From [Clostridium] symbiosum (GTDB lineage: Bacteria; Bacillota; Clostridia; Lachnospirales; Lachnospiraceae), in NCBI GenBank assembly GCA_021769625.1, contig JAETSN010000033.1, forward strand, positions 1 to 43,033: a stretch of DNA of 43,033 nucleotides, written 5' to 3'. A program made the position numbers and the translations under genes. Numbering within the stretch: position 1 is the first letter of the stretch; the number at the start of each line of letters is the position of its first letter. Shown here piece after piece: positions 1 through 43,033 of the stretch. The notes under the pieces are model-generated. The model had not been told where the DNA came from and searched no databases. It saw only the letters and a program-made list of their open reading frames with translations.

Positions 1-102
1 GCTCCCCCTGGAGTCGCTGCACAGCACCACGATATCCTTATCCTCTTTTGCCTGCTCCATTAACACTTCGCAGATCGCCTGCCTGTTCGGTATCTTGTTC
101 AT
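1..102 (-). CDS. Transketolase, C-terminal (pyrimidine-binding) subunit, partial
   Basis: Only the first 34 codons are inside the window; the gene runs off the left edge. The translation begins MNKIPNRQAICEVLMEQAK and continues with VVLCSDSRGS, the typical opening of the separately encoded C-terminal half of transketolase, which carries the pyrimidine-binding domain and works with the N-terminal subunit. Its ATG overlaps the TGA of the upstream subunit gene (ATGA), which indicates translational coupling and 1:1 production. It is the last visible gene of the LacI-controlled sugar operon. Family assignment rests on this short stretch plus context. Confidence 0.8.
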   Translation of the reverse strand, partial: MNKIPNRQAICEVLMEQAKEDKDIVVLCSDSRGS

Positions 103-926
103 GACAGCGCCTCCTTCCTCTCAGCAAAGTCTTTGATGATCTGTTCGTACTCTTCCGCCGTGGGCACTTTGTGGTGCCATGCCGCCTTATCCTCCATCAC
201 GGCGGAGCCGCAGCCCTTTACCGTATTGGCGATCACCACGGTGGGTTTCCCCTTCACCGTCTCCGCCTCCTCATAGGCCGCCACGAGCTGGCCGATGTCG
301 TTGCCGTCCTTCACATCGATCACATGCCAGCCGAAACTCCGGAACCTCTCATGCAGGTCGTCGTGGGCCATCACATCTTCCGTATTTCCCGAGATCTGCA
401 GGCGGTTCCTGTCCACCGTAGCGCAGAGGTTATCCAGTTTGTAGTGGGCTGCCGCCATGACGCCTTCCCACACGGAACCCTCCGCCAGCTCCCCGTCGCC
501 CATCACCGTATAGACGCGGTAGCTTCTTTTATCCATCTTTCCTGCCAGCGCCATCCCCACGCTCACCGGCAGCCCGTGTCCCAGTGAGCCGGAATTCATC
601 TCGATGCCCGGCAGCTTGTTGTTCGGATGCCCGATATACTGGGAGCCGAACCTGCTGAAATTTTTGATGACTTCCTCGATCGGGAAGAATCCCTTTGCCG
701 CCAGGATCGCATAGAGCGCCTCCACGCAGTGCCCCTTACTCATCACGAACAGGTCCCTGTCCGGGTCATTCTGGTTCCCGGGGCTGATGTTCATCACTTT
801 AAAGTACAGGGCGATCAGCGCATCGATGACGCTCATATCGCCCCCGATATGTCCGCCCTTTCCCTCCACGATCATATCGACCACATTTTTTCGCAGATCA
901 TAGGATAATGCTTTCAAATTTTTCAT
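99..926 (-). CDS. Transketolase, N-terminal (TPP-binding) subunit
   Basis: 275 aa, the usual size for a split-transketolase N-terminal subunit. It binds thiamine diphosphate and, with the next gene product, transfers two-carbon ketol units between sugar phosphates. Visible motifs: GGHIGGDMS near residue 25, SKGH near 64, GSLGHGLP near 114, and the thiamine diphosphate motif GDGELAEGS at 143-151 ending at VDRN (171-174). I place the start at 926 because AGGAGA lies five bases upstream; an in-frame ATG 21 bases earlier has no such site. Because it sits at the end of a sugar operon, it may act on an unusual pentose or tetrose phosphate; that is inference. Confidence 0.93.
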   Translation of the reverse strand: MKNLKALSYDLRKNVVDMIVEGKGGHIGGDMSVIDALIALYFKVMNISPGNQNDPDRDLFVMSKGHCVEALYAILAAKGFFPIEEVIKNFSRFGSQYIGHPNNKLPGIEMNSGSLGHGLPVSVGMALAGKMDKRSYRVYTVMGDGELAEGSVWEGVMAAAHYKLDNLCATVDRNRLQISGNTEDVMAHDDLHERFRSFGWHVIDVKDGNDIGQLVAAYEEAETVKGKPTVVIANTVKGCGSAVMEDKAAWHHKVPTAEEYEQIIKDFAERKEALS

Positions 927-967
927 ATTTCTCCTCTCATATAACAATTATTCCCATACCGCTCTTC

Positions 968-1483
968 TCAAATCACAGACACCAACTCTGCATGAAGTGT
1001 CTCCGAAAGCGCATCCACAATCAATTGATGATCCTTTTCATGAGTAAGACCTGATACAAGGACATAACCAAATATCCTGCCCTCTTTAGTCCGCAGCGGA
1101 AAAGCTCCACCGCACAGGTAGTAACTGTTTTTCTGTTCATACCATTGTCCGAATTTTTTCTTGCCTGCAACATGTAAAAGTAATGCTTTCAGAGAACTTG
1201 TACCGGTCTGCAGCACTGTATTATATTTACATGACATCCACCAATCATTTTTCAGACCAGTCTTCCCCATAAAACAGGAAAACACCGCCAAACCATCCAT
1301 TACGATTTTTACTGCCACATCTTCTTTATATTTTTCTTCTGCCATACGGCATATCAGATTACCCAACTCCATCGCGTCCTGTCTGGAAAATGTTTCAAAT
1401 CGCAATACTTCCTCCTGCTTTTCCACGATATCCAGCCAGCTTTCTTCGCAATATTCGATATTTTCCGCTTTTTTCTCAATCAT
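968..1483 (-). CDS. UPF0303 / haem-degrading-domain (GlcG/HbpS-like) protein
   Basis: 171 aa cytoplasmic protein with no signal or membrane segment. The pattern FETFSRQDAMELGNLI, then DGLAVFSCFMG, then the block containing GTSS and the C-terminal FGYVLVSGLTHEKDHQLIV match the UPF0303 family, related to the haem-degrading/GlcG domain. Biochemical role is unsettled; members often sit in sugar or cofactor operons. The start at 1483 is chosen because AAGGAG stands six bases upstream; an in-frame ATG 27 bases earlier (1510) lacks a clear site. It lies 37 bases after the permease and 41 bases before the transketolase gene, so it is part of the same operon. Confidence 0.75.
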   Translation of the reverse strand: MIEKKAENIEYCEESWLDIVEKQEEVLRFETFSRQDAMELGNLICRMAEEKYKEDVAVKIVMDGLAVFSCFMGKTGLKNDWWMSCKYNTVLQTGTSSLKALLLHVAGKKKFGQWYEQKNSYYLCGGAFPLRTKEGRIFGYVLVSGLTHEKDHQLIVDALSETLHAELVSVI

Positions 1484-1520
1484 TTCCGTCTCCTTATACC
1501 AGTCCGTCATATTTAGAATC

Positions 1521-2471
1521 TCATGATCTGTTCGCGAATCTGTCGATCACCGTAGCCACCAATATGATCAGGCCCACAAACAATGTCTGATAGAAGGAAG
1601 GCACATTCAAAAGTGTCAGGCCGTTGGATAATGTTCCGAGGATGCAGGCTCCGATCATTGTGCCGAACAAGCTCCCCTTTCCGCCCGCAAGACTCGCGCC
1701 GCCTATCGCCGCTGCGGCAATGGCGTTCATTTCATAGCCGTCACCTGCCTGCGGGTCTGCCGCCGCCAGCCGCCCCATATAGATGATCGCTGCCATAGCA
1801 CAGCAAAATCCTGATATAGCATAAGTCCTTGTTTTTACGGATATCGTATTGACACAGGAAAATCTTGCCGCTTCCTCATTCCCCCCTACCGCAAACAGAT
1901 ACTGTCCGTATCTTGTATATTTCAAAACAAACATAAAGATAACAAGCAGCACAATAAGTATGATGACCGGTACCGGTACACTGCCGTTTAGCGAATTCAT
2001 CCCGTTCAGAAACGCCGAGTCCAGCCCCCTCACCGGCAGACCGTCAGATATGATCAGTGTGATGCCTCTGTATACGCTCATTGTTCCCATAGTTACCAAA
2101 AACGGCTGAAGCTTTAATATGGATATCATAAGTCCGTCCAGTGCACCGCAGGTAAGTCCGATCAATACTGCCACAAAAATAGCCACATAAAAAGGAACGC
2201 CTGCTGCCATCATCTTTGCCGCCACCATGCTGGAAAGCGCCATGATAGATCCTACTGAAAGCTGGATTCCGCCAGTTATGATGACCAATGTCATCCCGAT
2301 CGCGATCGTTCCGTTAATACAGGACTGCAGCAAAATATTTGTTATATTTCCTCTTGTCAGAAATTTATCGGACATGACCGTAAAAAACAGACAAAGCAGT
2401 ACCAGGCTTGCAATGATTCCAGCTTTCCTCGTCCAGGAAGCCCCCTTAAATATTGTTTTCATTTTTTCCAT
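1521..2471 (-). CDS. Ribose-type sugar ABC transporter, permease
   Basis: 316 aa, strongly hydrophobic with about eight to ten membrane spans, matching the RbsC/BPD_transp_2 family. Typical features are TLVIITGGIQLSVGSIMAL, the PFLVTMGTMSVYRGITL stretch, AVGGNEEAARFSC and AIAAAAIGGASLAGGKGS. It forms the membrane channel for the adjacent RbsA-like ATPase and binding lipoprotein. The start at 2471 follows GGAGGTG by eight bases and overlaps the end of the ATPase gene by 26 bases, so the two are translationally coupled. The sugar transported cannot be read from sequence. Confidence 0.92.
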   Translation of the reverse strand: MEKMKTIFKGASWTRKAGIIASLVLLCLFFTVMSDKFLTRGNITNILLQSCINGTIAIGMTLVIITGGIQLSVGSIMALSSMVAAKMMAAGVPFYVAIFVAVLIGLTCGALDGLMISILKLQPFLVTMGTMSVYRGITLIISDGLPVRGLDSAFLNGMNSLNGSVPVPVIILIVLLVIFMFVLKYTRYGQYLFAVGGNEEAARFSCVNTISVKTRTYAISGFCCAMAAIIYMGRLAAADPQAGDGYEMNAIAAAAIGGASLAGGKGSLFGTMIGACILGTLSNGLTLLNVPSFYQTLFVGLIILVATVIDRFANRS

Positions 2472-3966
2472 TGTTTTCACCTCCCATGGCATACATCATA
2501 ATTCTCTCTTCCGTCAGCTCGCCGCTCTCCAACTCCCCTGTAATCTTTCCCTCATACATAACGATCACCCTGTCACTGAGGGAGATAACTTCGGGAAGCT
2601 CCGACGATATCATGATGACTGCTTTCCCTTCATCCGCAAATTGTCTTATCAGTTTATATATTTCAAATTTTACATTGATATCAATACCCCTTGTCGGCTC
2701 ATCCAATATCAGGATATCCGGATCAACATTCATTGTCCGCGCAATAACGACCTTCTGCTGATTGCCCCCGGATAAACGCCCGGTCTCATACTCATCATCT
2801 CTGGGTACGACCTGAAGGCGATCCATATACTCTCTTGCGTCTTTTTTGATATATGCATGATCCAGTATGCCATGCTTCACATATTTCTTCAGATTGGACA
2901 GCACGATATTAGCCCGGTTCGAAAGTATACCCACCATTCCCTGATATTTCCTGTCCTCAGGTATGAGCATAATACCCTCTTTCTGGGCATCCAAAGGCTT
3001 CTTAACAGACACTTCCCGTCCGTTCACAAAAATCTGTCCGCCGGAGTGTCTGTCAATCCCGAAAACTGCCCGCATGACTTCCGTTCTCCCTGCTCCAACA
3101 AGCCCCGCAAACCCAAGCACTTCTCCTTTGTGAAGCTGAAATGATATATCCTGAAAGCCTTTTCCTGACAGATTTTTTACCTCCAGTGCCACCTCCTCCT
3201 GAATATTGGATACTTCATTAAACCGCTGATCCGCAATATTTCTTCCTACCATCATTTTTATCAGTTCCGCTTTGTCCGTTTTTGCCGTCTCCACGGTCCC
3301 TATATACCGGCCATCCCTGAAGATCGTTGCCCTGTCCGTAATACGGAAGATTTCTTCCATACGATGGGAAATATAGATAATGGACTTGCCCTCTTTTCTT
3401 AAGTTATCCATTGTCTGCATCAGTTTCTCAATCTCATTACTGGTCAGACTGGATGTAGGTTCATCCAACGCCAACACAATAAAATCCTGAAGCAGCGCTT
3501 TCGATATTTCTATCATCTGCTGTTGCGCAGTGCTTAAACTCGATACAATAGCTTTGCTCGAAAAATCCGCATCCAGCTTTTTTAATATTTCATCCGCCCT
3601 TTTAAATATCTCTTCATAATCTATAAGACCTGCGCCTGTTTTGGGTTCTCTTCCCAGAAAAATATTCTGCCCTACAGTCATCTCCTGAACGAGCTGCAAT
3701 TCCTGATGCACCCTGACGATTCCCAGATCTCTTGCCATCGTCAGATTTTTGATCTCTGTCGGCCTGTCCTCGATCATGATCTCACCGCTGTCCGCCCTGA
3801 AAGTACCTGTCATTATATTTAAAAGTGTGGATTTGCCGGCTCCGTTTTCTCCCAGAAGTGCATGAATCTCGCCTTTTCTCAATTCAAACTGTACATCACT
3901 GAGCACCTTATTTGTTCCGAAAGGCTTTGAGATTCCTTTCATTTGGAGAACTATTTCTTTTTCCAT
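2446..3966 (-). CDS. Ribose-type sugar ABC transporter, tandem ATPase
   Basis: 506 aa with two ABC domains, as in RbsA/MglA. The N-terminal domain has Walker A GENGAGKST at 39-47, a degenerate signature LSTAQQQM and Walker B LALDEPTSSLT. The C-terminal domain has the degenerate P-loop usual for this family (GLVGAGRTEV), the signature LSGGNQQKV and ILILDEPTRGID. It powers the permease encoded next. It begins 133 bases after the binding-protein stop codon, on the far side of a terminator-like hairpin, so its expression is probably lower than that of the binding protein. GAGGTGA lies about 11 bases before the ATG. Confidence 0.94.
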   Translation of the reverse strand: MEKEIVLQMKGISKPFGTNKVLSDVQFELRKGEIHALLGENGAGKSTLLNIMTGTFRADSGEIMIEDRPTEIKNLTMARDLGIVRVHQELQLVQEMTVGQNIFLGREPKTGAGLIDYEEIFKRADEILKKLDADFSSKAIVSSLSTAQQQMIEISKALLQDFIVLALDEPTSSLTSNEIEKLMQTMDNLRKEGKSIIYISHRMEEIFRITDRATIFRDGRYIGTVETAKTDKAELIKMMVGRNIADQRFNEVSNIQEEVALEVKNLSGKGFQDISFQLHKGEVLGFAGLVGAGRTEVMRAVFGIDRHSGGQIFVNGREVSVKKPLDAQKEGIMLIPEDRKYQGMVGILSNRANIVLSNLKKYVKHGILDHAYIKKDAREYMDRLQVVPRDDEYETGRLSGGNQQKVVIARTMNVDPDILILDEPTRGIDINVKFEIYKLIRQFADEGKAVIMISSELPEVISLSDRVIVMYEGKITGELESGELTEERIMMYAMGGENNGKNENNI

Positions 3967-4009
3967 ACCCGCTTATCACCTCAGATTCGCATCTTATCTG
4001 CCTTTTTTG

Positions 4010-4062
4010 AAAAACAGGACCGACGCCAGACAAATGATCGGCATTACGTCAGTCCTGTTTTT
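4010..4062 (-). terminator. Intercistronic terminator/attenuator hairpin
   Basis: A 16-bp stem with one G-U pair (4010-4025 with 4047-4062) is closed by a loop of about 21 bases; the 3' arm ends in five T residues on the minus strand. It lies between the stop of the binding-protein gene and the ATPase gene. It probably lets only part of the transcripts continue, or protects the upstream message. Confidence 0.75.
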
Positions 4063-4099
4063 TGTCAATTATTTATCTTTTTACTTTTACACCGGTTTT

Positions 4100-5239
4100 T
4101 TATTTGCCATACTCTTCCATGTTATCTGCATCCAGCACTTCAATCGGTGTGCTTACTACTTTGGGAAGCTCCTGTCCGCCCATAATGCGAAGTGCGACTT
4201 CCACGGCCGCATAACCGTTGTCAAACAGAAACTGGTCTACTGTCGCTGTCATCTCGCCCTTTTTAATGGATGCGTAAGCATCGCCTGTCCCATCAACGCC
4301 TACTACTACCACTTCGCCCACTCTGTTTACACTTCTGAGCGCTTCCACTGCTCCCAGGGCCATGTTGTCGTTGCAGCAGTAAAAGGCATCAAGATCCGGT
4401 GTCTGCGTGAGAATGTTGGACGCTACATCCATACCTTTCTCCACCTCATAGTCCGCCGTCTGGCTCGCAACGATCTCGATATCGGGATATTTCTCCATGC
4501 CTTCCAAAAATCCATTCACCCTCTGAATAGATGTAAATGTTCCGGATACGCCTTCCAAAATGGCAACTTTACCTTTTCCGCCGATCTTCTCAGCAATATA
4601 GTCCGCCGACTTTCTGCCGATCTCAATCTGGATGCCGCCCACAAACGTATTGCACTGCGCAATGTATTCACAGTTCATGTTTACGACCGGTGTTCCGTTT
4701 CCGACAGCAGTCTGCACCGCGCTGTTCAGGTTGTCATTTGTGAGAGGTGACAACACAAGACTGTCATATTCATTAGCGAGCATTGTTTCAGCGATAGAAA
4801 GCTGTCCCGCTGTATCTGTCTCTGTACGTGTCGCCTGAATATCAACGGAAATGCCAAAATCTTCCGCCGCTTTCTCCATACCGTCCGCCATTGTCAGCCA
4901 TGCTTCATTTGCGTTATTCTTCAAAATACCACCGATCGTGACATCTCCTGTCACTTCCGGCACCGGACCGAATTTATCTTCCAGCTCCGCATATGTGATC
5001 GTATCTGTTTCCGTATCAGGATTGAACTCTTCTGCTTCCGCCTCTGTCGTCTCTGCCGCTCCTTCCGCTTCAGCCACAGGTTCCTCTGCCTGTGCAGCTT
5101 CTTCCTGCGGCGCTTCCTCACTGGCTGCCTCTTCTGCCGGAGCCGGCTCACTTGCCGCTTCCTGATTCGTACTTCCGCATGCGGTCAAACTCATGACCAA
5201 TGTAAGACACATAACTGCTGCCAAAATTTTCTTTTTCAT
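4100..5239 (-). CDS. Sugar ABC transporter substrate-binding lipoprotein (RbsB-like)
   Basis: 379 aa. A lipoprotein signal runs to LTAC with the modified cysteine at residue 21. A low-complexity Glu/Ala/Pro tether follows (about residues 25-70), then a periplasmic-binding-protein type-4 fold (TIGGILKNNANEAWLTMADG; YDSLVLSPLTND; GVSGTFTSIQRVNGFLEGM; VVGVDGTGDA). It captures the substrate outside the membrane for the RbsA/RbsC-like partners. AGGAGG precedes the ATG. It is separated by 101 bases from the aldo/keto reductase gene; I see no convincing promoter in that gap, so it is probably transcribed from the operon promoter further upstream. Confidence 0.92.
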   Translation of the reverse strand: MKKKILAAVMCLTLVMSLTACGSTNQEAASEPAPAEEAASEEAPQEEAAQAEEPVAEAEGAAETTEAEAEEFNPDTETDTITYAELEDKFGPVPEVTGDVTIGGILKNNANEAWLTMADGMEKAAEDFGISVDIQATRTETDTAGQLSIAETMLANEYDSLVLSPLTNDNLNSAVQTAVGNGTPVVNMNCEYIAQCNTFVGGIQIEIGRKSADYIAEKIGGKGKVAILEGVSGTFTSIQRVNGFLEGMEKYPDIEIVASQTADYEVEKGMDVASNILTQTPDLDAFYCCNDNMALGAVEALRSVNRVGEVVVVGVDGTGDAYASIKKGEMTATVDQFLFDNGYAAVEVALRIMGGQELPKVVSTPIEVLDADNMEEYGK

Positions 5240-5340
5240 TTTTTTCCTCCTGTTGTTTTGATGTTTGTTTTTTCATTACCTGTTACTTTTCTCCTGTTTT
5301 CAGTTACTGCTTTTACTTCCGCTCCACCACCTCCTGTATC

Positions 5341-6213
5341 CTAAAAGTCAATTTCATCCGGATGAAAAGGCTTTTCTGCTCCCGAACCGCCGCAATAGGA
5401 AAGTGCGTCAATCTTCGCCATGTCATCCTCAGATATCACAAAATCAAATACGTTCGTATTATCCCGGATTCTGGATGGAGTCACCGACTTCGGTAAAGGC
5501 AGTGTATCGTGCTGCAGACACCACCGGATGCAAAGATGAGCCACTGTTTTCCCATACTTTTCTGCTATTTCCATAAGAAGAGGGTTTTTCAGCAGCACAC
5601 CGCTCCCGATAGGACTCCATGCTTCGACCACGATACCGTTATCCTTGCAAAATCCGATCACATCATCCCGATACAGTCCGGGATGGCATTCGATCTGATT
5701 TACCATAGGCGCAGTTTCTGTATCCATCAGCACTTCCAGATGATGCTGCAGAAAATTGGATACACCGATGGCTTTTATGCGTCCTTCTTTATAAAGCGCG
5801 GTCATCGCTCGCCAGGTATCCTTATTCAACTCCTTCCAGTTATCATACTGTGATGGCGAAGCCGGCCAGTGGATCAGATACAGATCCAGATATTCAAGCT
5901 GCAGATCAGACATCGTCTTCTCAAAAGCCGCCATCGTCTGGTCATAACCCCGGTTCGTGTTCCAGACTTTACTGGTGATAAACAGATCTTCCCTTCTGAT
6001 CCCTGCCGAAGCAAGGCCGGCGCGGATACCCTCTCCCACGCTCTGTTCGTTTCCGTAGACCGCCGCGCCGTCAATATGGCGATACCCACACTCGACAGCA
6101 TATTTTACAGATTGCACAGCAGTTTCGCCATCCGGCGTCTGCCACGTACCGTAGCCTATACAAGGCATTTTCACACCATTTCTCAGGACTCGATAATCTG
6201 TTAATTTATTCAT
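5341..6213 (-). CDS. Aldo/keto reductase
   Basis: 290 aa, single-domain (beta/alpha)8 NAD(P)H-dependent oxidoreductase. The catalytic tetrad is visible: Asp48 in GYRHIDGA, Tyr53 in VYGNE, Lys82 in ITSKVWN and His115 in LIHWPASP. The C-terminal cofactor-binding region contains LPLPKSVTPSRIRDN. The start at 6213 follows GGAGGG; the in-frame ATG 30 bases earlier lacks a good site. It lies 29 bases after the cupin gene. In this operon it would reduce a sugar or sugar-derived carbonyl, or run in reverse to oxidise a polyol; the substrate is unknown. Confidence 0.93.
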   Translation of the reverse strand: MNKLTDYRVLRNGVKMPCIGYGTWQTPDGETAVQSVKYAVECGYRHIDGAAVYGNEQSVGEGIRAGLASAGIRREDLFITSKVWNTNRGYDQTMAAFEKTMSDLQLEYLDLYLIHWPASPSQYDNWKELNKDTWRAMTALYKEGRIKAIGVSNFLQHHLEVLMDTETAPMVNQIECHPGLYRDDVIGFCKDNGIVVEAWSPIGSGVLLKNPLLMEIAEKYGKTVAHLCIRWCLQHDTLPLPKSVTPSRIRDNTNVFDFVISEDDMAKIDALSYCGGSGAEKPFHPDEIDF

Positions 6214-6242
6214 CCTTTCCCTCCAGTCTCCTGATCTTCCCA

Positions 6243-7430
6243 CTATTCCACATACACTGCATTATCCGGTCCAAAATGCTGCAGAAGCACCATAGGTTCC
6301 GTTTTACTGTTGTTTACGATTTTTACCCCTTCAGCCGCCCGGTCTTTACTGACAAAATATTCATCTGCCGTCTGGTCTCCTACGCGCATCAGATTTACAG
6401 CCTCCGCATCATATATGCCGAACTTTCCGAATCCCTGCACGATTACACATCCGTACGCCGCTTTATCTTTCAACACTGCCTCTGCTCCCGGTCTGATCGT
6501 CACCTCTTTTGACGTAATATAATCATTGCCATAGCATACCCACTTCTCTGTCATCCCTTCCTGTACTTTCGGAAGTTCTACAGGCGGTCTGAAATAATGC
6601 TTTTTAAACTCGGGATCAAAATTTGTTTCCCAGTCGATCGCATCCATTATATAGTCCGTCTTATTTTCCACATCCTCCGGACAGATATCCGTCATATAGC
6701 GCTTATCAAACACTTCGCCGCATACCACGTTTTCCAGAACACAGTTCAGATCGGTCCCCCATTGCGGCTCATAAGTCAGAAGAGAGCCGGGCGCGTGTAC
6801 GACACCAGCCGGGATATACCATCCTGTGCCGATTTCCAGATCAAAAGCTTTCGAGAGCCTCGTGATATGTGTGTCATAATCTCCGAAATGTTCTATACAC
6901 TCCCTTACATCCTCCTTTGTGACCTCCGGATTGAATCCGATATAAGTGGAGGGCCGTCTGCCAACATAGTTGTTCAGCTGAGGCGGGAAATAATAGCATT
7001 CGGGCTTCGCCTCACATCCTACATTTTTTGCCACTTCTGTCGCCGGATGAAAATGGAAATACAGCGGCGTTTCATAATCAAAAAATTTGGCAAATACCGG
7101 AAATGTCCCGTATTTTTCCTGCAATTCTTCTCCGATCAGCTCCCCTTTCAGCTCTGCCACCGCATCTTTGAGCAGGAATTTTTCCCCTCCCCCGCCAAAC
7201 ACATAGCTCAGTCCCTGATCAGGCCGTTTTGGATTCTTTACCCTCGTCCCACTGACCGTACAGAACCACCGCTCCATAACCGTACCCGAGTCTGCCCCGT
7301 ACGCGAAATAGTCATCCGGATGGATCTTCAGCCGCCGTCCCGGCGCACCGAATTTTACCGGAACAAAATTCGGAACCATTCGGAAAATACCCTCTCCCTT
7401 CTTAAATGTTTCCCTGATTTTTTTCTGCAT
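6243..7430 (-). CDS. ManA-like cupin (class I mannose-6-phosphate isomerase-type) protein
   Basis: 395 aa, first structural gene after the repressor. The metal-binding motif FHFHPATE (His126, His128, Glu132) and a downstream WYIPAGVVHAPG segment give the bicupin pattern of type I mannose-6-phosphate isomerase-like proteins. The body departs from classical ManA (for example NPKRPDQGLSYVFGGGGEKF), so the substrate is probably not mannose-6-phosphate. Isomerisation of a free sugar is a reasonable guess given the transporter and transketolase in the same operon. Two operators for the neighbouring LacI protein stand in its leader, so it is the likely point of control. Confidence 0.75.
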   Translation of the reverse strand: MQKKIRETFKKGEGIFRMVPNFVPVKFGAPGRRLKIHPDDYFAYGADSGTVMERWFCTVSGTRVKNPKRPDQGLSYVFGGGGEKFLLKDAVAELKGELIGEELQEKYGTFPVFAKFFDYETPLYFHFHPATEVAKNVGCEAKPECYYFPPQLNNYVGRRPSTYIGFNPEVTKEDVRECIEHFGDYDTHITRLSKAFDLEIGTGWYIPAGVVHAPGSLLTYEPQWGTDLNCVLENVVCGEVFDKRYMTDICPEDVENKTDYIMDAIDWETNFDPEFKKHYFRPPVELPKVQEGMTEKWVCYGNDYITSKEVTIRPGAEAVLKDKAAYGCVIVQGFGKFGIYDAEAVNLMRVGDQTADEYFVSKDRAAEGVKIVNNSKTEPMVLLQHFGPDNAVYVE

Positions 7431-7450
7431 CTTTTCCTCCTTCTATTCAT

Positions 7451-7470
7451 ATATAAAATCGGTTTTATAT
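7451..7470. promoter_or_regulatory. LacI-family operator O1
   Basis: The 20-base palindrome ATATAAAATCGGTTTTATAT has one mismatch between its halves and the CG centre typical of LacI-family operators. It lies between a weak promoter candidate and the start of the cupin gene. The core TATAAAATCGGTTTTA recurs at 7531 and, inverted, at 8638. Confidence 0.85.
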
Positions 7471-7484
7471 CGTTCCTTAAAAAA

Positions 7485-7514
7485 ATAATGCTTTAAATTT
7501 CCATTATTTTCCAA
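7485..7514 (-). promoter_or_regulatory. Candidate promoter of the sugar operon
   Basis: Reading the minus strand, TTGGAA (7514-7509) and CATTAT (7490-7485) are 18 bases apart, and operator O1 lies just downstream of the predicted transcription start. The -10 hexamer is weak, so this is a suggestion. Confidence 0.4.
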
Positions 7515-7529
7515 TTTCTATATTTGCTT

Positions 7530-7549
7530 TTATAAAATCGGTTTTACAA
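7530..7549. promoter_or_regulatory. LacI-family operator O2
   Basis: TATAAAATCGGTTTTACAA, centred 79 bp from O1, matches O1 at the core and is identical to O3 over its whole length. The O1-O2 spacing would permit looping between repressor dimers on one side of the promoter. Confidence 0.8.
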
Positions 7550-7569
7550 AAATCTTTTAAAGAGAGGGA

Positions 7570-8607
7570 TTATGTATCCCTCAATTTTCCAATGCTGCTG
7601 TCCCGTATGATGATCTCCGGCATAAAACACATATCCTTATGCGGAATATTTTCATTGTGAAGCCGTTCCAACAATATTTCCGCCGCTGCTTCCCCGATCT
7701 TTCCTTCCTTCATATCAAAGGAAGTGATCCCAATGATCTTTGAAATATTCAGGTTATCCAAACCTGTCAGCGCGATTTCGCCGTTTAGGTCCCGGACAGC
7801 TTTCCAACACCCGATCGCCTGTTGATCATTGGAAGCACATATCGCGGTCGGACGATCCTTCAACTGGTACAGGCTTCTCCCCGAATTATAACCGCCCTCC
7901 TCGGAATAATCATTCCACATGATATATTCCTCGCGAAACTCAATATTGCTGTCTTCCAGCGCCGCCTTATAAGCCTCAAACCTCTGACGGTATACCTCGA
8001 CTCCCTGCCGTCCTGCCAGATACCCGATCTTTCTGTGTCCCATCTGAACCAGATGTTTCACTGCCGTATAGATTCCCTTATACACATCAATGGATATCGT
8101 ATCAAAGTGCAGTCCTTTATTCGCCCATAAATGGTTACACATTCCGCACAGGACTACCGGTCCCGGCGCCCTTTCGATCTCTTCGAGCAGAGCCGGCTCA
8201 TAGGAAAAATTAATGAGAAACAGACCGTCCACTACCTTTTCCCGGAGCATCCGCAATGCCTTCATCTCCTCCTCATACTCACCTCCCGTATAATAAAGAA
8301 GCATGGAATAATCCTTCTTTTTTACTGTCCTCAAAACCATCTTTATCATATCAAAATAGATTTCGTTTGAGGTATCCGGGATTGCCAGCATGATCAGTCC
8401 GGTCTTTGTCGTCTTCAGGATGCGTCCGGCTCTGTTCGGCACATAGTTCAGCTCCTTTGCCGCCCGCAGTACCTTTTCCCTTGTCTCTTCTTTTACGTAG
8501 CCGACGCAGTTAAGTGCATGGGAGGCAGTTCCGGGCGCCACACCCGCCAATTTTGCGACATCGTATATCGATACAACAGCGGATTTCTTTTTCTCTCGTC
8601 CTGCCAT
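7570..8607 (-). CDS. LacI-family transcriptional repressor of the sugar operon
   Basis: 345 aa. The LacI helix-turn-helix occupies about residues 13-34 (VSIYDVAKLAGVAPGTASHAL), followed by the hinge (NYVPNRAGRILKTTKTG) and a periplasmic-binding-like effector domain (LIMLAIPDTSN; GHRKIGYLAG; PTAICASNDQQAIG; ALTGLDNLNI). GGAGAA precedes the ATG by five bases. It is the promoter-proximal gene of the divergon-free regulon and lies between three copies of one palindrome. That implies it represses both itself (O3) and the downstream operon (O1, O2). The inducer is presumably the imported sugar or its product. Confidence 0.93.
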   Translation of the reverse strand: MAGREKKKSAVVSIYDVAKLAGVAPGTASHALNCVGYVKEETREKVLRAAKELNYVPNRAGRILKTTKTGLIMLAIPDTSNEIYFDMIKMVLRTVKKKDYSMLLYYTGGEYEEEMKALRMLREKVVDGLFLINFSYEPALLEEIERAPGPVVLCGMCNHLWANKGLHFDTISIDVYKGIYTAVKHLVQMGHRKIGYLAGRQGVEVYRQRFEAYKAALEDSNIEFREEYIMWNDYSEEGGYNSGRSLYQLKDRPTAICASNDQQAIGCWKAVRDLNGEIALTGLDNLNISKIIGITSFDMKEGKIGEAAAEILLERLHNENIPHKDMCFMPEIIIRDSSIGKLRDT

Positions 8608-8634
8608 ATTTTCTCCATTTATTTTCGGGCATTT

Positions 8635-8652
8635 TGTAAAACCGATTTTATA
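8635..8652. promoter_or_regulatory. LacI-family operator O3 (autoregulatory)
   Basis: TGTAAAACCGATTTTATA is the exact reverse complement of the O2 core. It covers the predicted transcription start of the repressor gene, five bases downstream of its -10 box, a position expected to block initiation. Confidence 0.85.
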
Positions 8653-8657
8653 TTTTT

Positions 8658-8685
8658 ATTATACTCTCTTTTCCTTAAAACACAA
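8658..8685 (-). promoter_or_regulatory. Promoter of the LacI-family gene
   Basis: On the minus strand TTGTGT (8685-8680) and a perfect TATAAT (8663-8658) are separated by 16 bases. Operator O3 follows immediately. Confidence 0.7.
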
Positions 8686-8734
8686 TATGTACTTTTCCAC
8701 TAACTTGTCTTTCCATTTTTGTATACTTTTCACA

Positions 8735-8764
8735 ACAACAAAGAGGCCGCCCAAGCAGCCTCTT
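8735..8764 (-). terminator. Rho-independent terminator downstream of spoIIQ
   Basis: A 10-bp G+C-rich stem (8741-8750 with 8755-8764, one G-U pair), a four-base loop and a T-rich tail (TGTTGTTG) on the minus strand. Confidence 0.7.
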
Positions 8765-8807
8765 CCCTTAACCCCCGCGCGTTGGCAGGTTCTGTTTATT
8801 TCCTGTG

Positions 8808-8832
8808 ACAGTCTGGTCTTCGACCAGACTGT
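8808..8832. other. Perfect 11-bp hairpin between spoIIQ and its terminator
   Basis: ACAGTCTGGTC and GACCAGACTGT flank a three-base loop. A short T run follows on the plus strand only, where there is no gene to terminate. It sits 18 bases past the spoIIQ stop codon, so it may protect the 3' end of that message. Confidence 0.6.
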
Positions 8833-8850
8833 TTTCCCTTCTTTCCATAT

Positions 8851-9750
8851 CTATGACATAGGATTGACCGGCACGCCGTCTTTTGTCAGTTTCAGATACA
8901 GATTGCTCCCCTCCACTGCATAATACCGCGTCGGTTCCGCTATCTGGGCAAAGATCTCTCCCTCCGCCACATAGGTTCCTTCGGAAACCGTCACTTCCTG
9001 CAGCTGGCCGTAGGTCAGCTCGTATCCGTTGCCCAGATTCATCACAACAGTATGTCCCGTCATCGGATCATCATAGATCCTGCTCACCATACCTGCTGCC
9101 GCCGCTTTCACGGATTCCCCTGAAGTTGCCGCAAGCACAAGGGCCGGATTGCATTTATATTGCTGTAGCGTCGGAAAATACACCGATTTATCCGCACTGT
9201 AATTGATCAGGATATTTCCGGCAAAAGGCATGACCAGAGAGTCCGCCTCGCTGAAAGTAAGCTCAGGCTGTATCTGTGCCGCCACCGCCTCGGAATCCGC
9301 CTCCAGGATCTCATCCTCCGCCGGGAGTTCCACCATCGCCTCCGTGATATCCTCCTCTCCGTCCTTTGTCTTCCCCTCACCGATGATCAGATCGGATGAG
9401 GCTTCCTTCAAACGGATCGCCTCCGCCTTTTCGTCAAAAGGATCCGCGCTTTCCGAAACTTTGGATGTCCCCCCGTAGTTATTTTTTACTGTAGAGGAGT
9501 CCACCTCTGTAGATGCCGGGTCATAGTCCAGATCACTGTCCGTCACCGGAATGTCCTCCGCGACGATTCCCGATGATCTGCCGTCCTCCAGAGAACTGAA
9601 ATCAATCGTGTAACCGCCGTCCTCCTCCTTCTCCTTTCCGTTCCGTACATAAACCCCCGTTACCGTCAGGGCTGACAGTACCAGCACCGAGGAGGCAATC
9701 ATGATCGCCCTTTCTTTTCTCTGCCCACTTTTACCGCTACGCTTCTTCAT
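8851..9750 (-). CDS. spoIIQ: SpoIIQ-like stage II sporulation protein, degenerate M23 peptidase fold
   Basis: 299 aa: basic N-terminus, one membrane anchor (about 15-34), a long acidic linker, and a C-terminal LytM/M23 fold (about 185-299; SGESVKAAAAGMVSRIYDDP; GHTVVMNLGNGYELTYGQL). The zinc ligands are lost: the usual HxGxD reads NPALVL, and the HxH position reads YGQL. It should therefore be structural, like Bacillus SpoIIQ, which bridges the forespore membrane to SpoIIIAH. The start at 9750 follows GGAGG by eight bases. A match to a sigma-F promoter lies upstream, strongly supporting a forespore role. It is monocistronic, with a terminator downstream. Confidence 0.8.
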   Translation of the reverse strand: MKKRSGKSGQRKERAIMIASSVLVLSALTVTGVYVRNGKEKEEDGGYTIDFSSLEDGRSSGIVAEDIPVTDSDLDYDPASTEVDSSTVKNNYGGTSKVSESADPFDEKAEAIRLKEASSDLIIGEGKTKDGEEDITEAMVELPAEDEILEADSEAVAAQIQPELTFSEADSLVMPFAGNILINYSADKSVYFPTLQQYKCNPALVLAATSGESVKAAAAGMVSRIYDDPMTGHTVVMNLGNGYELTYGQLQEVTVSEGTYVAEGEIFAQIAEPTRYYAVEGSNLYLKLTKDGVPVNPMS

Positions 9751-9799
9751 CCTATTTTCCTCCAAACCACATATATACTAAATTTGATACTATGCCCTT

Positions 9800-9828
9800 A
9801 GTTTTTCCATAGCTGCCTGTTTTATGCA
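9800..9828 (-). promoter_or_regulatory. Sigma-F (forespore) promoter of spoIIQ
   Basis: On the minus strand GCATA (9828-9824) and GGAAAAACTA (9809-9800) are 14 bases apart. They fit the sigma-F consensus GYWTA and GGNRANANTW at every fixed position. The predicted start is about 45 bases before the spoIIQ ATG. Confidence 0.65.
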
Positions 9829-9873
9829 GTTTTGGGGGAAAAATTATTTGTTTGTTTATTTGGTATGGCGGAC

Positions 9874-10010
9874 GCTGGGATGGAAATAAAATTCTCCGTC
9901 GGCACGCTCGCGCTCTGCGAAAGGCGCAGCGGTACTAGGCTCGTGAAAAACCTCGCCAAGTACCGGCGTCTTTCGAAGGCACTCCTCGAGAATTTTATTT
10001 CCATCCCGGC
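9874..10010 (-). repeat. Structured interspersed element, copy R1
   Basis: 137 bases bounded by a 20-bp perfect inverted repeat (9877-9896 and 9988-10007). Read on the minus strand it contains the core hairpin GGTACTTGGC / GCCTAGTACC with the loop GAGGTTTTTCACGA, and then GAGCGTGCCGACGGAG. The core is shared with R2 and R3; the outer stems differ in sequence but stay self-complementary. It fills most of the 366-base gap between spoIIQ and the EF-hand-like gene. Confidence 0.85.
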
Positions 10011-10116
10011 TGGTTGTTGGCATATATTAATTAGAATACACTTTTAGCTAATTGTCATTACAACCTGATCATCGTTAATATCTGTTTTGATCGTAACTAA
10101 ACCTGTCTGATATATT

Positions 10117-11043
10117 TCAGGTTGCCAGATCCAGGTGCTGCATGCTGCCGGCGGTGCCGTTTTCGTAGAGGAACATGCCTGTGCTTCTGGTGACCGCGCT
10201 CACTTCTCCGTCTTTGCCGTACTGGGTGTAATAGGTTGGCATTTTGTTCAGGCAGATTGCGCCCACGCCTTTATCGGCGAGGGTGTAGAGCTGCGGTCCC
10301 TGTTCTGTCTGGACCCATATTTTCAGATGTTTCCAGATCGCATCGTTTTCATCGATCCAGCCGTTGCCGTCCTCATCGTATTTTGCAAGGTCCGCAAAGC
10401 CGTCCCCGGAAGCTGTGCCAAACAGTTCGCTTCCGTCGTTTATCCTGCCGTCATTATTTTTATCCAGCGCCAGGTAACCGCTGCCGCTGTTCAGCTTGTG
10501 GATATTTTCTTCCATTCCATCGCCGTCCAGATCAAAGTAAAACGTCTGATCCGAAACGGTTGCCGGTGAAGAATCCAGATTGATCACAAGCGGATCGCAC
10601 AGATTCACAGCTTTCTGTATATCGAAATTTTCTTTATAATATGCCTCGAACCTGCTGCTCATATGTACATTCAGGTTAAAGTCGATAGTTCTGCCGTCCG
10701 CCGTCACTACCTGTCCCTGCGTCTGAAAAGATGCGCTCTGCTCCTGCATATAATAGGTTTCCGTCTCATAGTGCAGATTTTCTATTCCCCACGATGACGA
10801 CAGGCTGTTTTCACCAAAAGACGGCATTCTCTTCGCATGTTCTCCGAAGAGCATATCCAGCAGGAACATAACGCTTCTCTGGCGCATCTTCCCCGATACA
10901 TCCTCCTCCTGTTCCATCCCTTTCCCGCGCAGCATCATAGAGCGGAAACTCCCTTTTGTGCGCGTCATACTCTGCTTGATCTTGACTGTTTCTTTTCTTT
11001 TTGTCTGCGATGTCATTAAATAACGACTGTTTTCAATTTTCAT
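10117..11043 (-). CDS. Protein with EF-hand-like calcium-binding loops, function unknown
   Basis: 308 aa without a recognisable signal peptide or membrane segment. The N-terminal 110 residues are basic and polar. From about residue 165 come acidic loops typical of EF-hand/dockerin-like calcium sites: DLDGDGMEE, DKNNDGRINDGSELFG and DEDGNGWIDENDAIW. The arrangement of DKNNDG-SELFG followed by DEDGNGWIDE-D-W recurs in many bacterial proteins, including RTX-type C-termini, but no function is established. It is probably monocistronic. Element R1 begins 107 bases downstream. Confidence 0.7.
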   Translation of the reverse strand: MKIENSRYLMTSQTKRKETVKIKQSMTRTKGSFRSMMLRGKGMEQEEDVSGKMRQRSVMFLLDMLFGEHAKRMPSFGENSLSSSWGIENLHYETETYYMQEQSASFQTQGQVVTADGRTIDFNLNVHMSSRFEAYYKENFDIQKAVNLCDPLVINLDSSPATVSDQTFYFDLDGDGMEENIHKLNSGSGYLALDKNNDGRINDGSELFGTASGDGFADLAKYDEDGNGWIDENDAIWKHLKIWVQTEQGPQLYTLADKGVGAICLNKMPTYYTQYGKDGEVSAVTRSTGMFLYENGTAGSMQHLDLAT

Positions 11044-11156
11044 CCGGTACTTCGTCCCCTTCCTTCATAATGATCGCATGTGCAGCGCACACACATTGTG
11101 AGACTCGCTCTGCAGGCTCAAACGTCCAAAGCGCATCTCCCGTAGGATTCGGGCCC

Positions 11157-11210
11157 AAAAAAGGCCACAAAAGGTGCACATTATGTGTTGTGTACCTTCC
11201 GTGGCCTTTT
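11157..11210 (-). terminator. Rho-independent terminator after the HipA-like gene
   Basis: A long stem (AAAAGGCCAC paired to GTGGCCTTTT, extended by GGTACAC/GTGCACC-type pairs) with a tail of six T residues on the minus strand. It lies 77 bases past the stop codon. Confidence 0.8.
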
Positions 11211-11287
11211 ACTCATCCTGTATTAAATATATCGGAAGTTTTTTGAAAATATTTATGGCTGACATGCAGGAAAAATCCCGGTTTACA

Positions 11288-12427
11288 TCATTCAACTTTC
11301 AGCCCGAGGCATTCCGACCTTTTTTTAAAGCTCGCATACTGCCGCTCCGTAATAAAATCCTCCCGTGTGATGGGCGCCGTAAAGTGGAAATCCACCTTTT
11401 CCATCGCCTTCAGCGCCGCCTGCCGGATCGTCATCTCGCCAAACTGATACGGCGCATCCATGTTTCTCATATAGTCGATATCAAATGCATTGTTATGGTC
11501 AAACAGCGGGTGGCATCCCAAAATTTCCATCGTCTCCGTGTCATAGAAAAATCCCCAGTTCTGCCCGTGCCTGTCCCGGTTGCTGATCAGAAAGTCCACG
11601 ATCCACATCCGGTAAATGCTCTCCGCGTCAATGCGGAATATTTCGCTCTCTGGATCAAGCCCGTTTACGTTGCAGTAGGAGACAAACTCCATGCCGGTCA
11701 GGATCGCCTTAGTTTCCGTAGTCATACAGGGACACATACAGACATACTTCCCTTCATCCTCCCCGGCTTCATAGTGCACATGTTCCACATTCATCTTATC
11801 CAGCAGATCGGAGCACATCACCTCTATTCTGGATTCCGTATTGCCGTCCGCCCCCAGTTTATAGAGCCATAAAAGATGATCCCCATGCCGCCTCCACGCT
11901 TTGGCATAAGCCCCGTTCGTCGTCAGCTCCGGAGTGATCATAGATCCCTGCAATGTCAGGGATTTTCCGTGCAGCGCCACCTGCGCCACCACCTCATTCA
12001 ACGGATTCTGCTTTATGTCAACCTGATCCCATGTGATATTTCCGTCATCGTCAAATTTCAGCCAGTAGGGATCTGCCACGGACGCCGCTCTGCAGGTCAT
12101 AGCGATCCTGACCTTCTGTTCATCCGTCCCTGTCTGCTCAAAGCGGAACAGATTGTAGATCCACTTTGCGTTTGCCCGGCTTAAAAGCAGTACCCGGTTG
12201 GCTAACCAGCTTACGACCGCCTCCTCATTCTTTCTGGCAGCCACGATGAGCCTTGTCATATCATAAGATGTCTTTATGCTGCCGGCATCCGGGATTTCCT
12301 GCAGCCGTCCCCGCATGGGATAGGGCAGATATTTTTCCTGCAGCACTTCATACCGCAGGGCGTCAAAATCCACCCTCATCACCTCCACATCTTTCATCAT
12401 GATCGTAAAAGGTTTCACGCCGTCCAT
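11288..12427 (-). CDS. HipA-like serine/threonine kinase-fold protein
   Basis: 379 aa. The C-terminal half carries the HipA-type catalytic loop SNRDRHGQNWGF (Asp285, Asn290) and the metal-binding motif PLFDHNNAFD (Asp310). Together these identify a HipA_C kinase fold. The N-terminal part resembles the stand-alone HipA-like proteins of Firmicutes rather than E. coli HipA. No HipB-type antitoxin lies beside it; the upstream neighbour is the aconitase-family gene, three bases away, and a terminator follows. It may phosphorylate a protein target rather than form a classical toxin pair. AGGG stands about eight bases before the ATG, a weak site, so translational coupling is possible. Confidence 0.75.
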   Translation of the reverse strand: MDGVKPFTIMMKDVEVMRVDFDALRYEVLQEKYLPYPMRGRLQEIPDAGSIKTSYDMTRLIVAARKNEEAVVSWLANRVLLLSRANAKWIYNLFRFEQTGTDEQKVRIAMTCRAASVADPYWLKFDDDGNITWDQVDIKQNPLNEVVAQVALHGKSLTLQGSMITPELTTNGAYAKAWRRHGDHLLWLYKLGADGNTESRIEVMCSDLLDKMNVEHVHYEAGEDEGKYVCMCPCMTTETKAILTGMEFVSYCNVNGLDPESEIFRIDAESIYRMWIVDFLISNRDRHGQNWGFFYDTETMEILGCHPLFDHNNAFDIDYMRNMDAPYQFGEMTIRQAALKAMEKVDFHFTAPITREDFITERQYASFKKRSECLGLKVE

Positions 12428-12430
12428 ATT

Positions 12431-14725
12431 TTAAACCCTGTTATAATTGATCAGGCAGCCCTTTAAGATGATCTGCCTCTCCTCATCTGTCAGTTCGCCC
12501 AATGTCAGTTCAAACTCCTGCAGGTTTCCGGCCTCCGTGTCCACCTTATATGCCTTGATCACATCCGCTTTCTCCTCCACCGCTTTCCTGATATCCGGCA
12601 CAAAGAGATAGTCCAGATTCTGAAACGGAAGTTCTCCCTCCTTGATCAAAAACGGCAGCATGCCCCAGTTGATCAGGTTGGAGCGATATCTCTTTGTAGC
12701 ATATTCATTGGCAATGTTCGCCCAGCCGCCCAGCACCTTCTGGCAGGAAGCGGCCTGTTCCCTCGCGGAGCCGTCACCCGGTTTTACCGCAAAGATCGTG
12801 GAACCGAAACCGGTATTATCATGGCTTGCATCCGCAAAAGTCTTTTTCACCACATCCATCACCGGTTTCACATCCGGATGCGCCTGACAGGGATGCTCTC
12901 CCGCCATTCTCGCGGTTTCCGCCTTCTGGATATCCTTTGCGCGCCCCACATATTCCGGATCCTTTCTGGACAGCGTAAACTCTGCAAGGCCAAGCGGATT
13001 GGAACGGTAGGAGGAGGTTTCACCGGAAGGGATCAGTTCATCCGTCGTCGTCACCGGATCGTGGATCTCCGCCACCACACGGAGCACCAGATTCTCCGGC
13101 AGCGCGCCCATCTTCGGCCAGTCCTTGATGTTCGGCCCGAACTGGATCTCCACGGATTCATCCGCCACGCCCTTGGAGTCGAAAACTCTGTTGGCATAAA
13201 TATTACTGTCGAAATGATATTTGTATTTTCCAATCACCCCGTCAAAGTCCGTCGCTGCGGTCAGAACACCTTTGTTCGCCGCCGTCGCCGCAATGGAACG
13301 GGCATCCATCAACGCCACCGACGCGATCTGGCCGCTCTGCAGCTTGGAGCCCTCCCTGTTCGGGAAGTTTCTCGTGGAATGGCGGATGCTGAAGGCATTG
13401 TTCGCCGGCGTATCGCCCGCACCGAAGCAGGGGCCGCAGAACGCCGTCTTCAGGACTGCGCCCGTCTCCAGAATATCCGCCGCCTTACCGTTTCTGATCA
13501 GTTCCATGTAAACGGGCATGGAAGCCGGATATACGCTGAGCGTAAAGCCTTCCGCCCCGATATAACTGCCCTTTAAGATATCGGCCGCCGCACAGATGTT
13601 CTCAAATCCGCCGCCCGCGCAGCCCGCGATAATACCCTGATCCACCATCAGCTTTCCGTTCTTCACCTTGTTCTTTAACGTAAAGTCAACGGCGCCGTCC
13701 AGGCTCACTGCAGCACGTTTCTCCACATCTGCCAGAATATCCGCCAGATTAGCGTTCAATTCCTCTATCGTATAGGTATTGCTGGGATGGAAAGGCATTG
13801 CGATCATCGGCCTGATGCTGCTTAGATCCACTGTGATCGCTCCGTCATAGTAAGCGGCCTTCCCCGGCTTTAACTCTGCGTACTCCCCGCTCCTGCCGTG
13901 GATATCATACCACTCTTTGATCTGCCCATCAGTCTCCCAGATGGAGGACAGGCAGGTCGTCTCCGTCGTCATCACATCGATGCCGATCCTGAAATCGGCG
14001 CTCAGGGAAGCCACGCCCGGTCCCACAAATTCCATCACTTTATTCTTCACATAACCGTTCTGAAACACTGCTCCGATGACAGCCAGCGCCACGTCCTGCG
14101 GCCCCACGCCCTTTACCGGCGCGCCCGTCAGATACACCGCTACCACTTCCGGCCTGTCGATATCATAGGTCTGGTTCAAAAGCTGTTTGACAAGCTCCGG
14201 GCCGCCCTCGCCCATCGCCATCGTACCCAGCGCGCCGTAACGAGTGTGGGAATCCGAGCCCAGGATCATCTTTCCGACCCCGGCGAGCATTTCCCGTGCA
14301 TACTGATGGATCACCGCCTGATGAGGAGGCACATAGACGCCGCCGTACCTCTTCGCGCAGGTCAGCCCGAACATATGGTCGTCCTCATTGATCGTACCGC
14401 CCACCGCGCAGAGCGAATTATGGCAGTTCGTCAACACATAGGGCATCGGAAACTTCTCAAGCCCCGAAGCCCTCGCCGTCTGGATGATCCCCACAAAGGT
14501 GATATCATGGCTTGTCAGCTTATCGAACCGAATCTTCAGCTTGTCCATGGAATCCGACGTATTATGCGCCTTTAAGATCCCGTAAGCCATCGTCTCCTTC
14601 GCCGCTTCCTCCTTCTTTGCTTCCACGCCTGTCTTCTGTTTTACTTCCGCGCACGCATCCGGCCCATCCGGGATCAATTCCCTCCCATCAACCAGCCACG
14701 CGCCGCCGTTATACAATTCAACCAT
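12431..14725 (-). CDS. Aconitase-superfamily hydratase (YbhJ-like)
   Basis: 764 aa. The aconitase fold is shown by [11 protein letters not shown] near residue 100, [32 protein letters not shown] and [15 protein letters not shown]; the cysteines are placed to hold a [4Fe-4S] cluster. The C-terminal swivel domain contains [21 protein letters not shown] and [14 protein letters not shown]. Length and motifs fit the YbhJ/'putative hydratase' branch rather than AcnA or AcnB, so citrate-isocitrate conversion is possible but not assured. The start at 14725 follows AAGGAG by five bases; an upstream in-frame ATG has none. The HipA-like gene follows three bases downstream. Confidence 0.85.
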
Positions 14726-14774
14726 ATTTACTCCTTTTATCCTATAAAATTTCTTTGACAAAGATTATATCAAA

Positions 14775-15044
14775 TCACTTATCCCCATAATGGCCTCTGC
14801 AATGCGCAATATAAATCCGCCCGCTTTCCATATGATAAACCAAGCGATCCTTCTCATTAATACGACGGCTGTACTCTCCCTGCAGATCACCTGTAAGCGG
14901 TTCTGGCTTTCCGATTCCCTGCATACAGCCATTACGCTCAATATCTTTGATAAGCTGATTAACACGTTTCAACGTTTTTTTATCTTGTGCCTGCCAATAG
15001 AGATAATCCTCCCATGCATCATCTGACCATATTTTCTCACTCAT
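14775..15044 (-). CDS. yoeB: YoeB/Txe-family toxin (ribosome-dependent mRNA interferase)
   Basis: 89 aa, the standard length. The family signature is clear: IWSDDAWEDYLYW at the start, KPEPLTGDLQGEYSRRINEKDRLVYHM in the middle and IAHCRGHYG at the end, which retains the Glu, Arg, His and Tyr positions of the RNase site. YoeB toxins cleave mRNA on the translating ribosome. The gene overlaps the antitoxin gene by eight bases. The partner is a RelB/DinJ-type antitoxin rather than YefM. Confidence 0.93.
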   Translation of the reverse strand: MSEKIWSDDAWEDYLYWQAQDKKTLKRVNQLIKDIERNGCMQGIGKPEPLTGDLQGEYSRRINEKDRLVYHMESGRIYIAHCRGHYGDK

Positions 15045-15306
15045 TATCCACCTCGATCAATTGGTGGATAGTCCCTCTTCCTTCCCGCAGTTCCTGTACA
15101 GATTTTTTTACATAAGCCATATTCTCATCAGAAAAAAACGGATCGGAAGTCTGTGTGATTTCAAATGGAATGCGGTTCTCACGCAGAACTGCTTTCACAA
15201 AAATATTGACTGCCGTAGAAACATTCAGTCCGACATTGGAGCAAAACGCATCAAAACTTGCCTTATCTTTCTCATCTACCCTCGCAGTTAAAGTTACCAG
15301 TGCCAT
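15037..15306 (-). CDS. RelB/DinJ-family antitoxin
   Basis: 89 aa ribbon-helix-helix antitoxin: TLTARVDEKDKASFDAFCSNVGLNVSTAVNIFVKAVLRENRIPFE is the RelB/DinJ signature. The acidic C-terminus would wrap the toxin. The start at 15306 follows AAAGGAGG by seven bases; an in-frame ATG 30 bases earlier is not supported. A strong vegetative promoter lies just upstream, and the protein probably represses it, as is usual for these modules. Confidence 0.93.
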   Translation of the reverse strand: MALVTLTARVDEKDKASFDAFCSNVGLNVSTAVNIFVKAVLRENRIPFEITQTSDPFFSDENMAYVKKSVQELREGRGTIHQLIEVDNE

Positions 15307-15338
15307 AGCCGTGCCTCCTTTGTGTTCTATTTGCACTC

Positions 15339-15367
15339 ATTATAACTCCATTGTATGCTGATAGCAA
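15339..15367 (-). promoter_or_regulatory. Promoter of the toxin-antitoxin operon
   Basis: On the minus strand TTGCTA (15367-15362) and TATAAT (15344-15339) are separated by 17 bases, about 33 bases before the antitoxin ATG. Confidence 0.85.
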
Positions 15368-15461
15368 GTAAAAATACCACTCCATCGCATCTTAGCACAT
15401 ACTTACAGTCATTATTCCCACAATAATCCGCCTGCCAAAATAAGCTCTCTGTAACAACGTA

Positions 15462-15593
15462 GCCCGGATATAAAATATCCCTGAAGAGCCTCTGGAAAAC
15501 GCCGGTGCTTAGCGAGGTATTTTCGAGCTTAGCACCCGCTGCGTTTTCCCCGAAGCGAGAGCGGGGCTCTGAAGGGATATTTTATATCCGGGC
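15462..15593 (+). repeat. Structured interspersed element, copy R2
   Basis: 132 bases bounded by a 21-bp perfect inverted repeat (15462-15482 and 15573-15593). The internal core reads GGTGCTTAGC / GCTTAGCACC around GAGGTATTTTCGA, flanked by AACGCC and GCGTT. It lies 18 bases past the stop codon of glycogen phosphorylase. The core is homologous to R1 and R3; the terminal stem sequence is its own. Confidence 0.88.
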
Positions 15594-15611
15594 GGACTCC
15601 ATTGTCACACC

Positions 15612-18098
15612 TTATTTATTTTTAGCAGGCAAAACCACTTTATCAAGATGCCAAATCTCGTCCACATACTGCTGTATCGTCCGGTCAGACGTAAACTTGC
15701 CGGAGCATGCCACGTTCAGGATAGCCTTTTTCGCCCAGCCTGCTTCATCGCGGTAAGCCGCCTCCACTTTCCTCTGTGCCTCCGCATAGGACTTAAAGTC
15801 TTTCAGGATAAAGTACATATCCGCCTTGTTGGTAGACTGCGTATTCAGCAGCGAATTGTAGAGGGTGCGGAACAGTTCCGGATCCTGCGGAGAATATGTG
15901 CCGTTGATGAGCTGCATCAACACCCTTCTGACATCCTGATCGTTATTGAATATCTCCATCGGATCATAGCCGCCATGATTTTCATAGCGGATCACTTCCT
16001 CCGAACTGAGGCCGAAGATAAACGCGTTCTCCTCTCCCACCTCTTCCACGATCTCCACATTGGCGCCGTCCATCGTACCGATGGTCAAAGCGCCGTTCAG
16101 CATAAATTTCATGTTGCCGGTGCCGGAAGCCTCCTTGCTGGCCGTGGATATCTGTTCGGAAACATCTGCCGCAGCAAAGATCAGCTCCGCATTGGAAACC
16201 TTGTAATCCTCAATAAATACCACCTTGATCTTGCCGCCGATAGCCGGGTCGTTGTTGACCACATCGCCCACAGCGTTGATCAGTTTGATCGTCAGCTTCG
16301 CATTCCTATAGCCCGCTGCCGCCTTCGCGCCGAAAATAAATGTCCTCGGATAAAACTCCATATCCGGATGATCCTTCAGCTCATTATACAGGTACATGAC
16401 ATGCAGAATATTCAGAAGCTGTCTCTTGTACTCATGAAGCCTCTTTACCTGCACATCGAAGATAGAGCGGGGATCCACCTCAATTCCGTTATGCTCCAGA
16501 ATATAGTTTGCAAGACGCACCTTATTCTGATACTTGATGTTCATAAACTCCTGCTGGGACCTCTTATCATCCGCATAGATCTTCAGGCCCGCGATCTTCG
16601 GCAGATCCGTGATCCAATCGGCGCCCACATGGTTTGTCACCCAGTTTGCAAGAAGCGGGTTGCCGTGCAGCAGAAATCTTCTCTGAGTAATGCCGTTTGT
16701 CTTATTGTTGAACTTCTCGGGCATCATCTCATAAAAATCTTTCAGTTCCTGATTTTTCAGGATTTCCGTATGCAGTTTCGCCACACCGTTCACGGAGTAG
16801 CCCGCCACGATCGCCAGATGCGCCATCTTTACCTGTCCGTCATAGAGGATCGCCATCTTGCGCACCTTCTCATGATTGCCGGGGTACATCTGCTCGATCC
16901 GCATAACAAATCTCCTGTTGATCTCCTCGATGATCTGGTAAATGCGGGGCAGAAGCCTTGAGAACAGCTCGATCGGCCATTTTTCAAGAGCTTCCGACAT
17001 GATCGTATGGTTCGTATAGGCACAGGTCTTCGTCGTCACTTCCCACGCCTCATCCCAGCTCAGGAAATATTCGTCCATCAACACACGCATCAGCTCCGCG
17101 ATCGCCACTGTCGGATGGGTATCGTTGAGCTGGAATGTCACCTTCTCATGGAATTTCCTGATATCGTCATGCAGCCTCATATATTTTGCCACCGCCTGCT
17201 GCACGGAAGCGGATATAAAGAAATACTGCTGTTTCAGGCGGAGTTCTTTTCCCGCATAGTGATTGTCGTTGGGATAAAGCACCTCCACAATATTGCGGGC
17301 AAGATTCTGCTGCTCAACAGCTTTCTGATAATCGCCCTTATCAAAGGAATCGAGCTGGAAGCACTCCACAGGCTCCGCATCCCAGATACGCAGCGTATTA
17401 ACAATGCCGTTGCCGTATCCCACGATCGGTATATCATAGGGAACCGCCCTGACAGACTGGTATCCCTCCTGACGGAAATGGTTCCTGCCGTTTTCATCCA
17501 CATATACATTGACATAGCCGCCGAATTTTACTTCCTTCGCGTATTCCGGCCTTTTCAGCTCAAACGGATTTCCGTACTCCAGCCAGTTGTCAGGCACCTC
17601 TATCTGGAAACCGTCCCGGATCTGCTGTTTGAACATACCGTAGTGATACCGGATACCACAGCCGTAAGCCTCATAGCCCAGTGTGGATAAAGAATCCAGA
17701 AAACATGCAGCCAGACGCCCAAGGCCGCCGTTTCCGAGTGCCGCGTCAGGCTCCTGATCCTCTATCACATTGAGGTCTATCCCCAGTTCCTTCAGCGCTT
17801 CACCCACTGTATAGTATGCCTGCAGATTTATGATGTTATTGCCCAGCGCACGCCCCATCAAAAATTCCATGGACATATAGTACACCATCTTCGGATCCTG
17901 CTTCTCATACTCTTTCTGGGTCTCCATCCAGTGATCCACCACCGCGTCTTTGATCGCATAAGACACCGCCTGAAATATCTGCTGGGGTGTTGCCTCTTCC
18001 AAAGTTTTTCTGTACAGGGTTTTTACATTATACAGTACACTTCTTTTAAAAAGTTCTTTATCAAAGCTTAATTTTTTCTGCTGTGATTTGAGTACCAT
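15612..18098 (-). CDS. glgP: Glycogen phosphorylase
   Basis: 828 aa, normal for the glycogen/starch/maltodextrin phosphorylase family. It releases glucose-1-phosphate from alpha-1,4-glucans using phosphate and pyridoxal phosphate. Visible landmarks are YYMSMEFLMGRALGNNI, ALGNGGLGRLAACFLDSL, FQLNDTHPTVAIAELMR, RRFLLHGNPLLAN, VKRLHEYKRQLLN and the cofactor lysine in EASGTGNMKFMLNGALTIG. GGAAGGGAGA precedes the ATG. It appears monocistronic and is followed directly by element R2. It could equally be named maltodextrin phosphorylase; the sequence does not decide. Confidence 0.96.
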   Translation of the reverse strand: MVLKSQQKKLSFDKELFKRSVLYNVKTLYRKTLEEATPQQIFQAVSYAIKDAVVDHWMETQKEYEKQDPKMVYYMSMEFLMGRALGNNIINLQAYYTVGEALKELGIDLNVIEDQEPDAALGNGGLGRLAACFLDSLSTLGYEAYGCGIRYHYGMFKQQIRDGFQIEVPDNWLEYGNPFELKRPEYAKEVKFGGYVNVYVDENGRNHFRQEGYQSVRAVPYDIPIVGYGNGIVNTLRIWDAEPVECFQLDSFDKGDYQKAVEQQNLARNIVEVLYPNDNHYAGKELRLKQQYFFISASVQQAVAKYMRLHDDIRKFHEKVTFQLNDTHPTVAIAELMRVLMDEYFLSWDEAWEVTTKTCAYTNHTIMSEALEKWPIELFSRLLPRIYQIIEEINRRFVMRIEQMYPGNHEKVRKMAILYDGQVKMAHLAIVAGYSVNGVAKLHTEILKNQELKDFYEMMPEKFNNKTNGITQRRFLLHGNPLLANWVTNHVGADWITDLPKIAGLKIYADDKRSQQEFMNIKYQNKVRLANYILEHNGIEVDPRSIFDVQVKRLHEYKRQLLNILHVMYLYNELKDHPDMEFYPRTFIFGAKAAAGYRNAKLTIKLINAVGDVVNNDPAIGGKIKVVFIEDYKVSNAELIFAAADVSEQISTASKEASGTGNMKFMLNGALTIGTMDGANVEIVEEVGEENAFIFGLSSEEVIRYENHGGYDPMEIFNNDQDVRRVLMQLINGTYSPQDPELFRTLYNSLLNTQSTNKADMYFILKDFKSYAEAQRKVEAAYRDEAGWAKKAILNVACSGKFTSDRTIQQYVDEIWHLDKVVLPAKNK

Positions 18099-18148
18099 GA
18101 CACTCTCCCTTCCTTGATATGCTTCTCTTCACACTTGCCATCTATTTC

Positions 18149-18177
18149 AGTATAGTCTTTTTGTCATAAAAAGGAAA
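18149..18177 (-). promoter_or_regulatory. Candidate promoter of glgP
   Basis: A good -10 (TATACT, 18154-18149 minus strand) with a weak -35 (TTTCCT, 18177-18172) 17 bases away. The predicted leader is about 45 bases. Confidence 0.45.
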
Positions 18178-18218
18178 TAGACAAAACAAACAATTTCCCT
18201 GATTAAACCGTTTTTCTT

Positions 18219-21200
18219 TTATCGTTTCTGAACGCCGATCTCCACTTCTTCCCCGTTGACTTTCCATGCTTTTGCTCCCGCAAGGGCTTCCCCGTAAACG
18301 ATCTCGTCAGCCAATACCTTCTCGGAGATCGCGCCGGCATTCCTCCTTACGATATCCGCGATCTTCTCATTGCCTGTCACGGAGACGCTGATATGGTCCA
18401 TCACCTCAAAGCCGGCATCTTTTCTCATCGTCTGGATCTTGCTGATCACTTCCGCAGAAAAACCTTCTTCCAGCAGTTCGGGCGTCAGATTGGTATCCAG
18501 CACCACCGTCACATCTTTATCAGCCTGCGCCACAAAGCCTTCCTTCTGGGACATTTCGATCAGCAAATCCTCCTCCGCAAGGGAGATCTTTACGCCGTCC
18601 ACCTCAAAGTCCAGCGTACCGCCCTCTTTAAACGAGGTAACTGCCGCCATAGCGGAAAGTCCGTCCACATCTGCCAGATATGCCCTGATACCGCCGAGCT
18701 GTTTGCCGTATTTGGGTCCCAGCGTGCGAAGCTGCGGCTTAAAACTGTAGCTTGTATAAGAGGAGACATCATCCGTAAACGTAACTTTCTTCACGTTCAG
18801 CTCATCCCGCACAATATCGCGGTAGAAAGCGGGAAGTTCGCTCTGTGCTTTCACGATCATCTCTCCGATCGGCTGGCGGTTCTTGATGTTTGCCTCGTTC
18901 CTTGCCGCCCTGCCCAGTACCACGATGCGCAGCACCTCTTCCATATAATCTTCCAGTTCTCTGTCGATAAACTCCTCTTTCACCGTCGGGAAATCGCAGA
19001 GGTGAATGCTCTCCGGCGCATTTTTATCGATGCTGCATACCAGATTTCTGTATATCTCCTCCGTCATGAACGGCACCAGCGGCGCCGCGCATTTGCAGAT
19101 ATCCACCAGCGCGGTATAGAGCGTCATATAGGCACCTATCTTGTCCTGCTCCATGCCCTTTGCCCAGAAGCGCTCCCTGCTTCTGCGCACATACCAGTTG
19201 CTCATCTCGTCCACAAAGTTATCCAGCACTCTCGCCGCTTCAGGGATCCTGTAGTTTTCAAGGTGCTGATCCACCTGTCCGATGGCAGTGTTCAATTTGG
19301 ACAACAGCCACTTATCCATCACCGGCAGTTTCTCATAATCCAGCGTATATTTTGTCGCATCAAATGCATCGATATTCGCGTACAGCACAAAGAATGCATA
19401 GGTATTCCAGAGAGTGCCGAGGAACTTTCTCTGCCCCTCCTGCACAGCCTTTCCGTGGAAACGGTTCGGCAGCCAGGGCGCCGAATTGATGTAGAAATAC
19501 CAGCGGATCGCGTCTCCGCCGTAGGTCTCCAGCGCTTCAAACGGATCGACCGCATTTCCTTTGGATTTGCTCATCTTCTGCCCGTTCTCATCCTGAACAT
19601 GCCCCAGCACGATGACATTCTCAAAGGGCGATCTGTTAAACAGCAGCGTGGACTCCGCCATCAGGGAGTAGAACCATCCTCTCGTCTGGTCTACCGCCTC
19701 GGAGATAAACTGCGCCGGGAACTGCGCCTCAAACAGTTCCTTATTCTCAAAAGGATAATGATGCTGTGCAAAGGGCATCGCACCGGAGTCAAACCAGCAG
19801 TCGATCACCTCCGGCACGCGCTTCATAACGCCGCCGCACTTCGGGCAGGTGCAGGTTATTTCATCGATATACGGCCTGTGCAGTTCCACATCCTTCGCCT
19901 TCGGATTGCCGGAGAGCTTCTCCAGTTCTTCCCTCGAACCGATGGCTTCCTGATGTCCGCAGCCTTCGCACTCCCAGATATTTAACGGCGTCCCCCAGTA
20001 ACGGTTTCTGGAAACGCCCCAGTCCTGAATATTTTCCAGCCAGTTTCCGAACCGCCCCTCGCCGATGGAAGCGGGAATCCAGTTCACTGTCTTATTGTTT
20101 CTCACAAGATCGTCACGCACAGCAGTCATCCTGATAAACCAGGACTCTCTCGCATAGTAGATCAGCGGCGTGTCACAGCGCCAGCAGAACGGATAGTCGT
20201 GCTCAAACTTCGGGGCGGAGAAAAGTTTCCCCTCCTTGTCCAGATCCACGAGGATATCCTTGTCCGCATCCTTCACAAACTTGCCGGCATAGGGCGTCTC
20301 CCCGGTCATATTGCCCTTACCGTCCACAAACTGCACGAACGGCAGGTCATATTTACGTCCCACATTCGCATCATCCTCACCGAAGGCCGGCGCGATATGC
20401 ACGATGCCGGTACCGTCGGACATTGTGACATAGCTGTCACAAGTGATATAAAACCCTTTCTTGTTCTGCTTTTTTGCCGCCTCGCCCGCGCAGGCAAAGA
20501 GCGGTTCGTACTCCTTATGTTCCAGATCCGTTCCGACATAAGTTTCCAGCACTTCATACGCAGGCTTTCCCTCTTCCGCAAGGCAGCCCAGCACATTATC
20601 CAGCAGTTCCTGCGCCATATAGTAGATATGGCCGTCAGCCGCCTTCACCTTGCAGTAGGCGTCCTCCGGATTTACGCAGAGCGCCACGTTGGAGGGCAGC
20701 GTCCAGGGTGTGGTCGTCCAGGCCAGGAAATAGGTGTTTTCCTCGCCCACCGCTTTAAAGCGCACCACCGCGGAGCGCTCTTTCACCGCCCTGTACCCCT
20801 GAGCCACCTCATGGGAGGACAGCGGCGTACCGCATCTCGGGCAATACGGCACGATCTTAAAGCCTTTATAGAGGAGCTTCTTGTCCCAGATCTGCTTCAG
20901 AGCCCACCACTCGGATTCGATAAAATCATCATAATATGTCACATAGGGATCATCCATATCGGCCCAAAAACCGACCGTGCCGGAAAAATCCTCCCACATG
21001 CCTTTATACTGCCAGACAGACTCCTTGCATTTCTCGATAAAAGGCGCCAGGCCATACTGCTCGATCTGCTCCTTCCCATCCAACCCCAGCTCTCTTTCCA
21101 CTTCCAGTTCCACCGGCAGGCCATGGGTATCCCACCCCGCCTTCCTCGGCACCATATATCCTTTCATCGTCCGGTACCGCGGGATCATATCCTTGATCGC

Positions 21201-21386
21201 ACGGGTCAGCACATGGCCGATGTGCGGCTTGCCATTGGCTGTCGGCGGTCCGTCGTAAAACGTATAGGTCGGCCCGTCCTTTCTGATCTCCATGGACTTC
21301 CGGAAAATATCATTTTCTTTCCAGAACTGACAGACTTCTTTTTCCCTGTCTACAAAATTCAGATTCGTATCAACTTTCTGGTACAT
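18219..21386 (-). CDS. ileS: Isoleucyl-tRNA synthetase, type 2 (eukaryote-like)
   Basis: 1055 aa, class I synthetase that charges tRNA-Ile. The HIGH motif is at 55-58 (PTANGKPHIGH), and KMSKSKGN lies near residue 600 just after GHVQDENGQ. The editing domain includes TTTPWTLPSN and GTGIVHIAPAFGEDD. Length over 1000 aa and WDTHGLPVELEVE, rather than the shorter ~930-aa form, place it in the IleS2 group, which is generally less sensitive to mupirocin (family knowledge, not tested here). GGAAAGGAAG lies upstream of the ATG. The leader is short and holds no T-box; it carries tandem repeats instead. Confidence 0.97.
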   Translation of the reverse strand: MYQKVDTNLNFVDREKEVCQFWKENDIFRKSMEIRKDGPTYTFYDGPPTANGKPHIGHVLTRAIKDMIPRYRTMKGYMVPRKAGWDTHGLPVELEVERELGLDGKEQIEQYGLAPFIEKCKESVWQYKGMWEDFSGTVGFWADMDDPYVTYYDDFIESEWWALKQIWDKKLLYKGFKIVPYCPRCGTPLSSHEVAQGYRAVKERSAVVRFKAVGEENTYFLAWTTTPWTLPSNVALCVNPEDAYCKVKAADGHIYYMAQELLDNVLGCLAEEGKPAYEVLETYVGTDLEHKEYEPLFACAGEAAKKQNKKGFYITCDSYVTMSDGTGIVHIAPAFGEDDANVGRKYDLPFVQFVDGKGNMTGETPYAGKFVKDADKDILVDLDKEGKLFSAPKFEHDYPFCWRCDTPLIYYARESWFIRMTAVRDDLVRNNKTVNWIPASIGEGRFGNWLENIQDWGVSRNRYWGTPLNIWECEGCGHQEAIGSREELEKLSGNPKAKDVELHRPYIDEITCTCPKCGGVMKRVPEVIDCWFDSGAMPFAQHHYPFENKELFEAQFPAQFISEAVDQTRGWFYSLMAESTLLFNRSPFENVIVLGHVQDENGQKMSKSKGNAVDPFEALETYGGDAIRWYFYINSAPWLPNRFHGKAVQEGQRKFLGTLWNTYAFFVLYANIDAFDATKYTLDYEKLPVMDKWLLSKLNTAIGQVDQHLENYRIPEAARVLDNFVDEMSNWYVRRSRERFWAKGMEQDKIGAYMTLYTALVDICKCAAPLVPFMTEEIYRNLVCSIDKNAPESIHLCDFPTVKEEFIDRELEDYMEEVLRIVVLGRAARNEANIKNRQPIGEMIVKAQSELPAFYRDIVRDELNVKKVTFTDDVSSYTSYSFKPQLRTLGPKYGKQLGGIRAYLADVDGLSAMAAVTSFKEGGTLDFEVDGVKISLAEEDLLIEMSQKEGFVAQADKDVTVVLDTNLTPELLEEGFSAEVISKIQTMRKDAGFEVMDHISVSVTGNEKIADIVRRNAGAISEKVLADEIVYGEALAGAKAWKVNGEEVEIGVQKR

Positions 21387-21402
21387 GGCTTCTTCCTTTC
21401 CC

Positions 21403-21472
21403 TATCACAGTGAACGCCTGCGGCTTATCACAAACGCCTGCGGCTTATCACGATATATGCGCTGCGGCTTAT
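21403..21472 (-). repeat. Tandem repeats in the ileS leader
   Basis: Three consecutive units ending in CTGCGGCT and starting TATCAC occupy 21403-21425, 21426-21445 and 21446-21469. The first two share AACGCCTGCGGCT exactly; the third is diverged. They make up most of the predicted 5' untranslated region of ileS. Confidence 0.8.
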
Positions 21473-21499
21473 TTTCCTTTATAAATATTTAACATTTTT

Positions 21500-21528
21500 A
21501 GTTTAATGGGGTGTGATAGAAATGTCAA
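21500..21528 (-). promoter_or_regulatory. Promoter of ileS
   Basis: A perfect -35 TTGACA (21528-21523, minus strand) and TAAACT (21505-21500) are 17 bases apart. The leader would be about 105 bases, too short for a T-box. Confidence 0.65.
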
Positions 21529-21585
21529 GAATTTATTCCCGCTGTTGTCGCTTTACACCGCTTTATCGCCGCCCCTCTAAAAATA

Positions 21586-21614
21586 ATGACAGGCAATTTA
21601 AAGAATGCTATAAT
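21586..21614 (+). promoter_or_regulatory. Promoter of the zinc-ribbon membrane protein gene
   Basis: ATGACA (21586-21591) and TATAAT (21609-21614) are 17 bases apart, some 34 bases before the ATG. It diverges from the ileS promoter. Confidence 0.75.
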
Positions 21615-21647
21615 AATAGAAATTCTTTATTCAGGGGAGGGATGGAT

Positions 21648-22007
21648 ATGTTTTGCCAGAATTGTGGAAATCAGCTGATGCCGGGCGCACCGACCTGCCC
21701 GAGATGCGGCTGTCCTGTTTACTATCAGATGCCGCAGCCGCCGGGCGGATATTATAAGCCCGAAAAGAAAGGATTGTCGATCGCTTCCATGGTCCTCGGC
21801 CTTATCGGGCTTGTGGCATGGCTTTTGCCCCTTGTCGGATATCCTGTTATCATTCCCGGATTAATACTGGGAATCATCGGAAGAAAACAGGGCGGTAAAA
21901 GCTACGCAACCGCAGGTATCATACTGTGTATCATCACGCTGATACTCACATTGATCAATTCTGCACTGGGTATCTATCTTCAGGTGCGTGGCCTTGCATT
22001 TCAATGA
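21648..22007 (+). CDS. Zinc-ribbon plus DUF4190-type membrane protein
   Basis: 119 aa. An N-terminal zinc ribbon has two CxxC knuckles (FCQNCGNQ and TCPRCGCP, residues 2-22). A Pro/Gly linker follows, then two membrane segments (about 45-70 and 85-112) as in DUF4190 proteins. The start at 21648 is six bases after GGGGAGGG; the in-frame ATG six bases earlier overlaps the ribosome site. No function is established for this small-protein class. It is a single gene between ileS (divergent) and pncB, and pncB has its own promoter. Confidence 0.8.
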   Translation: MFCQNCGNQLMPGAPTCPRCGCPVYYQMPQPPGGYYKPEKKGLSIASMVLGLIGLVAWLLPLVGYPVIIPGLILGIIGRKQGGKSYATAGIILCIITLILTLINSALGIYLQVRGLAFQ

Positions 22008-22043
22008 CCGTTACCATGCTCTGATATCCGGGAAATATTCACC

Positions 22044-22072
22044 TTGTTTTTTTTATCTTCGAGGTGTACAAT
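22044..22072 (+). promoter_or_regulatory. Promoter of pncB
   Basis: TTGTTT (22044-22049) and TACAAT (22067-22072) are separated by 17 bases, about 41 bases before the ribosome site. I see no clear NiaR-type operator. Confidence 0.65.
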
Positions 22073-22119
22073 GAGGACGATTTGAAACTGACATTTCACC
22101 CATAAGGAGGGTATGTGCT

Positions 22120-23577
22120 ATGGACAGGCAGAATTTGACATTATTGACAGATCTGTATGAACTCACAATGATGCAGGGGTATTTCCGCAACATGGACAGG
22201 AATGAGACCGTGATTTTTGACGCGTTCTACCGAAGCAATCCGAACGGCGGCGGCTACGCGATCTCTGCGGGCCTCGAGCAGCTCATCAACTATATTAAGG
22301 AACTGCATTTTGCGCCGCAGGATATTGAATACCTTGCGAGCCTCCATATTTTTGATAAGGATTTTCTGGATTACCTGGCTGATTTCCGTTTCTCCGGCAG
22401 TATTTACGCCATTCCGGAGGGCACAGTCATCTTTCCGAGGGAGCCCCTTGTGAAGGTCATTGCTCCGATCATGGAAGCACAGCTTGTAGAAACCGCCATT
22501 TTAAACATCATCAACCACCAGTCCCTGATCGCCACGAAGGCATCCCGGGTATGCTGGGCTGCAAGAGGGGACGGCATCATGGAATTCGGGCTGCGCAGGG
22601 CGCAGGGGCCGGACGCCGGCACATACGGCGCGAGGGCTGCAGTCATCGGCGGCTGCATCGGCACTTCCAATGTTCTCTGCGGACAGCTTTTCGACGTGCC
22701 GGTAAAGGGCACCCATGCCCACAGCTGGATCATGAGTTTTCCGGATGAATATACCGCCTTTAAGACCTACGCGGACATGTACCCTTCCGCCTGCATCCTG
22801 CTGGTGGATACCTACGATACCCTGAAGTCCGGCGTTCCCAATGCGATCCGCGTTTTTCAGGAGATGCGGGATGCCGGCGTAAAATTAAGTTATTACGGCA
22901 TCCGTTTAGACAGCGGCGACCTCGCCTATCTTTCGAAGAAAGCACGGAAGATGCTGGATGAGGCGGGTTTCCCCGATGCGGTGATCTCCGCTTCCAATGA
23001 TCTGGACGAATACCTGATCGACTCATTGAAGGTGCAGGGCGCAGCCATCACCTCCTGGGGCGTGGGCACAAACCTGATCACCAGCAAGGACTGGCCCGCT
23101 TTCGGCGGTGTTTACAAACTGGCCGCCATCATGGGCGAGGACGGAAAGTTCATCCCCAAGATCAAGCTGTCCGAGAACTCCGAGAAAGTGACGAACCCGG
23201 GCAACAAGACCATCTACCGTATTTACGATAAGGAGACCGGCAAGATCAAGGCGGATCTGATCTGCCTTGTGGACGAGGAATTCTCAGAGAACGAACCGCT
23301 GCTGCTCTTCGACCCTCTGGAGCCGTGGAAAAAGACAAAGTTAAAACCCGGCACCTATACCATGAGAGAACTGTTAAAACCTGTTTTCGTAGACGGCAAA
23401 TGCGTTTATGAATCTCCCAAAGTGATGGACATCCGGGAATACTGCCAGAAGGAGCTCTCCACACTCTGGGACGAGACAAGGCGACTGGTCAATCCGCAGG
23501 AAGTCTATGTGGATCTTTCCAGCAAACTTTATGATATTAAGATCGAACTGTTGGATCGGATGAGTGAAAAAGGATAA
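22120..23577 (+). CDS. pncB: Nicotinate phosphoribosyltransferase
   Basis: 485 aa. It converts nicotinate and PRPP (with ATP) to nicotinate mononucleotide for NAD salvage. The opening LLTDLYELTMMQGYF, the phosphorylated-histidine region GTHAHSWIMSFPDE (near 205), YYGIRLDSGDLAYLSKKAR and SWGVGTNLITSKD are typical of the family. AAGGAGG lies about nine bases before the ATG. The stop codon falls inside the 5' arm of the terminator stem. No other NAD gene is adjacent. Confidence 0.96.
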   Translation: MDRQNLTLLTDLYELTMMQGYFRNMDRNETVIFDAFYRSNPNGGGYAISAGLEQLINYIKELHFAPQDIEYLASLHIFDKDFLDYLADFRFSGSIYAIPEGTVIFPREPLVKVIAPIMEAQLVETAILNIINHQSLIATKASRVCWAARGDGIMEFGLRRAQGPDAGTYGARAAVIGGCIGTSNVLCGQLFDVPVKGTHAHSWIMSFPDEYTAFKTYADMYPSACILLVDTYDTLKSGVPNAIRVFQEMRDAGVKLSYYGIRLDSGDLAYLSKKARKMLDEAGFPDAVISASNDLDEYLIDSLKVQGAAITSWGVGTNLITSKDWPAFGGVYKLAAIMGEDGKFIPKIKLSENSEKVTNPGNKTIYRIYDKETGKIKADLICLVDEEFSENEPLLLFDPLEPWKKTKLKPGTYTMRELLKPVFVDGKCVYESPKVMDIREYCQKELSTLWDETRRLVNPQEVYVDLSSKLYDIKIELLDRMSEKG

Positions 23578-23600
23578 GCGGGGACGCTTATCCTTTTCTT
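23568..23600 (+). terminator. Rho-independent terminator of pncB
   Basis: A 12-bp perfect stem (23568-23579 with 23586-23597), a six-base loop and a T-rich end. The pncB stop codon (23575-23577) is inside the stem. Confidence 0.85.
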
Positions 23601-23617
23601 TAAGCCATTCTTTCATG

Positions 23618-23875
23618 CTACTGTTTCCCGGTGATCTGCCTGACCCTCTCTGCCAGTTCCTCCGGTACTTCCTTGTCCAATACAATTAATTTTAGTACTT
23701 CATTTATCAGGTCTTGCTCTTCCTCTGTATATCCCTCTTCAATATCATATTGATAGGGATCGATCCCCAGTTCCCGGAGCCTTCTATTCTGCTCCCTTTC
23801 CCTATCAATTGATTCCCGTGAACGTTTTTCTGCAACGTGAGAACTGCTTTTGGGCGCTGTCGGTATATTCAGCAT
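23618..23875 (-). CDS. Small acidic protein paired with the JAMM-like protein
   Basis: 85 aa of unknown family. The N-terminal half is polar and charged (SRESIDREREQNRRLRELGIDPYQYD); the C-terminal half is predicted helical and acidic (YTEEEQDLINEVLKLIVLDKEVPEELAERV). No signal or membrane segment. AAGGAGG lies nine bases before the ATG, and the start overlaps the last seven bases of the upstream gene, so the two are co-translated. Such close pairing suggests a physical partner, perhaps an inhibitor or adaptor; this is inference. Confidence 0.65.
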   Translation of the reverse strand: MLNIPTAPKSSSHVAEKRSRESIDREREQNRRLRELGIDPYQYDIEEGYTEEEQDLINEVLKLIVLDKEVPEELAERVRQITGKQ

Positions 23876-24417
23876 GTCATTTCCTCCTTAACATAGCGGA
23901 TATTTAGCACAGATTGATTTTCCTGCAAAACATGATCCAGAATTTTCTCTCTTGACCATACATATTTATTCTTCTCAATCTCTTTTGAATAATATTCTAT
24001 CATTTTATACTCATCAAATTTTTGGAGTTTCTGCAAAAAATAAATATTCCCCCTGTTTCCCACAACTATCAAAGTATTTACCGCTTTTGTTTTGCAGAAA
24101 TTAAAAATATCCCTATCGGAAAATATATGATTACTGGGATGATTGTGAATCAGTATCAGGCTGCTGTTCCCCTCCTCCAGTTCTCCCGATATGTTATATC
24201 TTACATAATTCTCCGTCCCGACTACAATATCATAAATATCCCAATCTGATTTATCCAGCATGATCCCGACTTCATTGCTGTTATTATAGTCCTTTGCATA
24301 CTGCAATGCATATTTTATCCATCCGTTAACATATTCATTTTCAATCGCATTCATTCCCATAATAGATATTTCAGGCAGATTATCTATTATTTCCTGTCTG
24401 ATCATATTTTTAGCCAT
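23869..24417 (-). CDS. JAMM/MPN-like (RadC-related) domain protein
   Basis: 182 aa. ILIHNHPSNHIFSDRDIF supplies the JAMM metal-site pattern (His91, His93, Ser100, Asp103), and Glu49 in NEVGIML is placed to be the catalytic acid. The spacing between the second His and Ser is one residue shorter than in RadC, so activity is not certain. The domain is followed by LIVVGNRGNIYFL as in RadC-type proteins. There is no helix-hairpin-helix region, hence it is not RadC itself. AGGAG stands six bases before the ATG. Possible roles are a metallopeptidase that acts on its small partner or a defence or polymorphic-toxin component; sequence does not decide. Confidence 0.7.
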   Translation of the reverse strand: MAKNMIRQEIIDNLPEISIMGMNAIENEYVNGWIKYALQYAKDYNNSNEVGIMLDKSDWDIYDIVVGTENYVRYNISGELEEGNSSLILIHNHPSNHIFSDRDIFNFCKTKAVNTLIVVGNRGNIYFLQKLQKFDEYKMIEYYSKEIEKNKYVWSREKILDHVLQENQSVLNIRYVKEEMTC

Positions 24418-24528
24418 TTGTGCTCCTGAGAGATTCCAAAAAGAAGGCAGTCTTTACTTTTTTATAAAATCATTGTATTTGCCCTTCCAAAATCCCATGC
24501 TATTTTATTATTTGTTGGATAAAAAGCA

Positions 24529-24637
24529 CAGGTCTCAGTTGAAATCAGACGGGAAATGTCCCACAGAAATGGCTCTGCCATAAGATTCAAAAGAATATAT
24601 GCTTTTGAAGGCAGTATAGCAGAGCCTGTACTTTTTT
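24529..24637 (+). ncRNA. Conserved repeat S1 with terminator, candidate small RNA
   Basis: The first 54 bases (24529-24582) match S2 at 33452-33505 with only three differences. A small hairpin lies at GGGAAATGTCCC. A terminator follows: GGCTCTGC (24571-24578) pairs with GCAGAGCC (24619-24626) around an inner A+T-rich hairpin, then a T run. No coding sequence on this strand reads into it, so it may be its own transcript. No convincing promoter was seen. Confidence 0.55.
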
Positions 24638-24649
24638 GCAAGTATCATC

Positions 24650-26074
24650 CTATTTTTTCTTATTCTTTTTTTTGACTTCTTTTATATCAGTTACTTCATG
24701 CTCCGTATTTACATCATCCCGTTCATCTACGCCTTCATCATACTCCCTTAGCCCTGCAAGAATAGCAATGTTTTCCTCCTGACAATTAGCTGTTTCTGTG
24801 AATTCTCCCACTTCCCTCTCTTTATTCGATATTTCTCCCACTAATTCAATACCAGTACTTTCCATTTCTAAATTTTTACCACTTGAAATACTTCCGGATA
24901 AAAATAACGCCCCCTTCGCACTGATCGGCCCAACCATTTCATACAATACGGATGAAGACAAAATAATTGTAAGCATTAATTTTCCGGTTTCCTCCGGCAG
25001 CATTCTCTGCCCCAAAAATGCCAGTCCGATTGCAACCCCGGCCTGTGGAATCAAAGCCAATCCCAAATAATTTCGAATCTCTTTCGTTGTTTTCATTGCC
25101 AGACAGCTTATATATGTTCCCAAATACTTGCCGACTATACGAATCAAAAAATAGCATACGCCAATTGCACCAACTGTTTTTAGCGCATCAAGATCCAGAT
25201 TCATTCCTGACACAATAAAAAAGATCGACATAACTGGCGGTGTAAAATTATTAATCTGGCGAAACAATTTTTTATCCATCGTCAAATTAATATATACCGC
25301 CCCAAAAACCATGCAGGATAGAAGCGGCGAAATGTCTACTGCTGCACAGATTCCGGAAATCCCTAACAACATTGCAATAACCAGGATCAATCTGTTATCA
25401 CGGCTTCTTGCAGGAATTAAAAGTCTGCTTAAAAAATAACCACAGAATGCCCCTAATGCAATCATTAAAATATTATACACTATTGGAATTGTTATATCAC
25501 TTACAGACAATTTCCCCGATGCGCTTCCGTTCACAATAGCTGAAACAATACTGAATGCCAGCAAGCAGACCACATCATCCATAGCCACAACCTGCAAAAG
25601 CGTATTTACAAATTCACCTTTTGCCTTGTACTGATTGATCGTCATCATCGTACTGGCGGGAGCAGTCGCCGTGGCAATTGCCCCCAATATCAATGCAAAT
25701 CCCCATTCCAGCGAAAAAATTAGTTTCAAAAGAATTGTAACCAATATCCCCGCAGCAAGTGCCTCACTGATCGTAATAAAAATAATTTTCTTCCCGGTCT
25801 GCATAAGTACTTCTTTTTTAAAAAATTTCCCCACCCCGAAAGCTATAAAAGCAAGCGCCCAGTCACTGACAAATCCCATTGTCTTGATAATTGAGGTCGG
25901 AATCATATTAAGGCAATACGGCCCTATCAAAATCCCTGCCAGAATATATCCGCTTACTTTTGGCATATTCAACGTATTGGTTAATCTTGTCATAATAAAT
26001 CCGGAAAACAATATAATGGAAAGTACCAAAAGTATTTCTGTTTCCTGATTCAAGCCACTCAGAAATTCCAGCAT
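24650..26074 (-). CDS. CPA2-family cation:proton antiporter
   Basis: 474 aa with about 12 membrane segments in the first 390 residues, matching the KefB/NapA-like Na+/H+ exchanger domain. Paired aspartates in AMDDVVCLLAFS (166-167) follow ATATAPASTMMTINQ and are the ion-binding pair of electrogenic members. Unlike KefB, there is no TrkA-N nucleotide-binding domain. Instead an acidic, Lys-rich-ended cytosolic tail runs from about 395 to 474. AGGAG is some 13 bases from the ATG, longer than ideal. It lies 54 bases after the GDPD gene and is probably the last gene of that operon. Confidence 0.88.
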   Translation of the reverse strand: MLEFLSGLNQETEILLVLSIILFSGFIMTRLTNTLNMPKVSGYILAGILIGPYCLNMIPTSIIKTMGFVSDWALAFIAFGVGKFFKKEVLMQTGKKIIFITISEALAAGILVTILLKLIFSLEWGFALILGAIATATAPASTMMTINQYKAKGEFVNTLLQVVAMDDVVCLLAFSIVSAIVNGSASGKLSVSDITIPIVYNILMIALGAFCGYFLSRLLIPARSRDNRLILVIAMLLGISGICAAVDISPLLSCMVFGAVYINLTMDKKLFRQINNFTPPVMSIFFIVSGMNLDLDALKTVGAIGVCYFLIRIVGKYLGTYISCLAMKTTKEIRNYLGLALIPQAGVAIGLAFLGQRMLPEETGKLMLTIILSSSVLYEMVGPISAKGALFLSGSISSGKNLEMESTGIELVGEISNKEREVGEFTETANCQEENIAILAGLREYDEGVDERDDVNTEHEVTDIKEVKKKNKKK

Positions 26075-26128
26075 GTCAGTATTCTTTCTCCTCAGTTATT
26101 ACACGCATTTAAATCAACATATTTCAAG

Positions 26129-26962
26129 TCAGCGCTTGCCTGTTTTTTTAAGATATTCTCCAAGTTCCAATACCCAGTCTGTCTGAATAATATCCATACC
26201 TTTATCAATCAGCCACTTCCAGCCCAAATCAGGTCCCTGAAGTAAAGATATATCATCCCCATGTCCTACGCATAAATTGTTATTTACTCCCATGTCAAGT
26301 GCGTTACACCATAACTTTATGCCTCTATTGTGCATGTCATCCACAAACTCTTCAGAAATCAGATAATCACTTTCAGTAGTAATAAATATTTCTACTATCT
26401 TTACAGGAATTTCTTCCAACACCTGATAAAGCGCTTCTAAACCATCATCATTTTTTACTACCGGCACATATAAGGGCTTATACCCGGTTTCTTTGAGCCA
26501 TTTTATATCTTTTTCACAGGGCACCGGATTTTTCAAAAGAATCTGATCTTCCATATCATATTCCAGAACTTTCTCATATACCTCATCCAGATAATCCCTG
26601 CACTTATCAAGATTGATATAACATTTTCCCTTTAATGCCTGAAGCAGCTCATCCAGAGTATTCAGATACCGCCCGGACGGCTCTCCAATAGAATTCAGAA
26701 GCTGAATATTTTTTACTTCTTCATATGTATATTTATCAATATCCCCCTCTTTTCTCAATATACGTTCTGCCGTTTCATCATGAAATAATATAAAATTTCC
26801 GTCTGCAAGTTTCGTAATGTCTGTTTCAACAATATCTGCCCCTGCATTCAAAGCATTATAGAATGCATCCAATGTATTTTCCGGTATGCAACCACCAAAA
26901 CGTCCTCTGTGTGATGCAATCCATATATGTTCTCCGATCGTTGAATGAATTAAGTCCTTCAT
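26129..26962 (-). CDS. Glycerophosphodiester phosphodiesterase (cytoplasmic, UgpQ-like)
   Basis: 277 aa, GDPD TIM-barrel. The conserved residues are present: His18-Arg19 in ASHRGRFGG, Glu28 in PENT, Glu46 and Asp48 in VETDI, and His61 in LFHDE. It hydrolyses glycerophosphodiesters to glycerol-3-phosphate and an alcohol. There is no signal peptide, so it acts on imported substrate. It follows an ABC importer with UgpA/UgpE-type permeases, an arrangement like ugpBAE-ugpQ. The gap to the permease gene is 16 bases. This context makes glycerophosphodiesters the best guess for the imported substrate. Confidence 0.9.
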   Translation of the reverse strand: MKDLIHSTIGEHIWIASHRGRFGGCIPENTLDAFYNALNAGADIVETDITKLADGNFILFHDETAERILRKEGDIDKYTYEEVKNIQLLNSIGEPSGRYLNTLDELLQALKGKCYINLDKCRDYLDEVYEKVLEYDMEDQILLKNPVPCEKDIKWLKETGYKPLYVPVVKNDDGLEALYQVLEEIPVKIVEIFITTESDYLISEEFVDDMHNRGIKLWCNALDMGVNNNLCVGHGDDISLLQGPDLGWKWLIDKGMDIIQTDWVLELGEYLKKTGKR

Positions 26963-26978
26963 ATTACAATTTCTCCTT

Positions 26979-27827
26979 TTAACCTTTCACCGCTCCTCCG
27001 GTCAGCCCTTCCACCATATAATTCTGTAAAAGAATAAACAGAGACAAAACCGGTAATATAAGCATCGTTCCATAAGTCATTACCATATTCCATAACAGCC
27101 CATACTCATTCATAAAGTTAAACATTCCCGCTGTCGCCGGCCATTTCGCGTAGTCCGATACAAATGTCATAGAATAAATCAAATCATTCCATCCAAACAC
27201 AAAGCAGAAGACAGCCGTCACACAAATTCCGGGGTATGTCAGCGGACACATAATTTTAATAAACGCCTTAAAATTTGAACAGCCATCGATCAGTGCTGCT
27301 TCTTCAAGCCCATTCGGCAATGTTACAAAATACGTCCGCAAGGTAAGAATTGCAAACGGAACGCTTGATGCCGTATTCGCCAGAATCGGCGCAAACAGCG
27401 TATTAGTAAGATGTACTTTATTAAACATGATAAATAACGGCGTCAATGTCAGCGTGGGCGGAAGCATCTGGCTTACAAAGAAGATCAGCATCATTATGCT
27501 GTGCCCCTTCACTTTAAATCTTGCCATACTATACGCAGCCGGGACAGAAATAACAGTCGATATCAGCATGGATGCAGCGGCAATCAAAAAGCTGTTGACA
27601 AATGAATGCCCAACCCTGTAATTTCCCCCAAAAATCGAAGCATAATTTTCCAGCGTCGGATGCGAAGGTAAAATCTGCCCTGCCTGCGTAAAAATATCCG
27701 ATTCTGTTTTAAATGAGGCTGATATCATGATAACGACTGGAAGCAAAAAGCATATGCAAATTGCAACAGCAATTATATTGACCAGAACTTCATTCCGCAT
27801 ATTTTTGTTCAATATTCTTCCTTTCAT
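26979..27827 (-). CDS. ABC transporter permease (MalG/UgpE-like)
   Basis: 282 aa with six predicted membrane helices and the carbohydrate-uptake-1 permease signature: NTLFAPILANTASSVPFAILTLRTYFVTLPNGLEEAALIDGCSNFKAF, in which EAALIDG is the ATPase-coupling EAA loop. The ATG at 27827 overlaps the TGA of the preceding permease by one base; a TTG one codon earlier is a less likely start. With the other permease it forms the membrane heterodimer. No ATPase gene is in the locus, so a shared MsmX/UgpC-type ATPase encoded elsewhere must power it. Confidence 0.92.
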   Translation of the reverse strand: MKGRILNKNMRNEVLVNIIAVAICICFLLPVVIMISASFKTESDIFTQAGQILPSHPTLENYASIFGGNYRVGHSFVNSFLIAAASMLISTVISVPAAYSMARFKVKGHSIMMLIFFVSQMLPPTLTLTPLFIMFNKVHLTNTLFAPILANTASSVPFAILTLRTYFVTLPNGLEEAALIDGCSNFKAFIKIMCPLTYPGICVTAVFCFVFGWNDLIYSMTFVSDYAKWPATAGMFNFMNEYGLLWNMVMTYGTMLILPVLSLFILLQNYMVEGLTGGAVKG

Positions 27828-28735
27828 CAATACATATCCCCCTCATTTTTAGAAAGCCTCAGCGAGACCAGTGAAAAGACAAACAATATCAGCAGTAATA
27901 TATTTGCCGCGGCTGCTCCCAGACTAAAGTTTCCCGACGTAAACGCAAAGCGATAGGAAACTGATGCCAGTACTTCCGTCGCGTTTACCGGTCCTCCGCC
28001 AGTCCCTATATAGACAAGGTCAAATACCTTAAACGTTCTGATCAATCCCAGTGTAAGCACCGAAATAATAGTAGGCTTCATCAAAGGGAGTGTAATCATG
28101 CAAAACTTCTGACGCCTGTTTGCACCTTCTACATCCGCACTTTCATATATTTCTTCCGGCAATGTACTAAGCCCTGTAGCTAATAGCAACATATTAAAAG
28201 GCGTCCCGATCCAGATATTGGCAATGATCAATGCCGCCATAGCACTCATCGGTTCTACCAGCCATGCAATCGGCTGATCAATGATCCCGATTGCCATTAA
28301 AGCACTGTTGATGATTCCACTTTGCTCACTAAATAAAAATTTCATCAAAAGACCGACAACTGTAGAGGGCAGTAACCATGCCACCAACATAATCCCCCGC
28401 AAAAACTTTGCAGTTTTAAACTTTTTTGCAAAAAACAACGCGAATGCAAAACCCAATATAAATTGGAAAACAATCGAAAGAACCGTATAAATCAAGGTGT
28501 TTTTCAAGCCGACGAAAAACAGTTCAGAATGTTCTCCAAAAAGCAAATCCTTATATTGCTGAAGCCCTACAAATCCATATGTCTTTGATGCAAAATTCGA
28601 AATTTCCAAATCCTGAAACCCAAGTGTAATATTATACCCTATCGGATAAAGGCAAAAAACAGCCATATAGATAATTGCAGGAATAATACATAAATATGCA
28701 AATAATTTTTTTGATTTATCGACCCCCAATATCAT
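27827..28735 (-). CDS. ABC transporter permease (MalF/UgpA-like)
   Basis: 302 aa with six predicted helices. LFAYLCIIPAIIYMAVFCLYP is the typical N-terminal segment, and ATGLSTLPEEIYESADVEGANRRQKF contains the EAA-type loop. The start at 28735 follows AGGAGG by six bases. The longer frame beginning 81 bases upstream would run back through the intercistronic hairpin and has no ribosome site, so it is rejected. Partner of the MalG/UgpE-like permease downstream. Confidence 0.92.
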   Translation of the reverse strand: MILGVDKSKKLFAYLCIIPAIIYMAVFCLYPIGYNITLGFQDLEISNFASKTYGFVGLQQYKDLLFGEHSELFFVGLKNTLIYTVLSIVFQFILGFAFALFFAKKFKTAKFLRGIMLVAWLLPSTVVGLLMKFLFSEQSGIINSALMAIGIIDQPIAWLVEPMSAMAALIIANIWIGTPFNMLLLATGLSTLPEEIYESADVEGANRRQKFCMITLPLMKPTIISVLTLGLIRTFKVFDLVYIGTGGGPVNATEVLASVSYRFAFTSGNFSLGAAAANILLLILFVFSLVSLRLSKNEGDMY

Positions 28736-28752
28736 AATCTGCCTCCTAAATA

Positions 28753-28792
28753 CAGAAGCGTTTACCTGAATGATCATAAGCAAACGCTTCTG
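28753..28792 (-). terminator. Intercistronic hairpin after the binding-protein gene
   Basis: An 11-bp perfect stem (CAGAAGCGTTT with AAACGCTTCTG) around a loop of about 18 bases, followed by TATTT. The weak T tail suggests message protection or partial termination between the binding protein and permeases rather than full stop. Confidence 0.6.
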
Positions 28793-28800
28793 CTTTCTTA

Positions 28801-30117
28801 CTATTTTATATTCCAATATGCTGCATTTTTTTCATTTGCTTCTTTTAATGCTTCCTCCGGTGTCTTTTCTCCGGTTACAGCTCCCTGAATTGCTGTCTGC
28901 ACATTTGCTGAAAGATCCGGCCAGAACGGATTTACACGAGATACAGCATTTGGCATAGAATCTGCAAATATTTTCATTGGCTCTTTTTCCCAGAATGTAT
29001 TCTCTTCCACATCTCCCCGAACAGGAATACAACCTACAGCCTCTGCATAAGATGCCGCCTGTTCTTTACTTCCGATGAATTTTAAGAATGCCAATGCTGC
29101 ATCTATATTTTCGCAATCTTTTGAAATGCCAACATTGTATCCGCCGATAACTGTTATCGATTCCCCATTTGCATCTTTTGCAGGCATCGGCACGACTCCC
29201 CATTCGAATTCTGCAGAACTAAGAGAAGAAATTCCCCAGGATCCAAATTCTATCATAGCAACCTTTTCACCCAGAAAAGCTTTTTCCAGATCCCCGTGAG
29301 CCCAGTTGACTACCTCTTTGCTCATATATCCTTTCTCCACCAACCCCGATACAAAGGTAAGCGCTTCTATTGCCTCGTCCGAACCCAAATCAGAAATATC
29401 TCCGCCGGCACTGTAAAGCCATGGTATATACTGGAATGTACCTACTTCACTCTTCGGAAGTGCCATCCCAAATCCATATACACCATCTTTGGTCAGCGTT
29501 GCCGCAGCCTCTTCGAGTTCTTCCCATGTTGTCGGAGGTTCTACGCCAGCTTCCTGCAACATTTCTTTGTTGTAATAAACAGCCAGATTATTACTGTACC
29601 ATGGGAGTCCGTAAATTTTACCATCATAAGTTACACTGTTTAAGGGTCCCTCATAAAAGTTTTCGATTTCACCCCATTCATTCATATAATCTGTAATATC
29701 AAGAAAATAACCATTCGCTGCAAATGTAGCAAAATCAGGGCTGTCAAATACTAATACATCCGGAAGATTTCCTGCCAGCATATTAATCTGCATATTCTTC
29801 TTTAATTCCGAATTTACCATATAAGATGCTTCCAGCTCAACATTCGGATATGCTGCTTTAAACTCATCTACCAGTTTTATAAACCCTTCTTTATCATTGC
29901 CTTCGCAATGAACAAAAGTTATCTTTCCTGATATCGGTTTTTCAGCCGTTTCGTCAGTTTCCGCTCCTTCTTTGCTCACTTCACTGTTCCTGTCGGTTTC
30001 ATCTGCCGCCTCATTAACCGTATCCTCCGGTTTATCTGTTGCCCCAGACGACGAACATGCAGTCAGAGAAAAACACATCATCCCTGCAAGTACCCCTGCT
30101 AATATTCTTTTTTTCAT
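28801..30117 (-). CDS. ABC transporter solute-binding lipoprotein (SBP_bac_1 family)
   Basis: 438 aa. Lipoprotein signal to SLTAC with Cys21, a polar acidic tether to about residue 60, then an SBP_bac_1 fold (KITFVHCEGND; LAGNLPDVLVFDSPD; KIYGLPWYSNNLAVYYNKEML; PTTWEELEEAAATL; GEKVAMIEFGSWG; FLKFIGSKEQAASYAEA). It is first in its operon, before the two permeases and the phosphodiesterase, and is expected to bind sugars or glycerol-phosphate compounds. AAGGAGA precedes the ATG. Its promoter overlaps an operator-like palindrome shared with the divergent gene. The regulator encoded nearby contains a domain of the same family. Confidence 0.93.
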   Translation of the reverse strand: MKKRILAGVLAGMMCFSLTACSSSGATDKPEDTVNEAADETDRNSEVSKEGAETDETAEKPISGKITFVHCEGNDKEGFIKLVDEFKAAYPNVELEASYMVNSELKKNMQINMLAGNLPDVLVFDSPDFATFAANGYFLDITDYMNEWGEIENFYEGPLNSVTYDGKIYGLPWYSNNLAVYYNKEMLQEAGVEPPTTWEELEEAAATLTKDGVYGFGMALPKSEVGTFQYIPWLYSAGGDISDLGSDEAIEALTFVSGLVEKGYMSKEVVNWAHGDLEKAFLGEKVAMIEFGSWGISSLSSAEFEWGVVPMPAKDANGESITVIGGYNVGISKDCENIDAALAFLKFIGSKEQAASYAEAVGCIPVRGDVEENTFWEKEPMKIFADSMPNAVSRVNPFWPDLSANVQTAIQGAVTGEKTPEEALKEANEKNAAYWNIK

Positions 30118-30154
30118 GCCTCGTTCTCCTTTTCATTTTTTATTTTATAACTGC

Positions 30155-30183
30155 ATAGTATCACCTATATTGAAACGTGTCAA
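30155..30183 (-). promoter_or_regulatory. Promoter of the ugp-like operon
   Basis: A perfect -35 TTGACA (30183-30178, minus strand) and TACTAT (30160-30155) are 17 bases apart. The -35 box lies inside operator-like site A. Confidence 0.85.
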
Positions 30184-30184
30184 T
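30169..30184. promoter_or_regulatory. Operator-like site A
   Basis: ATTGAAACGTGTCAAT is a near-perfect palindrome with the central CG common in LacI-family operators. It covers the -35 box of the binding-protein operon. Site B (30295) matches it at 14 of 16 positions. Confidence 0.75.
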
Positions 30185-30264
30185 AGTTTTTCTTTGTTTT
30201 TTTATCATTTCAAAGATTTTTTTGCAAAAAACAATAAAATCTACTATCTTTGCAATGATTTTTC

Positions 30265-30293
30265 TTGATTTTAATCTATTTTTGCGTTAATAT
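30265..30293 (+). promoter_or_regulatory. Promoter of the HAD phosphatase gene
   Basis: TTGATT (30265-30270) and TAATAT (30288-30293) are 17 bases apart; operator-like site B begins two bases later. Confidence 0.65.
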
Positions 30294-30294
30294 G

Positions 30295-30310
30295 ATTGTA
30301 ACGTATCAAT
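30295..30310. promoter_or_regulatory. Operator-like site B
   Basis: ATTGTAACGTATCAAT matches site A at 14 of 16 positions and sits over the predicted transcription start of the HAD gene, where a bound repressor would block initiation. Confidence 0.75.
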
Positions 30311-30326
30311 ATTGGAGGATATTATA

Positions 30327-31124
30327 ATGAAGCACATTAATCATTTATTTTCAGACATGGATGGAACATTATTGAATTCCCAAAAACATGTTTCACAAAA
30401 AAACATTGAATCCATCATCAAATTCACCGATAAAGGAGGGCACTTTGCTGTCGCTACCGGACGCAGCCCTGAAATCTCCCTGCCCTTCCTAACTGGTATA
30501 CCTGTTACCGCACCGTCCATCCTATATAATGGCGCCGGTATTTATGACTTCTCAACGTGCAAATTTCTTCATAAAGAATTTCTTCCAAAAGAAATCCTAA
30601 AACAGATTCTTGACATTTCCATTCAGGAATATCCATATATCTGCATAGAAGCTTTTGCCGAAGGACCAATTCAGCTTCTTAACAAGGACTGTATCATTGA
30701 CCACTATATCACCGACGAAAAACAGCCCTACAGATTTGCTTCCTATCATGCAGAAAATCAGTATATGAAATTTCTCCTTTATGCAGAACCCTCCGCATTG
30801 CAGAATGTCTGCAAAAAATTGCATCCGATTATGAAAAACAAAGTTTCATATACCTTTTCTTCTCCATTTTATCTGGAAATTCTTCCACTTAATGTTTCTA
30901 AAGGAGCTGCTTTAAAATGGATCTGTAAAAACTGTAAAATAGATATTCAAAATGTAGCAGCGATCGGGGATTTTGACAATGACTGTGAGATGCTTCGTTA
31001 CGCCGCCTTAAGCGCCGCTCCTGACAATGCTTCAAACGCTGCCTTGAATGCTGCTGAATATATAGTCTCATCCAACGATAACTCCTGTGTCAGCAATTTT
31101 ATCGAAAAATGTATACTTGCATAG
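30327..31124 (+). CDS. HAD-IIB (Cof-type) phosphatase
   Basis: 265 aa. The HAD nucleophile motif FSDMDGTLL (Asp10, Asp12), motif III lysine in VSKGAALKW, and motif IV GDFDNDCEML identify a Cof-type sugar-phosphatase. GGAGG stands nine bases before the ATG at 30327. It diverges from the transporter operon and precedes the fusion regulator, sharing the control region. A role in dephosphorylating glycerol-3-phosphate or a related product of the phosphodiesterase is plausible, but the family is too broad to fix a substrate. Confidence 0.88.
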   Translation: MKHINHLFSDMDGTLLNSQKHVSQKNIESIIKFTDKGGHFAVATGRSPEISLPFLTGIPVTAPSILYNGAGIYDFSTCKFLHKEFLPKEILKQILDISIQEYPYICIEAFAEGPIQLLNKDCIIDHYITDEKQPYRFASYHAENQYMKFLLYAEPSALQNVCKKLHPIMKNKVSYTFSSPFYLEILPLNVSKGAALKWICKNCKIDIQNVAAIGDFDNDCEMLRYAALSAAPDNASNAALNAAEYIVSSNDNSCVSNFIEKCILA

Positions 31125-31179
31125 GCAGAATTGCAGGTTATATATACCAAATATTGCGGCAACGACTGTTTTTTAACAG

Positions 31180-31208
31180 TTGCCATTAAAGTGACTTTCC
31201 GCTATAAT
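31180..31208 (+). promoter_or_regulatory. Promoter of the LacI/solute-binding fusion gene
   Basis: TTGCCA (31180-31185) and a perfect TATAAT (31203-31208) are 17 bases apart. A third, weaker operator-like site overlaps the expected start. Confidence 0.8.
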
Positions 31209-31222
31209 TATAACGTCACAAT
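31207..31222. promoter_or_regulatory. Operator-like site C
   Basis: ATTATAACGTCACAAT matches site B at 12 of 16 positions, overlaps the end of the -10 box and covers the expected start, consistent with self-repression. It is weaker than A and B. Confidence 0.5.
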
Positions 31223-31266
31223 GCAGAATAATGGATTATATAACTGCATTCCCGCAGGAGGTGTTT

Positions 31267-33441
31267 ATGCCCACAATCAAAGATATCGCCCGTGCTGCCG
31301 GTGTTTCTCAGGGAACCGTATCTAATGTTTTAAACGGTCGCGGAAATGTCAGCGTAGAAAAAATAAATCTTGTTCAGAAAGCCGTCAAAGATTTGGGATA
31401 CCAGACCAATGAAAAAGCCCGATTATTGAGGGAAGGCGTATCAAAATCTATCGCTGTTATCCTTCCGGATATCACCATACCATGCTATGCGCAGCTTTAC
31501 AGCGAACTTCATGATTTTGTTCTGCAGAAAGGCTATTCTTTGCAACTTTATCAGACAAAAGATATGCCGGCTATCGAGAAATCAATATTAAAAAATATTG
31601 AATCTTCCATTATAAGCGGTATCATCTCTGTTACATGTCTTTCAGATGCTGCAAAATATTATAACACACAGTTAATGAAAGGTATCAGCAAAATTTTTGC
31701 AATACGAAAACCTGATATGAGCTGTAATTTTATTGGTTTTGATTACACCGCAGCAGGGAGAGAGCTTGCTGATTACATAACTGAAATGGGGTATAAATCT
31801 GTCGGGCTTTTTTCCGGACCTCTCAGCTATTCTAATGAGGCGGATTTTATAAGCAATTTTCATAATAACTGTGCACACACCCTCCAAAACTATATACATG
31901 TTGAAGCAGAGTACGTTGAAATAAATCAAAAATCCTTTGAACTGGCTTCTGTATCCCTTTTACCGGAATGCATTATATCAACCAGTCCCATATATGTAAA
32001 TGCTTTAAAAAATGCATATCATTATAGGGGAATTGAACATCTTCCCGAATTTATAGTTCTCACATCAACAAGTTCGCTAAAGGGAACATATTATACGGAA
32101 TATCAGTTTGACTTCAGGAAACTTGGGCAGGATCTTGGCCGGCAAATTTTTATGCTGAACAAAAATGTTCCCTGCACTCAAAAAGTCTTAGATAAAACAG
32201 GATTTTTTCCCATCCGGAATTACCCTGCAATTCTGCCTGTTCACCAAACCCTGAATTTACTTACCATTGCCAGTCCAACCACTACTGCATTAACGGATAT
32301 TCTTCCGCTCTTTCAAAAAGAGACCGGCATTCAGGTCAATGTCACATCTCTTGATTACGATGAAGCTTATAACACCATACAATCATTTGGCGACAGCGGC
32401 GGTTACGATATTTTCCGCATGGACATGGCATGGGGACAATGGTTTGCTGACAAATATCTAACCCCATTTGAATCTATCTCCAATTACTCGGATGATCTGT
32501 TTCAAAATATCCTTCCGGATCTTACAGAGGATTACTGTAGATTTAATGGAGTACTATGTGCTTTTCCTCTGGATCCCAGTGTTCAATTACTATTTTACCG
32601 TAAAGACCTGTTTGAAGACTCTGTCATAAAACGCGGTTATTATGAAAAATATAAAACCGAATTAAAAGCACCGGATACATTTGAAGAGTTAAACAAAATT
32701 GCCAAATTTTTCACAAAAAAATATTCACCACTGTCTCCGACGGATTATGGTATAACCATGGTAACCGGAAACATCGGCATGGCTTCATGCGAATTAATAC
32801 CCAGACTCCTTGCTTCTCAGACAGCCTCACCGGCTGCCCCGCTTATAATGAATAATGCTGAAAGCCATAGCGCACTCCAAAATTATCTGGAATGCTCTGA
32901 TTATTGCAAAAATACTGATAATATCTGGTGGAATCAAGCCGTTGAAGAATTCGCATCGGGAAATACCGCCATGACTATTATTTTCGCTAATCATGCCTCC
33001 AAGATTATTGGCAATCAATCTACACGTGTTGCAGGTAAACTTGGATTTTCAACTATTCCTGGCGGAAAGCCGCTCCTTGGAGGCGGAATATTAGGCATTG
33101 CAAAAGTTTCAGATAAAAAAGAAGCCGCTATGGAATTTTTCAACTGGTTATCCAGAAATGATATTTCTCTTATGATAACGCTGCTTGGGGGAACATCCGG
33201 AAATGCAACAACCTATTCAAGTCCCGAAATCATCCAGTATTTCCCTTGGATGCCCGAAGTAAAACATAATTTTTCTTTCGGCGTAGGACGAAAAAACTGG
33301 TTATCTTCAAAACATATCATTGAAGAACGTGCTATTGAACAAATTTTAGGTATTTCCATCCGCAATGCATTAACTGGAAATATCTCCATTGAAAAGGCTT
33401 TAGATTATGCCCAAAATTCTATTAACCGGCTTATAGAATAA
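31267..33441 (+). CDS. Fusion regulator: LacI DNA-binding and sensor domains plus SBP_bac_1 solute-binding domain
   Basis: 724 aa, about twice a normal LacI protein. Residues 1-25 are a LacI helix-turn-helix (TIKDIARAAGVSQGTVSNVL); 60-320 form the LacI effector domain (SIAVILPDITIPCYAQLYSEL; GYKSVGLFSGPLSYS). From about 329 to the end lies a complete SBP_bac_1-type domain (LTIASPTTTALTDILPLFQK; YDIFRMDMAWGQWF; GNTAMTIIFANHASKII; FFNWLSRND). There is no signal peptide, so the solute-binding domain stays in the cytoplasm. GGAGGTG precedes the ATG. It is the likely regulator of the divergent importer and may sense the same ligand the importer carries, or a processed form. The stop codon is followed by S2, which ends in its terminator. 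Confidence 0.9.
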   Translation: MPTIKDIARAAGVSQGTVSNVLNGRGNVSVEKINLVQKAVKDLGYQTNEKARLLREGVSKSIAVILPDITIPCYAQLYSELHDFVLQKGYSLQLYQTKDMPAIEKSILKNIESSIISGIISVTCLSDAAKYYNTQLMKGISKIFAIRKPDMSCNFIGFDYTAAGRELADYITEMGYKSVGLFSGPLSYSNEADFISNFHNNCAHTLQNYIHVEAEYVEINQKSFELASVSLLPECIISTSPIYVNALKNAYHYRGIEHLPEFIVLTSTSSLKGTYYTEYQFDFRKLGQDLGRQIFMLNKNVPCTQKVLDKTGFFPIRNYPAILPVHQTLNLLTIASPTTTALTDILPLFQKETGIQVNVTSLDYDEAYNTIQSFGDSGGYDIFRMDMAWGQWFADKYLTPFESISNYSDDLFQNILPDLTEDYCRFNGVLCAFPLDPSVQLLFYRKDLFEDSVIKRGYYEKYKTELKAPDTFEELNKIAKFFTKKYSPLSPTDYGITMVTGNIGMASCELIPRLLASQTASPAAPLIMNNAESHSALQNYLECSDYCKNTDNIWWNQAVEEFASGNTAMTIIFANHASKIIGNQSTRVAGKLGFSTIPGGKPLLGGGILGIAKVSDKKEAAMEFFNWLSRNDISLMITLLGGTSGNATTYSSPEIIQYFPWMPEVKHNFSFGVGRKNWLSSKHIIEERAIEQILGISIRNALTGNISIEKALDYAQNSINRLIE

Positions 33442-33451
33442 TTTTGCTTAA

Positions 33452-33528
33452 CAGGCCTCAGTTAAAATCAGACGGGAAATATCCCACAGAAATGGCTCTG
33501 CCATAGATGGCAGAGCCCGTTTTTTTTT
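33452..33528 (+). terminator. Conserved repeat S2 with terminator
   Basis: 54 bases nearly identical to S1 (three differences), then a terminator: GGCTCTGCCA (33494-33503) pairs with TGGCAGAGCC around four bases, followed by nine T residues. It closes the transcript of the fusion regulator, 11 bases past its stop codon. The conserved part upstream of the hairpin is more than a terminator needs and could be a 3'-UTR-derived small RNA. Confidence 0.8.
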
Positions 33529-33577
33529 GCGCGAAAGGAATACTCCTTTCCATATATCTCCTATTTCCTTTTTACAA

Positions 33578-34378
33578 TTATTCCGCTATAAACCCGGACG
33601 CTTTATCCGCTTCCGAAAGTTTAATATCATAAATGGTTATCACATCAAACTTATTCTCTTTTTTCCACTCCGACACTTTGGAGTAACTGGTAGAACCGCT
33701 CAGTTCCAGAACGATCGTATCGGTCGTTGTACCCTGGCCGTTCGCTGAGGTTTTCCCGCCCATGCCTTCCGCTGCCAGCACGGGAGCGCTTTCCGCTGCC
33801 GTTCCTTTCTCGGAATATATGATCGGGCTCTCTATGCCGCCCTGCGCCGTGGTAAGGTATCTGCGATTTCCATCGCTTATCTTCCCCTGCACATACAGCT
33901 GCTTTCCTGTCGGTCCCGCCACATTCTCCGCTGCGATCTTGATCTGGTCTTCCGTTGTCTCAACACCGTCATAATATAATTTGATCGCTCCGGTAAGACC
34001 TACCGACAGGGCGGCATCACTTTTGTTCTCAAACTTGATCCTCGCCGGCGTCAGCGTCGTATTGGCGTTCAGTCCCAGGCTGCTGTTCGTAAGGCCGTAG
34101 GGATTCGCGATGATCCTGCCGGACTGCGTGATCGTGAGGGTAAGATGAACCGTCTCCACCTCTCCCTTAAAAACGATCTGATTGCTGCCATCTGTGGGAC
34201 GCAGTATCTCATCATTCCCGCTGATCGTAGTCGTCACATTGTTCCCGCTGATATCGTTTCCGCTTATGTCGTTTCCGCTCACATCATTTCCGCCCACCGC
34301 CGGCGCCGCCCAGACTGCCATGGATGCGCCGAGCAGCATCGCTATCGCGAACGATATGCTGATCAATTTTTTCCTCAT
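33578..34378 (-). CDS. Secreted protein with SGND repeats, function unknown
   Basis: 266 aa with a signal peptide (cleavage near AVWAAPA, residue 25). Right after it come degenerate repeats of GGNDVSGNDISGNDISGNN (about 29-55), then a beta-rich domain of roughly 200 residues without a recognisable family (VHLTLTITQSGRIIANPYG; PARIKFENKSDAALSVGLTG; DTIVLELSGST). AGGAGG precedes the ATG. It follows the anchored protein gene by 58 bases, so the two are one operon. The fold hints at a cell-surface or appendage protein; nothing in the sequence proves it. Confidence 0.65.
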   Translation of the reverse strand: MRKKLISISFAIAMLLGASMAVWAAPAVGGNDVSGNDISGNDISGNNVTTTISGNDEILRPTDGSNQIVFKGEVETVHLTLTITQSGRIIANPYGLTNSSLGLNANTTLTPARIKFENKSDAALSVGLTGAIKLYYDGVETTEDQIKIAAENVAGPTGKQLYVQGKISDGNRRYLTTAQGGIESPIIYSEKGTAAESAPVLAAEGMGGKTSANGQGTTTDTIVLELSGSTSYSKVSEWKKENKFDVITIYDIKLSEADKASGFIAE

Positions 34379-34436
34379 CTGAAGTTCCTCCTTGCTTTTG
34401 TCTTTATTGTATGGTAGAAGATATATGCTGCCGTCT

Positions 34437-34973
34437 TTAATCCGTCACGTAAATATCCACAATGACCGCATTGTCGCCCGCCAACGCGCCCTCCTCGTCC
34501 ACGCAGGAGTGTATCAGCGTTCCCCGGTAGGTTCCCGGCTCTAACTCTTTTTCAGCTGTAAAGGACTCAATATGGCTTCCGCGGGGAATGATCCCGGATA
34601 CATAGATCTCTTCCGCCATCTGATCATTCTCGTCATTTAAATAAATCTGGACATACATGTCCTCATAATAATTCGCTTCACTGTTTCCTATGTAGCAAGC
34701 GGCGTTTTTTCCGCCCGTAATATGGATATCCCTGTCATACAGCGTTGTAAAGGAGAACGGATCATTTATTTCTATCCCTTCTGCGTCCTCCTCATTTGTG
34801 ACGACACCTGCCTCCATCCCTATCCTCCGCATTGTCGCCGTCTCTGTATCTTTGTGGTTTAATATGTAAAATATGGCGATACCGCCAGCGATGACAACAA
34901 CCGAAAGCACACCGATCATGACGGTCTGCAGTGATATTTTTGACTTCCTCTTTTCATTTTTCTGTTCTTCCAT
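34437..34973 (-). CDS. Membrane-anchored extracellular protein, function unknown
   Basis: 178 aa: short basic cytosolic end (MEEQKNEKRKSK), one membrane anchor (about 18-40), and an extracellular domain (ITGGKNAACYIGNSEANYYEDMYVQIYLND; ELEPGTYRGTLIHSC) that looks beta-sandwich-like. Family not recognised. The start at 34973 is preceded by GAGGTG; the in-frame ATG 21 bases earlier lacks a site. It is the first gene of a pair with the SGND-repeat secreted protein and may help display or assemble it. Confidence 0.65.
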   Translation of the reverse strand: MEEQKNEKRKSKISLQTVMIGVLSVVVIAGGIAIFYILNHKDTETATMRRIGMEAGVVTNEEDAEGIEINDPFSFTTLYDRDIHITGGKNAACYIGNSEANYYEDMYVQIYLNDENDQMAEEIYVSGIIPRGSHIESFTAEKELEPGTYRGTLIHSCVDEEGALAGDNAVIVDIYVTD

Positions 34974-35072
34974 CTCACACCTCTCATTTTTCATTTGTTT
35001 TGCGGGGGCCTTAAGCCCGCCGGCCCAAGTCCCCCTGTATGAACCAATGTCATTTAGCTAACACCTCAGTCA

Positions 35073-35229
35073 GCAGGTAAGGGCATAAAATGCTTAAGGA
35101 GCCCTTTGAAAAACGCCGGCACTTAGCGAGGTATTTCACGAGCTTAGTGCCCGCTGCGTTCTTTCACAGGCTCTTGAAGGACAGAGCCAGCGAGAGCGTG
35201 GCGACGAAGTATTTTATGTCCTTACCTGC
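35073..35229 (+). repeat. Structured interspersed element, copy R3
   Basis: 157 bases bounded by a 23-bp inverted repeat with two mismatches (35073-35095 and 35207-35229). The core is GGCACTTAGC / GCTTAGTGCC around GAGGTATTTCACGA, with AACGCC and GCGTT outside. A second hairpin follows (GGCTCT / AGAGCC), then GAGCGTGGCGACGAAG. A weaker outer inverted repeat (CAATGTCATTTAGCTAA at 35045 and TTAACTAAATGGCATTG at 35240) suggests the full unit spans about 35045-35256. It lies 40 bases past the spoVT stop codon. Confidence 0.88.
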
Positions 35230-35269
35230 GTCCGCTGCCATTAACTAAATGGCATTGCTGTATAAATCT

Positions 35270-35815
35270 CTACTGTTCCATCTGCCGCCCCAGAAAGCCC
35301 GCCGCCGACAGGATCAATTTTTGTTCCACCTCTCCCATCTTCCCTTTTTCGGCATTGTTCAACAAGATGACGGCGCCTATCACATCTCCCTCGCTGATGA
35401 TGGGACTGATGGCCTCCTGACGGAACTCCTCGGAATTGTCCTGCGTCACAGGGATAAAATCGCGCTCGCCCTTGATGCTGACAACGCTTTCCCGGTTATT
35501 TACCTTGCTCTCCAGCTCCCTGCTGACATACTTCCCGACAGAATTTTTCATGCCGCCCGCCGCCGCAATGATCTGATCCCTGTCCGCGATCATCGCCACA
35601 TGGCCCGAAACCTGTGCCAGGCTCTCCGCATACTGTTTGGCGAAAGTCGACATCTCTCCGATCGGTGAATATTTTTTTAATATGATCTCCCCCTCCCTGT
35701 CAGTAAAAATCTCCAGAGGGTCCGATTCCCTGATCCGCAGAGTCCTCCTTATTTCCTTCGGTATCACCACTCTGCCAAGATCATCTATTCTACGTACTAT
35801 TCCAGTTGCTTTCAT
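35270..35815 (-). CDS. spoVT: Stage V sporulation protein T (AbrB-type regulator)
   Basis: 181 aa. The N-terminal AbrB swapped-hairpin DNA-binding domain is textbook (MKATGIVRRIDDLGRVVIPKEIRRTLRI, with DPLEIFTD-EGEIILKKYSP), followed by a GAF-like C-terminal domain (VAMIADRDQIIAAAGGMKN; GAVILLNNAEKGKMGEVEQKL). SpoVT adjusts sigma-G-dependent genes in the forespore. I start it at 35815, the conserved MKATG; the 57 upstream bases in frame are not family sequence. GGAGGAA precedes it. Element R3 is immediately downstream. Confidence 0.96.
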   Translation of the reverse strand: MKATGIVRRIDDLGRVVIPKEIRRTLRIRESDPLEIFTDREGEIILKKYSPIGEMSTFAKQYAESLAQVSGHVAMIADRDQIIAAAGGMKNSVGKYVSRELESKVNNRESVVSIKGERDFIPVTQDNSEEFRQEAISPIISEGDVIGAVILLNNAEKGKMGEVEQKLILSAAGFLGRQMEQ

Positions 35816-35856
35816 ATAAAATTTCCTCCATTTACTGTACTCACCATTTCTGGAAA

Positions 35857-35886
35857 TAGTATCTGCAAACAAAGAAATTCTATACC
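35857..35886 (-). promoter_or_regulatory. Candidate sigma-G promoter of spoVT
   Basis: On the minus strand GGTATA (35886-35881) and GATACTA (35863-35857) are 17 bases apart, close to the sigma-G pattern of ATA-type -35 and CATNNTA -10. It fits the known sigma-G dependence of spoVT, but is not a perfect match. Confidence 0.4.
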
Positions 35887-36028
35887 TTGTTTCTTTTACT
35901 TAGCTGTACCCTGCAATTTTTATGTTTTCAAATATCTTCTGTACTTTTATTTCAAAAATACGGGAATTTGTAACAGAAAATTTAATTGAAATGATACGAA
36001 TATGGCGAATGTTCTCTGATCGTTCTAA

Positions 36029-36094
36029 GTCAATAACCCCGCCGCAAGCAGCGGGGCATGGAATTTGATGCGCCTCAAGGGGCGGGGTATTGAC
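36029..36094 (-). repeat. Palindromic element resembling an IS200/IS605-type end
   Basis: GTCAATAACCCCGCC (36029-36043) and GGCGGGGTATTGAC (36081-36094) are inverted, with one extra base on one side. Inside are two smaller G+C-rich hairpins (CCCCGC / GCGGGG; CGCC / GGCG). The form is like the subterminal palindromes of IS200/IS605-type elements or their non-autonomous relatives, yet no transposase gene is present. The stretch to 36230 carries further short inverted repeats (GCCA / TGGC) but no credible gene. It lies in a gap of 440 bases between spoVT and the flavin reductase gene. Confidence 0.45.
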
Positions 36095-36255
36095 CCTCAC
36101 GGCAGTCGCCAAATGTCTGCAAGCAATCACTTTGGCTAATGCCAGGCAAGCTTGGCATTTTGCTCGCGGGAATAAAATATGCCGGCTGCTCCCAATCTGC
36201 CGCTTTGACGCAGAGGGAACACCCGGCACTGCCAGAACATATAGATCTGCTGTTT

Positions 36256-36876
36256 TTATCTCACTTCTCTCTCAAAATCCGAAGCCCCATGTTTGCAGAG
36301 CGGGCAGATATAATCCGCAGGAAGTTCCTCCCCCTCATACACGTAGCCGCATATCTTGCATACCCAGACTGTCTTACCGCTTTTCTCCTTCGGCGCTTCC
36401 GGTTTCGGCTTGATATTGTTCTGATAATAGGTATAAGTGACAGAAGGTACGTCAGAAAGCACTTTTCCCGCCGTCACATCCGCGATAAACTGGGTATGCG
36501 TGCCCAGATCGATCTCCTGCACCACCTTCCCTGAAAGATAAGAGTTTGTCCCTGCCGTCACATAATAAAGCCCGTTCTCACTGCGCTCCTTTGGCCCGTA
36601 GTCCTCAAACTTGTCCACATTTTTTCCGCTCTGGAAACCGAAATGCTTAAACGTATCAAAGGACGCGTCCTCCGCCAGAACAGACACATTGAACAGGCCC
36701 GTCGCTTTTACCATATCGTGCGTCTTATTCTGCTTGTTTACCGTGATGGATATCCGGTTCGGCGTGCTTGTCACCTGCATCACCGTATTGATAATACATC
36801 CGTTATCAAACCCATTCTCCTGCGCCGTCAAAACAAACAGCCCGTAGCTGAGCTTAAACATCACACTCTGATCCAT
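36256..36876 (-). CDS. Flavin reductase-like domain fused to rubredoxin (Hrb-type)
   Basis: 206 aa. Residues 1-150 are an FMN-binding split-barrel flavin reductase domain (KLSYGLFVLTAQENGFDNGCIINTVMQVTS; LFNVSVLAEDA; GTHTQFIADVTAG). A Lys/Pro linker follows, and a C-terminal rubredoxin with both CxxC-G knuckles (VCKICGYVYEG and CPLCKHG) that holds one iron. This matches high-molecular-weight rubredoxin, which passes electrons from NAD(P)H to flavodiiron proteins in oxygen and nitric oxide defence of anaerobes. GGAGG precedes the ATG. It is a single gene; R4 lies upstream. Confidence 0.93.
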   Translation of the reverse strand: MDQSVMFKLSYGLFVLTAQENGFDNGCIINTVMQVTSTPNRISITVNKQNKTHDMVKATGLFNVSVLAEDASFDTFKHFGFQSGKNVDKFEDYGPKERSENGLYYVTAGTNSYLSGKVVQEIDLGTHTQFIADVTAGKVLSDVPSVTYTYYQNNIKPKPEAPKEKSGKTVWVCKICGYVYEGEELPADYICPLCKHGASDFEREVR

Positions 36877-36998
36877 AAAAATTTCCTCCGTTTCTATAAT
36901 AAGTCTTTCCCAAACTTATCTCTTTATTCACTATAAATCACCGCTCATGATCCGTCAAGTAAAATCAGGAATGATTCCTGTTTTTATAGTGACAGGTA

Positions 36999-37134
36999 GC
37001 AGTGCTATTGGGTTAATGGCAACGGACGCCGGTAAGAACATAAAATGCTTCGTCGCCACGCTCTCGTCGGCTCTGTTTTTCAAGAGCCTGCGGGATGCGC
37101 GTCTGAGCAGGATATATACCCGCTTCCGGCGTCC
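36999..37134 (-). repeat. Structured interspersed element, variant copy R4
   Basis: Outer stem GGACGCCGG / CCGGCGTCC (37024-37032 and 37126-37134). Read on the minus strand, bases 37090-37024 align with the 3' half of R3 (GGCTCTTGAA-CAGAGCC hairpin, GAGAGCGTGGCGACGAAG, ATTTTATG). Homology extends outward to about 36999. The half that carries the core hairpin in R1-R3 is replaced by unrelated sequence. It ends two bases from the thymidine kinase stop codon. Confidence 0.8.
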
Positions 37135-37136
37135 CC

Positions 37137-37703
37137 CTACGGTGCCAACTTCCCCTCTTTATAGTGCCTCCTGCAAAGCGCCACATACCTGTCATTGGCG
37201 CCAAGACAGATCTGCTCACCGTCCCGGATGATCTCCCCCTTCTCATTCAGCCGGGTATTGCAGGACGCCCCCTGCCCGCACCAGCAGACTGTCTTCAGCT
37301 CTTCGATCACATCCGCCCAGGCGAGAAGCCATATGGAGCCCTCAAAAGGCTCCCTCCTGAAATCCGTCCGCAGCCCGTAGCAGATCACCGGTATATCAAG
37401 ATCATCCACTATATGCACAAAAAATTCGATATCAGACTTTTGGCAGAACTGCGCCTCATCCACGATCACGCAGTCATATCCGCTTATTTCTTTGTCGCTC
37501 ATCGCCACAAACTCTTCCACAAAGCGACACTCTTTTTCCAGTCCCATGCGGCTCCTGATTATCTTATCGCCGTCCCTGTTGTCCAGCTTCGGTTTCAGGA
37601 GAAGAGCCTTCTTCCCTCTCTCATAATAATTGTATTCCACCATCAAGGCATTCGCCGTCTTAGAACTGCCCATAGCGCCATGCCTGAAATATAATTTCGC
37701 CAT
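37137..37703 (-). CDS. tdk: Thymidine kinase
   Basis: 188 aa, type II bacterial thymidine kinase. The P-loop is GAMGSSKTANAL (9-20), Walker B-like VIVDEAQFC, lasso and zinc-site cysteines CWCGQGASCNTR and ALCRRHY. It phosphorylates thymidine for salvage. The start at 37703 (MAKLYF) comes one base after the permease stop codon; the ribosome site is weak, so reinitiation is likely. Position at the end of a nucleoside-import operon agrees with its function. Confidence 0.95.
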   Translation of the reverse strand: MAKLYFRHGAMGSSKTANALMVEYNYYERGKKALLLKPKLDNRDGDKIIRSRMGLEKECRFVEEFVAMSDKEISGYDCVIVDEAQFCQKSDIEFFVHIVDDLDIPVICYGLRTDFRREPFEGSIWLLAWADVIEELKTVCWCGQGASCNTRLNEKGEIIRDGEQICLGANDRYVALCRRHYKEGKLAP

Positions 37704-37704
37704 A

Positions 37705-38634
37705 TCATTTCGCCTTCTGGAACGGCTTGCCGTTCGCCGCCGGCACCCTCGCCGTACCCACAAACAGCACCAGCGCCAGGATCGTCACGATATACGGTAT
37801 CATGGAGATCAGGTTCGGCGACACCGTGTTGCTGGAGGTCGCCAGCACTTTCACGCCGTTGCAGAATCCGAACAGCAGGCAGGCGAGCAATGCTCCCTGC
37901 GGCTTAAACTTTCCGAAGATAACCGCCGCGATCGCCATAAAGCCCTGCCCCACGATAACGATCGGTCTGAACTGGCTCACCGTCGCCAGCGTTATGTAAG
38001 CCCCGCCGAGCCCTGCCAGAAATCCCGATATGATAACACAGGTATATCTTAAGCGGTAAACATTGATGCCCAGCGTATCGCACGCCTCCGGAGACTCGCC
38101 CACCGCGCGCAGCCGCATCCCGAATTTTGTCTTATAAAAGATAAACCAGATCACCGCGACCAGAACCAGTGACAGATAAGCCACGGAGTAATTGGAGAGT
38201 ACATTGTCCCAGAAGGAACCCACCGGGAAAATACCGTCAAATACCTTCGGCAGTTTCGCGCTGATATCCACCGCGGGAGTATCGGAAGAACCGTCGTAGA
38301 TCGCTTTGCAGAGGAACACGGCAAGCCCCGGCGCCAGAAAGTTGATCGCCGTGCCGGAGATCGTCTGATCCGCCTGAAAGGACACGCACGCCACCGCATG
38401 CAGCAGCCCGAAAAGCGCCCCCGCGAGGCCGCCCACAAGAAAAGCGATCCAGGGATTCCCGCAGGTCAGCGCCATCGCCGCCCCCACAAAGGCCCCGATC
38501 GTCATCATTCCCTCGATACCGATATTCACCACACCGCTCCGCTCGGAAAAGCAGGAACCCAGCGCTGCCAGCAGAAGGGGCGGCGTATATGTCATTGTTG
38601 CATTGATAAGCAAACCAAGATTTCTCAAAAGCAT
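37705..38634 (-). CDS. nupQ: Nucleoside ABC transporter permease (NupQ-like)
   Basis: 309 aa, eight to ten membrane helices, BPD_transp_2 family. TPPLLLAALGSCFSERSGVVNIGIEGMMTIGAF and LRAVGESPEACDTLGINVYRLRY are characteristic of the NupQ/YufQ partner. It starts on the last base of the NupP-like gene stop codon (ATGA-type overlap) and is followed after one base by thymidine kinase. Confidence 0.92.
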   Translation of the reverse strand: MLLRNLGLLINATMTYTPPLLLAALGSCFSERSGVVNIGIEGMMTIGAFVGAAMALTCGNPWIAFLVGGLAGALFGLLHAVACVSFQADQTISGTAINFLAPGLAVFLCKAIYDGSSDTPAVDISAKLPKVFDGIFPVGSFWDNVLSNYSVAYLSLVLVAVIWFIFYKTKFGMRLRAVGESPEACDTLGINVYRLRYTCVIISGFLAGLGGAYITLATVSQFRPIVIVGQGFMAIAAVIFGKFKPQGALLACLLFGFCNGVKVLATSSNTVSPNLISMIPYIVTILALVLFVGTARVPAANGKPFQKAK

Positions 38635-39749
38635 TACTTTGTACCTCCTTCGCTTTTTGCTTTCTTCTTTCCTGCAAGATCGAGCAGCAGCCTCTTAAAC
38701 ACATGGGCGATGGCGATAAAGAAGACGATCGTTCCCATGATGATATTGACGATCTCCGCCGGCGCATTCACGAGGGAAAGCTTTGTGCCGCCGTACTTCA
38801 TCGCCCCGTAGAACAGTCCAGCAAAGATACAGCCGATGGGATTAGTTGACCCAATCAGCGCCACTGTGATTCCCTGAAAGCCGAAACCTTCCTGAGAAGA
38901 AAACTGGCTGATGCGCATTCCCATTCCCATAAGCTGGCAGGCGCCGCCCATTCCCGCGAGAGCGCCGGAAATCGACATTGCCGTCATGATTTCCCGGTTG
39001 GAGTTGATGCCGCCGTACTCCGCCGCATGTCTGTTGAATCCCACAGCCTTCAGCTTATATCCCAGCGTTGTCCGGTTCAGGATAAACGCGATCACGACCG
39101 CCGCGAGGACCGCGACCAGAATATTATAACTCGCCCCGGATCCCATCACTTCCTGAAGGGACTCGTTTTTGACCAGCATCGTCGCCGACTCCAGGATATC
39201 CTTTGTCGCCTCGCCGCCCCCTTCTTTATGGACTGCCGGAATATTTACGACATAATTGGACAGGTAGTAGGCGATCCAGTTGAACATGATGAAGGAAAGC
39301 ACCTCGTTGATGCCCCGTTTTACCTTCAATACCGCCACGATCATCGACCAGAAGCCGCCGGCAACCGCCGCTGCGATCAGGCATAACGGCACATGGATAA
39401 TGGCAGGCACTTTTACGAACACGCCGACGATACATGCCGCCAGCGTACCCACCACATACTGTCCCTCCGCACCGATGTTGAACACGCCGGTCTGGAAGGA
39501 GAACGCCACGGAGAGCCCGGTCAGGATGATCGGGGAGGCATATACGATCGCCCACACAATGAATTTCGGCTTGCCGAAAACCCCTGTGATCAGCTTGCCG
39601 TACGCTTCGCCCGCGCTGATGCCCGCCGCCTGCAGAAGGATCGCCCCCACCGCAAAACCCACCGCGATCGAGATCAGCGTATAGAGCAGATTACCGTGGA
39701 GGATTTTTGTACCAAAGGAATTTTTTGTCTTATCATTTGCATTACTCAT
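38634..39749 (-). CDS. nupP: Nucleoside ABC transporter permease (NupP-like)
   Basis: 371 aa, BPD_transp_2 family, NupP/YufP branch: FQTGVFNIGAEGQYVVGTLAA, NEVLSFIMFNWIAYYLSNYVV and LKAVGFNRHAAEYGGIN are typical. The start at 39749 follows GGAGGTG; a GTG three codons earlier is possible. It overlaps the ATPase gene by eight bases, indicating coupling. Confidence 0.92.
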   Translation of the reverse strand: MSNANDKTKNSFGTKILHGNLLYTLISIAVGFAVGAILLQAAGISAGEAYGKLITGVFGKPKFIVWAIVYASPIILTGLSVAFSFQTGVFNIGAEGQYVVGTLAACIVGVFVKVPAIIHVPLCLIAAAVAGGFWSMIVAVLKVKRGINEVLSFIMFNWIAYYLSNYVVNIPAVHKEGGGEATKDILESATMLVKNESLQEVMGSGASYNILVAVLAAVVIAFILNRTTLGYKLKAVGFNRHAAEYGGINSNREIMTAMSISGALAGMGGACQLMGMGMRISQFSSQEGFGFQGITVALIGSTNPIGCIFAGLFYGAMKYGGTKLSLVNAPAEIVNIIMGTIVFFIAIAHVFKRLLLDLAGKKKAKSEGGTK

Positions 39750-41286
39750 GCGCTCCACCTCCTGCCATCATCAGGCCCAGTTCATTTTCATTTGCATCTT
39801 TACCGGGTACGCTTCCCACGATCTTTCCGTCAAAAATAACTTTGATCTCATCGGAAAGGCTCATGATCTCATCCAGTTCGAAGGACACCAGCAGCACTGC
39901 CTTCCCCTTATTCCTCTGTTCCACCAGATATTTATGTACATACTCGATAGCTCCCACATCCAGCCCACGGGTCGGGTTCACCGCGATCAGCAGTTCCGAA
40001 TCGTTGGTGATCTCTCTGGCGATGATGACTTTCTGCTGATTGCCGCCGGAAAGCTGTCCCGCCGGCTTATTCTCACTCCCTCTGGGACGGACGTCGAACT
40101 TTTCGATCAGTTCCGTCGCCTTTTTCTGGATCGCATCCCTCTTCAAAATGCCGTGTCTGGAGAATTCCTCCTCGCCGAAATTCTGCAGGATCAGATTGTC
40201 CGCCACGGAAAACTGCAGCACCAGTCCGTGCTTTTGCCGATCTGCCGGTATGCTGGTGATGCCCGCCTCGAAAATTTCCCTCGGCGTCTTTCCGAACACC
40301 TCTTTTCCATGTATCGTCACGGAACCTTCCGTGCCTTTCCGGAGCCCCGTAATGATCTCCACCAATTCTGTCTGGCCGTTGCCGTCCACCCCTGCGAGCC
40401 CTACGATCTCTCCTTTTCTGACAGTAATGTCAAGTCCTTTCAGGATCTCCACATTTCTGTAATCTTTCCCGTGCAGGTTCTTCACCACAAGGGCATCTTC
40501 CCCCGGTTTCTGGTCCTTTTTGTCCACCTTGAAAGTGACGTCACGCCCCACCATCATCGCGGCAAGCTGATCCTCATTCACCTCCGATACATTCACCGTC
40601 TGAATATACTTCCCCTGCCGTATGATCGTGCAATAGTCCGCGGAAGCCTTGATCTCTTTCAGCTTATGAGTGATCAGGATAATGGATTTTCCATCCTCCG
40701 TCAGATGCCCGATGATCTCGATCAATTCCCCGATCTCCTGCGGCGTGAGGGATGCGGTAGGCTCGTCCAGGATCAGAATATCCGCGCCCCTGTACAGCAC
40801 CTTTAAAATCTCCACCCTCTGCTGCATGCCCACGGAAATATCCTCTATCTTAGCATCCGGATCCACCTGCAGCCCGTAGCGCTGCGATAACTCCACCACC
40901 TGTTCCCTCGCCGATTTCAGATCCACTGTCAGTCCTTTTACCGGCTCCATTCCCAGAATGATGTTTTCCGTCACCGAAAACGGCTGTACCAGCATAAAAT
41001 GCTGATGCACCATACCGATCCCCAGTTCTATCGCCTTCTCCGGCGAATCGATGGCAACCTTGCTCCCGTTTACTTCAATATAGCCTGACGTCGGATGGTA
41101 CAATCCGTATAAAACATTCATCAGCGTAGATTTTCCGGCGCCGTTCTCCCCCAGGATCGCATGTACTTCCCCTTTGTGGACAGTCAGGTTAATGCCGTCA
41201 TTTGCGACAAAATCGCCGAATTTCTTAACGATATCATGCATGGCAATGACTGTCTTGGAAAGGTCAACATGACTTTCTCTCCCCAT
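39742..41286 (-). CDS. nupO: Nucleoside ABC transporter tandem ATPase (NupO-like)
   Basis: 514 aa, two ABC domains. N-terminal Walker A GENGAGKST near 46-54, signature SVGMQQRVEIL and ILILDEPTASLTPQE; C-terminal GVDGNGQTELVEI, LSGGNQQKV and NPTRGLD. It drives NupP/NupQ-type permeases. AAGGAGG lies about eight bases before the ATG at 41286; the longer frame upstream (to 41373) is not supported. A terminator-like hairpin lies between it and the binding-protein gene. Confidence 0.94.
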   Translation of the reverse strand: MGRESHVDLSKTVIAMHDIVKKFGDFVANDGINLTVHKGEVHAILGENGAGKSTLMNVLYGLYHPTSGYIEVNGSKVAIDSPEKAIELGIGMVHQHFMLVQPFSVTENIILGMEPVKGLTVDLKSAREQVVELSQRYGLQVDPDAKIEDISVGMQQRVEILKVLYRGADILILDEPTASLTPQEIGELIEIIGHLTEDGKSIILITHKLKEIKASADYCTIIRQGKYIQTVNVSEVNEDQLAAMMVGRDVTFKVDKKDQKPGEDALVVKNLHGKDYRNVEILKGLDITVRKGEIVGLAGVDGNGQTELVEIITGLRKGTEGSVTIHGKEVFGKTPREIFEAGITSIPADRQKHGLVLQFSVADNLILQNFGEEEFSRHGILKRDAIQKKATELIEKFDVRPRGSENKPAGQLSGGNQQKVIIAREITNDSELLIAVNPTRGLDVGAIEYVHKYLVEQRNKGKAVLLVSFELDEIMSLSDEIKVIFDGKIVGSVPGKDANENELGLMMAGGGAHE

Positions 41287-41453
41287 ATGATTTTCCTCCT
41301 TCTTCGTCTCAGCTCCGCCGTGCATCGCGAAATACGATGTATTTGCCTCATCCGGTGCTGCCAGCCACTTCAAAAGCCGTTCCCCGCTGCCGCATACCCG
41401 CTAAAACTTCCGCCGCTTTGGCAGATGCTGTCCCTATCTAATATCATAACATA

Positions 41454-41492
41454 AGAAAAAGGTGTAGAAAATCTTTTTCTACACCTTTTTCT
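41454..41492 (-). terminator. Intercistronic terminator/attenuator after the BmpA-like gene
   Basis: An 18-bp near-perfect stem (AGAAAAAGGTGTAGAAAA paired with its complement) with a three-base loop; the 3' arm contains TTTTTCTT on the minus strand. It lies 32 bases after the stop codon of the binding protein and 168 bases before the ATPase. Confidence 0.8.
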
Positions 41493-41523
41493 TTTATTTT
41501 TTATTTGATGACAATTTTTACCT

Positions 41524-42657
41524 TTAATCCAGTTCGTAAGCATCGCCGTGCGCTGCTTCGAAATCTGCCTGTGTCTCAGGAACAACGATCTCACCGGAGA
41601 TGATCTTTGCTTTCACATCTTCCACTGCCTTGATCACATCGTCGGAGAGGTTTGTCGTTGTGGGAGCGATATCCACACCGCCTGCTGCCAGGTCATATGT
41701 GATAACGCCGCTCTGCAGTGTGCCTTCGCATACAGCTTTCGCCGCCTCAAAGCTGGCATTGTCCACTCTCTTCATAGCAGATGTCAGAATATTTTCAGGA
41801 GCCAGGGAACTCTGGTCAGAGTCTACACCGATCGCCCATTTACCTTTTTCTTTACATCCTTCGATCACGCCGAGGCCTGTTCCGCCTGCCGCATGGAAGA
41901 TAACGTCAGCACCGTCTGTGATCATGGTTGTCGCTGCGGATTTACCGCCTGCCGTATCAGCGAAAGAGTTTGCATTCTGCTGCAGGATCGTTGCATCCGG
42001 ATTGGCATCCAGAACGCCTGCACAGTAACCGTAACCGAACTCATGCATAACCGGGGTGCCCATGCCGAGCACGAAACCTACTTTGTTGCTCTCTGTCGTC
42101 AGGCCTGCCACATAACCTACAAGGTAAGAAGCCTGCGCCTGCTTGAACATCAGGCATGTCACGTTGGGCAGTTCAATACTGGAATCATCAATGATGGCAA
42201 ACTTCTGATCCGGGTTTGCTTCAGCCGCCGCCTTTGTAGCGTCTGCGAGCTGGAAGCCGACACTGATGATCAGATCATATTCTTCATCGATGAAAGTCTC
42301 CAGATTTGCCTTATAATCAGCGTCTGTCTTGGACTCCAGATACTGAACCTGAATGCCAAGTTCGTCTGCCGCCCTCTGCAGTCCTTCCCAGGAAGACTGG
42401 TTGAAGGAGCCGTCGTTTACGCCGCCTACGTCCGTTACCATACCTACCTTTATTTCAGAATAGTCTGCTGCCGGAGCTTCTGCCGCATCTTCTGCAGGTG
42501 CCTCAGCATCCTCTGCGGGAGCTTCCGCCGCATCTTCTGCAGGCGCCTCAGCCGCCTCTTCCGCGGGAGCTGCCGGCTCTTCTGCGCTGTTTCCGCATGC
42601 CACCATGGAAAATGCTACCGTGCATGCGAGAAGAACTGAAATCAATTTCTTCTTCAT
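41524..42657 (-). CDS. BmpA-family nucleoside-binding lipoprotein
   Basis: 377 aa. Lipoprotein signal to SMVAC with Cys21, a repetitive tether (APAED repeats, about residues 25-66), then the BmpA/Med domain (IKVGMVTDVGGVNDGSFNQSSWEGL; YDLIISVGFQLADAT; GGKSAATTMITDGADVIFHAAGGTG; WAIGVDSDQSSLAP). It captures nucleosides for the NupOPQ partners. GGAGGAAA precedes the ATG, and a good vegetative promoter lies about 60 bases upstream. First gene of the operon that ends in thymidine kinase. Confidence 0.95.
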   Translation of the reverse strand: MKKKLISVLLACTVAFSMVACGNSAEEPAAPAEEAAEAPAEDAAEAPAEDAEAPAEDAAEAPAADYSEIKVGMVTDVGGVNDGSFNQSSWEGLQRAADELGIQVQYLESKTDADYKANLETFIDEEYDLIISVGFQLADATKAAAEANPDQKFAIIDDSSIELPNVTCLMFKQAQASYLVGYVAGLTTESNKVGFVLGMGTPVMHEFGYGYCAGVLDANPDATILQQNANSFADTAGGKSAATTMITDGADVIFHAAGGTGLGVIEGCKEKGKWAIGVDSDQSSLAPENILTSAMKRVDNASFEAAKAVCEGTLQSGVITYDLAAGGVDIAPTTTNLSDDVIKAVEDVKAKIISGEIVVPETQADFEAAHGDAYELD

Positions 42658-42724
42658 AACTTATTTCCTCCTATTGTTTACTTGTCCCGCCCGATACAGG
42701 CAGGAAATTAGCTTGTATTAATTC

Positions 42725-42753
42725 AGTATAAGTGATTCTTTTCCCTTTTTCAA
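42725..42753 (-). promoter_or_regulatory. Promoter of the nucleoside import operon
   Basis: TTGAAA (42753-42748, minus strand) and TATACT (42730-42725) are 17 bases apart. No purine riboswitch-like fold was seen between promoter and gene. Confidence 0.8.
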
Positions 42754-42885
42754 GAAGCACTTTCATTTTCGTGTAAATTTATCTCATTCGGCAGGACGCA
42801 ACGCATATTATGTTGACATTTAACAAATTTTCTTATATTTATTGTATAAATTATAACAATTTTTTATTTTATGGCGTTCGACCTC

Positions 42886-43033
42886 CACTTACTGACGTGG
42901 ATGCTGAACCAATGTCATCTAAGTCACGAACCACCAGCCCTGCTGGTGGTTTGATGTTGGCCCTACGGGGCCAATGTTACTTTCCCGCCTAAAGGCGGTC
43001 TGGCAAACCATTATCTCGTTACTGGTAGCCGCT
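42886..43033. other. Cluster of short hairpins and possible 3' end of an ORF at the window edge
   Basis: Four stems in a row: CCAC / GTGG near 42891, CCACCAG / CTGGTGG at 42931-42949, TTGGCCC / GGGCCAA at 42957-42973 and CCGCC / GGCGG at 42985-42998. On the minus strand, frame from 43032 stays open for 37 codons and stops at 42919-42921, so a truncated coding end is possible. Such hairpin clusters occur at the ends of IS200/IS605-type elements and TnpB genes. The word TGAACCAATGTCAT (42905-42918) also occurs at the border of R3. Nothing else is seen in 42760-42885. Confidence 0.4.

Follow-up and report, generated by a model that had tools for sequence, protein, structure and literature searches.

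Transcription factors of the LacI/GalR family, such as LacI, PurR and CcpA, combine a helix-turn-helix, a hinge helix carrying Ala and Leu, and an alpha/beta effector region, and excerpts of Ravcheev 2014 (PMC4052901) describe even palindromic operators with a central CG and local control of neighbouring uptake operons; the same features recur, for the operator as predictions, in the protein analysed here. Transcription factors with a solute-binding domain are likewise represented by SgrR and DsvR, which have an N-terminal helix-turn-helix and an SBP_bac_5 domain, and SgrR has been tied to phosphorylated metabolites in PMC13060122. Among free solute-binding proteins (SBPs), those of the CUT1 type (5iai, the trehalose/maltose-binding protein 1eu8, SmoF and UgpB) have the same fold over the whole domain, with Asp/Gly/Arg positions that may correspond by alignment. 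The nearest described gene order is that of Escherichia coli ugpBAECQ, which serves glycerol-3-phosphate and glycerophosphodiester uptake. Chimeras in which a DNA-binding domain is joined to a periplasmic binding protein have been engineered, according to excerpts of PMC6079105, and a survey (PMC9602780) points out that regulators and cytosolic proteins are picked up by the Pfam profiles for SBPs as well. In the open-access PubMed Central literature searched (titles and abstract starts) we found no description of a LacI-SBP fusion, and fusion terms had no match in the excerpts of Ravcheev 2014. Thus, while transcription factors with solute-binding domains are already known, the LacI-SBP combination is apparently undescribed in that literature.

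The window analysed here is a stretch of 43,033 nucleotides from [Clostridium] symbiosum (contig JAETSN010000033.1), which contains, on the + strand at 31267..33441 including the stop, a gene encoding a 724-residue LacI-SBP fusion regulator. Its LacI helix-turn-helix occupies residues 3-48 (31273..31410, +; Pfam PF00356, 54.9 bits, and structure model) and is followed directly by the hinge helix, residues 49-56, which contains A51 and L54. Pfam, alignment and the structure model place a degenerate LacI effector domain, without the ligand Arg and Asp, at about residues 61-312 (31447..32202, +), where the Pfam score is below the cutoff. The proposed sensor, a CUT1-type solute-binding domain, extends over residues 326-724 (32242..33438, +) and was identified by Pfam and by fold match. 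Both halves are folded in the predicted monomer structure, and the two-lobe SBP fold spans the whole C-terminal domain and matches 5iai and 1eu8; in two fold-search listings, each of the best 50 matches, SBPs filled the lists and LacI chains were absent. With its added SBP the protein is far outside the two-domain LacI/GalR format of about 330-350 residues. SBP_bac_5 was not among the 13 Pfam families matching it at E <= 1, and it has no export signal, the N-terminus being the helix-turn-helix and no segment being strongly hydrophobic. The first-pass annotation had placed a LacI helix-turn-helix, a LacI effector domain and an SBP domain in one cytoplasmic protein and had called for profile searches and a structure prediction; both recovered a real SBP domain at the C-terminus, and the LacI-SBP architecture is a confirmed observation.

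We propose that this protein is a cytoplasmic one-component repressor of the LacI type whose sensing function has been transferred from the LacI pocket to the C-terminal SBP, and we put the probability of this reading at roughly 0.58. What we computed in its regard are the architecture, the loss of LacI ligand residues, the SBP fold and its cleft conservation, a predicted operator and the gene context.

The effector half was aligned across 99 non-redundant fusions, reduced from 122 by removing at 90% identity those genomes that are duplicated under two names, together with 20 ordinary LacI proteins from the same genome as the window. The ligand Arg of the R..G motif (position 194), presumably LacI R197, occurred in none of the 99 fusions, which had Phe in 54 cases and Cys in 23, compared with all 20 controls. 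The ligand Asp of the G.D motif (position 266) was found in 2/99 fusions and 18/20 controls, and the Asp of the ND motif (position 241) in 1/99 and 13/20. This ligand Asp corresponds to LacI D274, and LacI sites 246 and 274 are marked as ligand sites in the excerpts consulted of PMC3877293. The DNA-binding side was retained, with A51 in 95 and L54 in 98 of the 99 fusions. Other effector residues were also kept: position 146 was acidic in 72/99 fusions (Glu 51, Asp 21; Asp in 11/20 controls), and Asp 159 was present in 82/99 (18/20 controls). E104 (98/99 versus 9/20) and R147 (82/99 versus 7/20) were family-specific. We take position 146 to be LacI D149. These four positions could point to another ligand or a partner at the effector half.

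Because the family has lost the two best conserved LacI ligand residues, one working sensor, the SBP, is the simplest reading, and the old effector domain would then serve as a scaffold for dimerisation and signal transmission. Retention of the acidic position 146 slightly reduces our confidence. The rival that survives best, consistent with the idea in the first-pass annotation of two ligand sites combined in AND/OR control, is that both halves are working sensors, or that the LacI pocket now serves a different ligand. The folded state of both halves, the conserved effector residues and the good match of a clade B paralog to Peripla_BP_1/3 are in its favor. It is at odds with the near-complete loss of the ligand Arg and Asp, with the Ile that the window's own protein has at position 146, with the sub-cutoff effector score of that protein, and with the lower mean pairwise identity of the effector half (24.0%) than of the SBP half (29.8%) over 30 sequences. 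We consider it unlikely, and two sites with AND/OR logic are not what the residue counts lead us to expect.

Two fusions cut by contig edges were omitted from later analyses, leaving 97 for cleft conservation and for one of the SBP trees; they fall into two clades, A (60 loci) and B (37 loci). In the SBP cleft, D386, G606, Q440 and R513 were strongly conserved among the fusions, and further positions varied by clade in step with gene context. R384 and the neighbourhoods both split along the two clades, so that descent confounds their association. D386, G606 and R675, conserved in the fusions, aligned to the Asp/Gly/Arg triad of 1eu8. In our alignment with 22 free SBPs, these had the Asp in 14/22, the Gly in 12/22 and the Arg in 2/22 cases; the triad is thus not general among them, although the stretch around the Arg is variable and may be misaligned there. 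UgpB holds its phosphate by two Tyr and two Ser (PMC12718374); a profile alignment puts S438 at the 'NSS' loop of UgpB, and the other three UgpB residues were not confidently placed.

It is conceivable that the SBP domain is instead a surface for a cytoplasmic protein partner, or a mere stabiliser. Since SBPs normally dock on permeases, they do in principle offer a surface for such contacts. However, the face of the permease on which they dock lies outside the membrane, and a cytoplasmic SBP therefore cannot reach it. The strong conservation of the four cleft residues, and the way other cleft positions track clade and context, likewise argue against a protein-binding role, which we judge improbable.

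The SBP halves of 98 fusions formed one group with none of 22 free SBPs inside (FastTree support 0.964). An interim second tree also kept 98 fused SBPs together with no free SBP among them, and 97 fused SBPs compared with 38 free ones again formed one group (FastTree support 0.931). A single origin of the fusion would be the simplest reading of these trees. The 19 nearest free SBP relatives were drawn from the phylum-wide survey described below. An ABC permease lay no more than two genes away in 18 of them, and the N-termini of all 19 appeared by eye to be hydrophobic and of the export type. The first-pass annotation had described the fused domain as the regulator's own copy of an ABC solute-binding domain. 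We rejected the reading that it is a copy of the SBP of the adjoining importer, as it hardly aligns with that SBP (best E 0.045) and the fused SBPs group apart. The accompanying statement that the importer's SBP is of the same class is correct for the window, in that Pfam families are common to both, but fails as a general rule, since neighbouring transporters at other loci are often PhnS-like, ribose-type or MFS.

Upstream of the fusion gene lies an importer operon on the - strand, comprising an SBP (SBP_bac_8/1 by Pfam, 28% identical to E. coli UgpB; 28801..30117), two ABC permeases (27827..28816 and 26979..27830, both by Pfam) and a glycerophosphodiester phosphodiesterase-type (GDPD) gene with a DUF4996 domain (26129..26962, Pfam). 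The order SBP, permease, permease, GDPD is that of E. coli ugpB-A-E-(C)-Q, and no ATPase gene was found in the operon. A Na+/H+ exchanger-type gene (24650..26074, -, Pfam) possibly forms its end. Between the operon and the fusion gene, on the + strand, is a Cof-type HAD phosphatase gene (30312..31124, Pfam), for which ATG 30328, behind GGAGG, is the more likely start. On the other side of the fusion gene, the - strand frames 33578-34378 and 34437-34994 had no Pfam match at E <= 0.001. DUF4996 was at the C-terminus of all four GDPD proteins scanned (window 26129-26962; L060:5960-6796; L087:2060-2884; L095:9347-10177), and it may be a marker of a phosphodiester uptake system around the fusions.

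We derived an operator motif from palindrome counts in clade-A intergenic DNA, with palindromy as the sole assumption. The resulting sequence pattern, TTGAMAC.GTKTCAA, is palindromic and even, with CG at its centre. With a matrix trained on clade A, a site was found upstream of a gene at 53/60 clade-A loci, 0/20 ordinary LacI loci and, as a point against our reading, 10/37 clade-B loci. When clade-A halves were held out, 27-30 of 30 test loci had a site, upstream of a gene in 25-29, compared with 1-3 of 30 Markov-shuffled control loci. A distinct clade-B site, TCTAAACGTTTAGA, TCTAAAC.GTTTAGA or near it, occurred by strict pattern at 7/37 loci (L136, L137, L143, L144, L147, L152, L164); residue 20 of the helix-turn-helix is Cys or Tyr in 6 of these 7.

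Predicted operator 1 of the window, TATTGAAACGTGTCAATA (30168..30185), matches the motif without mismatch at 30170-30183, and the weaker predicted operator 2, GATTGTAACGTATCAATA (30294..30311; two mismatches at 30296-30309), stands directly before the HAD gene. A third match with one mismatch lies far away at 14959-14972, and 0.47 matches are expected by chance. Operator 1 was the sole exact match to the 16-base pattern WTTGAMACGTKTCAAW in the 4.08-Mb assembly, and matches with up to two mismatches numbered 15 genome-wide, compared with 14 for the reversed control. Because there is one exact genomic site and the two-mismatch matches are no richer than the reversed control, the fusion looks like a local regulator. 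The promoter-like element of the SBP operon, TTGACA-17-TACTAT (30155..30183, -), has its -35 hexamer inside operator 1. Before the fusion gene is another motif-based promoter-like element, TTGCCA-17-TATAAT (31180..31208, +), and we found no operator on it. The two operators are 126 bp apart, or about 12 turns; we do not claim looping, as distances between paired operators differ at other loci and show no fixed phase (six loci, by eye).

Clade-A operators are asymmetric: the half facing the gene is TTGACA in 37/49 sites before genes other than the fusion, and among 10 sites before the fusion gene this half points toward the gene in 1 and away in 8. A -10 element lay at the right distance behind the operator in 39/59 cases against a background rate of 0.33, a moderate excess. 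Orientation and spacing are as expected of a repressor that covers the -35 box. We suggest that the helix-turn-helix and hinge helix bind the even palindrome over the -35 box and that a ligand, imported or cytoplasmic, makes the fused SBP close, whereupon the operator would be released. In the window, the repressor would sit on the -35 box of the ugp-like operon and also before the HAD phosphatase gene. The earlier suggestion that the fusion regulator controls the importer it adjoins is probably right, given this candidate operator over the operon's -35 box. Polarity could also be the reverse, with ligand tightening operator binding as in PurR or with activation at some promoters; PurR-type polarity is known within the LacI family in excerpts of PMC3877293, and the second operator of the window overlaps no clear -35 box, nor was a clear promoter seen for the HAD gene. 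Operator 1 does cover such a box, however, and the target genes are for uptake and hydrolysis, where induction by substrate is usual, so we regard this alternative as doubtful.

Because the repressor adjoins the ugp-like operon and the HAD phosphatase gene, its ligand is most likely a glycerophosphodiester, a similar phosphodiester, or its first product. Sensing of the intracellular form of the transported molecule, as the first-pass annotation suggested, is plausible from this gene context. We scored context within six genes at the 60 clade-A and 37 clade-B loci and at 20 ordinary LacI loci of the window's genome, with genes called by a simple longest-frame method; the labels held on Pfam-checked samples, and context goes together with clade rather than varying independently of it. 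A GDPD or MBL-fold gene, counting these two only, was present at 44/60 clade-A loci, namely GDPD at 27, PhnP-like MBL at 9 and RNase Z-like MBL at 12, the PhnP and RNase Z names being sub-cutoff NCBIfam matches. The MBL genes may encode phosphodiesterases. MgtC was found at 18/60 clade-A loci (e.g. L057:6830-7513, L121:3815-4525, L088:6179-6724) and an MFS transporter of the nucleoside-symporter type at 8/60, and 16/60, some of them on short contigs, lacked any recognised gene of the phosphodiester guild in that range. None of the 37 clade-B loci had GDPD, MBL, MgtC or that MFS; ribose-type SBPs occurred at 28/37 and URO-D-like genes at 21/37. The ordinary LacI loci had GDPD, MBL, MgtC, that MFS or URO-D in 0/20 cases. 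E. coli plasmid NZ_CP100527.1 (L212:4849-10175) carries a compact MgtC - MFS - MBL hydrolase cassette with a divergent LacI-SBP fusion, and its operator match ATTGGAACGTGTCAAT, with one mismatch, lies in the divergent gap; another match, with two mismatches, is inside the fusion gene.

The genome of the window encodes a second fusion, in clade B, of 775 residues and 27% identity (L002:1441-3768, contig C98), which adjoins two URO-D-like genes and a ribose-type ABC importer and whose LacI effector still matches Peripla_BP_1/3 well. The spread of the fusion is patchy. Within the genus, the window's genome alone, 1/9, had a match at E <= 1e-30. Within the bacterial family at least 28/299 genomes matched at E <= 1e-25 (up to three candidates scored per genome), 27 of them in frames longer than 700 residues and the remaining one (G115) in a free lipoprotein-like SBP only. 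Across the phylum, at least 35/398 genomes matched the SBP profile at E <= 1e-40 (up to four candidates per genome), of which the window's genome and one other (G306) did so in frames longer than 700 residues and the rest in frames of 417-565 residues. A wider contig search gave 363 confirmed loci, and all of the best 80 were fusions, from Bacillota, Spirochaetota, a Calditrichales genome and Gammaproteobacteria; the window's fusion protein as sole query gave no match in the contig search. Of 72,556 plasmid records, 51 matched at E <= 1e-30 (48 Escherichia, 2 Proteus and 1 Rhizobium, the last in the SBP part only), and the fusion gene was present in 46/5426 E. coli genomes, with 44 of its places on plasmids and 2 on chromosomes. 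The genome survey proposed in the first-pass annotation thus found the same architecture recurring in several bacterial groups. An assembly artefact, which that annotation had named as grounds for refutation, or a recent accidental fusion, is consistent with the single matching genome in the genus but was rejected as vanishingly improbable, given 99 non-redundant fusions from many assemblies, a conserved operator and a single SBP group.

More broadly, we hold it slightly better than an even bet that the fusions represent a natural sensor swap, in which a phylum-crossing LacI branch lost key pocket residues and senses through a fused cytoplasmic SBP, with a main branch that responds to phosphodiesters and governs importer, phosphodiesterase and MgtC cassettes, some of them on E. 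coli plasmids. We know of no other LacI-type repressors that answer to phosphodiesters. If this is true, an allosteric repressor was given a new sensor without rebuilding its body, the DNA-binding and dimer parts being kept, the old pocket left to change and a transport protein added. Synthetic biologists attempt such designs by hand, and could draw on the roughly 100 natural examples here, which span at least two types of operator and gene contexts of two kinds. They also correct a misleading label: 14 of the 15 plasmid matches listed and 10/10 of the E. coli genome matches listed are filed as 'extracellular solute-binding protein', the remaining plasmid match being a 'hypothetical protein'. 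Which phosphodiester the window's organism and the E. coli cassette plasmids take up becomes a testable question.

Compared with known systems, the fusions differ from LacI/GalR proteins in lacking the effector ligand Arg (99/99) and Asp (97/99), in adding a 400-residue SBP, and in having a phosphodiester, not a sugar, as predicted effector. SgrR and DsvR differ in that their solute-binding domain is of the SBP_bac_5 family and they have no LacI effector domain. CUT1 SBPs are exported or lipid-anchored, whereas the fused form lacks a signal peptide and is attached to a DNA-binding protein. Unlike E. coli ugpBAECQ, the window operon has no ATPase gene and adjoins a LacI-SBP regulator. In contrast to the engineered chimeras, as far as the excerpts of their description go, the fusions are natural and widespread, and keep the LacI effector body between the two joined domains.
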